From: Candidatus Aenigmarchaeum subterraneum SCGC AAA011-O16
GTDB lineage: Archaea; Aenigmatarchaeota; Aenigmatarchaeia; Aenigmatarchaeales; Aenigmatarchaeaceae
Assembly: GCA_000405245.1 (NCBI GenBank)
Contig: ASMQ01000004.1
Location: forward strand, 1 to 43,000
Direction: 5' to 3'
DNA length: 43,000 nucleotides
Shown here: piece after piece, positions 1 to 43,000 of the stretch
How positions within the stretch are numbered: position 1 is the first letter of the stretch
How the letters are laid out: every line of letters begins with the position of its first letter
Program-made: the position numbers and the translations under genes
The notes under the pieces: model-generated
Databases searched by the model: none
The model's input: the letters and a program-made list of their open reading frames with translations, nothing else
Told to the model about the DNA's origin: nothing

Positions 1-449
1 CCCCGGAGACTAGAATAAATCCGAACGGTGTTGATGTAAAAGTTTCTGAGGTTTGGGCTATTGATGAAAATTCTGTTGTCACTATAAACGGAAAAGAGAG
101 AACAATAACTCCGGAGAAAAAATTGATTGCTCCGGAGCAAGACGGTTTCTACCATCTTAAAAGAGGTGCTTATGAAATTAGGATTGCTAATGAAGTCGAA
201 ATACCTTCAAATGCTTTTGGAATTTTATTCTCCCGCTCAACTTTAAACAGATTAGGAATATTAAAAGCTGATTCAGCCATTTGGGACTCCGGCTACAAAG
301 GATTCGGAACGCAGACCATTTTCGTTCCCATAAAACTTGTCAAAATTCACAAGGATGATTTTTGGTTTCAGATGGCCTTCTTTTCAAGCGATGAAGTAAA
401 AGTTCTCTACGAAGGCTTCTATAAACATGAAAAACCTAAAAAGGCTTAA
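1..449 (+). CDS. dUTPase / dCTP deaminase family protein, 5' end outside window
   Basis: The frame is open from the left edge, so the N-terminus is missing; the internal ATG at 123 is not the true start. About 148 residues are visible. The segment INPNGVDVKV near the left edge matches the QPNGVDL-type motif of archaeal trimeric dUTPases and dCTP deaminases, and the SRSTLNRLG stretch plus a DSGYKGFG segment match the conserved PRSSL and DPGFEG-like motifs. Family members remove dUTP or deaminate dCTP to limit uracil in DNA and feed dTMP synthesis. Which of the two activities applies cannot be decided without the missing N-terminus. The C-terminus ends just before the Sec61 beta promoter. Moderately sure of family, not of activity. 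Confidence 0.75.
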   Translation, partial: PETRINPNGVDVKVSEVWAIDENSVVTINGKERTITPEKKLIAPEQDGFYHLKRGAYEIRIANEVEIPSNAFGILFSRSTLNRLGILKADSAIWDSGYKGFGTQTIFVPIKLVKIHKDDFWFQMAFFSSDEVKVLYEGFYKHEKPKKA

Positions 450-474
450 ATAGATTTGAAGACAAGTGATATTC

Positions 475-633
475 ATGGCAGAAAAGCAAAGAATGGAAGC
501 TCCGACCTCAATGGCAGGTCTGGTCAGATATTTTGAGGAAGAAAAATCTCTTATCAAATTAAAACCGGAGCATGTGGCAGGAACATGTTTAGCCCTCGTT
601 GCCATAGAATTAATTCTCGCAACGATAGCTTGA
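475..633 (+). CDS. secG: Preprotein translocase subunit Sec61 beta (archaeal SecG)
   Basis: This 52-aa ORF reads MAEKQRMEAPTSMAGLVRYF at its N-terminus, followed by EEEKSLIKLKPEHV and one hydrophobic C-terminal helix. That is the archaeal Sec61 beta pattern: Pro/Ser, AGL.RYFEEE, then a tail-anchored transmembrane segment. It is the small third subunit of the SecYE translocon in the cytoplasmic membrane. A TATA-like CTTAAATA at about 445-452 sits about 25 nt upstream of the ATG, so the mRNA is probably leaderless. Length is normal for the family. The gene is short and easily missed. Confidence 0.9.
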   Translation: MAEKQRMEAPTSMAGLVRYFEEEKSLIKLKPEHVAGTCLALVAIELILATIA

Positions 634-663
634 TTTATAAATAAGGTTTTCTAAATAGTAGAT

Positions 664-1425
664 ATGCTTACGGAATACGTTGGAAATGCCTGGGCAGCGT
701 ACAAAAGGAACTTTTCTTCGATAATCTTTGCACACTTATTGATGCTGCTGATAACTTCCATGGTGGCTGTTGCAGGTTTATTGCCTTTGATTTCAAAATT
801 TCCAACTCTAATTGGCGGCGGCCCAGAATCATTACGAACAGCATTGATTGCGATTGTTCAACAGTCTTTACCAACTGTTCTGTTTACACTTTTGATGATT
901 ATCGTTGCTTTTTTCCTCATGAGTGTTTTGAGTGGTGGGTTAATCAGGATGTACTATGAAGCTCTGAAAGGTAAGACAAAAATCAACACAATGTTGCGCA
1001 CTGCAAAAGAAAAATTCTTCACAATAATTTTAGCAGATATTTTAGTCATTTTACTTTTTGGAGTCGGCACGATGGTTTTTGTTATGATAATTGCTGCGTT
1101 GATAATCGCTATACCAGCATTTCTTGTCCTAGGTGTCTTGCTTGCTATCCTAGGTATTCTTGGAATCTCAGTCCTCGCTTTGTTTGTTACTCTCTTCATG
1201 CAGCCAATAGTGATTGACAACAAAGGTCCATGGGATTCGATTAGGGCAAGCTACAGAATTGTCAGGAAGAATTTCACTGAATTTTTAGGCTTAGTTATAG
1301 TTTTTGCGATTACAGCTATTGTAGTCTCTGCAATCCCCTTTATAGGGTTTTTAATAAATCTGTTTTTGATTGCTCCAGTCCAGCTCTTGTCATACACGGC
1401 CTTTTATTTGAAAAGGAGGAGATAG
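664..1425 (+). CDS. Multi-pass membrane protein, about six TM segments, function unknown
   Basis: This 253-aa protein has an amphipathic N-terminus (AWAAYKRNFSSI) and about six hydrophobic segments, with a basic loop near residue 190-210 (SIRASYRIVRKNF). The layout resembles archaeal integral membrane families (DUF7847-like or glycerophosphodiester phosphodiesterase membrane-domain-like), in which an 'A.Y..N..' element precedes each membrane block, but I cannot name the family with certainty. A TTTATAAATA box at about 635-644 lies 20-29 nt upstream of the ATG, suggesting a leaderless transcript. The next gene follows directly and also encodes a membrane protein, so the two may work in one membrane-organising unit. 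Confidence 0.6.
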   Translation: MLTEYVGNAWAAYKRNFSSIIFAHLLMLLITSMVAVAGLLPLISKFPTLIGGGPESLRTALIAIVQQSLPTVLFTLLMIIVAFFLMSVLSGGLIRMYYEALKGKTKINTMLRTAKEKFFTIILADILVILLFGVGTMVFVMIIAALIIAIPAFLVLGVLLAILGILGISVLALFVTLFMQPIVIDNKGPWDSIRASYRIVRKNFTEFLGLVIVFAITAIVVSAIPFIGFLINLFLIAPVQLLSYTAFYLKRRR

Positions 1426-1426
1426 T

Positions 1427-2044
1427 ACGAATTTCAGGAAAGATTTTTTTGATAAATGGGTCGCCGTACTCAAGAGTCCATCCGAGACTTTCAGAAGAGA
1501 AAAAGGCAAGGCCATGTTGGGTATCGGGGTTCAGCACATAGGCCTGGTAGGTCTGATAATTGCTGTAATAAATATTGTAGCCGGATCCTTTAGGGTTTCT
1601 ACGGGTCCAATGATATTTGGCGCATTAGGTTCGATGATTGCAGGAGCTTTAGCGCCAATAGCAATTATAGTTTCTTTTATAGCTACGCCTCTGGTCATGG
1701 TCATTCAGTGGCTAATAATTTCAGGAATATTTTTTATATTTGCATCGATATTGCACGGTAAAGGAGATTATGTCACACAGTCGTATTTGATTGCACTATA
1801 TCTTGCACCATTGTCCTTGCTCGCCTCTATTTTGGGTCTGATTCCATTTCTTGGTTCCGCATTGTCTGCGCTTGTCTTCTTGTACGGTCTATACCCATTA
1901 ACTTTGGCTATGAAAGAAACGCATCACTTCACCACAACAAAGGCAGTTCTGTCTTGGCTTCTGCCTGTAATTGTGTTAGTAGTCATAGGGACCGTATTTG
2001 CTGTAACAGCTATACTAAGCCTCCTAAGTAACTTTAATGCTTAA
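1427..2044 (+). CDS. Yip1-domain-like membrane protein with an apparent non-ATG start
   Basis: The first ATG of this frame is at 1514, but the frame is open upstream and encodes TNFRKDFFDKWVAVLKSPSE directly before it. That amphipathic 'W..VL..P.E.F' element is the usual N-terminus of Yip1-family proteins and should be kept. A strong ribosome-binding sequence GGAGG at 1415-1419 is 7 nt before an ACG at 1427, and there is no ATG, GTG or TTG in this frame between it and 1514. About five transmembrane helices follow. Either ACG (a rare start) is used, or the sequence carries a C for T change. The protein is 205 aa from 1427. Yip1-like proteins are membrane proteins of uncertain role in archaea. 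It is probably co-transcribed with the preceding membrane gene. Confidence 0.65.
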   Translation, partial: TNFRKDFFDKWVAVLKSPSETFRREKGKAMLGIGVQHIGLVGLIIAVINIVAGSFRVSTGPMIFGALGSMIAGALAPIAIIVSFIATPLVMVIQWLIISGIFFIFASILHGKGDYVTQSYLIALYLAPLSLLASILGLIPFLGSALSALVFLYGLYPLTLAMKETHHFTTTKAVLSWLLPVIVLVVIGTVFAVTAILSLLSNFNA

Positions 2045-2119
2045 TTTAATTCTTTGTAAAAATTTACCACCGCCATAGGTAAGATTCCTTTTTGCTAAAA
2101 ACAAAATATCTATTACTTC

Positions 2120-2629
2120 ATGATAGAAGAAGAAAGAAGAGTGCTTTTTGTATCAGGCTGCATATTTAATCCTAATGTTCTTCCGATAGAAAAGCAAAAC
2201 TTTTCAACTTCAACAAAAGAATTATTGAAGTTTTTCTCTGAATTCGATATAGGATTGATACAGATGCCTTGCCCGCAATTTGAGTTCAACGGCGGACTAG
2301 GCAGAAAGCAAAAGACAAAAACTGAATTGGACAGAGAAATTTACAGAGAGTCTTGCAAGAAGCTTTCGAAGAAGTTAATCGAATGCATAGAAAAATACCG
2401 CTCCAAAGATTATAAAGTTCTAGGAGTTTTAGGCGTAGAGTTCTCGCCAAATTGTGGAGTGAACAAAATAGAAAACGGTTTCAGAAACGTTCCCGGAAAG
2501 GGAATCTTCATTGAAGAATTTGAAAGGGAGATGTCAGAAAAGAACTTTCAAATTCCTTTAATCGGCTTGGACCTTAACAACGTAGCCAAAACAATAGAAA
2601 ACCTAAACCTACTATTAAAAAATTCTTGA
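2120..2629 (+). CDS. TudS/DUF523-like protein with three conserved cysteines
   Basis: The 169-aa protein contains SGCIFN (Cys14), MPCPQ followed by GGLGRK (Cys51) and FSPNCGVN (Cys112). These correspond to the S.CLLG, CPE..GGL..PR and SP.CG motifs of the DUF523 (YbbK/TudS) family, in which three cysteines hold a [4Fe-4S] cluster used for desulfurisation of thiolated nucleobases. A C-terminal PGKGIF element matches the family. The cluster and substrate are inferred; only the cysteines are seen. A paralogue at 13177-13680 lacks two of the cysteines. The gene heads an apparent operon: a GAGGTGA ribosome-binding site overlaps its end and the next ORF starts 9 nt later. Confidence 0.65.
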   Translation: MIEEERRVLFVSGCIFNPNVLPIEKQNFSTSTKELLKFFSEFDIGLIQMPCPQFEFNGGLGRKQKTKTELDREIYRESCKKLSKKLIECIEKYRSKDYKVLGVLGVEFSPNCGVNKIENGFRNVPGKGIFIEEFEREMSEKNFQIPLIGLDLNNVAKTIENLNLLLKNS

Positions 2630-2638
2630 GGTGATTTT

Positions 2639-2854
2639 GTGACTGTAAGACTAACTGTGACACAAGACAAGGTAAACGTTGAGTCTGATACACATGTTTT
2701 GCATCAGAATGTCTATGATGACTCTCTTTTGATCGGCGCTATGAGAGTTTCTAGAATAGAGAAAGTTGAGGGGAGTGACGACTCTCAATTGCGTGCCGAT
2801 TTTGACAGGCAATACAAAAAAAAGACAGGGCAAGACGGCTATACGTGGTATTAG
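2639..2854 (+). CDS. Small protein of the tandem tiny-protein cluster (1 of 5)
   Basis: A 71-aa ORF starting at GTG 2639, with a good GAGGTGA ribosome-binding site at 2627-2634. It has no signal peptide, membrane segment or cysteine, and is rich in charged residues and beta-prone stretches (RLTVTQDKVNVES). The middle segment RIEKVEGSDDSQLRADF loosely resembles the EG.G.V.SND motif of the ORFs at 3042 and 3232. No family is recognised. It lies directly downstream of the TudS-like gene on the same strand. Confidence 0.5.
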   Translation: MTVRLTVTQDKVNVESDTHVLHQNVYDDSLLIGAMRVSRIEKVEGSDDSQLRADFDRQYKKKTGQDGYTWY

Positions 2855-2862
2855 TGGTTTCT

Positions 2863-3033
2863 ATGAGTGACATCGATAAGAAATCACCATTTTATCTAAA
2901 GAGCTCTTTCGAATCCGGCTATCACGAAAGTGAAAATAGCGTGGTCTACGAGAGAGAACTGAAGATAGAAGGTCCTAATGCCACCTACGTCAAAAATGAA
3001 GCGCCTTGGATAAAAAGCCATACGATGCCTTGA
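2863..3033 (+). CDS. Small protein of the tandem tiny-protein cluster (2 of 5)
   Basis: 56 aa from the ATG at 2863. This start is chosen over the GTG at 2845 because the leader GTGGTTTCT before the ATG repeats the GTGATTT-type leader of the other genes in the cluster. The protein is charged, with aromatic residues and the segment ELKIEGPNATYV. It has no recognised domain. The reading frame is short, so its reality rests on the regular spacing, same strand and similar ribosome-binding sites of its neighbours. Confidence 0.42.
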   Translation: MSDIDKKSPFYLKSSFESGYHESENSVVYERELKIEGPNATYVKNEAPWIKSHTMP

Positions 3034-3041
3034 TGATTTCT

Positions 3042-3227
3042 ATGGACACAAAAGCAAAAATCTATAATAGGGGAGAGGTCAGAGTAGGCATCGATTTTGC
3101 AACAGTTTCAGGCGAGGGAGAAGTCAGATCCAACGACTATGCGACGGGAAGAGCGATTTCGGATATAGCAAGTTCTGTCGAACATGCAATGGAGTTTGCA
3201 GTTGACAGATACAAAAACAGGAAGTGA
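3042..3227 (+). CDS. Small protein of the tandem tiny-protein cluster (3 of 5)
   Basis: 61 aa from the ATG at 3042, preceded by GATGATTTCT as ribosome-binding site. The core GEGEVRSNDYATGRAIS followed by SVEHAMEFAVDRYK aligns with the next protein (GSGDVKSNDLDSMRTAS, then SVDKAMTYSFELARK), so the two are paralogues. The pattern suggests beta strands followed by an amphipathic C-terminal helix. Function unknown. Confidence 0.5.
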   Translation: MDTKAKIYNRGEVRVGIDFATVSGEGEVRSNDYATGRAISDIASSVEHAMEFAVDRYKNRK

Positions 3228-3231
3228 TTTT

Positions 3232-3429
3232 ATGGGAGACTTTTATTTAAAATACAAGGCTTCAGGTACATCGATTGTCTATTCAGGCAATCCTTCGATA
3301 GGGCATGTAGAAGGTTCCGGGGACGTAAAGTCGAATGATTTAGATAGCATGCGGACAGCCTCTGGAAACCTGCCCGGTTCTGTTGACAAAGCCATGACTT
3401 ACTCTTTTGAATTAGCAAGGAAGAAATAA
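3232..3429 (+). CDS. Small protein of the tandem tiny-protein cluster (4 of 5), paralogue of 3 of 5
   Basis: 65 aa from the ATG at 3232, with leader AGTGATTTT. The upstream in-frame start at 3184 is rejected because it overlaps the preceding gene. It contains GSGDVKSND and a C-terminal helix SVDKAMTYSFELARKK similar to the neighbour at 3042-3227. The TAA stop shares its last A with the ATG of the next ORF (3429), so translation is probably coupled. Function unknown. Confidence 0.5.
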   Translation: MGDFYLKYKASGTSIVYSGNPSIGHVEGSGDVKSNDLDSMRTASGNLPGSVDKAMTYSFELARKK

Positions 3430-3731
3430 TGTATTCAGCAAAAGTCAAAGCCAGTATGAGCATTAATCTCGAGACTGGAGAAAAGATTTTGAGGACTTTG
3501 GAGATTGATGCAGGAGATTATTCAAATAGAGAAGTCTTGGATGAGGCAACAACATCCTACAATCAAGGGCGTAGTCTGCCGAGCATGCCAGAATCTTCTG
3601 GCAATTACCCGGAGCATGATTTTGTAAAGTTGTGCTCCGGGACTTTCGACATTCTAGAAAAATGGCGAAATAGATACTATAGAAAATATAAAAAAGTAAA
3701 AGAAAAAAAGACTAAAACGATTAACTTCTAG
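3429..3731 (+). CDS. Small protein of the tandem tiny-protein cluster (5 of 5)
   Basis: A 100-aa ORF whose ATG overlaps the stop codon of the previous gene. The N-terminal half (KVKASMSINLETGEKILRTL) is beta-like. The tail is strongly basic (KWRNRYYRKYKKVKEKKTK), which could bind nucleic acid or membrane; that is inference only. It may be a divergent, extended member of the cluster family, as suggested by the EIDAGDYSNREVLDEA segment. Its end overlaps the convergent pilin gene by 11 nt. Confidence 0.5.
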   Translation: MYSAKVKASMSINLETGEKILRTLEIDAGDYSNREVLDEATTSYNQGRSLPSMPESSGNYPEHDFVKLCSGTFDILEKWRNRYYRKYKKVKEKKTKTINF

Positions 3732-4185
3732 TTCCACTGATTGTTCCTGTTGAATTAAACTGTGTTCCAGAACCTGTTGAAACCAAGTAATATTGGAATG
3801 CCAAATCAAAGTTATATGTATCGCCTGTAGTGCCAGAGCCCCCTATTCCGGTAACTGTTATGAAATCACTTCTACCCGTTATTCTTATTGTAGAAACATT
3901 TGTGGGGCTTAAGACATAAGCTCCTGAACCTGCTGTTCTTCCATAGACAACTGCTAGATTTATTTCTTCACCGACTCTATTTTCCAATAAAACTCTTATG
4001 TTTCCTGCAGAATCAATGTCGACTTGGAGAGGGCGTAATTTTGTGAATCCCTGGATGGATGCTCCTACCAATTTTCCTGGTGTGAAGAACCCGTAAAAGT
4101 ATAGAACTGCACCGACGACAAGTACTATCAGAATTGCCCATCCATATGTCATCAGATATTCCATTGCTGTTTGTCCTTTGCTCAT
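3721..4185 (-). CDS. Archaeal class III signal peptide pilin, probable major pilin
   Basis: The N-terminus MSKGQTAMEYLMTYGWAILI is the archaeal type IV pilin/archaellin-like signature: a short positive leader, cleavage after KG, then a hydrophobic assembly helix. The start at 4185 is preferred over 4194 because AAGGTG lies about 7 nt upstream. The mature domain is Thr/Ser/Gly-rich and beta-like, with no cysteine. The gene has its own TATA box (4218-4227) apart from the assembly genes that precede it, which would allow the high expression expected of a structural subunit. No prepilin peptidase is in the window. Confidence 0.75.
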   Translation of the reverse strand: MSKGQTAMEYLMTYGWAILIVLVVGAVLYFYGFFTPGKLVGASIQGFTKLRPLQVDIDSAGNIRVLLENRVGEEINLAVVYGRTAGSGAYVLSPTNVSTIRITGRSDFITVTGIGGSGTTGDTYNFDLAFQYYLVSTGSGTQFNSTGTISGTRS

Positions 4186-4217
4186 TCCATACACCTTGCT
4201 CTCTATTTATTAAAACC

Positions 4218-4227
4218 TATATATAAA
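4218..4227 (-). promoter_or_regulatory. TATA box for the probable major pilin gene
   Basis: On the minus strand this reads TTTATATATA, about 37 nt before the chosen start at 4185, leaving room for a short leader with the AAGGTG ribosome-binding site. It separates the pilin from the TadC gene upstream. Confidence 0.5.
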
Positions 4228-4235
4228 CCTTTCTA

Positions 4236-5234
4236 TCATAATGCGAAGAGACTTCCGAAAAATAAACCTAACACAAATCTAGCTATAAAAAAGACAGCAA
4301 TCGATCCACCCATAAGGAGCGGAAGGTATTTCAGTCCTCTTTTCTCCTGTCCGTACTGTATGAGGCCTATGATCAACGAGCCGAAGAAGGATGTTATTAT
4401 AAGTGCTGCTATAGCAAAGTAAAATAACTCTGTTCCGGTTATTTGTGGGGCGCTTATTTTCAAAAGACCTTGCTGAAGAGTCTGTGCGGCCTGGAGAAGT
4501 TCAGGTCCCCAAAGCTTATTCATTATTTCCACAAAAAATAGACTTATTGCAAAAAGAAACGGAGCGCCTAAAACTGTTGCGAAGAAAATAAATATCGTAT
4601 ACATCATCACAGAGGATCTGATTTCTTGCTTTAGCGCTTGCGATGTTCTTATGTGGATAGATGTTTCCTCTAGGAGACTTGCGAGCTCTCCTCCAGATTC
4701 CATGCCTTCAACGATAAGTCTGACAGCTCTATCAAGAATATTTGATTTTATTTTTTCAGTCATGCTGAACAAAGCTTCTCTTATAGGTGTTCCACCCAGG
4801 CTTTTAGCTCCAACTTTTCTTATTTCTTCTTCCAGAATCCCGAACTCAGGTCTTGCAGAAAGCCATATTGCTTTGTCTATAGTCATTCCCGCTCTCACAT
4901 TCGAAGCAATTAACTGCAAGGCATCCGGCAAAACTTCTTCAATTTCTCTAGCCCGCGCGTCAGCTATGAGCACTACTGCTATGTTTATGATAGCTAAAAA
5001 CAGAACGCCCGCAGTGAGTCCTAATAAAATACTTAAACTACCGAAACCAAAAATCCAAAGATCAAAAGCTACTACAGCAGTAAGTATTACGAAGAACGTT
5101 ATGGAAAATCCGATAAATCTCTCAGAAACACTTTCGTCAAAACCTGCATAGAGTATTTGTTGTTTTATATAATCCCTGTATCTTGCTGGGAGGAAATACT
5201 CGGCTTTTTTGAATGTTTGGGATTTTTTTTTCAT
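4236..5234 (-). CDS. tadC: TadC/PilC-type pilus assembly membrane protein (second of two)
   Basis: 332 aa with a cytoplasmic N-terminus, a pair of TM helices near residues 45-105, a helical T2SSF domain (DALQLIASNVRAGMTIDKAI and GGELASLLEETS) and C-terminal TM helices. This is the architecture of type II/IV secretion system F-domain proteins, which form the inner-membrane platform that the ATPase acts on. The start overlaps the stop of the neighbouring tadC-like gene by 4 nt, indicating coupled translation. Paired F-domain proteins are common in archaeal pili. Confidence 0.85.
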   Translation of the reverse strand: MKKKSQTFKKAEYFLPARYRDYIKQQILYAGFDESVSERFIGFSITFFVILTAVVAFDLWIFGFGSLSILLGLTAGVLFLAIINIAVVLIADARAREIEEVLPDALQLIASNVRAGMTIDKAIWLSARPEFGILEEEIRKVGAKSLGGTPIREALFSMTEKIKSNILDRAVRLIVEGMESGGELASLLEETSIHIRTSQALKQEIRSSVMMYTIFIFFATVLGAPFLFAISLFFVEIMNKLWGPELLQAAQTLQQGLLKISAPQITGTELFYFAIAALIITSFFGSLIIGLIQYGQEKRGLKYLPLLMGGSIAVFFIARFVLGLFFGSLFAL

Positions 5235-6118
5235 ATCTCCATCGCCGGCCTCTTAGTTTTTATTAAACCCATGTAAAAGAACTGGAAAAGTATCAAACCA
5301 ACTGCGATAACAGGGAATATCAATTTCGGGACGGTTAGCCCTGAAAACGAGGATAAAATTATCAGGAAAGTTATACCCAAGCTTGGAGCGATGACTGCAA
5401 TAAGCATGTACATCATTGTATAAGGATTCAGCTCCTGCCCGTATCGTTTGATTGCGATCATTTGTTCACTTGTCAAATTCACAACAATAGCTTCCAAAGC
5501 TCTTCCTATATCGCTACCAGCGCGGAGTGCATTTATTATCTGCCAAACCGCTCTTCTGAAATGTAAAGAAGGATTTCTTTTGACTGCTGTGTCCAAAGCA
5601 TCAGTCTCGCTTGTTCCGGCATTTATTTCTTTAACAACTTTTCTAAATTCTTCGCTAACCTCTCCATAACCTTCCGAGACTCCAGTCAGAGCATTAAAAA
5701 GAGGAACTCCGGATTTTATTTCTATGAGAATATGGTGCAGCGCATTCAGCAAATCTTTTTCTAAATTCTTCATTCTTCTCAAAGCAAGGAGTCTAGGCCA
5801 TGTCAATAAGTAAAAGTAGACGAAAAGTCCAAAGACAAAACCAACCCCCAGGGAGAGTGGAATGGATGGAGCTCTTGCTATCACCCCGCTTACCAAAGTT
5901 AAAATAAAAAGAATTGCAAAATAAAAAATTCCTGAAAAGATCGCGAGACTTGCATATTCTCTTGAATCCAATTCCACACCGGCTTGAAAAAGATTTAATT
6001 TTAATGCTGGCATTGTTTTTGCTATAAAGTTCCCAAAACCTAAAAAAGATCTAGAAAATTTTAACGCCTGTTTTAGAGGAAAAGGTACAAAAGGAATGGT
6101 TAGCGTTTTTTCTTTCAT
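5231..6118 (-). CDS. tadC: TadB/TadC-type pilus assembly membrane protein (first of two)
   Basis: 295 aa with the same T2SSF design: a TM pair near residues 55-110, the conserved helical segment DLLNALHHILIEIKSGVPLFNAL and later EAIVVNLTSEQM, then two C-terminal TM helices. It probably forms a heteromeric platform with the following gene. It begins 10 nt after the ATPase gene. The two membrane proteins are only distantly similar, which suggests specialised halves rather than a recent duplication. Confidence 0.85.
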   Translation of the reverse strand: MKEKTLTIPFVPFPLKQALKFSRSFLGFGNFIAKTMPALKLNLFQAGVELDSREYASLAIFSGIFYFAILFILTLVSGVIARAPSIPLSLGVGFVFGLFVYFYLLTWPRLLALRRMKNLEKDLLNALHHILIEIKSGVPLFNALTGVSEGYGEVSEEFRKVVKEINAGTSETDALDTAVKRNPSLHFRRAVWQIINALRAGSDIGRALEAIVVNLTSEQMIAIKRYGQELNPYTMMYMLIAVIAPSLGITFLIILSSFSGLTVPKLIFPVIAVGLILFQFFYMGLIKTKRPAMEI

Positions 6119-6128
6119 CTAAAACCCT

Positions 6129-7676
6129 TTATACTTGTTGTAAACTGAGTTCCTTCATTAATGCCGGTCCTAGAAGTTCTTCCGGTTTTCCTTTATTTTT
6201 AATTACTTTTAGAACCCGTTCTCTATCCTGATAATATTCAGCTACAACCTTTCCGACCGTATTGACGGTCTTTATGTTGTTGTCAAGCATCCACTGCAAG
6301 ACAAATTCCTTTTCTTTTAGATCCTTATCCAAATCCTCTTCAGACATTCCTGTATGCAATCTTATTTCTGCAATTAATCTAACACTTTCATTAACTTTTT
6401 CAATCACATCATCCTTTGGTCTCCATCTATAAAGGATTTCCATTTTAACTCTTACTTTACCCTCAGTCTCTGTAGTTAATACTTCTGCAACTTGGAAAGT
6501 CCTTCTTATTCCTAATCTCCTATGCCTAAACTGAACCAAGACAAGGTGCAGAGATTCCAAGAGGCTTTCAGGCAAATTTATAGGAGGATTTGTTAATCTT
6601 CTGAGGACTTGGTCAGCGCTATCTGCATGTAGTGTGGCGTAAACGCTATGACCTGTGTGCATTGCTTCAAAAAGCACTTCCGCTTCCGGTTCCCGTCTTA
6701 TCTCCCCTACTATTACTCTATCAGGTCTCATTCTCAATGAGTTAATCAACAGATTGAGCATGTTTATTTCCCCTTTGCCTTCAGGGTTTGGTTCTCTCGT
6801 TGTCAGGGGAATCCAGTGAAGGAAGTCCGGTAACTTTAATTCTCTCGTGTCTTCTATGGAAAGTATTCTGTGGTTTGACGGAATGAAAGGCATCATCGCA
6901 TTTAAAATGGAAGTTTTTCCTGATGCTGTTCCACCTGCCACAAGGACATTCAATTCGTATTGCATGCAAAGCCAAAGCAGTGCAGCAATTTCTTTGGTTA
7001 TTGTTTTTTCTTTCGGATCTATGAAGTGAATCATTGTCCATGGCTGTCTTCTGAATTTTCGAATAGTTATTGTGTTTCCTTTAGTCGATATAGGAAACAA
7101 TGTAGCATTCACTCTATCTCCGGTAGGTAGGTGCGCATCCATCAAAGGATTTAGATTTGTTATTTGTCTGCCTACCTTTCTTCCAATAATACTTGCATAA
7201 TTGTAAATTTGTTCTTCGGTAGGTACAACGATATTGGTCTTCAACCAACCAAATTTTTTATGAAAGACATAAAGAGTTTCCACGGAATTATTGATTACTA
7301 TTTCCTCTAGATTATCGTCATTTAATAAAACTTCTAATCTACCTAAGCCAAGCATCTCATGTACAAGATAACCTGCCATGATTTCCTTTTCTTCCTGTGA
7401 GATTCTAGGCATTTGCTGACTAATCTGGATACTTGCAGACTCTAAGAATCTTTTTTTAATATCTTCTAGGGCTCTTGGATCTAATATCTCAGAAATTTTA
7501 ATTTTTACTGTCTCGATAAGTTTTTCTCTGATAGATTCTAAAACAAACTCTGTGCCTGGAGCAATCACTGGAAACTTTATTTCATAGACTGGTATGTATT
7601 CCTCCGGTCTTCTGATTATTGTTACTGTTCCCGGAACATTGTCCGCAGAAACAGAATATTTTGATAATATCTCCAT
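6129..7676 (-). CDS. tadA: Type II/IV secretion-pilus ATPase (TadA/VirB11 family)
   Basis: 515 aa, with an N-terminal adaptor region, then the ATPase core: Walker A GGTASGKT at residues 248-255, an SIEDTREL Asp box near 274, DRVIVGEIR (Walker B) near 319-327, and a MHTGHSVYATLHA His-box segment. This is the cytoplasmic hexameric motor that drives pilin assembly. Its start codon overlaps the stop of the coiled-coil gene by 1 nt. Length is normal for archaeal family members. Only one ATPase is seen, so retraction would need another gene elsewhere or a dual-acting motor. Confidence 0.93.
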   Translation of the reverse strand: MEILSKYSVSADNVPGTVTIIRRPEEYIPVYEIKFPVIAPGTEFVLESIREKLIETVKIKISEILDPRALEDIKKRFLESASIQISQQMPRISQEEKEIMAGYLVHEMLGLGRLEVLLNDDNLEEIVINNSVETLYVFHKKFGWLKTNIVVPTEEQIYNYASIIGRKVGRQITNLNPLMDAHLPTGDRVNATLFPISTKGNTITIRKFRRQPWTMIHFIDPKEKTITKEIAALLWLCMQYELNVLVAGGTASGKTSILNAMMPFIPSNHRILSIEDTRELKLPDFLHWIPLTTREPNPEGKGEINMLNLLINSLRMRPDRVIVGEIRREPEAEVLFEAMHTGHSVYATLHADSADQVLRRLTNPPINLPESLLESLHLVLVQFRHRRLGIRRTFQVAEVLTTETEGKVRVKMEILYRWRPKDDVIEKVNESVRLIAEIRLHTGMSEEDLDKDLKEKEFVLQWMLDNNIKTVNTVGKVVAEYYQDRERVLKVIKNKGKPEELLGPALMKELSLQQV

Positions 7677-8773
7677 TAAATTTTCACCCTTCTAGACAAG
7701 AACCCCATTAGTCTCTCAGACGTACTGCTTTTCGCTCTTTTAGTTTTGTGCCGTCCTCTAGGTGCCTTTTTAACTTTCTTATGCCTATGTTTGACTTTTT
7801 TTGGTCTGTGTTTTGCTTTTTTAATATGATGCTTAACTTTTCTTTTTCTGATTTTTCGTTTTATTTTCTTAACCCTTTTAATTTTCGGTTTAGCCCTTTT
7901 CTTTTTCTCAATTTTTTTAGCCTCTTTTTTTCCAACCTTTTCTACCTTTTTAATTTCTGGTTTGACCGGCTTTATTTTTTTAATCCTCTTTTCAACTTGC
8001 GTTACTTTTTCTTTGAGCGCCTCCTTCCTTTGTTTGATTTTTTCAACTTTTTTCTTATGTCCTGAGATTATATTTTTAAGGTTGGTGAGTATAGGTATCT
8101 TGATAGGCCTCTTAACTAAAGAGTCAACTATTTTCATTTCCTTTTCGAGGGCTAGAATTTCATCTTCTATCGCTTTTTTTTCTTCATCTAAATTTTTTAT
8201 TTTATCTTCGTGTTGCTCGACTGTTTTAACATGTTCATGGATTTCTTTATCAAGACCCTCTACTAAGCCCTTAACCCTTTCATACTCGAGTGCGGCCTTT
8301 GCACTGACATTTTCAATTTGCTTAACTTCTTCTACTATATTTTCTTTAGACTGTTTCAAGGCTTCAAGATCTTTCATCGCCTTTTCAGCCTCCTCAAGTC
8401 TTCTATTTAATTCTTTTTCTAAAGATTCAAAATTGTCATGAGACACAGTGATGTTCTTTTCTGTTTCTGTTGATTCCTCTTCAAACTTTTGCGCCTGCCC
8501 TTCTAATTCTTCTTTTTTCCTTTCAAACTTCTCGACTTTTTTTACTACAATAGAAGGCGTTAGCTCCCTAGCAATGATTATAGGCTTTCCTATTGGCGGA
8601 TACCTCAACGTGACTAAATCATGTTCTTCCAAGAGCTTTACCCATTCCTCTATCTGGTTTTCATCGATGTTCAAAGCCTTGGCTGCTTCAGGAATCGTTA
8701 TTCGCCCCTTTTTCTTGATGAGATTTATTAGTTGATCAACCTGTGTTGATATAAGCAATTCTTTCAAATTCAT
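7676..8773 (-). CDS. Winged-helix, coiled-coil, Lys-rich-tail protein in the pilus operon
   Basis: 365 aa from the ATG at 8773, which overlaps the previous stop in ATGA. Residues about 1-70 form a helix-turn-helix/winged helix (QLINLIKKKGRITIPEAAKA, then EEWVKLLEEHDLV). Residues about 80-260 are a long Glu/Lys heptad-rich coiled coil. The last about 100 residues are extremely basic, with repeated KKVKH/KRKI runs. I know no characterised homologue. The tail could bind DNA, RNA or anionic lipid; the coiled coil should oligomerise. Its position directly upstream of the ATPase with 1-nt overlap argues for a role in pilus assembly or control rather than a chance neighbour. Confidence 0.75.
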   Translation of the reverse strand: MNLKELLISTQVDQLINLIKKKGRITIPEAAKALNIDENQIEEWVKLLEEHDLVTLRYPPIGKPIIIARELTPSIVVKKVEKFERKKEELEGQAQKFEEESTETEKNITVSHDNFESLEKELNRRLEEAEKAMKDLEALKQSKENIVEEVKQIENVSAKAALEYERVKGLVEGLDKEIHEHVKTVEQHEDKIKNLDEEKKAIEDEILALEKEMKIVDSLVKRPIKIPILTNLKNIISGHKKKVEKIKQRKEALKEKVTQVEKRIKKIKPVKPEIKKVEKVGKKEAKKIEKKKRAKPKIKRVKKIKRKIRKRKVKHHIKKAKHRPKKVKHRHKKVKKAPRGRHKTKRAKSSTSERLMGFLSRRVKI

Positions 8774-9645
8774 AGCCAATCGACCTTCCTAGCAAAATCT
8801 GTAGTAACATTTAATTTGGCAGGATAATTAATAAAGAAATCTGTTGTATTGAGCCCTATTTTTGTGCTAGTATCTACCTGTGTATCTTTCAGGTCAATAT
8901 GCATTACTGTGCCACCCGGCGTCAAATCCCCAAACTGTATTTTGAGAAAGAGGCCTGTGTGAGTCTCGTTTTTAATCGGAAGATTATTTGTCCACACTCT
9001 ATTCACATCGAACTCGTATTGGGGATACGGTTTAACAACACCATTTTTGTCTTCGACTGTCAAATTCACTTTAAGGCAGTATTGCGTGTTCCCGCAAGGT
9101 TGCCAATTAGGATCCCAGTCCGTGCATGTGTTGGTACAGTCAAAGAATGCATTCTTCATTTTTAGATAAAGAGTCACATTCTTTATGTAAGAGAAATTTG
9201 CTGGGTCAACATTGATGTCTAACTCTTTTTTTGCGAAGCTTGGCCAGCTGTATACAATATTCATCGGACTGATAGCTACTTGTGGCGGTAGATTTCCCAA
9301 TGTTATCTCAGTGCCCGCCGTATCTTCGAATCTCACACTAATAGTAGGATCGCTATAATAATTTTTTATGAAGTTCTGATAATTGTTAAGCTGAGTTCTG
9401 ATGTCCTTAGGAGCCGGCAAGGTATCATTGAATTCGGCTATATCGTCGTTTTTGTTTGGTGTTATGTTCATTATATTTTGAAAGCTATCTTGAGTGCCTC
9501 TCCAAGCATAGTAAACCCTTTCTGCGGAGACCTTGTCAGCTATTGCTTTTGATTTATCTAAGTTCGTTCCGGTCACTGTAAAAATGTAGGCTACTATTCC
9601 AAGCATTATTAAAAACACTGAAACTGTGTAAAGCAACCCTTTCAT
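8770..9645 (-). CDS. Large pilin-like protein with class III-type N-terminus
   Basis: 291 aa from the ATG at 9645 (ATGA overlap with the previous gene). The N-terminus MKGLLYTVSVFLIMLGIVAY is a short basic leader plus a hydrophobic helix, as in pilin-like proteins. The large outer domain is Asn/Thr/Asp-rich and contains four closely spaced cysteines (FFDCTNTCTDWD and QPCGNTQYCL) that could form two disulfides outside the cell. It could be a tip or adhesive minor pilin. No assigned family. Confidence 0.65.
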   Translation of the reverse strand: MKGLLYTVSVFLIMLGIVAYIFTVTGTNLDKSKAIADKVSAERVYYAWRGTQDSFQNIMNITPNKNDDIAEFNDTLPAPKDIRTQLNNYQNFIKNYYSDPTISVRFEDTAGTEITLGNLPPQVAISPMNIVYSWPSFAKKELDINVDPANFSYIKNVTLYLKMKNAFFDCTNTCTDWDPNWQPCGNTQYCLKVNLTVEDKNGVVKPYPQYEFDVNRVWTNNLPIKNETHTGLFLKIQFGDLTPGGTVMHIDLKDTQVDTSTKIGLNTTDFFINYPAKLNVTTDFARKVDWL

Positions 9646-10079
9646 TTTAACCACAACTCCAATTCTGCTAGACCATATCTGTCTTTATCATTATTTGTAA
9701 AGATCCTTTTTACTTTAACTATATCGTTTACTTTAGAGCAACCAGTTTTTGTCGCATTAAATATGTCTTCCAAAACAAAACCACTCTGATATTTGTAAAC
9801 ACTGAGTGTTATGTTTCCGCAAAATTGCGATGGAAATACCTGCATTTGCGTTTGCAAGTCAGAGTTCACAGTACTTGCTGATTGCTGTACATAATCCTTG
9901 AGAGTTCCCTCTTGCTGCAAAACAGCCAAAATATCATTTCCAAAAGAGCTCAATTGCTCTCTTTCGGAAAAATTTCCTGTGTTCACCGATAGTAAATTCA
10001 CTATTATGAAAGACATTACAACTGCCGTTATAGCCGCCATTACAGCATCCAGAGTAAAAACAAACCCTTTTCTATTCAT
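9642..10079 (-). CDS. Pilin-like protein (FTLDAVMA type)
   Basis: 145 aa beginning MNRKGFVFTLDAVMAAITAV: a short basic leader ending in KG and a hydrophobic helix. It is a common minor-pilin type in archaeal pilus operons. The outer part carries two cysteines (SQFCGN and TGCSKV) that may pair. It overlaps the upstream gene by 8 nt and the downstream gene by 4 nt, so it is translated as part of the operon. Confidence 0.65.
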   Translation of the reverse strand: MNRKGFVFTLDAVMAAITAVVMSFIIVNLLSVNTGNFSEREQLSSFGNDILAVLQQEGTLKDYVQQSASTVNSDLQTQMQVFPSQFCGNITLSVYKYQSGFVLEDIFNATKTGCSKVNDIVKVKRIFTNNDKDRYGLAELELWLK

Positions 10080-10485
10080 ATGTCTTTATCACCATCTGCA
10101 TTTTTTGATTATTGACTTTGACAAATCTGACCATTGATGCTATAGAATTTGCACTCTGATCGTCAAAACCGAAACTAGAAACTCCATTGCATATCGGAGT
10201 ATTGTTATTAAATTGAACAAAAACATCGAACCTCTCAGCCCCTATATCAGATTTTATATTTGCATAGGTCTGATTAGCCAAACCTATTATTTGATTGCAA
10301 AGCAGAATATTTTCGTTCCCTAACCTACTTGATGTCAGATAGTCTCCTATAGAATTTGCTTTGTCTTTTAGTTCTATGTTTTGTGTTGACGGAGTAATGA
10401 ACCAGAAATAGACTATAAAAATTATTATCATAAAAAATATTGAAAGTGAAACCAACAAATCTGATGAAAAAACCTGTCCTTTCAT
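10072..10485 (-). CDS. Pilin-like protein (FSSDLLVS type)
   Basis: 137 aa starting MKGQVFSSDLLVSLSIFFMI: leader KG, then Q and a hydrophobic helix, as in class III signal peptides. The remainder is a small domain with two cysteines (LLCNQI and PICNGV). It lies 1 nt after the preceding ORF and overlaps the next by 8 nt. Probably a minor pilin. Confidence 0.65.
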   Translation of the reverse strand: MKGQVFSSDLLVSLSIFFMIIIFIVYFWFITPSTQNIELKDKANSIGDYLTSSRLGNENILLCNQIIGLANQTYANIKSDIGAERFDVFVQFNNNTPICNGVSSFGFDDQSANSIASMVRFVKVNNQKMQMVIKTYE

Positions 10486-10486
10486 G

Positions 10487-10897
10487 TTACCACGAGATAT
10501 AGATTGTATTTGCTATATTTTCTACTTTTATAGTCTTCCTTTCGACTTGAAATGGTATTGTAGTGGTCTTGTTTCTTACCTCATCTGTTACAAAATTTTC
10601 TATGGAAACGAGGTCACTACTAACCTGGCAAACAACCGTTTTGTTTCCAACAATTATTGTATAACTTAGTTCAAAGATTTTTGGTGGCAATGTTAGATTT
10701 TGAGTAAATCCCGGCCCATAATAAAATGCAGCATCAATCTTGTCCGCAATATTGGAGCATAGAACATCAAGATTGCGTTGTCTTTCTGTTTTTTGCAAAA
10801 GGTTTTCTCTACTGAAAGCCGAAACAAAAAAAACTAATATAAACAACAAAACCACTACGGCAATGCTCATGAACTCTGTTGATACTTGTGCTTTCAT
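10487..10897 (-). CDS. Pilin-like protein (VSTEFMSIAV type)
   Basis: 136 aa from the ATG at 10897 (MKAQVSTEFMSIAVVVLLFI). The start at 10909 is rejected because it overlaps the preceding coding region and would lengthen the leader. Cleavage is expected after KA, before Q. Two cysteines are present. Part of the run of small pilin-like genes that opens the operon. Confidence 0.65.
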   Translation of the reverse strand: MKAQVSTEFMSIAVVVLLFILVFFVSAFSRENLLQKTERQRNLDVLCSNIADKIDAAFYYGPGFTQNLTLPPKIFELSYTIIVGNKTVVCQVSSDLVSIENFVTDEVRNKTTTIPFQVERKTIKVENIANTIYISW

Positions 10898-10898
10898 T

Positions 10899-11303
10899 TT
10901 AACCCACACTAGTTACGTTGACATTACTGGAGAGCATTTCAAGTTTTAAAACTCTATAGCCAGGGTTGACGGGTAAAGTTCCTGTCATATTTGCTTTCGA
11001 AACAGCGATGAAATCGGATACGCCAGATGGGGTGAAAACACTTATTTTTACAATTCTATTTGAAACAGAACTTTTTGTGGAATCGTAACCTGCAGGAAAA
11101 TAAACGCTGATTGTGCTTCTTGCTCCAGGACCTTGGGCATAAAGACTGTTTGCTTCAGCAGCAATTATGTTCGCAGCAATTTCAGCTTGCCTAGTTCTTG
11201 TTGCAATTTCATTCTGTTGCCAAATATAGGCAGAGAGCGGAATTATAATTGCAAGAACGGCGCCAACGATCATCATCAATTCTATTGCCGATTGAGCTTT
11301 CAT
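10899..11303 (-). CDS. Pilin-like protein (QSAIELMMIVG type), first gene of the pilus operon
   Basis: 134 aa, MKAQSAIELMMIVGAVLAII at the N-terminus, a clear archaeal class III signal with the QSAxExxM motif including the +5 Glu. The mature domain is short and free of cysteine. It is the first gene of the minus-strand operon, divergent from argS across a 74-nt promoter region. Confidence 0.7.
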   Translation of the reverse strand: MKAQSAIELMMIVGAVLAIIIPLSAYIWQQNEIATRTRQAEIAANIIAAEANSLYAQGPGARSTISVYFPAGYDSTKSSVSNRIVKISVFTPSGVSDFIAVSKANMTGTLPVNPGYRVLKLEMLSSNVNVTSVG

Positions 11304-11349
11304 ACTTTTAGTTATGCGTCTTGAAACAAAAAGCTTTCATTTGTAAACC

Positions 11350-11356
11350 TTTAAAT
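11350..11356 (+). promoter_or_regulatory. TATA box for argS
   Basis: TTTAAAT is centred about 25 nt upstream of the argS ATG, predicting a leaderless mRNA. The same promoter geometry recurs at many genes in the window. Confidence 0.55.
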
Positions 11357-11377
11357 TGAAATAAACAAATCTCTAAT

Positions 11378-13051
11378 ATGCAAAACCCTTGGCTCTTTCT
11401 GAAAGAGCATATAGCAAAAAACATCGGAGCCAAATTAGAGGACATTGAAGAGCCAATAAAAGAAGGCCTGGGGGATTTTGCTTTCCCGTGCTTTAACTTG
11501 GCAAAAAAAGAGAGGAAAAACCCTCATGATATTGCAAATAATATAGCAAAAAATTTTCATGCAGACCCTATTAAAGAGACAAAATCCATCGGTGCTTATG
11601 TAAATTTCTATGTAGACTGGCAAGAATTCTCGAAAAGGTTTCTCCCTATGATTAATGATAAATATGGAAGTTCCGACGTCGGTGGAGGCAAAACCGTTAT
11701 AGTGGAGCACTCTGATCCGAATATTGCAAAACCAATGCATGTTGGCCATTTGAGAGCTACAGTAATAGGACAATCTATTTATAGAATATACAAATTTCTA
11801 GGATACAGATGCATAGCCTGGAATTACATCGGAGACTGGGGTACACAGTTCGGCAAGGTCATTACAGCCTATAAGAGATGGGGTTCTCCGCAAAAGCTAA
11901 AGAAAGATTCTATAAAAGAACTTTTTAGACTTTATGTAAAGTTTCATGAAGAGGCAAATAAAGATTCTAGTCTGGATGAAGAGAGCAGAAGATGGGTTAA
12001 AAAATTAGAAGACGGAGACAAAGAGACTGTGAAGTTATGGAAACAGTTCAATGACCTAACTTTGAAGGATCTTAAAAAAGTTTACAAATCCATGGATGCT
12101 GAGTTTGACCTATATCTCGGAGAAAGTTTTTTCAACAGAATGGCGAAAGAATCCATTAGAGAGGCTGTTGAAAAAGGTATAGCAACAAGAGACCCAACCG
12201 GAGCTATAGTCGTAGACTTATCAGAATACGGTTTACCGTCATTTTTAATACAAAAATCCGACGAAGTAACCCTTTATCCCACTAGAGACATTGCTCTGAT
12301 GAAATACCGATATGACAAATACAAATTTTATAGAAATATTTATGTTGTCGGTTCGGAACAAAAACTCCATTTCCAACAAGTGTTCAAGACATGTGAACTT
12401 CTTGGGATAAAAGGCGTTGAAAAGTCTGTTCACGTTGATTACGGATTAATGTCACTGCCTGAAGGAAAACTATCTACAAGAGAAGGGAGAGTAATATTCC
12501 TTGAAGATTTGATAGAGAAAGCAGTTGAATTGGCGAGAAAAATTGTTGAGAAAAAGAACCCTAAACTCTCTAAAAAAGAAAAGGAGAATGTTGCAAAATC
12601 TGTCGGAATCGGGTCAATAAAGTTTAATGATCTTTCCAACGACAGAATACATAACATAACCTTTGACTGGAAAAGAATGCTGTCAGTGGAGGGAAAATCC
12701 GCTCCCTATATTCAATACACATATGCAAGAGCAAGTTCAATTCTAAGGAAAGCTAAAACAAAACCCAGAGGCAAAATAAAATTGGAAGAACCATTGGAAG
12801 AATCTATAGCAAAGAAGCTGGCTCAGTTTCCGGAAATTGTAGAGAAGTCAGCGAAAGAATACAAACCGCATTTTATTGCAAATTACTGTTTTGAATTGGC
12901 TGAGATATTCAATGCCTTTTACCAAAAACTTCCTGTATTAAAAGCTGAAAAAAATGTAAGAGAGTCAAGACTGAGACTTGTAGAAAATGTTAAGGTCGTT
13001 TTAAAAAACGGTCTTTACCTTCTCGGAATAACTGCTCCGGAGAGAATGTAG
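11378..13051 (+). CDS. argS: Arginyl-tRNA synthetase
   Basis: 557 aa. Domains in order: N-terminal Add1 domain (GDFAFPCFNLAK), class I catalytic core with the HIGH-type motif HVGHLR after HSDPNIAKPM, a stretch GDWGTQFGK typical of ArgRS, and the LPEGKLSTREG region in the place of KMSKS, then a C-terminal DALR anticodon-binding helical domain (YTYARASSILRKAK). It charges tRNA-Arg in the cytoplasm. Length is typical of archaeal enzymes and the start is supported by the leaderless promoter. Confidence 0.96.
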   Translation: MQNPWLFLKEHIAKNIGAKLEDIEEPIKEGLGDFAFPCFNLAKKERKNPHDIANNIAKNFHADPIKETKSIGAYVNFYVDWQEFSKRFLPMINDKYGSSDVGGGKTVIVEHSDPNIAKPMHVGHLRATVIGQSIYRIYKFLGYRCIAWNYIGDWGTQFGKVITAYKRWGSPQKLKKDSIKELFRLYVKFHEEANKDSSLDEESRRWVKKLEDGDKETVKLWKQFNDLTLKDLKKVYKSMDAEFDLYLGESFFNRMAKESIREAVEKGIATRDPTGAIVVDLSEYGLPSFLIQKSDEVTLYPTRDIALMKYRYDKYKFYRNIYVVGSEQKLHFQQVFKTCELLGIKGVEKSVHVDYGLMSLPEGKLSTREGRVIFLEDLIEKAVELARKIVEKKNPKLSKKEKENVAKSVGIGSIKFNDLSNDRIHNITFDWKRMLSVEGKSAPYIQYTYARASSILRKAKTKPRGKIKLEEPLEESIAKKLAQFPEIVEKSAKEYKPHFIANYCFELAEIFNAFYQKLPVLKAEKNVRESRLRLVENVKVVLKNGLYLLGITAPERM

Positions 13052-13071
13052 GAGGTTTAAAGCTAGTAAAA

Positions 13072-13170
13072 TCATTTACTCTTTTTTAATTGCTTTATTT
13101 TTATCTCTTTCAAAATCTCTATTCCACCCTTAATTTCGTCCAAATTATTTTCCATTTCACCAATCATCAT
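13072..13170 (-). CDS. Possible 32-aa amphipathic micro-protein
   Basis: A minus-strand ORF starting with two ATGs right after the TudS-like paralogue (6 nt gap) encodes MMIGEMENNLDEIKGGIEIL and a Lys/Ile-rich end. It is predicted to be helical and amphipathic. Codon use fits the genome and the position in an operon is plausible, but an ORF this short may be chance. Confidence 0.3.
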   Translation of the reverse strand: MMIGEMENNLDEIKGGIEILKEIKIKQLKKSK

Positions 13171-13176
13171 GATCGC

Positions 13177-13680
13177 CTACGAATATTTTATTAGAGCATT
13201 TAATTTTTCCATCGAACTAAACAAGTTATTCATGTTTATTCCAACTATTGGGACCTGAAAATTCTTTTTCCTCATCTCCTCTTCAAGCTCCTCAATGAAA
13301 ATTCCTTTGCCAGGCGTATTCTTTGTCCCGTTGGTTATTTGATGCACGGCATATGTTGGTGAAAACTCAACACCGAGTAATCCAACAACATTGTAATTTT
13401 TCTGTTTATATTTCTGTATTTGTTCTAAGATTAGTTTTGAAAATTGTCTGCAAATTTTTCTGAATGATTTGGTATCATAATCGTCCTTGGTTTTAGGTTT
13501 TCTGTCTAGTCCAAAGTATTCTGTTTCCGGATCAGGCATTTGGACTATTCCGACTCCAGCCTCAGCAAAGAATTCAAGCAATTCTTTTACTGCTCCAGGA
13601 TACTTTTCCATGCCAACAGGCAACACGTTCTGGTTCAACAGACAATGCGAAACAAAAATGACCCTTTTGCTCCTTTCCAT
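13177..13680 (-). CDS. TudS/DUF523-like paralogue lacking two cluster cysteines
   Basis: 167 aa, clearly homologous along its whole length to the protein at 2120-2629 (shared FVS.C.LNQNVLP, FGLDRKPKTK, GVLGVEFSP, PGKGIFIEE). Of the three family cysteines only Cys13 (SHCLLN) remains: the second is Asp (MPDPE, residue 50) and the third is Tyr (FSPTYAV, residue 110). A [4Fe-4S] cluster of the TudS kind is therefore unlikely. The fold is probably kept for another task such as binding without desulfurisation. TATAATA about 25 nt upstream supports a leaderless start at 13680. Confidence 0.62.
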   Translation of the reverse strand: MERSKRVIFVSHCLLNQNVLPVGMEKYPGAVKELLEFFAEAGVGIVQMPDPETEYFGLDRKPKTKDDYDTKSFRKICRQFSKLILEQIQKYKQKNYNVVGLLGVEFSPTYAVHQITNGTKNTPGKGIFIEELEEEMRKKNFQVPIVGINMNNLFSSMEKLNALIKYS

Positions 13681-13892
13681 GAGAATCCCTAAAGCCCCTA
13701 CCCTATTATATAGTTAAATTCATATATAAAGTTTACTCGTGCAGAGTAGTGAAAGCGAATGGCGATACGGCGATTAACGACGAGGTAATAAGCAATAAAT
13801 ACATTCGGAGCTTATGTGGTTAGATACAGAGCAAAAAGAAAGGTTTTAAAAGTTTTGCCTAGCAGTGTTTATTACCCTCCAAGTGATAAAAA

Positions 13893-15032
13893 ATGCCAAT
13901 ATTCGGTAGAGACCCAAAAGATAGCATCGCAGAGATAGTCAAAGATCTCTTAGACGGTGAGGAAATAACTGCCTCAGAGCAAGACATATTTCTAAGAACT
14001 AGATTTCCTGAAATTGCAAGGATCGCTTCATCACAACTTGAAGCTGCGAGAGAAGATTATGGAACAAGGTACGAAGGGCCTACATTTGTACCCACTGTTG
14101 TATCTAGTATCCATAGGCATGCTCCGAACTTTTTTGATAACGCTTTTGTAAACACGCCTGTATTCTATAAAAGATTTTCTTTTGTAACAGACTTTGAAGA
14201 TATGAACATTTCTGAAAAACCATATGGTGAATTTCCAGAAGACGTCAGAAGAGAAAATCTGAGAGTTAAAAAAGATTTTAATTCAGTCTTAAATCAAAAT
14301 GCTTCTGCGGTTTTATGGAGAGCCCAGAAATGCGAGGACTTGGATGTTATTGGTTCCTTTAATTTTATTGATGAGCCTGACAGAGCAGAATATTTGAGGA
14401 TGGCTAAAATTCAGAGGGAAGCCTTTGGAACAGTAGTCAGGAAGGGTGGAGCACTTGATATCTGCATGCGTGTTTTCAAAGAAGATCCAGATTATCCATA
14501 TGCAGGCAATACAGCAGCTCAGATATTGAGACTGGGAGGTAGAGTATGGAATTATGGTGGTGGTGAGAAGTTTATAATTCATGAATTAGCGCGTACGCTT
14601 CCAAATTGGCGTAATCTTGTTTTAGGTTACAGTCCTGATCCAAGACATGTTGAAGAACAGACATCAATAAAAGCACGAAGGTATAAAGACACTATTTCAG
14701 AAAAAGCAGAACCAACTTATGGAGAACTACTTGCTCTGCAAGCTTACCTTAGAAGAAAATATACAGACAGCGATTTGAATTTGGTATTGAGAGGAACCGA
14801 AACAACTGTCATTCACAGAGAAGTTTTCACAGGGCAAAAACCAACATCTGAGGAACCACAGCTCCATCGCTATTTTGATGCAACAATATTTTATAACTAC
14901 CCTCAAATGTTTGTTCCTATTGCCGAGGGCATAAGGGTACACATAGACGTTGAAAGCATTGCAGGAAGGCAGATTTATTTAGCTAACGACAGACCCGCTT
15001 ATGCTAATAGCAATAATAGGCATAGCAGGTAA
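13893..15032 (+). CDS. Unknown 379-aa soluble protein
   Basis: No family recognised. The protein has no signal peptide or membrane helix and few cysteines. Its length, normal codon use and a leader with AAGTGAT before the ATG support a real gene. The N-terminal 60 residues are helical and acidic (KDSIAEIVKDLLDGEEIT). The rest is mixed alpha/beta with many Arg, Tyr and Phe, and a late segment (QMFVPIAEGIRVHIDVES) looks like beta strands. It ends two bases before a convergent TrmB-type regulator gene. A metabolic or nucleic-acid role cannot be inferred. Confidence 0.6.
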   Translation: MPIFGRDPKDSIAEIVKDLLDGEEITASEQDIFLRTRFPEIARIASSQLEAAREDYGTRYEGPTFVPTVVSSIHRHAPNFFDNAFVNTPVFYKRFSFVTDFEDMNISEKPYGEFPEDVRRENLRVKKDFNSVLNQNASAVLWRAQKCEDLDVIGSFNFIDEPDRAEYLRMAKIQREAFGTVVRKGGALDICMRVFKEDPDYPYAGNTAAQILRLGGRVWNYGGGEKFIIHELARTLPNWRNLVLGYSPDPRHVEEQTSIKARRYKDTISEKAEPTYGELLALQAYLRRKYTDSDLNLVLRGTETTVIHREVFTGQKPTSEEPQLHRYFDATIFYNYPQMFVPIAEGIRVHIDVESIAGRQIYLANDRPAYANSNNRHSR

Positions 15033-15033
15033 G

Positions 15034-15855
15034 TTACTTTAGATTTTGCCACCAAAATTCAAAATTTTCTTTGAACGCAGAAATTAGAACAGGATTATTA
15101 AAAATAACCATTTCATACTTTCTTTCATAATCTGACCCTGGTAAGCCATACATAGGAACATTTAAGCCTTCTTTTGAAATTTCTATATTAACAGCCGCGA
15201 CTTTGTCATCTATCACGTGTCCTCTAACAAGACCTAGATAACCAATTTTTATTTTGATTCCAAGTTGTTTAGCTCTCTGAATATTTTTGAGTACTTCTAT
15301 TTTACCTTTAGGATCAGAAACAACTGTTCGAATTTTTACGCCCTTTTTAATTAAATCTTTTACTATAGAATTGAAAGTGGGTTCTCTTACCCATGACATG
15401 TCTCCGGAGAAAACTAAAATTTCTTTTTTGGCTATTTTCTTTTGATCATCCAATATTTTAGTTATGTTGCTTCGCTTCTCCATTGCCCAGATGTCCCACT
15501 TTCCTTCCGGAACTTCAATTTTTTCCACATCACTATTCAAAGAATCAACTGCAGCCTTCACACCATCTTCTAATTTTTTCAATTCATACTGCATGTCATT
15601 TTTTTGTATGTCAATAAAATTTTTCAAAGCCTTGTCAACAGGCAAAGGTTTGAACTTTTTTGGTCTTGTTTTAGAAATCAAGACAAAGCCTTTTCTTTGC
15701 AATTCTGTTACTGTATCGTAAACTCTGGGTAAAGGTATATTTCCGACCTCGGAAATATTTTCAGCTGTTGCTAAACCTAGTTTTAGAAGTGTCAAATACG
15801 CTCGAGTCTCGTAATCTGTTAAGCCAAACGACTTCAAAACCGCTTCTGGCTGCAT
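15034..15855 (-). CDS. TrmB-family transcriptional regulator
   Basis: 273 aa. Residues 1-80 form the TrmB winged helix (GLTDYETRAYLTLLKLGLAT, then NIPLPRVYDTVTELQRKGFV), followed by a short coiled coil (residues about 85-115) and a C-terminal effector-like domain (EILVFSGDMSWV, VKIRTVVSDPKG). TrmB proteins are archaeal sugar- or metabolite-responsive regulators. The target genes are not evident: both flanking genes point in other directions or are unrelated. The effector domain is at the short end for the family. Confidence 0.85.
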   Translation of the reverse strand: MQPEAVLKSFGLTDYETRAYLTLLKLGLATAENISEVGNIPLPRVYDTVTELQRKGFVLISKTRPKKFKPLPVDKALKNFIDIQKNDMQYELKKLEDGVKAAVDSLNSDVEKIEVPEGKWDIWAMEKRSNITKILDDQKKIAKKEILVFSGDMSWVREPTFNSIVKDLIKKGVKIRTVVSDPKGKIEVLKNIQRAKQLGIKIKIGYLGLVRGHVIDDKVAAVNIEISKEGLNVPMYGLPGSDYERKYEMVIFNNPVLISAFKENFEFWWQNLK

Positions 15856-15927
15856 GTTATCACTTTTAATTTTATTTCAGTTTCACTCGGTTAACCGGAA
15901 TTTCTAAAAGCTAGTTGATTAGCTGAA

Positions 15928-16605
15928 CTATTTAAATCTTCTTATCGCGGGTCGTACTTCTACTATAGAATGAACAGTCGGCACGTCTCTGTATGCAGAT
16001 TTTTTGCCAACTTTAACAGGATGCATCCCGGCTTTTAATGAAGGTCCGATATCCATAGGATCACTGTCACCAATAAAAGCATGCTCAGAAGGTGTTGCAC
16101 GACTGAAAGATATAGCCTCTCTAAATGGTCTTAAGTCAGGTTTTAATCCAGTTACACCTCGTTGGAATTTACTTGTTCTGACATTGTAAATATCTCCAGC
16201 GCCTATTATTAATTTGAATATACTTTCCGAGATTTGCAAGGCTTCCAGTGCATGCTCGACATAGTTGACTATGCCGTTTGTTATTATGTACAAATCATAG
16301 TCTTTTGATAGTTGTTCAAGTGTTCTCTCAACTCTTCTTCTTGCACCTTCTTTCAAGTAAATTTTTGCAGTCCTCATTTGTGCTTCCCCAGATATACGCG
16401 CATAGGCATGCATTCTGCCAAAGTATTCAAACTCGGTCTCGTTCCGTCTCCTCGGTCGCCGTAACCTGTCTACTTGATCTTTCGTATAACCGAGTTCATC
16501 TCCACGAATGTATATTGCTGGTTTTAGTGCCTTCTCATATTTTGGTACATCTACAGATGCGTAAAAAGTCAAATCAAAATCCGATCCTACCCACGAAATC
16601 GTCAT
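15928..16605 (-). CDS. HAD-superfamily hydrolase
   Basis: 225 aa. Motif I is SDFDLTF (nucleophile Asp and acid/base Asp both present), motif II is IITNG, the motif III Lys is in TGLKPDL and motif IV is GDSDPMD. The cap between motifs I and II is helical and rich in Arg (LRRPRRRNE). Expected to be a phosphatase of a small metabolite; substrate unknown. Its start overlaps the stop of the preceding HAD gene by 4 nt, so the two are co-translated. Confidence 0.82.
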   Translation of the reverse strand: MTISWVGSDFDLTFYASVDVPKYEKALKPAIYIRGDELGYTKDQVDRLRRPRRRNETEFEYFGRMHAYARISGEAQMRTAKIYLKEGARRRVERTLEQLSKDYDLYIITNGIVNYVEHALEALQISESIFKLIIGAGDIYNVRTSKFQRGVTGLKPDLRPFREAISFSRATPSEHAFIGDSDPMDIGPSLKAGMHPVKVGKKSAYRDVPTVHSIVEVRPAIRRFK

Positions 16606-17234
16606 GCTACTCTCCTCTTGAATATCGGCAAATCCGGAGCTTCGTAAACATTATCGATGTAATAGTCCGCACCTTCCTCTTTTGACCCAATCAAAACGGT
16701 CGCCCCAAAACCTAATTGTTTAGCAGGCAAAATATCAACTTCAAATCTGTCACCAATCATAACTGCTTCTTCGCGAACAATACCGAGTTCCTCTAAAGCT
16801 TTTAAAAACGGCTCAGGAAACGGTTTTGCTTTCGGAACTCTATCTGTAGTGATTAAAGATGCAAAGTAGCCAAGTGGTAATCCGATAAGTTCCATTTCGC
16901 TTAGTAGCATATCCAGGGGTTGATTTGTTAAAATAGCATGTCTGTAATTTCCTAATCTTCTTAATGCCTCTCTAACCTGAGGTTCGTCTTTCAAGTACTT
17001 TGTTTTGTCAACACCCCTTATAGCAGATTCCAAATCTCTACCACTTAAACCTAAAGCTGTGAATCTTTCATGATCTGTAGGGTATACACTTTTAAGTTCT
17101 TTGTATCGCCTTATTCCTTCCTCCCCAAGTTTTGCTCTGATAGCACTGTGTCTAGCTTCAGCAATTTCATAATCTAATTCTAAGGGGCTAGGGCAAAGCG
17201 TTTTTGTCCAGTCCCATAGTACACCTTCAATCAT
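16602..17234 (-). CDS. HAD-superfamily hydrolase with altered motif I (DWTKT)
   Basis: 210 aa. Motif I reads LWDWTKTL, so the nucleophilic Asp is present but the acid/base Asp two residues on is Thr. Motif II is ILTNQ, motif III Lys is in PKAKPFPEP, motif IV is GDRFEVD. The Thr at that position is known from P-type ATPases and would slow ordinary phosphate-ester hydrolysis, so a slower or specialised phosphatase is likely. Co-transcribed with the second HAD gene. Confidence 0.8.
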   Translation of the reverse strand: MIEGVLWDWTKTLCPSPLELDYEIAEARHSAIRAKLGEEGIRRYKELKSVYPTDHERFTALGLSGRDLESAIRGVDKTKYLKDEPQVREALRRLGNYRHAILTNQPLDMLLSEMELIGLPLGYFASLITTDRVPKAKPFPEPFLKALEELGIVREEAVMIGDRFEVDILPAKQLGFGATVLIGSKEEGADYYIDNVYEAPDLPIFKRRVA

Positions 17235-17288
17235 GCTAAGAAGTAAATCCGAAAAGGATTTAAATACTCTCTAATCTAACTTGTTTTA

Positions 17289-17350
17289 GCGTGTACCCGA
17301 CGCAATAATTTTAGCGGAAACGGGTGCAGGCAGTTAATTCTGCATGTACT
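17289..17350 (+). ncRNA. Candidate structured leader before rtcB
   Basis: A TTTAAATA box at about 17258-17265 places transcription start near 17285-17290, about 75 nt before the rtcB ATG, whereas most genes here are leaderless. The leader can fold: ACCCG (17295-17299) pairs with CGGGT (17321-17325), with CGC (17301-17303) and GCG (17314-17316) extending it, and TGCAG (17325-17329) pairs with CTGCA (17340-17344). It matches no riboswitch class I know. It could be a cis-regulator of rtcB. Confidence 0.35.
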
Positions 17351-17362
17351 AGGTAGATTTGT

Positions 17363-18838
17363 ATGCCTTTTGGAAACCTTCAATTTAGAAAACCGGAATT
17401 CAGAAAAATATCTGATGTAATTTGGGAAATACCTACAACCTTTAAGAAAGAAATGAGAGTTCCTGCTAGAATTTATGCTACAAGAAAACTTTTAGATGAA
17501 ATGGATTTGCAAGTTTTTGATCAAGTCACCAATGTGGCAACTTTACCAGGCATAATCAATCATGCATTTTGTATGCCTGATGGTCACTCCGGCTACGGAT
17601 TCCCGATAGGTGGAGTAGCAGCCTTTGATACAGAAAAAGGTATAATTTCTCCTGGAGGAATCGGATTCGACATAAACTGTGGTATGAGACTTGTTTTAAC
17701 AAATCTTACTCTAAGAGATGTCAAACCACATCTCAAGGAATTAGTGGATAATCTTTTCGAAAGAGTCCCAGCTGGAGTAGGTTCTAAAGGATTTGTCAAG
17801 CTGAATTCACAGCAATTTAGAGAAGTTGTGGAGAATGGAACAAAATGGTGTGTTGAAAACGGTTATGGATGGAAAGAGGATCTAGAAAGGACCGAAGAGG
17901 AAGGAATAATGAAAGACGCAGATTCTTCAAAAGTTTCTAATAGAGCTGTAGAAAGAGGAAAAACTCAAGTCGGAACTCTGGGAAGCGGGAATCATTATTT
18001 AGAGATTCAGCACGTCAAAGCTGAGAATATTTTTGACGAGCATGCTGCAAAAGTTTATGGAATCTTCCCTGATCAGATTGTTATAATGTTTCATTGTGGG
18101 AGCCGTGGTTTTGGTCACCAAATAGGAACAGATTATTTAGAAAAATTCTTGTCGATAATGGACAGCAAGTATAAAATAAAAATTCTTGATAGAGAACTGG
18201 CTTGTGCTCCATTCAGTTCCCCGGAGGGACAGGACTATTTTACTGCTATGAAATGCGGGATAAATATGTCTTTTGCAAACAGACAGGTTATCTTGCATAG
18301 AATAAGGGAAGTTTTTTCAAAAGTCTTTAAAACAGATGCAGAAAAGTTAGGATTGAAAATGCTTTATGATGTTGCTCATAATACTGCTAAACTTGAGAAG
18401 TATAAAGTAGACGGGGAGATGAAAGAAGTTTTAGTTCACAGGAAAGGAGCTACAAGAGCTTTCGGTCCTGGGCATCACGAGATTCCGGCAATCTACAGAA
18501 GCGTTGGGCAACCTGTTCTTATTGGAGGGAGCATGGAGACTGGAAGCTATTTGCTTGCTGGAACAAAAGGTGCCGAAGAACAGACATGGGGAAGCACAGC
18601 ACATGGTTCCGGGAGAACAATGTCTAGGACAAGAGCAAAAGGAATGTTTCGGGGTGACAGATTAATTCAAGATATGCTGAAAAGAGGGATTTATGTTAAA
18701 TCTGCATCTATGTCAGGGGTTGCAGAAGAAGCAGGCCCAGCTTACAAAGATATTCACGAGGTTGTAGAAACAGCATCTAGGGCAGGCATATCAAAAAAGA
18801 TTGTGGCCTTTTTGCCTATTGGGAATGTAAAAGGATAG
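17363..18838 (+). CDS. rtcB: RNA-splicing ligase RtcB
   Basis: 491 aa. All RtcB hallmarks are visible: NHAFCMPDGHSGYGFPIGG, FDINCGMRL (metal-binding Cys), GSGNHYLEIQ, FHCGSRGFGHQIG and KGATRAFGPGH (guanylylated His and nearby ligands), then GGSMETGSYLLAG. It joins 2',3'-cyclic phosphate (or 3'-phosphate) and 5'-OH ends with GTP and Mn2+, sealing tRNA exons after intron removal. The tRNA-Tyr at 42667 has such an intron, so a substrate is present. No intein. The next gene, one base on, encodes its activator archease. Confidence 0.97.
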   Translation: MPFGNLQFRKPEFRKISDVIWEIPTTFKKEMRVPARIYATRKLLDEMDLQVFDQVTNVATLPGIINHAFCMPDGHSGYGFPIGGVAAFDTEKGIISPGGIGFDINCGMRLVLTNLTLRDVKPHLKELVDNLFERVPAGVGSKGFVKLNSQQFREVVENGTKWCVENGYGWKEDLERTEEEGIMKDADSSKVSNRAVERGKTQVGTLGSGNHYLEIQHVKAENIFDEHAAKVYGIFPDQIVIMFHCGSRGFGHQIGTDYLEKFLSIMDSKYKIKILDRELACAPFSSPEGQDYFTAMKCGINMSFANRQVILHRIREVFSKVFKTDAEKLGLKMLYDVAHNTAKLEKYKVDGEMKEVLVHRKGATRAFGPGHHEIPAIYRSVGQPVLIGGSMETGSYLLAGTKGAEEQTWGSTAHGSGRTMSRTRAKGMFRGDRLIQDMLKRGIYVKSASMSGVAEEAGPAYKDIHEVVETASRAGISKKIVAFLPIGNVKG

Positions 18839-18839
18839 T

Positions 18840-19265
18840 ATGCCATACAAATTTTTAGAGGACATATCTTTGGCAGATGTAGCTTTCGAGGCTACTGGTA
18901 AAACTCTAGAAGAACTTTTTGAATCTGCTGCATTGGCAACAACCAATGTCATGATCAAAAACCTGAAAACCATTAGACCAAAAGTTAAAAAGAAAATAAA
19001 GCTGAGGTCGAAAGACATTGAAAGTCTCTTGTACGGGTTTCTTCAGGAATTGGTTTTTTTGAAAGATGCAAAGCGCCTAATTTTCAGCAGATATAAAATA
19101 AAAATAAATCAAGAAAAGATTGAATTGACTGCTGAAATTTCCGGAGAAAAATTAGACCCGCAAAAACAGGAGCATATTGTTGATGTCAAAGCCGTGACCT
19201 ACCATCTTTTCGAGGTTCGCAAAATTAATAAAGGCTGGAAGGCAAGAGTTATTTTGGATATATAG
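18840..19265 (+). CDS. Archease, RtcB cofactor
   Basis: 141 aa, starting one base after the rtcB stop. The N-terminus YKFLEDISLADVAFEATGK and C-terminus HIVDVKAVTYHLFEV are the archease (DUF101) conserved regions, with the acidic metal-binding positions in place. Archease helps RtcB to turn over and broadens NTP use. The close linkage is the standard archaeal arrangement. Confidence 0.93.
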   Translation: MPYKFLEDISLADVAFEATGKTLEELFESAALATTNVMIKNLKTIRPKVKKKIKLRSKDIESLLYGFLQELVFLKDAKRLIFSRYKIKINQEKIELTAEISGEKLDPQKQEHIVDVKAVTYHLFEVRKINKGWKARVILDI

Positions 19266-19272
19266 TGATTTC

Positions 19273-19938
19273 ATGAATTTAGAAGATTTTGTAAAATGGT
19301 TTGGTCATGCATCCTTTCTTTTAAAAGATGAGAATGGGAGAAAGCTATTATTTCTAGATCCGTTCGAATTAAAAGACGTTAAAGACAAAGCAGACTTGGT
19401 TTTAATTACTCATGCACATTTTGACCACTGGAGTCCCGTCGATCTTAGGAAAGTCTTGAAAGAGAGTACAAATGTTGTCGCTGTTAACGGATGTTCAAGA
19501 TTAAGTTTGTCTGCAACACTGCCTCCGGAGAGGTTTCATATGACAGAGCCGTTCAAGGAATTTTCAATGGAAGGAATTAAAGTAAAAACTATTCCCGCAT
19601 ACAACATAAACCCTGTAAGATTGAAGGCTCATCCGAGGGAAAATAATTGGGTCGGTTATGTCGTTAACATAAATGGAAAGCAGATTTACCATGCCGGAGA
19701 TACGGATTTCATTCCTGAAATGAAACAATTAAAAAATATTGACGTTGCGATGCTTCCGATTGGCGGAACATTTACCATGGATGTTAATGAGGCTATAGAG
19801 GCAGCAAATTTGATAAGGGCAAAAGTAACACTTCCCATCCACTATAAAAGGCTTTTGGGCGATACGTATAAAGAAGCGGAGCACAGGTTCAAGTCTGGAG
19901 TCAAGGGCGAGGTTGCACTTTTAGAAGAATTTTCGTGA
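19273..19938 (+). CDS. Metallo-beta-lactamase fold hydrolase (UPF0173-like)
   Basis: 221 aa with the metal motif THAHFDH near residue 47, a later HAGDTDF and the final LPIHY His. Short members without a CASP domain are usually called metal-dependent hydrolases (UPF0173/YycJ-like or UlaG-like); substrate unknown. It lies 7 nt after archease, probably in one transcript with it, which hints at an RNA-related job but does not prove it. Confidence 0.85.
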   Translation: MNLEDFVKWFGHASFLLKDENGRKLLFLDPFELKDVKDKADLVLITHAHFDHWSPVDLRKVLKESTNVVAVNGCSRLSLSATLPPERFHMTEPFKEFSMEGIKVKTIPAYNINPVRLKAHPRENNWVGYVVNINGKQIYHAGDTDFIPEMKQLKNIDVAMLPIGGTFTMDVNEAIEAANLIRAKVTLPIHYKRLLGDTYKEAEHRFKSGVKGEVALLEEFS

Positions 19939-19942
19939 TTCA

Positions 19943-20188
19943 ATGGGAAGAAAATACAAAATCACATATAACAAAGACGAATGCATCGGAGCAGTTGCTT
20001 GTACTGTTGTCGCTCCGGAGATATTTGTCTGGAGAAATGATGAACAGAAAGCAGATTTGAAAGGTGGAAAAGAAATTAGACCGGGAATTTTTGAGTTGAT
20101 AGTTGATGAATCCTTGCTGGAAGCTGCGAAAGCAGGAGACGATGTCTGTCCTGTCGACATAATCGATATCGAAGAAGTGAAAGACTAA
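19943..20188 (+). CDS. Ferredoxin with three-cysteine cluster motif
   Basis: 81 aa. The cluster motif reads DECIGAVACTVVAPEIF, then DDVCPVDII. A usual [4Fe-4S] ferredoxin has C-x2-C-x2-C and a remote C; here the second position is Ala, leaving three cysteines. That is the pattern of [3Fe-4S] ferredoxins, so the protein probably carries a three-iron cluster. It starts 4 nt after the preceding gene and is followed by an iron-sulfur carrier gene. Confidence 0.87.
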   Translation: MGRKYKITYNKDECIGAVACTVVAPEIFVWRNDEQKADLKGGKEIRPGIFELIVDESLLEAAKAGDDVCPVDIIDIEEVKD

Positions 20189-20229
20189 GCTATTTAAAGA
20201 CTTCTAATCAAATTATCTTTAGTGAGTGT

Positions 20230-20562
20230 ATGCAACAACTTATGTTAGACATTACGCCGAAAGCAGTTTCGAAAGTGAAAGAGATCATGAAGAGCGAGGG
20301 AAAGGAAAGTTCAGGTCTAAGAGTAAAATTGATTCCTGGCGGTTGCGCAGGCTTCATGTATGATTTTCTTATTGAAGCGAAAGCCGACAAAGGTGACAAG
20401 GTAATCGAGAAAGATGGTTTGAAAGTTTTTATTGATGAAGACAGCCTCCAATTCATGGAAGGAGCTGTTATAGATTATATAGAAGGTTTGAAGGAAACAG
20501 GATTCAAAGTCAATAATCCTAATTTTCACCACAGCTGCAATTGTGGAAAGTCTGTTGGCTAG
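20230..20562 (+). CDS. A-type iron-sulfur carrier (IscA/HesB family)
   Basis: 110 aa with the conserved cysteines in GGCAGFMYDF and the C-terminal CNCG. The helix-turn start (LDITPKAVSKVKEIM) and the DSLQFMEGAVIDYIEG segment match the family. It receives or delivers Fe-S clusters to target proteins. The ferredoxin just upstream could be one of its targets. The gene ends convergently with the SDR gene, overlapping by 4 nt. TATTTAAAGA at about 20192 may be its promoter. Confidence 0.92.
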   Translation: MQQLMLDITPKAVSKVKEIMKSEGKESSGLRVKLIPGGCAGFMYDFLIEAKADKGDKVIEKDGLKVFIDEDSLQFMEGAVIDYIEGLKETGFKVNNPNFHHSCNCGKSVG

Positions 20563-21278
20563 GATTTCAAATAAACTTCTATTGAAGAGCCTGTTCTTAT
20601 TCTGCAGTCTGAATAGCACAAAGGAACAATTTTTCTTGCTATATCTTCAGGCTGAAGCATGAGAAGTCTTGCTATACTTGGTAACACACTGCCGACATCG
20701 CCCTGCATTTTCGTGTTGACAGCTCCGGGACATACAGCATATACTCTGATTCCCTGTCTATCCACCTCCTTTGCCAAAGATTCTGTCAGGCCTATTAGTC
20801 CGAATTTTGAGGCGCAGTAAGCAGCTAAATCCGCAAAACCATATTTCCCTGCTCCAGAGGAGATGTTTACAATAACTCCTTTTTTTTGTTTTATCATATG
20901 TGGCAGAACTTCTGTGCTGCAAAGGTAAGGACCTTTCAGATTTGTATCTATTATGCTGTTCCATTCTTTTTCTGTCGTTTCTATCAAAGGCTTGGAGATA
21001 GCTACTCCGGCATTGTTCACCAGAATATCAATTTTTCCAAGTTTTGACAGCGTCCTTTGCACTAAATTTTTAACGTCCTTTTTATCAGAAACATCAGTCT
21101 TTACAGCCAAGACCTCTCCGCCTGAATTTTCGATTTCTTTTCTGGTTTCTTCCAATTCTTTTACAGTTCTAGAACAAATGACAATCTTCGCTCCGTCTTT
21201 AGCGAGCATGAGAGCAGTCGATTTTCCAATGCCTCTTCCTCCTCCAGTCACGATCGCAACCTCTCCTTCAAGCCTCAT
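20559..21278 (-). CDS. SDR-family oxidoreductase (FabG-like)
   Basis: 239 aa from the ATG at 21278 (MRLEGEVAIVTGGGRGIGKS). The cofactor motif TGGGRGIG, NNAG near residue 85, the active-site Ser (NISSGAGKYG) and the YCASK Tyr-Lys pair are all present. It belongs to classical NAD(P)-dependent short-chain dehydrogenases. Substrate is not evident; FabG-like annotation reflects general similarity. The earlier start at 21299 is possible but adds nonconserved residues. Confidence 0.88.
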   Translation of the reverse strand: MRLEGEVAIVTGGGRGIGKSTALMLAKDGAKIVICSRTVKELEETRKEIENSGGEVLAVKTDVSDKKDVKNLVQRTLSKLGKIDILVNNAGVAISKPLIETTEKEWNSIIDTNLKGPYLCSTEVLPHMIKQKKGVIVNISSGAGKYGFADLAAYCASKFGLIGLTESLAKEVDRQGIRVYAVCPGAVNTKMQGDVGSVLPSIARLLMLQPEDIARKIVPLCYSDCRIRTGSSIEVYLKS

Positions 21279-21340
21279 AAAAATATCACTCGTTCTCAAC
21301 CTTTAAATAATTCAGTTCTCTATAATACAAAGGTGATTTC

Positions 21341-21625
21341 TTGCCAGTATCAGAAGCTCCTTACACAAGAAAATATTCGCATACAAAAACAAGGGGTCAT
21401 GAAGGAACTGTTAATTGCGGCTTTTGTGGAAGAATAGTTCCAAGGTATAAGGCTTTTCAGATACATAGAGGTTTCAGGATAACCGACCCGACAATTCTGG
21501 CTGCAGTTGATAGAAGCCAGATGCATATGCTTTCTCACAAGATCTATGTCTGTCCTTCCTGCGCAAGATACAGAGGAATCGTTCAGAGAGGGAAAAGCGT
21601 TCAGAAAAAACATCTCTACCGCTAA
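21341..21625 (+). CDS. rps26e: 30S ribosomal protein S26e
   Basis: 94 aa from a TTG start at 21341 with AGGTGA about 5 nt upstream. Features include CGFCGRIVPRYKAF and KIYVCPSCARYRGIVQRGKS, which correspond to the two CxxC halves of the zinc-bound S26e core and its C-terminal motif. S26e is missing from many euryarchaea but present in TACK and some DPANN archaea, which is a taxonomic hint. It heads a row of information-processing genes. Confidence 0.83.
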   Translation: MPVSEAPYTRKYSHTKTRGHEGTVNCGFCGRIVPRYKAFQIHRGFRITDPTILAAVDRSQMHMLSHKIYVCPSCARYRGIVQRGKSVQKKHLYR

Positions 21626-21669
21626 AATACCTTTAAAAGGCTTAGACTACAATTAAAATAAGCGTTTTT

Positions 21670-21999
21670 ATGAAAGTCTCTGATGTCAAACCAATAGCAA
21701 TGGCAGAAGCCAAGGAAATTCTTTCCACTCGTGAGAAGGAGAAGAAAGAGCTATCTTACGAGCAGAAACTGGCTTTAGACCATCTGAAGAAATTCAACAA
21801 AGTGAAGTATGATGATGCCAAAAAGCTCTGGGAAGAATTAAATAAGATACTAAGGATGTCCCCGGAGACTACAGCGCAGATAATAAACATTCTTCCAAAA
21901 AACCCAGACGAGCTGAGAATGCTTTTTGCAAGGGAAAAATTTTCTTTGAAAGAAGATGAAGTAACAAAAATACTTGAAGCGATAAAGAAATACGCGTGA
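21670..21999 (+). CDS. rpoF: DNA-directed RNA polymerase subunit Rpo4 (RpoF)
   Basis: 109 aa. The N-terminal strand, the helical core (YEQKLALDHLKKF, DDAKKLWEELNKI) and the C-terminal HRDC-like part (NPDELRMLFAREKFSLKEDE) match archaeal Rpo4/Rpb4. It forms the polymerase stalk with Rpo7. Its last codons overlap the GTG start of the next gene, the usual DUF655 partner in archaea. Confidence 0.9.
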   Translation: MKVSDVKPIAMAEAKEILSTREKEKKELSYEQKLALDHLKKFNKVKYDDAKKLWEELNKILRMSPETTAQIINILPKNPDELRMLFAREKFSLKEDEVTKILEAIKKYA

Positions 22000-22565
22000 T
22001 TGCCATGCAATTTCTAAGAGATGAAAGTTGTATAGTTTTAGATTTCTTGCCGAGAGGCCATGCTATAGGAAGGCCTGAGCCTATAGCCCAAGTCTTGGGT
22101 GACAAATACTTTTCCTTACTGGAAGTTATTATAAGAAGAGAGGTCACAGTAAAATCCGGAGACAAAGTTTACATCGGAGAAGGAAAAAGAGATCATGTAG
22201 ATCATGTCAAAAGAAGGATAATAACTAGGGAGTTGACAACTTTTGCAAGATCCGAATTACCTTTTGTTGTTGAGAAGATTGTCAAAGAAAATGAGAAGAA
22301 ATTCGTGGATTTCTTCAATACTGCACAGCCACTATCCACAAGAATTCATCAATTAGAACTTCTCCCAGGGGTGGGAAAGAAACATATGTGGGACATAATT
22401 GAGGAAAGAAAAAAAGGCCCCTTTACAAGCTTCGAGGATTTAAAGCATAGAATAAAACTTTTGCCTGATCCTTCAAACGCTGTAATCAAGAGAGTACTCC
22501 AAGAATTAGAAAACGAGAACGAAAGATATCATTTATTTGTGTCTGTTCCACCTAAAAGATTTTAA
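21996..22565 (+). CDS. DUF655 protein, OB-like plus helix-hairpin-helix
   Basis: 189 aa from GTG 21996 (or ATG 22005). An N-terminal beta-barrel-like region has LPRGHAIGRPEPIAQVLGD and HVDHVKRRI; the C-terminal half carries HhH motifs LELLPGVGKKHMWDIIEERK. DUF655 is archaea-specific, coupled to rpo4, and predicted to bind nucleic acid; the reaction, if any, is unknown. The TAA stop shares its last base with the next ATG. Confidence 0.9.
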   Translation: MIAMQFLRDESCIVLDFLPRGHAIGRPEPIAQVLGDKYFSLLEVIIRREVTVKSGDKVYIGEGKRDHVDHVKRRIITRELTTFARSELPFVVEKIVKENEKKFVDFFNTAQPLSTRIHQLELLPGVGKKHMWDIIEERKKGPFTSFEDLKHRIKLLPDPSNAVIKRVLQELENENERYHLFVSVPPKRF

Positions 22566-22684
22566 TGCAATGTCCTAGATGCAAGAGCAAGAATTTATCT
22601 TATCTGCCGTGGCTAGGTCAAATATACGAATGCAAGAAATGTGGATGGAGGGGAGTTGTATTTTTAAAAGAGAAGAAAAAATGA
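22565..22684 (+). CDS. 39-aa zinc-ribbon protein, translation-coupled
   Basis: A short ORF in a frame shifted from the longer overlapping ORF starts at ATG 22565, overlapping the DUF655 stop, and ends in TGA at 22682-22684, overlapping the ATG of the alkyltransferase-like gene as ATGA. Its translation contains MQCPRC and ECKKCGWRG, a four-cysteine zinc ribbon. Overlaps at both ends and the four cysteines make this a convincing gene. Confidence 0.7.
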   Translation: MQCPRCKSKNLSYLPWLGQIYECKKCGWRGVVFLKEKKK

Positions 22685-22977
22685 GAGAATTTCAAAAGCT
22701 TTTACTCAAAATACCTAAAGGAAAAGTGACCACATATAAAACATTGAGCAAAAAATTGAAGGTTCACCCTAGGACTGTCGGCATTCTTTGCGCAAAAAAT
22801 CCTTATCCAGACAAGTATCCTTGCTACAAAGTCGTTTCTCACCGCCAAAATAAAAATATAGGTGGCTACTCCGGAACAGATGTGGTCAGAGGCAAGATTA
22901 AGAGGTTGAAAAGAGACGGAGTAGAAGTTGTAAATAACACAGTTGATTTGAAAAGATTTTTGCACGCTTTTTCTTGA
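22681..22977 (+). CDS. MGMT-like alkyltransferase domain protein with PCYKVV active site
   Basis: 98 aa from ATG 22681. It is the DNA-binding/active-site domain of the O6-alkylguanine-DNA alkyltransferase family: PKGKVTTYKTLSKKL (wing helix), VGILCAKNPYPDKYPCYKVV and GGYSG. The usual PCHRV is PCYKV here, so the His that activates the Cys is Tyr, and the Glu of the usual RLL..EG is not seen. The Cys is kept, so it is not a Trp-type ATL. Activity is doubtful; lesion sensing or a changed mechanism are alternatives. A longer N-terminal form from 22579 is rejected because it covers the zinc-ribbon gene in the wrong frame. Confidence 0.8.
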   Translation: MREFQKLLLKIPKGKVTTYKTLSKKLKVHPRTVGILCAKNPYPDKYPCYKVVSHRQNKNIGGYSGTDVVRGKIKRLKRDGVEVVNNTVDLKRFLHAFS

Positions 22978-22983
22978 GTTTCA

Positions 22984-22994
22984 CTACCAATCGG
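22984..22994. repeat. Left direct repeat CTACCAATCGG (target-site duplication)
   Basis: The same 11 bases occur at the right end of the island. The first nine are the likely duplicated target; the last GG also belong to the left inverted repeat. A 9-bp duplication is in the range seen for the IS4 family. Confidence 0.75.
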
Positions 22995-23056
22995 CTTTGT
23001 GTATTAAGTGCTGAAAATCTTCGACTTTATACACAGGAATTAGACTTTTTACACAG
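22993..23056. repeat. Left terminal inverted repeat and two subterminal repeats
   Basis: The terminal repeat spans 22993-23010. It is followed by GACTTTATACACAG at 23023-23036 and GACTTTTTACACAG at 23043-23056, exactly 20 bp apart. These probably are transposase binding sites, two helical turns apart and so on one face of DNA. Confidence 0.72.
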
Positions 23057-23061
23057 ATATT

Positions 23062-23511
23062 TTAGACGAGTTTTCCATACTTTTTATCAGTTCTTTCAAA
23101 AAAAATGTTATATTCTTTTTCTAATTCATTATTAAGTTTATATTTAATAGTTGTAGAATCTATAAAATCGCATATAGAAAGTAATATGTTAATTAAAGAA
23201 TTTAATTTATTAGAATCATTTTCAATTTTATCTATAGAATGTCTATCATGAACGATGAGATTTCTTATTATGTTAAAATCTTTGAGGAGTGATATGTGTT
23301 TATTATCTATTAGATCTGATTTAGAAACCCATTCAATATATTTTCCTAATGTCCAATTTCCTATTAAACTACTTTTTAAATTTTTTTCAAAAAGTAGTTT
23401 AGAAAAGAATAGATGTTCAAGATCTGCAGATGCTTGTAATAATGCTTTTAGATAATTTTTATTTTTAATGTCTTTCCTTGTGCTATCTGTAAGTAGTTTT
23501 CTTTCCACCAT
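23062..23511 (-). CDS. HEPN-like protein, putative RNase toxin
   Basis: 149 aa, all-helical by composition, with a central RNLIVHDRH that fits the R-x4-6-H catalytic motif of HEPN RNases. Cysteine is rare and there is no membrane segment. It lies 14 nt after a ribbon-helix-helix gene on the same strand with a GAGG ribosome-binding site, a toxin-antitoxin-like layout. The order antitoxin then toxin fits. The nuclease role is inferred from motif and context; a structural HEPN relative with a non-RNase role is possible. Very AT-rich, unlike the chromosomal neighbours. Confidence 0.6.
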   Translation of the reverse strand: MVERKLLTDSTRKDIKNKNYLKALLQASADLEHLFFSKLLFEKNLKSSLIGNWTLGKYIEWVSKSDLIDNKHISLLKDFNIIRNLIVHDRHSIDKIENDSNKLNSLINILLSICDFIDSTTIKYKLNNELEKEYNIFFERTDKKYGKLV

Positions 23512-23525
23512 TTTTCAAACCTCAT

Positions 23526-23690
23526 TCATCTTATATTCTCAGAAATAGATTTTCTCAAAGCCTTTTCTATAAATTGAGAGACTTCTATGTCATTCTTAAG
23601 GCAGTAGAGCTTGACATCCTTCCAGAACGCAGGATCAATCTTTATGGAGGTCGTAACTCTTGTCTTAGTTTTAACAGAACGTCTCGGCAT
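23526..23690 (-). CDS. Ribbon-helix-helix DNA-binding protein, probable antitoxin
   Basis: 54 aa starting MPRRSVKTKTRVTTSIKIDP: the strand (RVTTSIKI) and two helices (PAFWKDVKLYCLKN, EVSQFIEKALRKSI) are the RHH/CopG fold. The longer frame up to 23765 is rejected: it covers the promoter palindromes and its added residues are not domain-like. The TATA-like TATTTAAATA lies about 25 nt upstream, so a leaderless start is likely. It probably binds the GTAT/ATAC palindromes next to it and represses itself and the HEPN gene. Confidence 0.75.
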   Translation of the reverse strand: MPRRSVKTKTRVTTSIKIDPAFWKDVKLYCLKNDIEVSQFIEKALRKSISENIR

Positions 23691-23705
23691 TACAGTATTA
23701 TTATA

Positions 23706-23759
23706 GTATGTATTTAAATACTTATGCATACATAACAGTAGTATGGTATTATACAATAC
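23706..23759. promoter_or_regulatory. Divergent promoter with two palindromic operators
   Basis: O1: GTATTTAAATAC (23710-23721) inside a run of GTAT/ATAC half-sites reaching TATGCATA. O2: GTATGGTATTATACAATAC (23741-23759), arms GTATnGTAT and ATACnATAC around a central T. O1 includes a TATA box usable in both directions: leftward start near 23690 (RHH ATG) and rightward start near 23745. RHH proteins bind short tandem palindromes of this sort. Confidence 0.6.
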
Positions 23760-23779
23760 TAACATAAGAGGTGGTAAAT

Positions 23780-24988
23780 ATGGACGCTACGGCTCCAACT
23801 GATTTGAGAAAAATGAGAGGAGTTGAGATAGCTAAAACATCAAGAATAAGGAAGACAGACAAAGGATGGGTAGTCCCATCCCAGTCTGGAAAAGGAAATT
23901 ATCTCGTGAGACTAAAAGAACATGAACCGACATGCAACTGTGCGGACTGCGAGACAAGAATGAAAAAGTGCAAGCACATCTATGCGGTTGAATATATCCT
24001 AAGAAAAGAGATAGATGAAACTGGAAAAGTCAAGATAACAAAGGAGATCAAGACTTACCCACAAGACTGGAAAGCATATGACCAAGCAAAATGCCAAGAA
24101 AAAGAGCTTTTCATGAAGCTTTTAGCCGATTTATGCAAGGGGATAGACGAGCTTGTATACAAATTTGGAAGACCCAAACTGTCTTTATCGGATATGATAT
24201 TCTGCTCGGCTTTCAAGGTCTATTCATTGTATTCGCTGAGAAGATTCGAAACCGACATAAAGATAGCTAAAGAAAAGGGACTAATAAACAGCAAGCCATG
24301 TTTTGCAAGCGTAGGGCATTTTATGCAAAGAGAAGAATTGACCTACATTCTGGCGGATCTGATAAAGAAGTCCTCCATGCCTTTAAAATCAATAGAAACA
24401 GAGTTCGCAGTAGACAGCACAGGTTTTTCGACTTCCAGATTCAAGAGATGGTATGAGTTCAGATATGGAAGAGAAAAAAACTGGAGAATTTGGATAAAGG
24501 CACATGTTGTATGCGGGGTCAAAACAAACATAGTGACTGCTATTAAGCTTTCTGAATCGATTGCAAGCGATTATCGGTTTTTTGAAGAACTTGTGACGAA
24601 AACGGCAGAAAATTTCGAAATAAATGAGGTTTCAGCAGACAAAGGTTATCTCTCAAAAAACAACTTTAAAATCGTTGACGAGCTTGGCGGGACTGCCTAT
24701 ATACCTTTCAAGAAAGGAAATACAGCAAGGACGAGGCATCCAAGACTATGGAAGAAAATGTGGCATTTATTCATGTATAACAACGATGAATTCATGAAAC
24801 ACTACCACAAGAGAAGCAATGTAGAGACGACCTTCCACATGATAAAATCGAAGTTCGGCGATGCGGTAAAAAGCAAGACAAAGACAGCCCAGATAAATGA
24901 GGTTCTCTGTAAAATACTATGCCACAACATCTGTGTGGTCATACAGGAGATGCAAGAATTAGGAATAGCAGCACAGTTTGAAGAATAG
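23780..24988 (+). CDS. IS4-type DDE transposase with N-terminal SWIM zinc finger
   Basis: 402 aa from ATG 23780 (leader AGGTGGTAAAT). The N-terminal 80 residues carry CNCADCETRMKKCKH, the CxCxnCxH SWIM zinc finger. The DDE core follows: VDSTGF (first Asp), SADKGY (second Asp) and YHKRSNVETTFHMIK, which matches the IS4-family Y-(2)-R-(3)-E-(6)-K signature. A SWIM finger is usual in eukaryotic Mutator-type transposases and rarer with a YREK core. Only 9 nt follow before the next gene, so this gene is not a stand-alone IS: no inverted repeat can lie directly after it. Confidence 0.88.
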   Translation: MDATAPTDLRKMRGVEIAKTSRIRKTDKGWVVPSQSGKGNYLVRLKEHEPTCNCADCETRMKKCKHIYAVEYILRKEIDETGKVKITKEIKTYPQDWKAYDQAKCQEKELFMKLLADLCKGIDELVYKFGRPKLSLSDMIFCSAFKVYSLYSLRRFETDIKIAKEKGLINSKPCFASVGHFMQREELTYILADLIKKSSMPLKSIETEFAVDSTGFSTSRFKRWYEFRYGREKNWRIWIKAHVVCGVKTNIVTAIKLSESIASDYRFFEELVTKTAENFEINEVSADKGYLSKNNFKIVDELGGTAYIPFKKGNTARTRHPRLWKKMWHLFMYNNDEFMKHYHKRSNVETTFHMIKSKFGDAVKSKTKTAQINEVLCKILCHNICVVIQEMQELGIAAQFEE

Positions 24989-24997
24989 GTTGTAAAT

Positions 24998-25765
24998 ATG
25001 AATGATTTTAAACCAGCAACGACCTATTATTTCATGCAAAATCTTAAGGGAAAGCCAATCACGGTATCGTCTTCCAGCCTCAGACTGATGGAAGAATGCA
25101 AGAGATGTTTCTGGTTGCAGTTAAGGATGGGCATAAGAAGACCTGAGGGAGCATTCCCGAGCCTTCCAAGCGGTATGGACATAGCAATAAAGAATCACTT
25201 CGATTATTTCAGGGAGAGAAATGAGCTTCCCCCAGAGTTAAGAAACAAAATAGATGCTAAACTGTTCGCAGACATGAAAAAACTGCATGCATGGAGAATC
25301 CCGCAAAGAGGAATAAGGTTTGTTGATCCGAAATCAGGCATAACTCTGATGGGTGCCATTGATGATTTGTTAATCAATAATAGCAAACTGATAACTCTGG
25401 ACTTCAAGACAAGGGGATTTCCTTTGAAGGAGGACACGCATGAAAGCTACCAAGACCAGATGGACATTTACAATTTCCTTTTTAGGAAGAACGGGCATGA
25501 CACAGAGAATTACGGATATTTGCTGTTTTATTATCCTAACCAGTTCATGCCCAATGGGGAGTTTCATTTTCACAGCGATATAAGGAAAATTGAAGTGAAT
25601 GTAGATAATGCCGAGAAGCATTTCAAACAAGCCATAAAAGTTTTGATGGGCGAACTTCCAGAGGAAGGATGCATTTTCTGTGCTTCTATAGATGAAAAGG
25701 CATTAAGCGACTTAAATGTCATAGGTAAAATACAAAACGTTGGAATAGAAGTGAAAGAATTATAG
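24998..25765 (+). CDS. PD-(D/E)XK nuclease family protein (RecB/Cas4-like)
   Basis: 255 aa. Starts at ATG 24998 with AGGTTGTAAAT, nearly the same leader as the transposase, and is in one transcript with it. The core is LMGAIDDLL (Asp), LITLDFKTRG (Asp-x-Lys) and a YQDQMDIY helix, the RecB/Cas4-type PD-(D/E)XK arrangement. A CKRC pair near residue 35 and GCIFC near residue 227 recall the iron-sulfur cysteines of Cas4/AddB-type nucleases. The base composition is less AT-rich than the restriction gene next to it and similar to the transposase. Confidence 0.75.
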   Translation: MNDFKPATTYYFMQNLKGKPITVSSSSLRLMEECKRCFWLQLRMGIRRPEGAFPSLPSGMDIAIKNHFDYFRERNELPPELRNKIDAKLFADMKKLHAWRIPQRGIRFVDPKSGITLMGAIDDLLINNSKLITLDFKTRGFPLKEDTHESYQDQMDIYNFLFRKNGHDTENYGYLLFYYPNQFMPNGEFHFHSDIRKIEVNVDNAEKHFKQAIKVLMGELPEEGCIFCASIDEKALSDLNVIGKIQNVGIEVKEL

Positions 25766-25857
25766 GAAAAGATGCTAAAAAGCTATTTCTGGAAGATAGA
25801 AACCATCATTCCATAGTAATAAAATCGGGTAGAAATCGAAACTTAAATTCTTGTTCT

Positions 25858-25874
25858 ACACAATATAATTGTGT
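25858..25874. promoter_or_regulatory. Palindrome over the start of the restriction-modification gene
   Basis: ACACAATATAATTGTGT is a perfect inverted repeat with 7-bp arms around ATA and includes the GTG start (25871). A TATA-like CTTAAATT at about 25841-25848 puts transcription start inside it. It is a likely operator that could hold expression down when the element enters a new genome. Confidence 0.5.
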
Positions 25875-28630
25875 CAAAATACGATAATTTAGACCCAAGA
25901 AAAGAATTAGAACAAATAGTTTATGGTGATTTAAAGCGTGGATTGGAAAAACGGGGATTTGAAATCATGCACAATGGCACACCTACAATGAATGCTCCAG
26001 CAAATAAATCTGATATAGAAATTAATGATGATAATTATCGAATATGTGTAGAAGTAACCAAAAGAAGAAAATCAACGCAAGATGGAGAATATCAATCAAT
26101 TAAAGACCATTTAATTAGAGCAAAACGTGAGAACCCACGTAAAAAATGTTTCCTTATTTTTATTTCTCCAGAAACATATTACAGAACCTTCAGCTCTATA
26201 AGAGACTCAAATATAGTAAACTCTGATAAATCAGACCTGAAAATAATACCCTTGTCTTTTGTTAACTTTGAACTTTTCATAACTAAATTAATACAAAATC
26301 CAAAAGAAGATTTCCCAAAAAGAGATATTCTTTCTCTTTTCGATAAAACAGAAGAATACATAGATGATGAAGCTATTCTAAAACTTCTATCTAATACACT
26401 TTTTTACGAAGATACAGAATTAAAAAAGGAAATAAGTATAAAAGAAGAAGAAAGACATCAGCAAACTGTTCAAGATTTAATTAAGGACTTAAAAAAATTT
26501 GAAGATGATTTAAGGAAAAATGGGATAGCAACACATACAGACGCAATTAAAAATGTCATATATTTAGTTTTCATGAAACTATATGAGGAAAAAAGGGAAT
26601 ACGAGAAAAAAACAAATAGATTTAGTAGAATGGGATTTATAAAATTCCAAGATGTAGAAGATAATCAAAAAACAGCATGTCATAAATTATTTGAACTGAT
26701 TAAAAACGATCATGAAATAAAGATTGCAAAGATGTTTAATGAGCATGATTTGCTTGCTGAAAAATTTACAGATGAATTTGTTATGAATTATTTTGTCATA
26801 CCATTTGAAAAGTATTTCTTTTACACCACGAAAGTTGATGGTCTGGGTGCCGCTTATGAAGTTTTAGGTCAACTATCTGGCAAAGACACGAAGGCTGGGC
26901 AGTTCTTCACGCCAGAAAATGTTGTAAGATTTATGATAAAACTTGCCGATTTAAAATCAGATGATATCGTATTAGATCCTGCTTGCGGAACTGGAAGATT
27001 CTTGATTTATGCGATGTATGATATGCTCTCAAAAATTAATGGTCGAAATAGGGAAGAAAAAGAGAAAAAAATAAAGCAAGAACAACTATTTGGTTCGGAC
27101 TTTGATTCTTACGTATCAAAGCTTTCAAAAATGAACATGTATATTCATGGAGACGGTAAGACTAATGTTCAAGACAAAGATGGTCTTCTATTACCAGATA
27201 AGGATAATAAAATAGATGTCATATTGACGAATCCACCTTTGGGAAATCTAAGTTATAATCTTCCATCTTACAATGACAATTTCAAAATAAATCGCATGGT
27301 CGTTATACCACGAAAAAATCTCACAGAAGGAAAAATTTTATCATGCAGAAAGGCTTTGGAAAATAGCGTATCTGAAGAAAGAAAAGAACAATTAAGACAA
27401 AAAATAAATGAACTACAAAATCTATTACAAACTGATCCAGAAATAGTCATTACTGGAAATGAAATAAAGGGTGGGGCTTTGTTCATTAACGCTTCAAATC
27501 ATTATTTGAAAAACGATTCTAATGATGACATGCCAATAGAATGGCGTGGTGGAAAATTGGTAATTATTGTTGATGAAGGTCTACTTAATACAGATGATTA
27601 TTCGAAATTAAGAGAATTCATAAAAAGGAATTTTTATATAAAAGCTGTTATTTCTTTGACAAGCGATACTTTCATACCAGTCTCTAAGACACCCAATAAA
27701 ACTTCAATTCTTTTTGCTATCAAAAAGAGTGATACTGATGCTGTTCAAAAAGAGCCCATATTTTTTTCATATGTAGACAAAGTTGGATTGAACACAAAAA
27801 GAAAGGTTTGCGAGAATCATCTCTTTAATGGAACAAATGTTAATACAGTTATTGAAAATTATAATGAATTCAGGAAACTCGTTTTATCTTGCTATTCTGG
27901 AAAAACTTTCGATGAAAGGACATTTATTAGCAAAATTAAAAATGGCAAGAGAATAGATATTCAAAGAGAATCATTTTTCTTTGCAAGAAAATTTGACGAA
28001 ATAGAAGATAGATTGGATATAAGATTTTACGACCCAAAATTTGATGAGATAAAACAATTTATGAAATCTAACAGAGTGATGCATCTTAGAGAAGTTGTTC
28101 TGCCAGATGGTATGGATTATGGACTGACAGCAAGCGGACAAGAAAGAGGAAAAATACCTTTTGTGAATATAGAAAATCTTACTAAAGATGGGTTGATAGA
28201 CGACGCTAATATCAGATTCGTTAATGAAGTTAGTGATAATTTGCTATTATCAAAAGGAGAACTTCTCATATCACGAAGTAGGTTAATCGGACTCGCTTCT
28301 ATAACTACAGAAAAAGAGGTCAAATGGACTTATGGATCTTACATAATCAGATTTAAACTTGATATGTCAAAGGTCGAGCCTTTATTTGTGGCAAAATTCA
28401 TTAACAGCAAAAAAGGCATGCTTCAGACAGAATTGCTAAAAACTGGTTCTGTTGGTGAAAATATAAATTCTGAACAATTATTAAGAGTTACAATTCCAAA
28501 AATAGATAAAATAAAACAATTGGAAATATTGAGAAAGATAAAAGATGTAGAAGATAAAGCTGAAGAAATAGAAAAAAAAGTGTTTTTAGAAAGAGAAAAA
28601 GCTAAGAATGTCATCGAAGATGAATTATAA
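25871..28630 (+). CDS. Single-chain restriction-modification-specificity protein (type IIG-like)
   Basis: 919 aa from GTG 25871. Residues 1-150: a nuclease-like domain with D48 and EVTK (61-64), a loose PD-(D/E)XK arrangement. Around 220-340: a helical HsdM-like N-terminal part. Around 343-460: the methylase core with GQFFTP, DPACGTGRFL (SAM binding, near 370) and TNPPLGN (near 453), an NPPL in place of the usual NPPY/F. From about 713: an S-type target-recognition domain ending in a coiled coil. One protein thus combines cleavage, adenine methylation and recognition. The E-x-x-K spacing makes the nuclease call the weak part. Much more AT-rich than the flanks. Confidence 0.78.
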   Translation: MSKYDNLDPRKELEQIVYGDLKRGLEKRGFEIMHNGTPTMNAPANKSDIEINDDNYRICVEVTKRRKSTQDGEYQSIKDHLIRAKRENPRKKCFLIFISPETYYRTFSSIRDSNIVNSDKSDLKIIPLSFVNFELFITKLIQNPKEDFPKRDILSLFDKTEEYIDDEAILKLLSNTLFYEDTELKKEISIKEEERHQQTVQDLIKDLKKFEDDLRKNGIATHTDAIKNVIYLVFMKLYEEKREYEKKTNRFSRMGFIKFQDVEDNQKTACHKLFELIKNDHEIKIAKMFNEHDLLAEKFTDEFVMNYFVIPFEKYFFYTTKVDGLGAAYEVLGQLSGKDTKAGQFFTPENVVRFMIKLADLKSDDIVLDPACGTGRFLIYAMYDMLSKINGRNREEKEKKIKQEQLFGSDFDSYVSKLSKMNMYIHGDGKTNVQDKDGLLLPDKDNKIDVILTNPPLGNLSYNLPSYNDNFKINRMVVIPRKNLTEGKILSCRKALENSVSEERKEQLRQKINELQNLLQTDPEIVITGNEIKGGALFINASNHYLKNDSNDDMPIEWRGGKLVIIVDEGLLNTDDYSKLREFIKRNFYIKAVISLTSDTFIPVSKTPNKTSILFAIKKSDTDAVQKEPIFFSYVDKVGLNTKRKVCENHLFNGTNVNTVIENYNEFRKLVLSCYSGKTFDERTFISKIKNGKRIDIQRESFFFARKFDEIEDRLDIRFYDPKFDEIKQFMKSNRVMHLREVVLPDGMDYGLTASGQERGKIPFVNIENLTKDGLIDDANIRFVNEVSDNLLLSKGELLISRSRLIGLASITTEKEVKWTYGSYIIRFKLDMSKVEPLFVAKFINSKKGMLQTELLKTGSVGENINSEQLLRVTIPKIDKIKQLEILRKIKDVEDKAEEIEKKVFLEREKAKNVIEDEL

Positions 28631-28632
28631 TT

Positions 28633-28926
28633 ATGACATACGAATCGAAAACAAGCGAAACTGAAATTCCTTGCCCATTTTGTAATGAGGGTAAAATTAA
28701 ATCTCTTTATACTCCAATTATAAAAGTTACAAAATTCTCAAGAGCGGCTTCTAATAAAAAAGCTACAAACTATTTCAAACCCGAAAAATATGTTATACTA
28801 TCAGGATGTCCTATTTGTCATAAAACTAAAAAAGAAATAGAAAAAAGACTTAAAGAAGGTAAGCAACCCTCAAGAGAAGAGGTTTTAAGACGTATGAAAG
28901 AAGCAGGATTACCTACTAAGTTTTAG
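28633..28926 (+). CDS. Small zinc-binding protein downstream of the R-M gene
   Basis: 97 aa, starting 2 nt after the R-M stop. It has CPFC near residue 14 and GCPIC near residue 53, so a two-half zinc ribbon, followed by a charged helix (KTKKEIEKRLKEGK). No named family. As a translation-coupled partner it could help the R-M protein bind DNA or regulate it; this is inference. Confidence 0.65.
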   Translation: MTYESKTSETEIPCPFCNEGKIKSLYTPIIKVTKFSRAASNKKATNYFKPEKYVILSGCPICHKTKKEIEKRLKEGKQPSREEVLRRMKEAGLPTKF

Positions 28927-29000
28927 CCAAAGGGCAATTCCTATGCTTTCCTTCTATGTAGCATAAAGGTTTCCAGCAACGAATATCTAAACCTTTGGCT
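28925..29000. other. Nested inverted repeats downstream of the zinc protein gene
   Basis: AGCCAAAGG (28925-28933) pairs with CCTTTGGCT (28992-29000), and TATGCT (28942-28947) pairs with AGCATA (28960-28965) inside it. In RNA this gives a 76-nt two-stem structure starting in the stop codon of the preceding gene. It could be a terminator, an mRNA-stabilising end or a small RNA. Confidence 0.35.
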
Positions 29001-29077
29001 TGAATTATCTTGAACTTCATAAGAATAAAAATACTTATCTTTAGGAAAGACCTATGTTACTCATATTGGTGGTGAAA

Positions 29078-29461
29078 ATGAGGCTGACAGAAAAAGGAAT
29101 AAAATATGTATTGAATTACGAGAAAGAACAAAAAAGAAAGCCTATTGATGTTAGCAAAAACAAGAATTTTGTTGGGTTTGATATAATCAGTATAGACCCA
29201 AAGAAAAATGATCATAGGTTGATAGAAGTCAAAGCCACCGAAACAGAAAAGGGAATACCAGATGCATATGCAAACGAGTTCACAAGGAATTTGAAGTTTG
29301 TAGCCACGCATCTTTATGTTGTTAAATTTAAAGGAAATAAATCGACTTTATATATAATACCAAAAAAAGAGATAGACAAATATGAACACAAGATATTCCC
29401 TCATGTAAGATTCAACCATAAACTAAAGACAGAGATTGAAAAGTTCAAAGTTAAAATATGA
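29078..29461 (+). CDS. DUF3883 (NO VEIN C-terminal-like) PD-(D/E)XK protein
   Basis: 127 aa from ATG 29078, which has GGTGGTGAAA directly upstream; the ATG at 29054 lacks one. The core GFDIISIDP followed by RLIEVKATE is the DUF3883 pattern, a PD-(D/E)XK relative with Asp and E-x-K. DUF3883 domains are frequent in restriction-like and other defence proteins. The stop codon runs into the right inner subterminal repeat, so this is the last gene of the element. Confidence 0.8.
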   Translation: MRLTEKGIKYVLNYEKEQKRKPIDVSKNKNFVGFDIISIDPKKNDHRLIEVKATETEKGIPDAYANEFTRNLKFVATHLYVVKFKGNKSTLYIIPKKEIDKYEHKIFPHVRFNHKLKTEIEKFKVKI

Positions 29462-29515
29462 CTTTTTACACACAAACCCTACTTTATACACAAAAGTCAC
29501 TACTTACACAAAGCC
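29460..29515. repeat. Right subterminal repeats and terminal inverted repeat
   Basis: GACTTTTTACACAC (29460-29473) and TACTTTATACACAA (29480-29493) are again 20 bp apart; the inverted terminal repeat is 29498-29515. The inner repeats are in the same orientation as at the left end, so only the outermost sites are inverted relative to each other. Confidence 0.72.
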
Positions 29516-29526
29516 CTACCAATCGG
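29516..29526. repeat. Right direct repeat CTACCAATCGG (target-site duplication)
   Basis: Second copy of the flanking repeat. Here it runs on into TAG, giving CTACC-AATC-GGTAG, a 5-bp hairpin that would also exist in the empty site. A TTTAAATA box follows at 29531-29538 and probably serves the gene at 29582. Confidence 0.75.
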
Positions 29527-29581
29527 TAGCTTTAAATATGGGCCAAAGTATTTATTTATTACTAAGTAATGGTGATAATTG

Positions 29582-29830
29582 ATGAATGGCAAGTTTAAAC
29601 TGCCTGCACAAGTGAAACCAGAAGCTGGATTGAATGGTGACTTATCGATGTTCAGAAAATTGGAATTAAAAAGACCGGCTGTTGTTAGAGTAGGCACTAT
29701 GGTTAAGTCTTGTTTCTATTACGAGGGTACAAAGCAATGTTTAGGTCCAATGTGCCTTTGGCCAAAGGTTGGAGTCTGCCCTATTTACAATAGATTAATG
29801 AGAGGCAAGAAATTTATAAAAGCCAAGTAG
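29582..29830 (+). CDS. Cys-rich 82-aa protein of unknown function
   Basis: Starts at ATG 29582 with GGTGAT about 6 nt upstream. The C-terminal half has four cysteines at 8, 4 and 7 residue intervals (SCFYYEG, QCLGPMCLWP, VCPIYN), suggesting a zinc or Fe-S site. The N-terminal half is basic and Pro/Leu-rich. No family recognised. In the empty-site state it would lie next to the alkyltransferase gene. Confidence 0.5.
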   Translation: MNGKFKLPAQVKPEAGLNGDLSMFRKLELKRPAVVRVGTMVKSCFYYEGTKQCLGPMCLWPKVGVCPIYNRLMRGKKFIKAK

Positions 29831-29836
29831 GTTTCT

Positions 29837-30286
29837 ATGTTTGAATTAAGAAGAATGGAACTTTTAGATGTCCAGCCTGTTTCTGTTCTATATCGCGATG
29901 CTAACCCGCAGGAAACACTAGAGCAAATTGTTGAACGAACAAGAGGCTATTTGCCAACAGATGGCGATACAATGCTTGTTTTAGCAGATGCCACGGCATT
30001 GGTAGGTGGAGTGACAGGAATTCGCGAGACAGAAAAATTAGGTCTGATAGAAGATATTGCAGTAGCAAAACCCTATCGACAAAAAGGCTTTGCTAAAAAA
30101 CTATTGGATGGTGTTGAAGAAGCATTTCTTAGGAAAGGCGTTGAAGAAGTTATCGGTGACATTCATTACAAAAACGCTCAAATTGTTAACCTTGCTATTC
30201 CAGCAGGTTACTTGGTAGAAGAAGTCATCTTGGATTATTTTGCGCCTGGCGAACATGCAATCAGAGTGCACAAAAAGTTAAAATAA
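29837..30286 (+). CDS. GNAT-family N-acetyltransferase
   Basis: 149 aa, 6 nt after the preceding gene. The acetyl-CoA motif is LIEDIAVAKPYRQKGFAKKL (Q/R-x-x-G-x-A/G loop), followed by the helix LLDGVEEAFLRKG and a final strand. Substrate unknown. It overlaps the convergent trm1 gene by 9 nt. Confidence 0.85.
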   Translation: MFELRRMELLDVQPVSVLYRDANPQETLEQIVERTRGYLPTDGDTMLVLADATALVGGVTGIRETEKLGLIEDIAVAKPYRQKGFAKKLLDGVEEAFLRKGVEEVIGDIHYKNAQIVNLAIPAGYLVEEVILDYFAPGEHAIRVHKKLK

Positions 30287-31369
30287 ATTTTTAATATATT
30301 TAAAATTTGCATCAGTCTTTACACCTGTTGGACAAATACTACTTCTACTTGCTTTAAATCCTTTCGACTTAATCTTTCCTATAAAATCTTCAATTTTCGG
30401 TATCTCTCCGATTCTAAAAATTTTTCCTAAAATATGAATATCATAGTAGAAAGGTGTCTCAATTTCTCCGGAGATGGATCTCAACAATTTTTCTTCCCGT
30501 TTTTTCATTTTAAAATTTCTTTTTTCCAAATCTGTCAAGATGTCTTTGATAAATTTTTTATCATTTATTTTCCCAAGATAAATCAAACCACAGTGTTTGA
30601 AGCTTTTCCCGCAATTATTGCAAATTTCTTTCAAATCTCCAAAAATTCTATTGCCGCATGCGCAATAATTAACATATCCAAAGTCTTTCAAAATATCCTT
30701 AATTTTTCCTGCATGTTCTATCTTTCCAAAAACTCTGAAATAATGAAGGGTTGAGAACGATAATTGTGGAACAAAGATTCTTTCATATTTCGTCATGTTC
30801 AAAATTATGAAAGAAATCAAAATTCTTAATCCAAGTTCTGTGTAAAAATCCGTTTTAAGGGATTTTATTCCATATTTCCTTAAACAGGCTTCAGGATAGG
30901 TTCCAGAGAGCGGAGCAGTATCCGTCGCAGTGACCATCAAGAAACCTCTATGCCATATTGATCGAGCCGCAGAGTCCATGAAAACGTTCGGAGAACCAAA
31001 AGGATCTAAATCAATAGCGTTGAAAACATTGCTCCGGAGAAGTATATTTGCATCCTTGTTTTCAGCAGAGCATTTTTTTAATTTGTTTAACTTAATATTT
31101 TTCTTTATTGTTTGATAGGCTTTTGGATTTTTATCGTTCAAAACAACAGACTTTATTCCCTTGACTTCTTTTGCATACCTCAATCCTCTGATTCCTGTTG
31201 CAGCCAAAGGATCGCAAACATTTATTTTGAATTTTATTCCTTTTTTGTAAACCTGCAACGCAGAAACCGAAAGATCTCGAGTCATTTCTGCTTCTGGATT
31301 GAAGAAAACAGAAGAATTCTCTGGTAGAATGATTTTTACTTTTCCTTCTTTCGCTTCTTTGTATTTCAT
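30278..31369 (-). CDS. trm1: tRNA (guanine26-N2)-dimethyltransferase
   Basis: 363 aa. N-terminal start segment FFNPEAEMTRDLSV, SAM-binding CDPLAATGIRGLRY, catalytic DLDPFGSP and ATDTAPLSG are the Trm1 signatures. A later zinc-binding stretch (NYCACGNRI, CNNCGKSFKHCG) and C-terminal domain complete the archaeal form. It dimethylates G26 of tRNAs; the tRNA-Tyr here has a G at position 26. Confidence 0.95.
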   Translation of the reverse strand: MKYKEAKEGKVKIILPENSSVFFNPEAEMTRDLSVSALQVYKKGIKFKINVCDPLAATGIRGLRYAKEVKGIKSVVLNDKNPKAYQTIKKNIKLNKLKKCSAENKDANILLRSNVFNAIDLDPFGSPNVFMDSAARSIWHRGFLMVTATDTAPLSGTYPEACLRKYGIKSLKTDFYTELGLRILISFIILNMTKYERIFVPQLSFSTLHYFRVFGKIEHAGKIKDILKDFGYVNYCACGNRIFGDLKEICNNCGKSFKHCGLIYLGKINDKKFIKDILTDLEKRNFKMKKREEKLLRSISGEIETPFYYDIHILGKIFRIGEIPKIEDFIGKIKSKGFKASRSSICPTGVKTDANFKYIKNLF

Positions 31370-31476
31370 ATGTTAATTATGACAGCCATCTTAAAAATTA
31401 GCAATCGTCTAATTACGTCTATTGTCGAGGCTATGTATATATAGTGTCGTTCGTAAACTTTTACAATCGTGGTCCG

Positions 31477-32841
31477 ATGGTCGAGACATCTATTGGTATT
31501 GATGATATTGCAGTTTACGTACCTCATCTTTATCTGAATCTCAATGGCGAATTTACCGAAAGCAGGAAAGTTGACCCTCGTAAATTAGCTTCATTAGGAG
31601 TTTCGAAAATGGGTGTTCCGGATTCGCATGAAGATTCTGTAACCATGGCAGCAAACGCTGCATTAAAACTTATAAAGAAGAATAATCTCTCTCCGGAGGA
31701 GATAGGAAGAATTCATGTTGGCACCGAAACCCAGGTTGACCATTCAAAACCTGTTGGATCCTATGTTTTAGGTTGTTTGGAAAAAGATTTAGGCGAAGGT
31801 TCATTACGACACTGCCTAGTTCCCGGCGATGCTATTTTTGCATGCCTTGGAGCAAGCGGAGCTTTGCTTGATACGTTGAATTGGATAAGAGCAGGAGCAA
31901 ACGATGGAAAGGCAGGAATAGTGATTGCAACTGACATCGCAAAGTATGAAACCCATTCTTCAGGAGAATATACCCAGGGCGCTGGAGCAGTTGCTATGCT
32001 TGTTAGAGAAAACCCAACTCTACTTTCCATAGAAAGACCTGTTGGTGTTTGTACAAAAGACGAAAGAGATTTTTTCAAACCATTACATCGAACTACTCCG
32101 GTTGTTGACGGCAAATATTCTAATCGCTGTTACTTAGATACTATGAAAAGTGCTTTTGTGGATTATAGAGCAAAAGCACTTAGAGCAGGTCTGGTAAAAC
32201 TTGCCAACGGTGAAGCTCTTACAGATCATATTGAACATTTAGCATTTCACCAGCCGTATCCAAAAATGACAGTATATGCTGCCGCCTTTCTTTTTCGACA
32301 TGAGTGGAGAGGTCTTCCTAGATGGCAGCAGATTGTTAGGCAGATAGGATATGAACCAGGAAAAGAACATTTTCAAACCGACGATGAATTTTGGACAGCG
32401 GATGATCAATGGCGAAGAAGATTCACAGAAGAAACAGACCAGTTCAAAGAAGCTTTTAATAGTAAAGTTCAAAGCAGTCAAGAAGCCTCTAGAATTGTTG
32501 GCAATATTTATACGGGTTCGATGTACTTAGGTTTTGCAAGCATGCTGGAATATGGAGAGCATGGTCCTTTCGATAGCGTTGGTTTTGGCTCTTACGGAAG
32601 CGGTTGTGGTGCTCTCGCATTCAGAGGAACTCTTCAACATGATCATAGCTCTGTTGCTGGAAGTTTGGGTTTGCGTAGTATGCTGGAACAAAGGAGAGAG
32701 GTAAGTCTTGAGCAATATGGAGCTCTTCATGAAGGAAAGGCAAACGGAAGCATAGTAAAGCCTCATGATGAATTCGCTCTTGTGGGTATTGGAAAAGAAG
32801 GTTGTGAAGAAGGTCTAAGATTTTACGAATTTGTTAAATAA
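31477..32841 (+). CDS. Hydroxymethylglutaryl-CoA synthase, long type
   Basis: 454 aa from ATG 31477. The GTG at 31444 is rejected because a TATATATA box (about 31432-31442) puts transcription start near 31465. The catalytic triad is visible: Glu84 (VGTET), Cys123 (FACLGASG) and His258 (HQPYPKM). It makes HMG-CoA from acetoacetyl-CoA and acetyl-CoA, the first committed mevalonate-pathway substrate. Most archaeal enzymes are about 350 aa and linked to thiolase/DUF35 genes; this one is about 100 aa longer, like bacterial/eukaryotic forms, and stands apart from those partners. Confidence 0.9.
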   Translation: MVETSIGIDDIAVYVPHLYLNLNGEFTESRKVDPRKLASLGVSKMGVPDSHEDSVTMAANAALKLIKKNNLSPEEIGRIHVGTETQVDHSKPVGSYVLGCLEKDLGEGSLRHCLVPGDAIFACLGASGALLDTLNWIRAGANDGKAGIVIATDIAKYETHSSGEYTQGAGAVAMLVRENPTLLSIERPVGVCTKDERDFFKPLHRTTPVVDGKYSNRCYLDTMKSAFVDYRAKALRAGLVKLANGEALTDHIEHLAFHQPYPKMTVYAAAFLFRHEWRGLPRWQQIVRQIGYEPGKEHFQTDDEFWTADDQWRRRFTEETDQFKEAFNSKVQSSQEASRIVGNIYTGSMYLGFASMLEYGEHGPFDSVGFGSYGSGCGALAFRGTLQHDHSSVAGSLGLRSMLEQRREVSLEQYGALHEGKANGSIVKPHDEFALVGIGKEGCEEGLRFYEFVK

Positions 32842-32873
32842 CTTTAAATACATCAGAAACGAAGTTGGAAAGT

Positions 32874-33914
32874 ATGCAAGAAATTCTCGAAACTTTAACA
32901 GAAATTAAACCCCTAGTAGATAATTATATAGAAAAAATTCTTCCCAGAAAAGGAACGCCACAAATTCTTTACGAAGGTTCTTGGAAATATTTGGAATATG
33001 GTGGAAAGAGGTGGAGACCTGCTTTACTTGTTTTAGCATGCAAAGCTTTGAACGGCAAAACAGAACAGGCCATTCCTACTGCAGCGGCCTTGGAAATAGC
33101 TCATACTTTCTTTTTAGTTCATGATGACATAGAAGACTACTCTAATATCAGAAGGGGACAACCTACTTTACATGTTCAATATGGCATACCCCACGCCATA
33201 AATATGGGCGATTTTCTCTTTATGAAAGTTTACGAAGCACTTTTATCTGGGAAAAATCTTTGGGGTCCTGAGAAAACCATGAAAATTCTGGGTTTGTTCA
33301 GTGAAATGTTTAAAGAAACCGCTGAAGGACAGGCAATGGAAATTGAGCAAAGGGATAAGGATTTATCTGAAGCAAGCTTTGAGTGGTACAAAACGATGTC
33401 CTTGAAGAAAACAGGCTTTTATTCTGGTGGGGTTCCCTGTTCTGTCGGAGCCGTAATAGCCGGCGGTACAGAGAAACAGATAGAAGCTATGAGGAAATTT
33501 GGTTTCGGAATCGGGATAGCCTTCCAGATACAGGATGACATAATTAACGTTACTATGGCTGAGAGCGATGAGAAAGTCGCTCCGGGAACTACTGGAGGAA
33601 GCGTTGGGAAGGATTTTGCCGGAGACCTAGCCGAAGGAAAGAGAACTCTTATGATTGTCCATCTCTATGAGCATGCAAATAAAAAAGAAAGAGAGAAACT
33701 TAGCAAGCTTATTGGAAATCAGAAAATAACACTCAAAGAAAAGAGGTATATCATAGATTTGATGCAAAAGTACGGTTCTATAGACTATGCAAAAAATTAT
33801 GCAAAAGGCATACTTAAAAAAGAATTGAATGATTTGCAAAAGCATATTCCTAAAAGCGACGGCAGAAGTAAACTCGAAGGACTAGCAAACTTTTTAGTGG
33901 AGAGGAATTTTTGA
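32874..33914 (+). CDS. idsA: Polyprenyl diphosphate synthase (geranylgeranyl type)
   Basis: 346 aa from ATG 32874, with a TTTAAATA box about 25 nt upstream (leaderless). The first Asp-rich motif is HDDIED (near 83-88), the second QDDIIN, and the GGKRWRP substrate motif is present. It condenses IPP with allylic diphosphates to make C15-C20 precursors of archaeal lipids. The stop overlaps the ATG of idi. Confidence 0.93.
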   Translation: MQEILETLTEIKPLVDNYIEKILPRKGTPQILYEGSWKYLEYGGKRWRPALLVLACKALNGKTEQAIPTAAALEIAHTFFLVHDDIEDYSNIRRGQPTLHVQYGIPHAINMGDFLFMKVYEALLSGKNLWGPEKTMKILGLFSEMFKETAEGQAMEIEQRDKDLSEASFEWYKTMSLKKTGFYSGGVPCSVGAVIAGGTEKQIEAMRKFGFGIGIAFQIQDDIINVTMAESDEKVAPGTTGGSVGKDFAGDLAEGKRTLMIVHLYEHANKKEREKLSKLIGNQKITLKEKRYIIDLMQKYGSIDYAKNYAKGILKKELNDLQKHIPKSDGRSKLEGLANFLVERNF

Positions 33915-34462
33915 TGAAAGAGACGATAGTTCTTGTAGATTCTGATGACAAACCAATAGGCTTTGAAGAAAAAGACAAGTGCCACTCCGGAGATGGAAAA
34001 CTGCATAGAGCCTTTTCGATTTTTGTTTTCAATGATAAAAAACAGCTATTGATTCAGAAAAGAAGCAAAGAAAAAATGTTATGGGGAGGTTTCTGGGCAA
34101 ACACTTGTTGCAGCCATCCTAGGAAAGGGGAAAAAATGGAAGAGGCTGTCCACAGAAGACTTGAAGAAGAGTTTGGTTTTGATTGTGAGCTTAAGGAATC
34201 ATTTGATTTCATATACAAAGCCAAATTCAAAAATATCGGTTCTGAACATGAACTCGACCATGTTTTTGTAGGTTTTCATAATGGACGTGTGAAAGCGAAT
34301 CCGAAAGAGGTCGCCGAATGGAAATGGATAGACAGAGATGAGTTAAGAAGAGATTTGAAAAACAATCCAGACAAATATGCTCCGTGGTTTACTCTTTCTA
34401 TCGATGAAGTTTTGAAATACGTAGAGGAAAAGAGAGCCAACATAGAATTTAAAGGTTTCTAA
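33914..34462 (+). CDS. idi: Isopentenyl-diphosphate isomerase, type 1 (Nudix fold)
   Basis: 182 aa. The active-site ANTCCSHPR Cys, the CHSGDGKLHRAFSIFV metal region and the EELDHVF-type Glu (SEHELDHVF) are visible. It interconverts IPP and DMAPP, the primer of the adjacent prenyl synthase. Most archaea use the unrelated FMN-dependent type 2 enzyme, so a type 1 enzyme is notable. Start ATG overlaps the previous TGA. Confidence 0.92.
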   Translation: MKETIVLVDSDDKPIGFEEKDKCHSGDGKLHRAFSIFVFNDKKQLLIQKRSKEKMLWGGFWANTCCSHPRKGEKMEEAVHRRLEEEFGFDCELKESFDFIYKAKFKNIGSEHELDHVFVGFHNGRVKANPKEVAEWKWIDRDELRRDLKNNPDKYAPWFTLSIDEVLKYVEEKRANIEFKGF

Positions 34463-34475
34463 CCAAATTGATTTG

Positions 34476-35675
34476 ATGCATATGGAGACTGTTACGGCAG
34501 TTTTGCCCACAACGACACCTGAAACAAAGCTTGAAATACCTGTCTATCACAGTGAAAAATCCCAAAGAGTAGCCGTAGTAGTTGGAAAGTATTCTGGTCA
34601 AGGTCTCAATTTAACTCAAATTCATCAAGCGTTAAAAACTAATGACGGCATAACAGATGTTTCTTACGAAGTTGTTGGTAGAGTCGTGCGCTCTTGCAAG
34701 GATTTTGAATATGTTAATGGTCAAAAGACAAGCCATAAACCGAATATTCCAGATAGTGTATATAAAAAATATAATGGCGAAGGTTACACCAGAGCTCAAA
34801 TAGCTGCAGATTTAGAAGCAAAAGGTTACTCTGTAACAGACGAATCGAACGTTAACCGAAGAATTAGAAAGCTTAAAATAGAGGTCGTGCCTGTACCTCC
34901 TGGATTCGGAAGGGCTTTTACTCAGGAAAATTTATTAGAATTAACTAAACAAGAAGATTTTTCTGTTGAAACGGCAGCACAGAAGTTTGGAGTACACCCG
35001 AAGACTGTCCAAAAAAGATTGCATGAGCTACATGACGAAGGTAAATATTATTATCCTAGAAAACCATCTACCGGTCCTAATACAAAAGTCTCTGACGAAG
35101 ACGTATTGCTAGAGCATGAAAAAGGTTTAAATTCTAATGCAATATCCAACGCGCTTGATGGTAAAATGACCCCAGCCGGCGTAGCATACAGGTTAAGATC
35201 GTTGAAAGTAGAGCCTCATATTGGTCGTAGAAGGGGAGAATATAGTGGTCCAAGTTACAAACATTTTACACCACACAAAAAAGAAATTAAAGGTCCACTG
35301 ACAGTTGATGACTTAACCAAAGCTATAAAAAACGGTATCAGTAATACAGGAATGAAAAAAGAAGAAGCACGAGCGATGGCAAATCATGTTCTTAATTTTT
35401 TTGGCTATGCTGAAAGAATTATTGACAATGTTTTGGAACCAGAAGACAGAGACGCTTTCTATATGCTTGAAGATTTAGGAATTTTAACGACTGAAAGGGA
35501 GGATACAACCCTCTATGACGGCAGAGGGTGGAGAATACATTATTGGCGCTTCAGAAAAGACGAAATAGCAGAGCTTCTAAGAGCTAAAGAACAAAAAGCA
35601 GAGCCATCTTTATATGATGATGTTCCAGAAGATGTTTGGAGTAAAACCAAACCGGAAAAGACACCGAAACAATAA
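34476..35675 (+). CDS. DUF6015 protein with four tandem HTH repeats
   Basis: 399 aa. N-terminal 250 residues contain four helix-turn-helix-like units (TQIHQALKTNDG; RAQIAADLEAKGY; VETAAQKFGVHPKTVQKRL; SNAISNALDGKMTPAG). The C-terminal part, LTVDDLTKAIKNGI through TLYDGRGWRIHYWRF, matches DUF6015, an archaeal domain of unknown function. It is likely a DNA-binding protein; target unknown. The linker is basic. The gene starts 13 nt after idi. Confidence 0.78.
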   Translation: MHMETVTAVLPTTTPETKLEIPVYHSEKSQRVAVVVGKYSGQGLNLTQIHQALKTNDGITDVSYEVVGRVVRSCKDFEYVNGQKTSHKPNIPDSVYKKYNGEGYTRAQIAADLEAKGYSVTDESNVNRRIRKLKIEVVPVPPGFGRAFTQENLLELTKQEDFSVETAAQKFGVHPKTVQKRLHELHDEGKYYYPRKPSTGPNTKVSDEDVLLEHEKGLNSNAISNALDGKMTPAGVAYRLRSLKVEPHIGRRRGEYSGPSYKHFTPHKKEIKGPLTVDDLTKAIKNGISNTGMKKEEARAMANHVLNFFGYAERIIDNVLEPEDRDAFYMLEDLGILTTEREDTTLYDGRGWRIHYWRFRKDEIAELLRAKEQKAEPSLYDDVPEDVWSKTKPEKTPKQ

Positions 35676-35682
35676 ACTGATT

Positions 35683-35691
35683 TTTAAATAC
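35683..35691 (+). promoter_or_regulatory. TATA box for infB
   Basis: TTTTAAATA lies 29-37 nt upstream of the aIF5B ATG, predicting a leader of only a few bases. Confidence 0.5.
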
Positions 35692-35719
35692 TCTTCAAAT
35701 CAACTATTCTCTGATAGTT

Positions 35720-37447
35720 ATGATAAGACAGCCTATCGTATCTGTTTTGGGTCATGTGGACCATGGAAAGACAACTTTGCTAGACAAGATTAGAGGCACG
35801 ACTGTCGCTGCAAAGGAAGCGGGGTTCATAACACAGCATATAGGTGCTACGGAAATTCCTTTAGAAACCATTAAGGAGACGTGTGGAAAGCTTCTTGATA
35901 AATTCAACATAAAGGTTGTTATTCCTGGTCTTCTTTTTATTGATACTCCGGGTCATGAAGCCTTTACTTCTTTAAGAAAGAGGGGAGGGAGCATAGCTGA
36001 TTTGGCTGTTCTCGTTGTTGACATAACAGAAGGCTTCCAAGCTCAGACAGACGAATCCTTAGAATTTTTAAAACAATTCAAGACACCATTTGTTGTGGCT
36101 GCAACTAAAATTGACAAGTCAGAAGGTTGGATTTCACATAAAGGTTTGAGTTTTCTCGAAAGTTTTCAAAAGCAAGCCGAGCATGTCAGAGACAAGGCTG
36201 AAAAATCTGTCTATAAAATTGTGGGTCAATTATCAGAGAGGGGTTTTGATTCTGAAAGGTTTGACAGAGTTTCTGATTTTAAAAATAATGTGGCAATAGT
36301 CCCTTGCTCCGGGATAACAGGAGAAGGCGTTCCAGATTTGTTGATGGTTTTAACAGGATTGGCGCAACAGTTCTTGAAGAAAGAGTTGGAGATAACTAGC
36401 GAAGTCGGATATGGTTCTATTTTGGAAATAAAAGAAGTGAAAGGTCTTGGCGTCACAATAGATGCTATTTTGCACGACGGAGAAATTAGGAGAGGAGACT
36501 GGCTTATAATTGGAGGCAAGGAGCCTAGGACAACAAAAGTAAAAGCTCTATTAAAACCTTCACCAAGGAAAGAATTGAGAGTTGAAAAGCAATTTGACAA
36601 CGTAGATTCAGTTTCTGCCGCAGCAGGAATCAAAATATCTGCTCCGGGACTTGAACACGCTCTTGCAGGAAGTCCGATAGCATCTTTAAGATCGAATGCT
36701 CCGGAGGACTTGATAGAAAGAATTTCTAAAGAATTCAAAGAAGCTGCCGAAGAAATAGAATTCGAGACAGACGAGGAAGGTATTGTATTAAAAGCCGATA
36801 CTTTAGGGAGCCTGGAAGCCCTAGTTCACATCCTAAAAAGGAAAAACATTAAAATTAAAAAGGCTGAGGTAGGAAAAGTTCTGCGAAAAGATGTCATTGA
36901 GGTGGAAACGATAAAAGATCCCTATAGAAAAGCCATAATAGCTTTTAACGTAGGAATTGATGAGATTGCTGAAAAGGAAGCGAAAGACAAGTCTCTTAGG
37001 ATTATAAAAGGAGACATAATTTATCGGTTGATTGAAGAATACGAAATATATATTGAAGAGACAAGACAGAAAATAACTAAAGCAAAGCTCGAAAGCATAA
37101 ATCTTCCTGCGCGGATAAAAATTCTACCAGGAATGGTCTTCCATGTTTCAAATCCTGCCATTGTGGGTGTTGAAGTTTTAGCCGGAACAATAAAAGCAGG
37201 TTTTAAGTTGCAAAAAAACGGAAAAGAAATCGGAGAGATAAAGGCAATTCAATCTGAGAATGTTTCTTTAGAGAAAGCGAAAAAGGGGGATAGGGTTGCA
37301 GTTTCTATAGAAGGACCTACAGTCGGCAGACATATAAGAGAGGGGGAAGAACTGTCAACAATTGTTACCAAAAATGATCTTCGAGTTCTAGAGGAATTAG
37401 GTTTGAAAGAAGAAATAGAACTTGCTAAAGAATTACTCAAAATGTAA
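35720..37447 (+). CDS. infB: Translation initiation factor aIF5B (IF2-like GTPase)
   Basis: 575 aa. G-domain motifs GHVDHGKTTLL, DTPGHEAF and ATKIDKSEG are followed by the beta-barrel and C-terminal domains typical of archaeal aIF5B without the long N-terminal extension of the eukaryotic protein. It promotes ribosomal subunit joining and initiator tRNA placement. No intein. Its 3' end overlaps a convergent pilin-like gene by 15 nt. Confidence 0.96.
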   Translation: MIRQPIVSVLGHVDHGKTTLLDKIRGTTVAAKEAGFITQHIGATEIPLETIKETCGKLLDKFNIKVVIPGLLFIDTPGHEAFTSLRKRGGSIADLAVLVVDITEGFQAQTDESLEFLKQFKTPFVVAATKIDKSEGWISHKGLSFLESFQKQAEHVRDKAEKSVYKIVGQLSERGFDSERFDRVSDFKNNVAIVPCSGITGEGVPDLLMVLTGLAQQFLKKELEITSEVGYGSILEIKEVKGLGVTIDAILHDGEIRRGDWLIIGGKEPRTTKVKALLKPSPRKELRVEKQFDNVDSVSAAAGIKISAPGLEHALAGSPIASLRSNAPEDLIERISKEFKEAAEEIEFETDEEGIVLKADTLGSLEALVHILKRKNIKIKKAEVGKVLRKDVIEVETIKDPYRKAIIAFNVGIDEIAEKEAKDKSLRIIKGDIIYRLIEEYEIYIEETRQKITKAKLESINLPARIKILPGMVFHVSNPAIVGVEVLAGTIKAGFKLQKNGKEIGEIKAIQSENVSLEKAKKGDRVAVSIEGPTVGRHIREGEELSTIVTKNDLRVLEELGLKEEIELAKELLKM

Positions 37448-38380
37448 ACCATCTATCAATGTTTCATGATAGTACGGGCTTGATTGTATCTGTGTGTGAT
37501 TCAGCAGAAAGAAATTGATGTTTCCTAAGTCACCATTACCCATTCTTGTGAAGTTACTTAAAGGTATTTCAAATCTTCGCCACCCGCCCGGTATCGGTGA
37601 AAAACCAGGAAATAGAGTATATACATATGAATTGACAGGTGAAACTTGATTCTGGCCTGTCGCTAACCAAACCTGATAATTAGTAGTGTCTTTGGAGTTG
37701 GTTTTAAACCAAAACATTATTTTCGTATATTTTGTCAGATCCCATCTTGCATCTTTTGGTTTTGGATAAAACAGATACACCATTGGATATTGGATATTTG
37801 TGTAATTAATACTGAAAGACCCGACTTTGGAATCTTTTTGGTCTAACAAGAATATGCATTGGAAGCAAAAAGTTCCAAATCCTCCTGTCGGAAAACGTCC
37901 AGACTCGCTCCATCTTGTTGAAGAATTCTCTGTCCAATAATCTCCATCCAAAGGCCAATACTTAAAAGTGGCTGACTGGACAGTTTCTGCTCCTTCTCCA
38001 GTTGTTATTCTAAGAGAGTAATCTCCAAAGAGTTTGGTTTCAGGAAATATTGTAAAAGTTCCTGACCTTCCCTGAGGAAGAATAGATGCAGGAGTACCGT
38101 CAAGATCTAGTGTCACATTTTGCAATTTACTCCCATTAGCATAAGTTATCATGCTAGTCAAGTCAGAGCCACCACGATTTCTAACAAATATTTTATTGTC
38201 CAAAATAGAATCAATCTTGAGTTCCGCTGTCAATTCAGAGGTTCTTCTCTGTGTTTCTCCGGATACCTGCTCCGAGGCTCTTTGAAAAACTCCTGTTATC
38301 CATAAATATGCAGTTCCTACCAAAGCAACAGAAATCATGACTAAAAGAATTACGGTAACTAGAGTAGAGAGACCTTTCAT
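37433..38380 (-). CDS. Pilin-like protein with a large C-terminal beta domain
   Basis: 315 aa. The N-terminus MKGLSTLVTVILLVMISVAL is of archaellin/pilin type. Residues about 35-145 resemble the archaellin-like/DUF1628 N-domain; the remainder (about 170 aa; WRRFEIPLSNFTRMGN, TKIMFWFKTNSKD) looks like a jelly-roll, as in carbohydrate-binding modules, with one CFQC cysteine pair. It could be an adhesive pilin. It stands alone, away from the pilus operon, convergent with infB. Confidence 0.65.
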   Translation of the reverse strand: MKGLSTLVTVILLVMISVALVGTAYLWITGVFQRASEQVSGETQRRTSELTAELKIDSILDNKIFVRNRGGSDLTSMITYANGSKLQNVTLDLDGTPASILPQGRSGTFTIFPETKLFGDYSLRITTGEGAETVQSATFKYWPLDGDYWTENSSTRWSESGRFPTGGFGTFCFQCIFLLDQKDSKVGSFSINYTNIQYPMVYLFYPKPKDARWDLTKYTKIMFWFKTNSKDTTNYQVWLATGQNQVSPVNSYVYTLFPGFSPIPGGWRRFEIPLSNFTRMGNGDLGNINFFLLNHTQIQSSPYYHETLIDGLHFE

Positions 38381-38421
38381 ATCTAAATATTTAGGGTTTG
38401 TATTTAAAACTCTATGTCAGC

Positions 38422-39156
38422 TTAAAATACGCGAAAACCTAGCAGAATCAAAAACAAGATAAGGACTGGCTGATGTATCAGATACAAAGGCAAAGAGTTT
38501 CTTCCAAGAAAACAAATCTGTTTTATCATCGAAGCACTTTCTAAATTTTTTATTTTAAATTTTCTTTGGCCTTTATGATAGAACGTGTTTCCTAAAAGCA
38601 AGCCTATCAGCATCACGCCAAACCAAGGCAGCAAAGGAAAATAATCAAGAGTGTAAAAGTTTTTAGGAATAAAACCTAGCCAGACCAATTCAAAAAAATC
38701 AAATCTAAGATTCTGGAGATAGAGTCCACTCAAGATGATTAGTAATCCTAAAACCAAATTCAATTTTCTAAATTTCAGAAAAGGTATTGCTAGGATGGTT
38801 GAAAGTCCGATAAGGTGGAGAATGCCAAATGCAATGTACGCTTGCGGGACGAAAATCCACGTTACAACAGTTATTCCAAGCCCCAAGCTGAAAATCTTTA
38901 AACCTCTTGAAAAAAATTTCGAATAAATTTCTTCAGATTTGTTTAGTTTGTTATAACCTAAGACCATTGATGTACCTGCAATCAAAATAAACATGCCAGC
39001 AATAATCCTCGGAAACAGATACCAGTAAAACCAACTCTCACCAATTTTGTATATGTTCAAGAATGCAAGAGCAAACATGTAATTGAAAATTATCATCAGA
39101 ATTACGGCAATTCCTCTCAAAAAATCTATTTCCCAAAATCTTTTCGTCGGCTTCAT
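38422..39156 (-). CDS. DUF1624 / HGSNAT-like membrane acyltransferase domain protein
   Basis: 244 aa with about seven TM helices. The N-terminus RFWEIDFLRGIAVILMI is the hallmark of DUF1624/heparan-alpha-glucosaminide N-acetyltransferase-type proteins. They acylate sugars at the membrane, so a role in glycan decoration of cell surface or pili is possible. The conserved His is not plainly seen, and substrate is unknown. Confidence 0.8.
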   Translation of the reverse strand: MKPTKRFWEIDFLRGIAVILMIIFNYMFALAFLNIYKIGESWFYWYLFPRIIAGMFILIAGTSMVLGYNKLNKSEEIYSKFFSRGLKIFSLGLGITVVTWIFVPQAYIAFGILHLIGLSTILAIPFLKFRKLNLVLGLLIILSGLYLQNLRFDFFELVWLGFIPKNFYTLDYFPLLPWFGVMLIGLLLGNTFYHKGQRKFKIKNLESASMIKQICFLGRNSLPLYLIHQPVLILFLILLGFRVF

Positions 39157-39235
39157 CCCAACCTTTAAATACTTTGTTAATTGTTATAATAAAACTCGGT
39201 AATGAGCTGTCTTAGCAGCAAAACTGGGTGAGAAA

Positions 39236-39628
39236 ATGCCTTTCAAAATAGTAATATCAGATCCAAGAACAAGAAAATCCTTTCAAATAGACAAAGATGT
39301 ACCTTCTCTAATCGGTTTGAAAATCCGAGATTCTTTCGAGGGTTCTACGCTCGGACTAGAAGGTTTTAAGTTGCAAATAACAGGTGGAAGCGACAAAGAC
39401 GGTTTTCCTATGAGAGTCGATCTTCCGGGCCCGGGAAGGAAAAAGGTTCTGCTTTCAAGTCCTCCAGGTTTTCATTCGCTTGCTGAAGGAATGAGAAAAA
39501 GAAAATATGTTAGAGGAAACACGATATCTCCGGATATTATTCAAATAAATTGTAAAGTAACTGAAGGCGAAGGTGACATTGCGATGATTCTAGGAATCCA
39601 GCCTAAAGAGAAAAAAGAAGGTGAGTAA
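39236..39628 (+). CDS. rps6e: 30S ribosomal protein S6e
   Basis: 130 aa. KIVISDPRTRKSFQID, GFKLQITGGSDKDGFPMR and RKRKYVRGNTISPD match archaeal S6e. The stop overlaps the GTG start of aIF2 gamma, a normal archaeal linkage. TTTAAATA at 39163-39170 is the likely promoter, leaving an untranslated leader of about 45 nt. Confidence 0.95.
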   Translation: MPFKIVISDPRTRKSFQIDKDVPSLIGLKIRDSFEGSTLGLEGFKLQITGGSDKDGFPMRVDLPGPGRKKVLLSSPPGFHSLAEGMRKRKYVRGNTISPDIIQINCKVTEGEGDIAMILGIQPKEKKEGE

Positions 39629-40823
39629 TTTCGATAAAAGACTAATTCCTGAGGTAAACATCGGAACTTTAGGCCATGTTGATCATGGAAAATCTACTTT
39701 AGTGGAAGTTTTAACAGGGAAGTGGACTTCAACTCATTCTGAAGAACTGAAAAGAGGAATTACAATAAAACTAGGTTATGCGGACGCTACAATATACAAA
39801 TGCACAAAATGCGGCTCTTTGTCTACGACTGTAAAATGCCCTAAGGATTTTGAAGAATGCGAAGCACAAAGAACCGTCTCTTTTGTAGACGCTCCGGGAC
39901 ATGAGACTCTGATGGCAACAGTTTTAGCCGGAGCAAACCTAATGGACGGAGTTCTGTTTGTGATAGCCGCGAATGAAAAATGTCCGCAACCGCAAACTCG
40001 TGAACATTTAATGGCTTTAGGAATTGTTGGAATTAAAAACATAATAATAGTTCAGACGAAAATTGATTTGATTTCAGAAGAGCAAGCTTTAGAAAATTAT
40101 AGACAGATAAAAGAATTTATCAAGGGGAGCGTGGCTGAACATGCTCCGATAATTCCTGTGTCAGCGCAGCAAAAGATAAACATAGATTCTCTTTTGCAAT
40201 CAATTCAAGAAAAAATTCCCACTCCTGTTCGTGATGTTTCTAAACCTCCTAAGATGTATGTCGTTAGGTCTTTTGATATCAACAAACCAGGAACGCCTGT
40301 AGAAAAATTGAAGGGTGGGGTCTTAGGCGGAGCTTTGGTTCAAGGAAATTTTGAGGTAGGAAGGGAAGTTGAAATCAGACCAGGTATTAAAATAAAAGAA
40401 AAATGGGAATCCCTGAGAACTAAAATTGTGGGCTTGCAAAAAGCAGAAAAGGATTTGCAAGAGGCTGGATCAGGAGGGTTGCTCGGAGTCTTAACAGAAC
40501 TGGATCCTTCGATTGTGAAAGCAGATTTTCTTGCAGGTTCGCTGGCGGGTAGCGAATTGCCATCAGTTTTGAACAAAATTTCTATTAAAGTGAATCTTCT
40601 CGGAGCTCTTTTGGAGGGTGAGAAGATAGAACCGATAAAAATTGGAGAACAACTGATGTTGAACATAGGAACAGCGAGAACGTTGGGCGTTGTCAAGACT
40701 ACTAAAAAAGAAGTCGAATTCGATCTTAAGCTTCCTGTTTGTGCAGAGGCTGGAAACAGAGTGGTTATTTCCAGAAGAATTTCAGACAGATGGAGACTAA
40801 TTGGTTGGGGTTTAGTTAAGTAA
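39621..40823 (+). CDS. eif2g: Translation initiation factor aIF2 subunit gamma
   Basis: 400 aa from GTG 39621. GTLGHVDHGKSTL (P-loop), a zinc site CTKCGSLSTTVKCPKDFEEC, DAPGHETLMA and VQTKIDL are the family motifs; two beta-barrels follow. It brings initiator Met-tRNA to the small subunit with alpha and beta partners not in this window. Overlaps S6e by 8 nt. Confidence 0.97.
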   Translation: MSNFDKRLIPEVNIGTLGHVDHGKSTLVEVLTGKWTSTHSEELKRGITIKLGYADATIYKCTKCGSLSTTVKCPKDFEECEAQRTVSFVDAPGHETLMATVLAGANLMDGVLFVIAANEKCPQPQTREHLMALGIVGIKNIIIVQTKIDLISEEQALENYRQIKEFIKGSVAEHAPIIPVSAQQKINIDSLLQSIQEKIPTPVRDVSKPPKMYVVRSFDINKPGTPVEKLKGGVLGGALVQGNFEVGREVEIRPGIKIKEKWESLRTKIVGLQKAEKDLQEAGSGGLLGVLTELDPSIVKADFLAGSLAGSELPSVLNKISIKVNLLGALLEGEKIEPIKIGEQLMLNIGTARTLGVVKTTKKEVEFDLKLPVCAEAGNRVVISRRISDRWRLIGWGLVK

Positions 40824-40849
40824 TTTAATAGAAGATTCCAATAATAGAT

Positions 40850-41212
40850 ATGCGCTGCCAAAAATGCGGAGCAGAGTTTGCAGAATACCAATGCTCTAAT
40901 TGCGGTGCCTTGGTCTGTAAAAATTGCCATAGAGAAGTTGACGGCAAAACATTCTGCAAGGACTGTGTGCCAAACAAGGGCAGTTCGCTTCAAGGACTGA
41001 AGTCTTCGATAATTACGGTAGCCATACTAGCTGCTGGAAGTGCTTTGATTCTTTACATCGGAAATCATTATGCGCAGTTGATACCTTCCGCAGAGTCTTT
41101 AGGAGGGCTTCTAGGCGTATTCAAAAGCCTAGGTTTTATTATTGTCGGCGGATTGGGCGTCCTTTTGCTCATTCTTGTGGTTGCGTACATCGTTTTGCGG
41201 AGAAGGGTATAA
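40850..41212 (+). CDS. Zinc-finger membrane protein, B-box/ribbon-like
   Basis: 120 aa. The N-terminal 45 residues have eight Cys/His (MRCQKC, YQCSNCGALVCKNCH, FCKDC), a double zinc-binding module, followed by two TM helices (SIITVAILAAGSALILYI; GFIIVGGLGVLLLILVV). Function unknown; membrane-tethered zinc fingers could act as scaffold proteins. 26 nt after aIF2 gamma. Confidence 0.7.
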   Translation: MRCQKCGAEFAEYQCSNCGALVCKNCHREVDGKTFCKDCVPNKGSSLQGLKSSIITVAILAAGSALILYIGNHYAQLIPSAESLGGLLGVFKSLGFIIVGGLGVLLLILVVAYIVLRRRV

Positions 41213-41234
41213 ATATATAAGAAAGTGAGCTCAA

Positions 41235-42632
41235 ATGATTCTTATGAAAAAGTTAGTGCTGTTTGTCCTGTTGATTTCAGTCTTTTTAACCAAGTCTGTA
41301 TTGGCTGATGGTAACTTTGCTGTGACTGTCCAGACTGATGAAAAATATTTTGCTGGAAGGACAGGAATAATAAATCTGTATATTTATAATAATGGGCCTC
41401 AAGACTCTTTCAGCATTTCGATTCTCGGAACACCTTCTAACTGGTTAAACTACCCTGTTGCAGTCGTAGTGAACCAGGGTCAAAATATAACTGTTCCAGT
41501 GTCCATTACTCCGTCCGTAGACGCTTTGCCTTACCCATACAGTTATGCGATTTCTATTGAGAAGGGTTCGACTTCTGAGAGAGCACAGAAACAAATTTTA
41601 GTTTATGTCGATCAGGTTTCGCAAGCAATAATAAGGGACTTTAGTCTAAGCTGCATGTCCTGTGAAACAAAAGTTGACGTTTCCGGAACGGTCCAGAACG
41701 TAGGGACGCAAAGCTTATTGTTAACTTTGACTTTGAAGTTCGGAACACAGGAAAGGGTAATAACTGTCGGAGACTTGGCACCGCTCAAAACCAATGCATT
41801 CGCGGAAAGTTTTGTTTTGAAAGGACTTAGCCCAGGCAGTTATCAGGTCGAGGCTAAACTGAACTCCGGGAGCAGGCTAGTCTATTCTGACATAAGACCT
41901 TTTTCCATTCCGACAATAGAAAAAATAGTTTACGATAAACAGGCTTCATTTTCGGTCTTCGGAAATTCCGTGACACTGACAGCATTCAATGACGGTAATG
42001 TTGAAAGAACTGCTAAAGTAACATCAGATGTTGTGCAAGGCTGGTATTTGTTTTTCTCGGGGCCTCCGCCAACAAGCGTCTCGGGTGACGAATATGCATG
42101 GTCATTCAGCTTGAAGCCTGGAGAGAAAACACAAGTACAATATTCAGAGGTTTTCTGGCCGGTTTATGTCTTCATAGTGATTTTTGTTTTAGGAGGACTT
42201 TTCATATACTGGCAATTCAATTCTTTCACAGTAGGGAAAGTTGTCTATGACAGAATGTTAAAGAAGGGAAAGGAAGTCTCAGTCTCTCTACATGTCAAGA
42301 ACATGATGAGAGGAATGGAAAATGTTGTCGTAAAAGACACGATTCCTTCTGGTCTGCAACTAGCAAGAGGCTTCGAGACCATGAAACCATTGATAAGAAA
42401 AATAACTGGTGGAACAGAACTGGTTTGGAGAATAGGAAGCCTTAAGCCTCAGGAAGAAAGAGTTGTTCATTATACTTTAAGACCGACCGAAACCCACGGA
42501 AGCATACCTCTGCCATCAGCTGTGGCAAAAGCCACTTTCAAAGACAAGACAGTTTTGCGAAAATCAAATATTGTTATTTTGCATGGAGAAAAGGAAGGCA
42601 TCAAAGTTTTGCCTGTAAAGGTTTCTGAGTAA
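41235..42632 (+). CDS. Exported protein with CARDB/DUF11-like repeats and internal TM helix
   Basis: 465 aa. A signal peptide (KKLVLFVLLISVFLTKSVLA) is followed by two or three Ig-like/CARDB-type domains (NLYIYNNGPQDSFS, SGTVQNVGTQSLLL), a TM helix near residue 310-330 and a DUF11-like domain (VVVKDTIPSGLQ, WRIGSLKPQE). Ig-like repeats suggest cell-envelope or adhesion work. A second ATG at 41244 would shorten the leader by three residues. The C-terminal domain lies on the other side of the membrane from the repeats. Confidence 0.7.
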   Translation: MILMKKLVLFVLLISVFLTKSVLADGNFAVTVQTDEKYFAGRTGIINLYIYNNGPQDSFSISILGTPSNWLNYPVAVVVNQGQNITVPVSITPSVDALPYPYSYAISIEKGSTSERAQKQILVYVDQVSQAIIRDFSLSCMSCETKVDVSGTVQNVGTQSLLLTLTLKFGTQERVITVGDLAPLKTNAFAESFVLKGLSPGSYQVEAKLNSGSRLVYSDIRPFSIPTIEKIVYDKQASFSVFGNSVTLTAFNDGNVERTAKVTSDVVQGWYLFFSGPPPTSVSGDEYAWSFSLKPGEKTQVQYSEVFWPVYVFIVIFVLGGLFIYWQFNSFTVGKVVYDRMLKKGKEVSVSLHVKNMMRGMENVVVKDTIPSGLQLARGFETMKPLIRKITGGTELVWRIGSLKPQEERVVHYTLRPTETHGSIPLPSAVAKATFKDKTVLRKSNIVILHGEKEGIKVLPVKVSE

Positions 42633-42666
42633 TTTTAAATATTCTCTAGTTCAATCTTTCTTTCAA

Positions 42667-42779
42667 CCCGCGGTAACTCAGTCTGGTAGAGTGATCGGCT
42701 GTAGAACTTTGCTTTTGCATGGTTCACTAGCAATCGCTCAGAAACCGATATGTCGGGGGTTCAAATCCCTCCCGCGGGA
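42667..42779 (+). tRNA. tRNA-Tyr (GUA) with intron
   Basis: Acceptor CCCGCGG (42667-42673) pairs with CCGCGGG (42772-42778); discriminator A at 42779. C1-G72 is the archaeal tRNA-Tyr identity pair. D arm 42676-42692, anticodon GTA 42701-42703 on stem ATCGG/CCGAT, variable loop of five bases, T arm GGGGG-TTCAAAT-CCCTC. A 39-nt intron is predicted at 42705-42743 after position 37; mature length 74 nt. CCA is not encoded. RtcB in this window would seal the exons. Confidence 0.93.
42705..42743 (+). other. Intron of tRNA-Tyr
   Basis: The bases after G37 interrupt the anticodon loop. The ends are placed so that position 38 (A, 42744) directly precedes the CCGAT stem. Removing it restores a normal seven-base loop; the exact bulge-helix-bulge cuts could be shifted by one base. 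Confidence 0.75.
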
Positions 42780-42787
42780 CATCAAAC

Positions 42788-42795
42788 TTTAAATA
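42788..42795 (+). promoter_or_regulatory. TATA box for 5S rRNA
   Basis: TTTAAATA lies about 24-31 nt upstream of the predicted 5S start, right after the tRNA gene. Confidence 0.5.
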
Positions 42796-42818
42796 CCTTT
42801 AAACCACAATAGATTTTT

Positions 42819-42934
42819 GTCGCCGGTCATAGAGGAGTGGTAAGACCCGTTCCCATGTCGAACACGGAAGTGAATCGCTCCATCGATTTCGTTTGTACTG
42901 TCGAAAAGACGGGAAGGCGAGGACGCTGGCGACC
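42819..42934 (+). rRNA. rrf: 5S ribosomal RNA
   Basis: Closing helix GTCGCCGG near 42819 pairs with CTGGCGAC ending at 42933. The internal CCCGTTCCCATGTCGAACAC, with CGGAAGT after it, is the conserved 5S loop A-C region. About 116 nt, normal length. The gene stands alone, apart from 16S/23S, as often seen in archaea. A T-rich stretch follows and may end transcription. Confidence 0.93.
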
Positions 42935-42948
42935 CTTTTATGATTTTT

Positions 42949-43000
42949 ATGGCAGAAAGATTCAAGATAATACCGACTTCTCATCTATTCCTTCTAAAAG
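42949..43000 (+). CDS. Start of a gene cut by the window edge, possibly Nudix
   Basis: An ATG at 42949 opens a frame MAERFKIIPTSHLFLLK that runs off the end. The pattern of basic/hydrophobic residues before SHLFLLK is like the first strand of a Nudix hydrolase, but 17 residues are too few for a call. Confidence 0.3.
   Translation, partial: MAERFKIIPTSHLFLLK

Follow-up and report, generated by a model that had tools for sequence, protein, structure and literature searches.

A probable unit transposon of a SWIM-bearing IS5/IS903-related branch with restriction-modification passengers in an aenigmarchaeal genome

Introduction

Restriction-modification (R-M) systems move often, and dedicated vehicles for them are rarely pinned down. 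Among the simplest mobile elements, IS903 duplicates 9 bp of its target. Both IS903B (a 1,057-bp copy, ends GGCTTTGTTGAATAAATC) and ISSod12 (1,058 bp, ends GGCTTTGTTTCCTAAAT), read here from public plasmids and 59% identical to each other, are bare insertion sequences (IS). Transporter IS (tIS), in which an IS-type transposase and passenger genes lie within one pair of ends, have been described (PMC9330008). Tn7-like elements have arrays of sites at their ends and R-M as their commonest defence cargo; a survey recorded R-M components in 947 of 6,549 such elements and found no Tn7-like element in archaea (PMC8649781). Mobile type I/IIG R-M systems such as RM.BsaXI combine nuclease, N6-methyltransferase and specificity parts. 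In archaea, passenger-carrying composite DNA transposons were among the classes undetected according to a 2019 survey of thaumarchaeal elements (PMC6563490). DPANN genomes are reportedly poor in R-M (PMC12988326), and solo-Cas4 genes have been reported beside R-M genes in them (PMC5704561). We found no description of an IS5/IS903 tIS like the one analyzed here or of SWIM/IS5 cargo transposons in the open-access literature, preprints excluded.

Here we analyze a 43,000-nucleotide stretch of Candidatus Aenigmarchaeum subterraneum SCGC AAA011-O16 (contig ASMQ01000004.1), referred to as the window, from a draft genome of 429 kb that is 42% complete. An earlier sequence-only reading had proposed a cargo-carrying IS4-type element within it. 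We conclude that the block at 22993-29515 is very probably a unit transposon of a distinct SWIM-bearing IS5/IS903 branch, whose passengers form a mobile R-M package.

Results

Boundaries, target duplication and empty site

The transposon-like unit measures 6,523 bp and holds six passenger or accessory genes beside the transposase gene (Table 1). Its 18-bp terminal inverted repeats are identical at 15/18 positions, just as first read. When we required an exact 9-bp repeat outside inverted repeats matching at ≥15/18 positions and 0.5-12 kb apart, exactly one pair was found in the real window vs none in 60 Markov-simulated windows.

Table 1. Positions of the terminal sites and genes of the element in the window.
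Feature	Position	Strand	Evidence
Left 9-bp target duplication copy, CTACCAATC	22984..22992	.	Sequence; empty site in L148
Left terminal inverted repeat GGCTTTGTGTATTAAGTG, B-end outer site	22993..23010	+	Sequence comparison of ends
B-end inner site 1, GACTTTATACACA	23023..23035	+	Motif scan
B-end inner site 2, GACTTTTTACACA	23043..23055	+	Motif scan
HEPN-like protein, 149 aa, RNLIVH motif, passenger	23062..23511	-	Weak PADLOC CARF-HEPN match, 0.0014
Ribbon-helix-helix (RHH) protein, divergent to transposase, probable start near 23690	23526..23765	-	RHH_4, 0.0018
SWIM-DDE transposase, 405 aa, IS5/IS903-like	23771..24988	+	Pfam, NCBIfam, alignment, ends
RecB/Cas4-like PD-(D/E)XK nuclease, passenger	24998..25765	+	PDDEXK_1, 1.7e-6
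Nuclease-methyltransferase-specificity fusion, 919 aa, type IIG/IIB-like	25871..28630	+	Domain matches
Small zinc-ribbon-like protein, 97 aa	28633..28926	+	Common to L052 and L054
NOV_C/DUF3883 domain protein, passenger	29054..29461	+	NOV_C, 6.3e-8
A-end inner site 2, GACTTTTTACACA	29460..29472	+	Motif scan
A-end inner site 1, TACTTTATACACA	29480..29492	+	Motif scan
Right terminal inverted repeat, A-end outer site	29498..29515	-	Reverse complement reads GGCTTTGTGTAAGTAGTG
Right 9-bp target duplication copy, CTACCAATC	29516..29524	.	Sequence; empty site in L148

The empty site that the sequence-only reading had proposed searching for exists at locus L148 of G003, a same-family relative. There the Cys-rich gene comes immediately after the alkyltransferase gene, and the next conserved gene (window 30278) lies downstream in the same order. 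With the window flanks joined over one duplication copy, the match to L148 is unbroken across the junction (alignment score 268 vs at most 59 with shuffled sequence), L148 reading CTACTGACCGATAG against the window's CTACCAATC+GGTAG. The alignment thus fixes the duplication at 9 bp and identifies the whole block as an insertion. The 9-bp direct repeat first noted therefore stands, and its 11-bp version, extended by GG, does not, since the empty site assigns the left GG to the element as its first two bases and the right GG to the target. Only one copy of the element is present in the 42%-complete draft, so there is no direct sign of recent movement. The small Cys-rich gene adjoining the insertion site (window 29579-29830; L148 1465-1665) has conserved counterparts in 28 of the 95 related genomes that were searched.

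Transposase and family placement

The catalytic residues D215, D290 and E352 are invariant across 32 homologs, and the Y-2-R-3-E-6-K signature that had been recognized from the translation is present (Y345, R348, E352, K359). The N-terminal SWIM zinc finger keeps C55, C67 and H69 in 31/31 alignment rows covering the region and C57 in 30 of these 31. A fold search with the predicted structure returned only generic RNase-H-like DDE matches.

The IS4 label originally given to the element was not upheld. NCBIfam ranks IS5_2 first (8.5e-35; 120.6 bits, under the 140-bit equivalog cut-off) vs 4e-11 for IS4_1. Bacterial plasmid relatives are mostly annotated as IS5 (ISSod12, ISSpu20), with one annotated as IS4-like. 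The transposase is related to those of the IS903/ISSod12 group (profile values of 5e-19 and 5.5e-27 when two sequences were tested), and the 18-bp GGCTTTGTT... ends of IS903B and ISSod12, both annotated as IS5, match those found here, which begin GGCTTTGT. Because of this ranking, the annotations and the ISSod12/IS903B-like ends, the transposase is best assigned, on sequence grounds, to a SWIM-bearing branch near IS903 and not to IS4. The size of 6,523 bp, the cargo and the inner site arrays make the window element a member of a related branch rather than of the IS903 group proper. We considered whether SWIM is strictly required for cargo and rejected the idea: L119 and L045 lack SWIM in the transposase frame, yet are 6-7 kb elements, and both carry 9-bp duplications.

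A group of related elements

Profile searches recovered the transposase from DPANN and other archaea, Dehalococcoidia, Acidobacteria, Blastocatellia, others and viral contigs. A contig scan with the single protein as query gave no match. The closest named carriers of the window's transposase are Nanoarchaeota MAGs. Using an end-finder that looks for matching inverted repeats with a 9-bp repeat just outside, we defined the limits of 51 complete elements from archaea, bacteria and viral contigs, counting that of the window. They are 2,140-8,353 bp long (median 4,298; n = 51), with GGCTTTG-type ends and 9-bp duplications. A stringent version of the end-finder gave candidates at 9 bp for 38 loci vs 1 at 8 bp and 2 at 10 bp; the 20 loci at 7 bp and 7 at 11 bp are probably in part echoes, since a one-base shift of both ends alters the length by two. 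Broken or truncated copies may be present in the 40+ loci for which no ends were delimited. A check proposed earlier was to look for other copies of the terminal 18-mers with the same cargo order and other flanking 9-mers; the relatives have common ends, with differing flanking 9-mers and differing cargo. We encountered neither relatives with the island genes and no terminal repeats nor repeats enclosing the transposase gene only. With the empty site and with relatives that combine common ends, other 9-mers and other cargo, the proposal that the whole block is one cargo-carrying mobile unit is supported.

No bare IS copy of ~1.3 kb was detected in any delimited locus or in the loci with ±1.5 kb, with the caveat that a multi-copy bare IS may drop out in assembly. 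L023, a distant IS5-like relative, has the appearance of a bare IS (1.16 kb, 9-bp duplication). The duplicated 9-mers vary and a strong consensus is absent; 50 reconstructed sites show a weak symmetric preference (A at -11, T at -7, A at +7/+8, T at +11), which sits about one helical turn from the site center. Two acidobacterial elements (L086:8719-11706 and L111:8845-11260) both have ACACTTCGT as their target, set in an identical short context (GTGGCAAAAAAGCCACACTTCGTGGC), and in L111 a further GGCTTTG end comes next without a gap, an arrangement that suggests tandem insertion at a hot spot.

In a quick, midpoint-rooted transposase tree of the 51 elements, an archaeal clade (n = 27) and a bacterial clade (n = 24) are separated by a highly supported split. 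The complete elements L133, L134, L139, L140, L142 and L144 are located on contigs that IMG/VR classes as viral, L133 belonging to the archaeal clade.

Polar ends with inner sites

The first account of the ends was correct for the outer inverted repeats and overlooked four inner motif copies: RACTTWWTACACA occurs in two extra copies inside each end of the window element. A scan of each element with the core of its own repeat revealed a polar architecture in most of the 51, some being without the full site set. The A end tends to have three tandem sites in one orientation (starts at ~6, 24 and 44), and the B end an outer site followed by two oppositely oriented ones at ~32 and 52. The subterminal 108 bp hold 12.5 sites per kb vs 0.26 per kb in the interior. 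The motif varies among subfamilies (TACACA, TAAACA, others) and the spacing is constant, as expected if the sites co-evolve with their transposase. No inner sites occur in IS903B or ISSod12. Many elements have a transposase gene that stops 60-69 bp short of the B end; in the window element, L052, L096, L110 and L129 the gene has the opposite direction with respect to the ends.

Passengers of the window element

The fusion of restriction, modification and specificity parts claimed from the sequence was borne out: an AlwI-like nuclease (RE_AlwI 1.8e-8), an N6-methyltransferase (N6_Mtase 8.5e-30) and a specificity region (Specificity_I 1.2e-23) lie in one chain, which also matches RM.BsaXI (4.3e-11). 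The type IIG/IIB domain set of nuclease, N6-methyltransferase and target recognition is complete. Methyltransferase motif I (DPACGTG) is intact, and motif IV (window 27230-27241) reads NPPL, not NPPF/Y, as it likewise does in a 55% identical relative in L094 (Dehalococcoidia). Judged by these domains, the protein should methylate and cut at one sequence; its structure prediction (mean pLDDT 55) was left unused. The calls of a RecB/Cas4-like nuclease and a DUF3883 protein also agree with domain matches (Table 1). Among the other delimited elements, only L068 yielded a homolog of the nuclease, and there it lies far from the transposase gene.

The HEPN and RHH genes had been taken as a pair, and this did not hold. 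An RHH gene (43-79 codons) is found divergent and just upstream of the transposase gene, always on the opposite strand, in 11 archaeal loci including the window, and it recurs without a HEPN homolog. In the closest relative, L052 (the same place as L032), a search for a HEPN homolog was negative, and that side is occupied by a DUF4747 gene. We therefore discarded a HEPN/RHH toxin-antitoxin pair, since the RHH gene belongs with the transposase module; its product is likely a core regulator that would control the transposase. The HEPN-like protein had no match in the PDB.

Cargo across the group

DNA methyltransferases are carried by 23 of the 51 elements (45%), with recognized methyltransferases in 18/27 archaeal vs 5/24 bacterial elements. 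They comprise type I-like or R-M-S fusions and type IIG, C5, D12, N4/N6 and EcoRI-type enzymes, and endonucleases are recognizable beside several of them (BglII, Mrr, GmrSD/HNH, DraIII-like). A six-frame ORF search with the 23 methyltransferases gave 3 matches in 652,754 bp of flanks vs 23 carriers in 235,709 bp, a comparison slightly biased against unrelated flank methyltransferases because the query set came from the cargo. As an independent control, a Pfam scan of 121 flank ORFs matched no methyltransferase family by more than one member; motif IV was present in 15/98 cargo ORFs vs 1/121 flank ORFs. R-M is the dominant, recurrent cargo of the whole group, a point that the sequence-only reading had overlooked.

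Methyltransferase types are scattered over the transposase tree, and the closest relative of the window's cargo found here sits in the other (bacterial) clade, so that cassettes seem to exchange among element lineages. Also carried are HerA/NurA-like genes (L100), Fic (L130), a Panacea antitoxin-like gene (L056) and many unknown genes. L067:7945-9870 and L076:4062-5975, which have distant transposases, share a two-gene cargo (~470-478 aa and 162-166 aa) whose large protein has no Pfam match; we regard it as a candidate defense system. The unknown cargo forms a short, bounded list of candidate defense genes, since the ends are findable from sequence.

Discussion

As far as its sequence features indicate, the group functions as a unit transposon or transporter IS, is kin to IS903 and stands apart through its cargo, its ends and the SWIM domain. 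IS903B and ISSod12 are bare (~1.06 kb) and without SWIM or inner sites, whereas all 51 elements here are at least 2.1 kb long. Unlike described tIS, the group has polar multi-site ends, consistently lacks bare forms and prefers R-M cargo. It differs from Tn7-like elements in its single IS5-related DDE transposase, the absence of TnsA/C/D/E and of a fixed target, and its presence in archaea, and from mobile type I/IIG systems in that a single 919-aa chain with motif IV NPPL lies inside a unit transposon. No Cas1-type integrase, as in casposons, is present among the element's proteins.

From the boundaries, duplication, empty site, ends, relatives and cargo enrichment, all read from the sequence, we infer transposition, transposase binding to six sites, RHH regulation, restriction activity and addiction. 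The DDE transposase would recognize the outer inverted repeats and inner motif copies as two different ends, and its strand transfer would insert the complete block at targets chosen with little selectivity, which it would cut with a 9-bp stagger. Transposase expression is probably repressed or assisted by the divergent RHH protein. The R-M package would protect the host against foreign DNA, and post-segregational killing may help to retain the element. Weighing against this reading are the single copy in the incomplete draft, the NPPL form of motif IV (seen also in the L094 relative), the small share of methyltransferase carriers in the bacterial clade, the loci lacking delimited ends and a structure model that contributes no more than a generic fold.

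That an ordinary IS landed in a defense island, its flanking repeats being coincidental, deserves almost no credence, even though defense genes cluster and islands attract IS elements. Such coincidence is contradicted by the simulated windows and by the lack of a bare IS copy in the delimited and ±1.5-kb loci, and the empty site together with relatives in which the same end arrays flank different cargo in tens of genomes rules it out. Hardly more probable is a Tn7-like two-protein transposase with the RecB-like nuclease as TnsA-type partner. The nuclease gene begins 9 bp downstream of the transposase gene, and the ends are multi-site as in Tn7; however, the TnsA/TnsB/TnsC set had no match among the seven main proteins of the window element, and the survey cited above recorded no Tn7-like element in archaea (PMC8649781). 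We rejected the TnsA-like role because of the single homolog in L068, which is remote from its transposase. An element of the IS4 family is improbable too. The YREK signature, a duplication length within the IS4 range and a match to Pfam DDE_Tnp_1 agree with it, but that model spans IS4 and IS5 alike, and signature and duplication are not IS4-specific because the whole IS5-type group here has both. The profile ranking and mostly IS5 annotations of the plasmid relatives oppose it, as do ends near-identical to those of IS903B and ISSod12, one L129 end sharing 17/18 bases with IS903B.

A different question is what the cargo does for the same transposon. That it serves mainly as a selfish addiction or end-methylation device and not in host defense seems unlikely, if still worth serious attention: post-segregational killing by R-M is established, and the recurring R-M enzymes belong to many unrelated types, which would fit selection on the trait rather than on the gene. 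Against this, HerA/NurA-like genes, Fic and other defense-type genes are also carried. Beyond the unit transposon with its R-M package, we tentatively propose, as a scenario that may well prove wrong, that a dedicated R-M vehicle was ancestral in archaea; that its synaptic complex would be polar and six-sited, unlike that of IS903; that the methyltransferase would mark the element or its host, with a penalty for losing the element or passing it to an unmethylated cell; and that unrelated R-M cassettes would be swapped on one conserved chassis across both prokaryotic domains.

The elements apparently constitute a widespread transposon group in archaea and bacteria that had not been described before. 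The group would provide a vehicle for R-M, in DPANN archaea especially, and it may explain the solo-Cas4-like nucleases beside R-M genes in DPANN genomes (PMC5704561).
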